This document shows, piece after piece, positions 1 through 6,327 of a stretch of DNA of 6,327 bases. The translations under genes and the position numbers were made by a program. The notes beneath the pieces were generated by a model that searched no databases, was not told where the DNA came from, and saw only the letters and a list, made by a program, of their open reading frames with translations. The stretch is taken from assembly GCA_946482635.1 (NCBI GenBank), contig CAMLSG010000263.1, forward strand, positions 1 through 6,327, written 5' to 3'. Position 1 is the first letter of the stretch. Every line of letters begins with the position of its first letter. This DNA comes from an uncultured Duganella sp. Its GTDB lineage: Bacteria > Pseudomonadota > Gammaproteobacteria > Burkholderiales > Burkholderiaceae.

Positions 1-86
1 AAGAAATAGAAAAAATGGTTCCGTTAAGGCGAAAAATGACTGTTTTAGGTGGCTTAAGACAAATCGCAAAAACGAGATCCCCGTTC
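1..86. other. AT-rich 3' flank, no gene seen
   Basis: This stretch follows the stop codon of the minus-strand MutS-like gene. It is visibly richer in A and T than the rest of the window and is interrupted by stop codons in the frames I read. I looked for a hairpin followed by a T-run that could terminate the minus-strand gene. There are T-runs on that strand (for example opposite 33-37 and 10-15), but no convincing stem precedes them. I see no tRNA or repeat here. Confidence 0.5.
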
Positions 87-1562
87 CTACGCTGGCAGTA
101 GCCGGCCACTGAGGCGTTTGTAAACGTCGCGCGCGCGTTGTTCGATGGATGCGTCGAAGCCTGACTGTGCCAGCAAGGTCAGACCATTGGTTTCGGCCAG
201 CACGCCGGGAGTCAGCACCAGGCGGCCGGCGCGCTTTTGCACCAGCAATGGCACGCAGCATTGCTCGAGCAACTGAGCCAGGACCACGTTGTGCGAGGAC
301 ACCAGCACGGTGCCGCGGCCGGCCAGTTGCTCCAGCACGGCGGCCGCTGCAGACACCGACTCGAGGTGGTTGGTGCCGCGGAAAATCTCGTCAATGATAA
401 AGACGGCGCGTTGCGGCTCCTTGGCCAGCGCCAGCAATTCATGCGCACGGCGCAGCTCCGACTGGTAGAGGCTCTCGCCGCCGTCGAGCGCGTCCTCATT
501 CTGCATGCTGGCATATACCGGCAGGTTCGGCACGCGCGCGGCGTCCGCATAGCAGAAACCGAATGCACGCGCGGCCAGCAGGTTCAGTCCCACCGTGCGC
601 AGCAAAGTGCTTTTGCCAATGCCATTCTGACCGCTGATAAAGGCGCTCTTGCCATCCAGTGCCAGGTCCAGCGCCTGTGCATCGGGCAGCAGCGGATGCC
701 GAACCGCTTGCAGGTGAATCTCCTGCTCCCAGCCCTCTTCCGCCCAGCACCACTGCGTTTGCGTGGACAGATGGCGTGCCAGCGCCAGATCGGCATCGAG
801 GCCGGCCACCAGTTCAAAGCTCTCGCGCAGGAAGGCAGCGTGTTCGCGCACCAGGCGGCGGGTGGCGAAATAGTGTTTCAGGTTGGCCAGCATGACCCAG
901 TCGGCATATTCGGCCACGCCCGGCGAGGTGGAGATGGCGTTGCGCGCAAGCTTGCCGCGAAGTTGGGCGGCTTGCGCCGCGCCGGGTGCGTCTGTTTGGA
1001 GGCTATGGGCATTGAGCTGCAATTGCAACGCCTCCGCAATGCCCGACCATTGCTGGACACGCGAATGGAAAGCGATCTGGATCGCCATCAGCCACAGCGA
1101 CAGCACGACCGCAGGAACCAGGGCCGCCAGCCAGAAAAAGCTGGCGACGACACTGGCGAGGAAGGCAAAGGGCACCAGCCAGAGCCAGGCCGCCCAGCGA
1201 GGCGCAGGTGGCAACGGCGATGCTCCGGTTTGCGCTACAGCTTCCGTTGCGGGGACGAACAATGCTTCGCTGACTTCAGCGCTGGCCTTGCATAAAGGCG
1301 CGAGCTGGGTGGCGAGACGATCGCGCGCGCCGCCGTCCGCCAGCAAGGCGCGCAAATGGTCGGCCGAGGCAGCGCCTGCACCGCGCCGCAAGCGCCGATA
1401 AAGCATCTGACGGCCGAAAATGCTGGCCCCTTCGCCGACCACCTGCAGGTAGGGCGCGAGCAACAGATCCTGCCAGGTCTGTCCATCCACCGCGCCGTTG
1501 CCGCTGGCGCCGGCCAGTTCGTCGTAACGCGCCACCGCGCTATCGGAGAAAGGATACTCCAC
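87..1562 (-). CDS. Membrane-anchored MutS-family ATPase, function unknown
   Basis: Predicted 491-residue protein with the ATPase domain of the MutS family at its C-terminal end. Using the GTG at 1562 as residue 1, a hydrophobic block at about 123-165 is long enough for two membrane helices. An RHPLL motif at 288-292 opens the ATPase part, as in MutS proteins. The Walker A motif GQNGIGKST is at 311-319. An SMQNEDAL segment near 352-359 matches the MutS region between the Walker motifs. Walker B FIIDEIFRGTNH is at 388-399, with a catalytic Glu after the Asp, and a His follows in SSH at 422-424. The end (GLTLLAQSGFDASIEQRARDVYKRL, cited here only as positions 460-484) resembles the MutS tail that follows the ATPase. 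The N-terminal mismatch-binding and connector domains of true MutS are absent and there is no Smr nuclease domain, so ordinary mismatch repair is unlikely. It is transcribed divergently from the exporter operon. The ATPase assignment is firm; the cellular role is not known to me. Confidence 0.88.
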   Translation of the reverse strand: MEYPFSDSAVARYDELAGASGNGAVDGQTWQDLLLAPYLQVVGEGASIFGRQMLYRRLRRGAGAASADHLRALLADGGARDRLATQLAPLCKASAEVSEALFVPATEAVAQTGASPLPPAPRWAAWLWLVPFAFLASVVASFFWLAALVPAVVLSLWLMAIQIAFHSRVQQWSGIAEALQLQLNAHSLQTDAPGAAQAAQLRGKLARNAISTSPGVAEYADWVMLANLKHYFATRRLVREHAAFLRESFELVAGLDADLALARHLSTQTQWCWAEEGWEQEIHLQAVRHPLLPDAQALDLALDGKSAFISGQNGIGKSTLLRTVGLNLLAARAFGFCYADAARVPNLPVYASMQNEDALDGGESLYQSELRRAHELLALAKEPQRAVFIIDEIFRGTNHLESVSAAAAVLEQLAGRGTVLVSSHNVVLAQLLEQCCVPLLVQKRAGRLVLTPGVLAETNGLTLLAQSGFDASIEQRARDVYKRLSGRLLPA

Positions 1563-1569
1563 AGAACCA

Positions 1570-1575
1570 CCCCTT
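1570..1575 (-). promoter_or_regulatory. Ribosome binding site that decides the MutS-like start
   Basis: On the minus strand AAGGGG lies at 1575-1570, seven bases before the GTG at 1562-1560. An upstream in-frame GTG at 1580-1578 would give six more residues (ARGGS-type), but it places this purine-rich element inside the coding region, and only a weak site precedes it. I therefore chose the GTG at 1562. Confidence 0.65.
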
Positions 1576-1595
1576 GCCACAAAGATAAGTCGACA

Positions 1596-1621
1596 AGTAT
1601 AGCCGCTTATAAAAAAATCAA
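1596..1621 (-). promoter_or_regulatory. Possible sigma-70 promoter for the MutS-like gene
   Basis: Read on the minus strand, a good -10 hexamer TATACT lies at 1601-1596 and TTGATT lies at 1621-1616. The spacer between them is only 14 bases, shorter than the usual 16-18, so the -35 assignment is weak. Initiation about seven bases past the -10 would give a leader of roughly 27 bases to the GTG at 1562, which is plausible. The element sits in an A/T-run and could partly be chance. Confidence 0.35.
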
Positions 1622-1633
1622 GTAGTCCGATTG

Positions 1634-1652
1634 CCTGTCCAATGCGGACAGG
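1634..1652. promoter_or_regulatory. Perfect dyad, probable activator binding site (UAS)
   Basis: CCTGTCC, five bases, then GGACAGG form a perfect 7+7 inverted repeat of 19 bases. The centre at 1643 is about 107 bases upstream of the transcription start predicted from the sigma-54 promoter. That distance is typical of enhancer sites bound by NtrC-type activators. Its position between the two divergent genes means it could also affect the minus-strand gene, whose candidate -35 starts 13 bases away. What is seen is the dyad; its role as an enhancer is inferred from position and from the downstream promoter class. Confidence 0.72.
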
Positions 1653-1678
1653 TGGACACGGTGGACGCTCGCGGACAG
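1651..1678 (+). repeat. Cluster of GGAC half-sites beside the dyad
   Basis: Two tandem 9-base units, GGTGGACAC (1651-1659) and GGTGGACGC (1660-1668), are followed by GCGGACAG at 1671-1678. The last repeats the eight bases at 1644-1651 in the right arm of the dyad. GGAC therefore starts at 1646, 1654, 1663 and 1673, in the same orientation and at spacings of 8, 9 and 10 bases. This could be a secondary, lower-affinity array for the same regulator, allowing an activator to oligomerise. Confidence 0.5.
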
Positions 1679-1705
1679 CCCGAACAGCAAGAACGGCTCT
1701 TTATA

Positions 1706-1718
1706 AATCAATAGCTTA
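1706..1718 (+). promoter_or_regulatory. IHF binding site
   Basis: AATCAATAGCTTA matches the IHF consensus WATCAANNNNTTR at every defined base. It sits in an AT-rich island (1698-1722), between the proposed enhancer dyad and the sigma-54 promoter. There IHF would bend the DNA so that the enhancer-bound activator can touch the polymerase. It lies rather close to the -24 element (six bases upstream), which is nearer than in many known cases, so the function is inferred rather than certain. Confidence 0.6.
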
Positions 1719-1723
1719 TAGGT

Positions 1724-1739
1724 TGGCACACTTCATGCA
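1724..1739 (+). promoter_or_regulatory. Sigma-54 (-24/-12) promoter of the exporter operon
   Basis: TGGCAC at 1724-1729 and TGCA at 1736-1739 fit the sigma-54 consensus TGGCACG-N4-TTGCW. The invariant GG (1725-1726) and GC (1737-1738) are present and exactly 12 bases apart. Only two consensus positions differ (A for G at 1730 and A for T at 1735). Transcription should begin near 1750. The site directly precedes the adaptor gene. RpoN-type promoters need an ATP-driven activator, so the operon should be silent without its signal. Confidence 0.85.
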
Positions 1740-1768
1740 TTAGCAAGATTGACCAAATCACCAACACC

Positions 1769-1774
1769 AGGAAA
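1769..1774 (+). promoter_or_regulatory. Ribosome binding site that decides the adaptor start
   Basis: AGGAAA at 1769-1774 stands before the ATG at 1782, with nine bases between AGGA and the start. The longer in-frame TTG at 1749 has no such site and coincides with the predicted transcription start, so it cannot normally be translated from this promoter. Confidence 0.7.
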
Positions 1775-1781
1775 CAAGAAC

Positions 1782-3047
1782 ATGATTCGCGACACCTCAC
1801 ACCAGGACCAAGTGATCGCAGCTCCCGCCAGCCGCTTCCCGCGCCGCAAAGTGCTGCTGCTGGTGATCGGCCTGGCGCTGGCCGGCGCCGGCTACGGCCT
1901 GCTGAAAAGCTGGAGCGGCAGCGAGCAATCGATCAGCGCCGCGCGCCTGCGCATCGGCGAAGTCACGCGCGGCACCCTGATCCGCGACGCCGCCGTCAAC
2001 GGCCGCATCGTGGCTGCCGTCAGCCCGACCCTGTATTCGACTTCCACCTCCACGGTCGAACTGAAGGTGCACGCCGGCGACACGGTCAAGAAAGGCCAGG
2101 TCCTCGCCGTGCTGGAATCGCCCGACCTGACCGACGAACTGAAAAAGGAACAGACGCTGTTCAACGAGCTGCAAGCCGAAGTCGCGCGCCAGCAGATCCT
2201 GGCCCGCAAGCAAAAGCTGGCCGCCCAGCGCGAAGCCGACACTGCGGAAATCGAGCGCGTTTCCGCCATGCGCACCCTGCAGCGCTACGAAAGCGTGTCG
2301 ACAGAAGGCATCATCGCCAAGATCGACATGCAGAAAGCCAAGGACGCCGTGGCCGCCGCCGACATCCGCGCCCGGCACACCAAGCAGGCCGCCGAACTGG
2401 AAGGCGACAACGTCTCGCTGGAACTGAAAACCAAGACTGCGCAGATGGAGCGCCAGAAACTGTCGCTGGCCAACGCCCAGCGCCGCGTCGACGAGCTCAC
2501 CGTGCGGGCGCCGGTGGACGGCTTCATCGGCACCCTGTCGGTGGCCAACCGCAGCGTGGTGCAGGCCAACACGCCGCTCATGACGCTGGTCGACCTGTCC
2601 CAGCTCGAAGTGGAACTGGAAGTGCCGGAATCCTACGTCAACGACCTGGGCCTGGGCATGACCGCCGAAATCGAAGTGGCCGGCGCCAAGACCAAGGGCA
2701 AGCTGTCGGCGCTGTCGCCGGAAGTGGTGAAGAACCAGGTGCTGGCGCGCGTGCGCTTCGACAAGCAGCCGGAAGGCCTGCGCCAGAGCCAGCGCGTGTC
2801 GGCGCGCCTGCTGATCGACGAGAAGCCGAACGTGCTGATGGTGCAGCGCGGCCCGTTCGTCGAATCGGAAGGCGGCCGCTATGTCTACCTGCTGCAGGAC
2901 GGCATCGCCGTGCGCACCCCGGTGCAGCTTGGCGCCACCAGCGTGGCTGCCGTGGAAATCGTCAATGGATTGAAACAAGGTGACAAGATCGTGATCGCCG
3001 GTACCGAAAACTTCGAGAACGCCAAGCGCGTTTCGATCAACAAATAA
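1782..3047 (+). CDS. Periplasmic adaptor (membrane fusion) subunit of ABC exporter
   Basis: Predicted 421-residue HlyD/MacA-type adaptor, anchored in the inner membrane and linking the ABC permeases to an outer-membrane channel. A short cytoplasmic tail ending in the basic stretch RRK (residues 21-23) precedes a single membrane helix at about 24-41. The first lipoyl half-motif is around 92-112 (HAGDTVKKGQVLAVLESPDL). A long charged, Ala/Lys/Glu-rich two-helix coiled coil spans about 114-237. The second lipoyl half is at 239-271 (VRAPVDGFIG). A beta-barrel domain at about 274-347 and a membrane-proximal domain to the end follow. No lipobox Cys is present, so it is held by the helix and not by a lipid. 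It is the first gene of a four-gene operon driven by the sigma-54 promoter upstream. The family assignment is firm; neighbours point to an ABC partner and not an RND pump. Substrate is unknown. Confidence 0.93.
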   Translation: MIRDTSHQDQVIAAPASRFPRRKVLLLVIGLALAGAGYGLLKSWSGSEQSISAARLRIGEVTRGTLIRDAAVNGRIVAAVSPTLYSTSTSTVELKVHAGDTVKKGQVLAVLESPDLTDELKKEQTLFNELQAEVARQQILARKQKLAAQREADTAEIERVSAMRTLQRYESVSTEGIIAKIDMQKAKDAVAAADIRARHTKQAAELEGDNVSLELKTKTAQMERQKLSLANAQRRVDELTVRAPVDGFIGTLSVANRSVVQANTPLMTLVDLSQLEVELEVPESYVNDLGLGMTAEIEVAGAKTKGKLSALSPEVVKNQVLARVRFDKQPEGLRQSQRVSARLLIDEKPNVLMVQRGPFVESEGGRYVYLLQDGIAVRTPVQLGATSVAAVEIVNGLKQGDKIVIAGTENFENAKRVSINK

Positions 3048-3068
3048 CCCCCTACGGAGAGGCAAACC

Positions 3069-3773
<705 letters not shown>

Positions 3774-3774
3774 G

Positions 3775-5085
3775 ATGATCCAGTACTATTTCATGCTGGG
3801 CGTGCGCAGCCTGCGCCGCAACCCGATCCTGACCTCGCTGATGGTGCTGATCCTGGCGGTCGGCGTGGCCGCCAGCGTGTCGACCCTGACCATCCTGCAC
3901 GTGATGTCGGGCGATCCGATCCCGCACAAGAGCGAGCGCCTGATCGTGCCGCTGGTCGACAACGGACCGATTAAAGGCTACACCCCGGGCGAGCGCGAAG
4001 GCGACGAGATGTCCTACCGCGACGCCGTCAACCTGCTCGCTTCCGGCCAGGGCGACCGCCGCACAGCCATCCGCGGCGTGGACGGCACCATCGAACCCGC
4101 GCGCAAGGACCTGCCGGTATTTACCGCCGAGGGCCTGTCGCCGACACGCGACTTCTTCGCCATGTTCGAAGTGCCCTTCGTGCACGGCGGCCCATGGAGC
4201 GAAGCGGACGACAAGTCGGGCGCCGACGTGATGGTCCTGGGCGGCAAGCTGGCCGAGCGCCTGTTCGGCAACGCCAACCCGGTCGGCCAGCGCGTGCGCT
4301 TCCGCGGCTTCGACTATGCCGTGGTCGGCGTGTACGGCAACTGGAAACCGGTGCCGCGCTACCACCGCATCATCGGCGGCCCCGGCGCCTTCGGCGACGA
4401 AGACGAATTCTACATCCCCTTCCACAACGCGATCCGCCACGAAATGGGCCAGAACGGCAATATGAACTGCAGCAGCGACCGCGGTCCCGGCTACCAGGCC
4501 CTGCTCGATTCGGAATGCATCTGGATCCAGTTCTGGTTCGAGCTGCATTCGGCCTCCGACCGCCCGCAACTGCAAGCCTGGCTGGACGCCTACGCCGCTG
4601 AACAGCGCAAGCTGGGCCGCCTGCAGCGCAACGCGCCGAACAAGCTGTTCAACGTGATGGAATGGCTGGAAGAACAGAAAGTGGTAGGCAAGGACAGCCG
4701 CCTGTCGGCCATGCTGGCCTTCGGCTTCCTGCTGCTTTGCCTGGTCAACACCATCGGCCTGCTGCTGGCCAAGTTCTCGGTGCGCGCACCGGAAGTCGGC
4801 GTGCGGCGCGCCCTGGGCGCCTCGCGCAAGGAGATCTTCACCCAGTTCCTGATCGAGAGCGCGGTGGTCGGCCTGGCCGGCGGCATCCTCGGCCTGGTGC
4901 TGGCACTTGGCGCGCTGGCCCTGATCGGCAGCATCTCGGAGCAGATCGCCGTCACCACCCATATGGACTGGATGATGCTGCTGGCGACCTTCGTCATGTC
5001 GGTCAGCGCCGCCATGCTGGCCGGGCTGCTGCCGACCTGGCGCGCCTGCCAGGTCACCCCGGCCCTGCAACTGAAATCGCAGTGA
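3775..5085 (+). CDS. FtsX-like ABC permease, first subunit
   Basis: Predicted 436-residue permease with the MacB/FtsX topology. Membrane helix 1 is at about 17-42. A large periplasmic domain of about 265 residues follows (MacB-type, ending near 308). Helices 2, 3 and 4 are at about 311-333, 357-385 and 398-420. The cytoplasmic loop after helix 2 carries VRAPEVGVRRALGASRKEI (337-355 region), the coupling segment characteristic of FtsX-family permeases that contact the ATPase. The C-terminal PTWRACQVTPALQL is also typical. No ATPase is fused, unlike E. coli MacB. Two cysteines, 232 and 248, lie in the periplasmic domain and could pair. The ATG follows the ATPase stop by one base and has a near-ideal AAGGAGG six bases upstream, so the two are translationally coupled. 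Probably forms a heterodimer with the next gene product. Confidence 0.93.
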   Translation: MIQYYFMLGVRSLRRNPILTSLMVLILAVGVAASVSTLTILHVMSGDPIPHKSERLIVPLVDNGPIKGYTPGEREGDEMSYRDAVNLLASGQGDRRTAIRGVDGTIEPARKDLPVFTAEGLSPTRDFFAMFEVPFVHGGPWSEADDKSGADVMVLGGKLAERLFGNANPVGQRVRFRGFDYAVVGVYGNWKPVPRYHRIIGGPGAFGDEDEFYIPFHNAIRHEMGQNGNMNCSSDRGPGYQALLDSECIWIQFWFELHSASDRPQLQAWLDAYAAEQRKLGRLQRNAPNKLFNVMEWLEEQKVVGKDSRLSAMLAFGFLLLCLVNTIGLLLAKFSVRAPEVGVRRALGASRKEIFTQFLIESAVVGLAGGILGLVLALGALALIGSISEQIAVTTHMDWMMLLATFVMSVSAAMLAGLLPTWRACQVTPALQLKSQ

Positions 5086-5093
5086 GGATAACC

Positions 5094-6327
5094 ATGGAAA
5101 TCAAACCAATCTTTTCCGCGCTGATGCGCTCCAAGACCGGCCCGATCCTGGTGGCCGTGCAAGTAGCGCTCAGCCTCGCCATCCTGGCCAACGCCATGCA
5201 CATCGTCAGCGTGCGCCAGGCTGTCGCAGCGCGCCCGACCGGCATCGCCAATGAAGAAGAAGTGTTCAACCTGCGCGTGAAGCCGCTCAAGCCGGGCGGC
5301 CACGAGGAACAACTGGCGAACCAGAAAGCGCAGGCGGCGGCCTTGCGCGCCGTGCCGGGCATCGTATCGGTAGCCGACACCAACCAGATCACGCTGTCCA
5401 ATTCCGGCAACTACAACAGCGTGGCCGCCAGCCGCGAGCAGGAACGCAGCAACGCCAGCCCGTCGATGTACGTCACGCCGGACTCGCTGGTCAAGACCTG
5501 GGGCCTGAAGATCATCGACGGCCGCGATTTCACGCCGCAGGACGCGCCGGAAATCGACCAGAACACCAGCAAGGCCTTTCCCACCGTGGCCCTGATCACC
5601 AAGGCCACCGGCCAGAAGGTATGGCCGGACGCGCCCAGCTTTGTCGGCAAGAAGCTGTATTACGGCACCGGCGCCGACGCGCGCGAAGTGACGGTGGTGG
5701 GCGTGATCGACACGCTGCAGACCCCGTCCGCCGCCATGGGCCAGGATGGCGAGATGTCGACCATGGTGCCAGCCCGCATCACGGGCAGTTCGCGCTCCCT
5801 GTACACCCTGCGCGCCGAGCCGGGCCAGCGCGACCGCGCCATGAAGGATGCCGAGGAAGCGATACGCAAGCTGCATAACGGCCAGGTAGTGGTGCGCACC
5901 ACCACCCAGTCCGAAGAGCGCGTCAAGCGCTACCGCGCCGACAACGCGCTGTGCTGGATGCTGATCACCGTCAGCGTGCTGCTGATGATGGTGACCGCCA
6001 GCGGCATCGTCGGCATGGCCAGCCTGTGGGTGACGCAGCGCCGCAAGCAGATCGGCGTACGGCGGGCATTGGGAGCGCGCAAGCTCGACATCCTGCGCTA
6101 CTTTGTGACTGAGAACCTGATGATCACCACCACCGGGATTGTCGGCGGCCTGCTTGGCGCACTGGCCTTGAACCAGTTGCTGGTATCGAAGCTGGAGCTG
6201 GCGCGTTTGCCAGCCGAGTATATGGTGGTTGGCGCGCTGGCTTCCTGGGCGCTCGGTATTGCCGCCGTGTACGGGCCGGCATGGCGCGCAGCTTCCATTT
6301 CGCCGGCGCTGGCGACCCGCTCGGCCT
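5094..6327 (+). CDS. FtsX-like ABC permease, second subunit (cut by window end)
   Basis: The reading frame from the ATG at 5094 stays open to the last base, giving 411 residues without a stop. The topology matches the previous gene: helix 1 at about 16-39, a periplasmic domain of about 245 residues, helices at about 286-312, 339-363 and 376-396. The loop QRRKQIGVRRALGARKLDI (315-333) parallels that of the first permease. The final residues (AWRAASISPALATR) are the usual end of this family, so only a few codons are probably missing. GAGGA at 5084-5088 overlaps the previous stop and lies five bases before the ATG. The periplasmic part has little visible likeness to that of the first permease, which fits two specialised halves of a heterodimer and not a recent duplication. 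Function and substrate follow only from the operon. Confidence 0.92.
   Translation, partial: MEIKPIFSALMRSKTGPILVAVQVALSLAILANAMHIVSVRQAVAARPTGIANEEEVFNLRVKPLKPGGHEEQLANQKAQAAALRAVPGIVSVADTNQITLSNSGNYNSVAASREQERSNASPSMYVTPDSLVKTWGLKIIDGRDFTPQDAPEIDQNTSKAFPTVALITKATGQKVWPDAPSFVGKKLYYGTGADAREVTVVGVIDTLQTPSAAMGQDGEMSTMVPARITGSSRSLYTLRAEPGQRDRAMKDAEEAIRKLHNGQVVVRTTTQSEERVKRYRADNALCWMLITVSVLLMMVTASGIVGMASLWVTQRRKQIGVRRALGARKLDILRYFVTENLMITTTGIVGGLLGALALNQLLVSKLELARLPAEYMVVGALASWALGIAAVYGPAWRAASISPALATRSA

Follow-up and report, generated by a model that had tools for sequence, protein, structure and literature searches.

Exporters with FtsX-like permeases have already been connected with sigma-54 by prediction. 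In the accessible part of a 2025 paper (PLoS One, PMC12316311), predicted sigma-54 sites are enriched in front of COG0577 permeases in Gammaproteobacteria, Opitutia and Bacteroidia, predicted sites are also found in front of COG1136 ATPases, and the link between sigma-54 and COG0577 is presented as first evidence. As a prediction, the general kind of system studied here has thus been published before, with FtsX-like permeases of the antimicrobial-peptide type under predicted sigma-54 control in both cases. However, the enrichment reported there is at class level, and the accessible part of PMC12316311 does not describe the operon analyzed here, its enhancer, activator, kinase or peptidase targets. 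The openly licensed literature searched yielded no paper that deals with this operon, its enhancer or its regulon, and the main text of PMC3162934 mentions no ABC transporter, efflux, MacB, HlyD or peptidase, the word export occurring there once, among the references.

We analyzed a 6,327-nt stretch of DNA from an uncultured Duganella sp. (the window). Based on sequence comparison, the region at 1634-1739 is probably a sigma-54 promoter with its enhancer, serving an exporter operon that would include its own regulator and kinase and regulate itself. Four genes follow on the plus strand: a periplasmic adaptor of the RND_mfp/HlyD type (1782-3047; 151.5 bits with TIGR01730, over the curated cut-off of 94.9), a MacB/LolD/DarD-like ABC ATPase recognised by domain and NCBIfam models (3069-3773), permease 1 with domain matches to MacB_PCD and FtsX (3775-5085), and permease 2 with FtsX (5094-6327), which is truncated where the window stops, at its last codon or stop codon. 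The adaptor shares 99% identity with proteins assigned to Pseudoduganella sp., which places the source in Oxalobacteraceae, within or close to that genus. The adaptor, ATPase and two-permease set that a sequence-only reading of this DNA had placed downstream of the promoter is borne out by domain matches in all four genes, and the permeases are of the antimicrobial-peptide type. A gap of 201 nt separates the adaptor gene from a divergent gene on the minus strand (87-1580), in which MutS domain V alone was recognised. This MutS-like gene adjoins the exporter in many relatives and is absent or far off in others; as a cause of promoter conservation it was rejected, being absent or distant in many loci that keep the promoter.

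The exporter resembles MacAB-TolC in its MacA-like adaptor (PDB 5nik) and in its MacB_PCD and FtsX domains. Unlike MacAB-TolC, it has a separate ATPase and two different permeases with no fused MacB, and the MacA and MacB models score far under cut-off for the window proteins (206.9 for the ATPase with the MacB model, cut-off 966). The darobactin exporter DarBCD is close in one respect, since, of the NCBIfam models, DarD fits the ATPase best (259.8 bits), but this score is below the cut-off of 375, the adaptor reaches 66.9 of 450, and the permease is split here. The LolD model gives 221 bits for the ATPase, also below cut-off. The two permeases match the two halves of the duplicated ADOP permease TIGR03434 with 164 and 178 bits, and neither fits that model, which describes one protein with a cut-off of 622.

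Upstream of the adaptor, a sigma-54 -24/-12 promoter, TGGCACACTTCATGCA, lies at 1724-1739 on the plus strand with one mismatch to TGGCACN5TTGCW; G1725 and G1737 are 12 bases apart, which gives GG-N10-GC. An IHF-type site, AATCAATAGCTTA, lies at 1706-1718 on the same strand with no mismatch to WATCAANNNNTTR. Both elements had been claimed by the sequence-only reading, one as a promoter with 12-base GG-to-GC spacing and the other as a perfect IHF consensus, and both are present; the transcript is predicted to start near 1750. Each element alone hardly beats chance (six sigma-54 consensus sites with at most two mismatches in the window vs 4.9 expected, no enrichment), and the case for the promoter therefore rests on conservation. 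For this comparison, the window and 80 Oxalobacteraceae relatives, the best of 115 relatives, gave 81 upstream regions, which were aligned on the promoter. The GG-N10-GC core is found in 81/81 regions, as is TGGCA, while GG-N10-GC occurs in 0.06% of shuffles of the 40-nt promoter zone. Among the 81 regions, 59 have an IHF site without mismatch, 21 a site with one mismatch and one a site with two, whereas 43 of 4000 random places hold such a site within one mismatch. The site lies 17-19 nt upstream of the -24 element in 72 loci and 28-30 nt upstream in nine (ties resolved towards 18 nt), two distances that differ by one helical turn. In comparison, the stretch 110-20 nt upstream of the -24 element has a mean ungapped identity of 33% over the 81 regions. 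These loci are related, and counts over them are not independent events; the flanks have far diverged and the elements have been kept. The predicted sigma-54 architecture is thus strongly conserved, and rpoN is present in all 25 relatives' genomes examined.

An ordinary sigma-70 promoter might instead run the exporter operon for the most part, with the sigma-54 module in a minor role. The window does hold one weak sigma-70-like match (1590-1618, 9/12), and a basal level of the regulator would be needed before it could act. Since such matches also occur in shuffles (0.3) and the sigma-54 core is retained in 81/81 regions, we regard this explanation as very improbable.

The enhancer differs from what had first been proposed. 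A perfect 7+7 dyad, CCTGTCC-AATGC-GGACAGG, is indeed present at 1634-1652 as the sequence-only reading had claimed. When the 201-nt intergenic gap is shuffled, about 5% of the shuffles contain a 7+7 dyad whose arms are 3-10 nt apart. That reading had named alignment of relatives as one check on its module and non-conservation of the -24/-12 and the dyad as grounds for refutation. In the alignment, promoter and IHF site held, but the exact dyad occurs in 1/81 regions, the window alone, and TGTCC-N5-GGACA in 2/81; the dyad was rejected as a conserved unit. The unit that is conserved is (C/T)GGAC, usually arranged head to tail in a single orientation, with 2-7 copies per promoter (mean 4.3 vs 0.33 in random stretches; 81 regions). 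An A follows GGAC in 73% of 341 sites, 302 of the 352 copies begin 41-80 nt upstream of the -24 element, and neighbouring copies are spaced 7-10 nt apart in 212 of 271 cases. The putative enhancer of the window consists of four head-to-tail GGAC half-sites at 1646, 1654, 1663 and 1673 (1645-1678, plus strand; spacings 8, 9 and 10); the right arm of the dyad is one of them, and the left arm is an inverted half-site, TGTCC (1636-1640, minus strand). Inverted half-sites are fewer (1.2 per promoter vs 0.25 in random stretches) and mostly at the distal end. The half-sites appear to be largely direct repeats, because no mirrored TGTCC partner was seen in their flanks in the 81 upstream regions. Direct-repeat half-sites are unusual for NtrC-type activators. 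In the window and its relatives, candidate activator sites are found upstream with the IHF-type bend site between them and the promoter. A search for an internal enhancer (TGTCC-N2-5-GGACA) in 700 nt at the expected place before the regulator gave 0/80, a count that misses the true place in L006, L012, L013 and truncated loci.

The sequence-only reading had further suggested a dedicated NtrC-type activator, perhaps encoded just outside the window, and had proposed to look for a sensor kinase gene next to the operon. Both turned up in relatives: an NtrC-type regulator and a histidine kinase lie downstream of the exporter genes in 77/77 relatives with contigs of sufficient length (those of L031, L053 and L072 are too short and are outside this count). 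The gene order in relatives is adaptor, ATPase, permease 1, permease 2, response regulator and histidine kinase, and judging from them the regulator and kinase of the window itself would lie past its end. Other genes stand between permease 2 and the regulator in three of the 77 (L006, L012 and L013). Judged by eye, the product of the insert is carbonic-anhydrase-like in L006, and the products in L012 and L013 are SDR- and TetR-like. In the latter two, opposing genes part permease 2 from the regulator, so there is no single plain operon there.

Like NtrC and ZraR, the one regulator examined with Pfam (L001) has a receiver, a sigma-54 AAA+ domain and an HTH_8 (Fis-type HTH) domain, and its best PDB match, 4l4u, is of the NtrC family. 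It departs from these activators in that 70/70 regulators carry GAYTGA (64) or GAYTGS (six) as the sigma-54 contact loop instead of GAFTGA, and in that the enhancer often consists of direct half-sites. Tyr in place of Phe is tolerated in this loop. A GAFTGA search of the flanks missed the neighbouring regulator because its motif is GAYTGA. The receiver domain of the L001 regulator is nearest to PDB 2qr3, which we take to be a Bacteroides protein; both carry DMNF after the phospho-acceptor Asp, which hints that the regulator family reaches Bacteroidota.

The kinase has two membrane helices in a gapless 54-residue hairpin in all 64 sequences, of 76, in which both anchors were found. Its structure model, of low confidence (pLDDT 63, pTM 0.40), shows a 4-residue turn between the helices and a PAS-like part inside. 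Two helices with a very short outer loop are the features of an intramembrane-sensing kinase, and the sequences and model indicate a kinase without a periplasmic sensor domain. Bce-type detoxification modules combine an ABC exporter with an intramembrane-sensing kinase. The present locus is like them in placing an exporter beside a two-helix kinase with almost no outer loop, but its regulator is NtrC-type with sigma-54 rather than OmpR-type, and its exporter is made of an adaptor and two short permeases.

Relatives of the kinase (E <= 1e-35) were detected in 25 of 398 sampled Pseudomonadota genomes, and in 23 of the 25 the identity is at least 40%. The spread of the module is patchy, as regulators at least 74% identical were found in just four of 300 sampled Burkholderiales genomes. 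Around kinase relatives, 20 distant loci were examined, and exporter genes, regulator and kinase occur together in 19 of them, the kinase alone being within reach in L262. The adaptor is present in 17 of the 20 stretches (34-46% identical) with gene order kept; L261 and L264 contain three permease pairs each and L256 an extra permease. Thirteen of these 17 loci have GG-N10-GC at the scored site, and the other four (L267, L268, L271 and L272) keep TGGCAY with altered -12 letters (two judged by eye). The enhancer takes the form of a TGTCC-N2-GGACA palindrome in 12/17 (L257-L259 being near copies), and all 12 such palindromes in 221,760 nt sit at most 400 nt upstream of an adaptor. A GGACA-containing site from Gammaproteobacteria reads TGTCCGCGGACA. 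The N5 spacing recurs in L268, L271 and one pair of L274, and direct half-sites replace the palindrome in L267 and L270; both enhancer layouts thus exist outside Oxalobacteraceae.

A pattern of palindrome plus promoter found matches in 14 of the 21 genomes whose kinase relative is at least 40% identical and in none of nine others (two of which had weak kinase matches), and its reversed control matched 0/30. Twelve of the 16 matches precede an exporter adaptor, including those in G552 and G436; with these two added, 15 of the 19 adaptors located have GG-N10-GC. In G619 and G684, matches lie only away from the exporter adaptor, and a match in L276 was dismissed since it lies in coding DNA and looks like chance. 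The last (C-terminal) helix contains SRQALYRR or SRQAFYRR in all 15 distant regulators read, and their loop is GAYTGA in 12 and GAFTGA in three. Relatives of the L265 regulator are named from Thalassotalea, Shewanella, Pseudoalteromonas and Colwellia.

These data bear on the question of which protein reads the half-sites. The promoter could be a sigma-54 promoter whose GGACA sites are read by another activator, with the operon's regulator acting elsewhere; genomes have several activators (14 strong sigma-54 domain matches in G001 and 11 in G011), and some tldD promoters without an array (see below) still hold the -24/-12 core. We consider this unlikely, however, because half-sites and exporter-linked regulator co-occur over a wide phylogenetic range with the C-terminal helix conserved, and the helix SRQALYRRMERLG is unique to the exporter-linked regulator among the 12 activators read in G001 and the nine in G011 (two activator loci per genome gave no protein by pattern).

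With the exporter's own regulator as the reader, the following course of events may be proposed. Once triggered, the kinase would phosphorylate the regulator, which would assemble on the GGACA half-sites. IHF would bend the DNA between enhancer and promoter, so that the AAA+ domain of the regulator could open the waiting sigma-54 complex and transcription could start near 1750. Pump and regulators would be made together, and the operon would amplify itself because regulator and kinase are its last genes. We infer the binding of the regulator to the half-sites, its phosphorylation by the kinase and the need for RpoN. Since the kinase has no periplasmic sensor domain, its signal may come through the exporter or be read by the cytoplasmic PAS-like part. 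As the kinase has almost no periplasmic loop, the pump itself may be the sensor, and a signal relayed by the exporter is the reading that we tentatively prefer.

The same promoter design was also found in front of peptidase genes. A tldD relative is present in 24 of 30 genomes searched, and upstream of the first tldD the sigma-54 core occurs in 24/24 and three or more (C/T)GGAC half-sites in 20/24. Among these 24, an array is lacking in G017 and in three genomes closely related to the window (G001, G002 and G322); the link to tldD has probably been lost in the window's own lineage, as these near kin suggest. Three further tldD loci, from three of 300 genomes of the order, have no array either: L205 keeps the sigma-54 core, L204 has lost the -24 element in a genome with a close regulator, and L206 has lost the GC at -12 in a genome without one. 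In total, an array-bearing promoter precedes tldD-tldE in 20 of 27 loci. L081 (1223-9766) carries tldD-tldE twice, followed by DUF4159, a MoxR ATPase and DUF58; in several genomes, a cluster of this type shares a contig with the exporter, at a distance of 25-30 kb. An M61 peptidase gene with an array was found at three of 29 loci from a protein search (L154-L156; 31 protein matches, two weaker ones left out) and also at L292 and L293, which makes 5/31, although these two were found by pattern and are not an unbiased sample. More distant M61 paralogues and L157 (54%) have no array.

Taken together, the self-regulation of the operon is supported by conservation of promoter and IHF site, the half-site arrays, regulator and kinase in 77/77 contigs, the domains of the regulator, the gene order in distant loci, the placement of the palindromes, the restriction of the palindrome-plus-promoter pattern to genomes with a kinase relative, the conserved C-terminal helix, rpoN in 25/25 genomes and the peptidase targets. 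It is weakened by the array-less tldD promoters of G001, G002 and G322, the altered -12 letters in four of 17 distant loci, the opposing genes in L012 and L013, the direct-repeat half-sites, unusual for this class of activator, and the position of the regulator outside the window.

As to function, the most likely job would be the clearing of peptide-like or envelope-damaging compounds, with substrate and signal both guesses; a peptide-like role is favoured by the permeases, which belong to the antimicrobial-peptide type, and by the peptidase genes that share the promoter design in many relatives. The exporter might instead handle a lipid or lipoprotein and answer general envelope stress rather than peptides, a real possibility that we slightly doubt. 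Its ATPase matches LolD with 221 bits and DarD with 260, in each case under cut-off, and in distant genomes two lipoprotein genes, one with DUF885 (L284) and the other lacking a Pfam match (L280), stand behind the palindrome and a good -24/-12 promoter. On the other hand, TldD/TldE in 20/27 loci and M61 in 5/31 are pointers to peptides. The DUF885 protein was not called a peptidase, as no HEXXH was found in the part of it available in the locus, and an M16 peptidase beside the L290 palindrome was left uncounted because no -24/-12 promoter was found to face it.

Returning to a peptide-directed exporter, we put forward one wider proposal tentatively, regarding it as rather unlikely in its entirety. 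The system may be a Gram-negative sigma-54 counterpart of Bce modules, in which a MacB-like exporter would sense peptide attack, a sensorless kinase would pass on the signal, and the activator would fire exporter, TldD/TldE and M61 peptidases from one GGACA code, palindromic in many Gammaproteobacteria and rebuilt as head-to-tail arrays in Oxalobacteraceae. Sensing by the pump, if true, would extend transporter-coupled sensing to sigma-54 systems. For sigma-54-controlled exporters of this little-studied class, the analysis also defines an enhancer code, an activator and a set of targets that can be put to the test, and the arrays offer a natural experiment in which the enhancer layout changes while the half-site and likely its reader stay constant.

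Pattern searches were also applied to relatives' genomes. A loose pattern of array plus promoter was discarded as evidence in itself (55 matches vs 58 for the reversed control in 20 genomes). The strict pattern matched 46 of 50 genomes, with 95 matches vs 12 for the reversed control; several of the 95 overlap at one site, most precede the exporter and some are evidently chance. Six strict matches were examined outside the exporter, two at M61 genes and four without an array (L294-L297). Among the latter, L294 has a sigma-54 and IHF-type promoter (538-596) with no GGAC array before a secreted-protein gene, and L295 resembles a TauABC-type operon, also with no array. In addition, G008 has a second, paralogous exporter (L092, 6965-9974), whose ATPase is 50% and whose adaptor is 25% identical. 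It is accompanied by a divergent sigma-54 activator (36%) and may have a -24/-12 site upstream of its adaptor.
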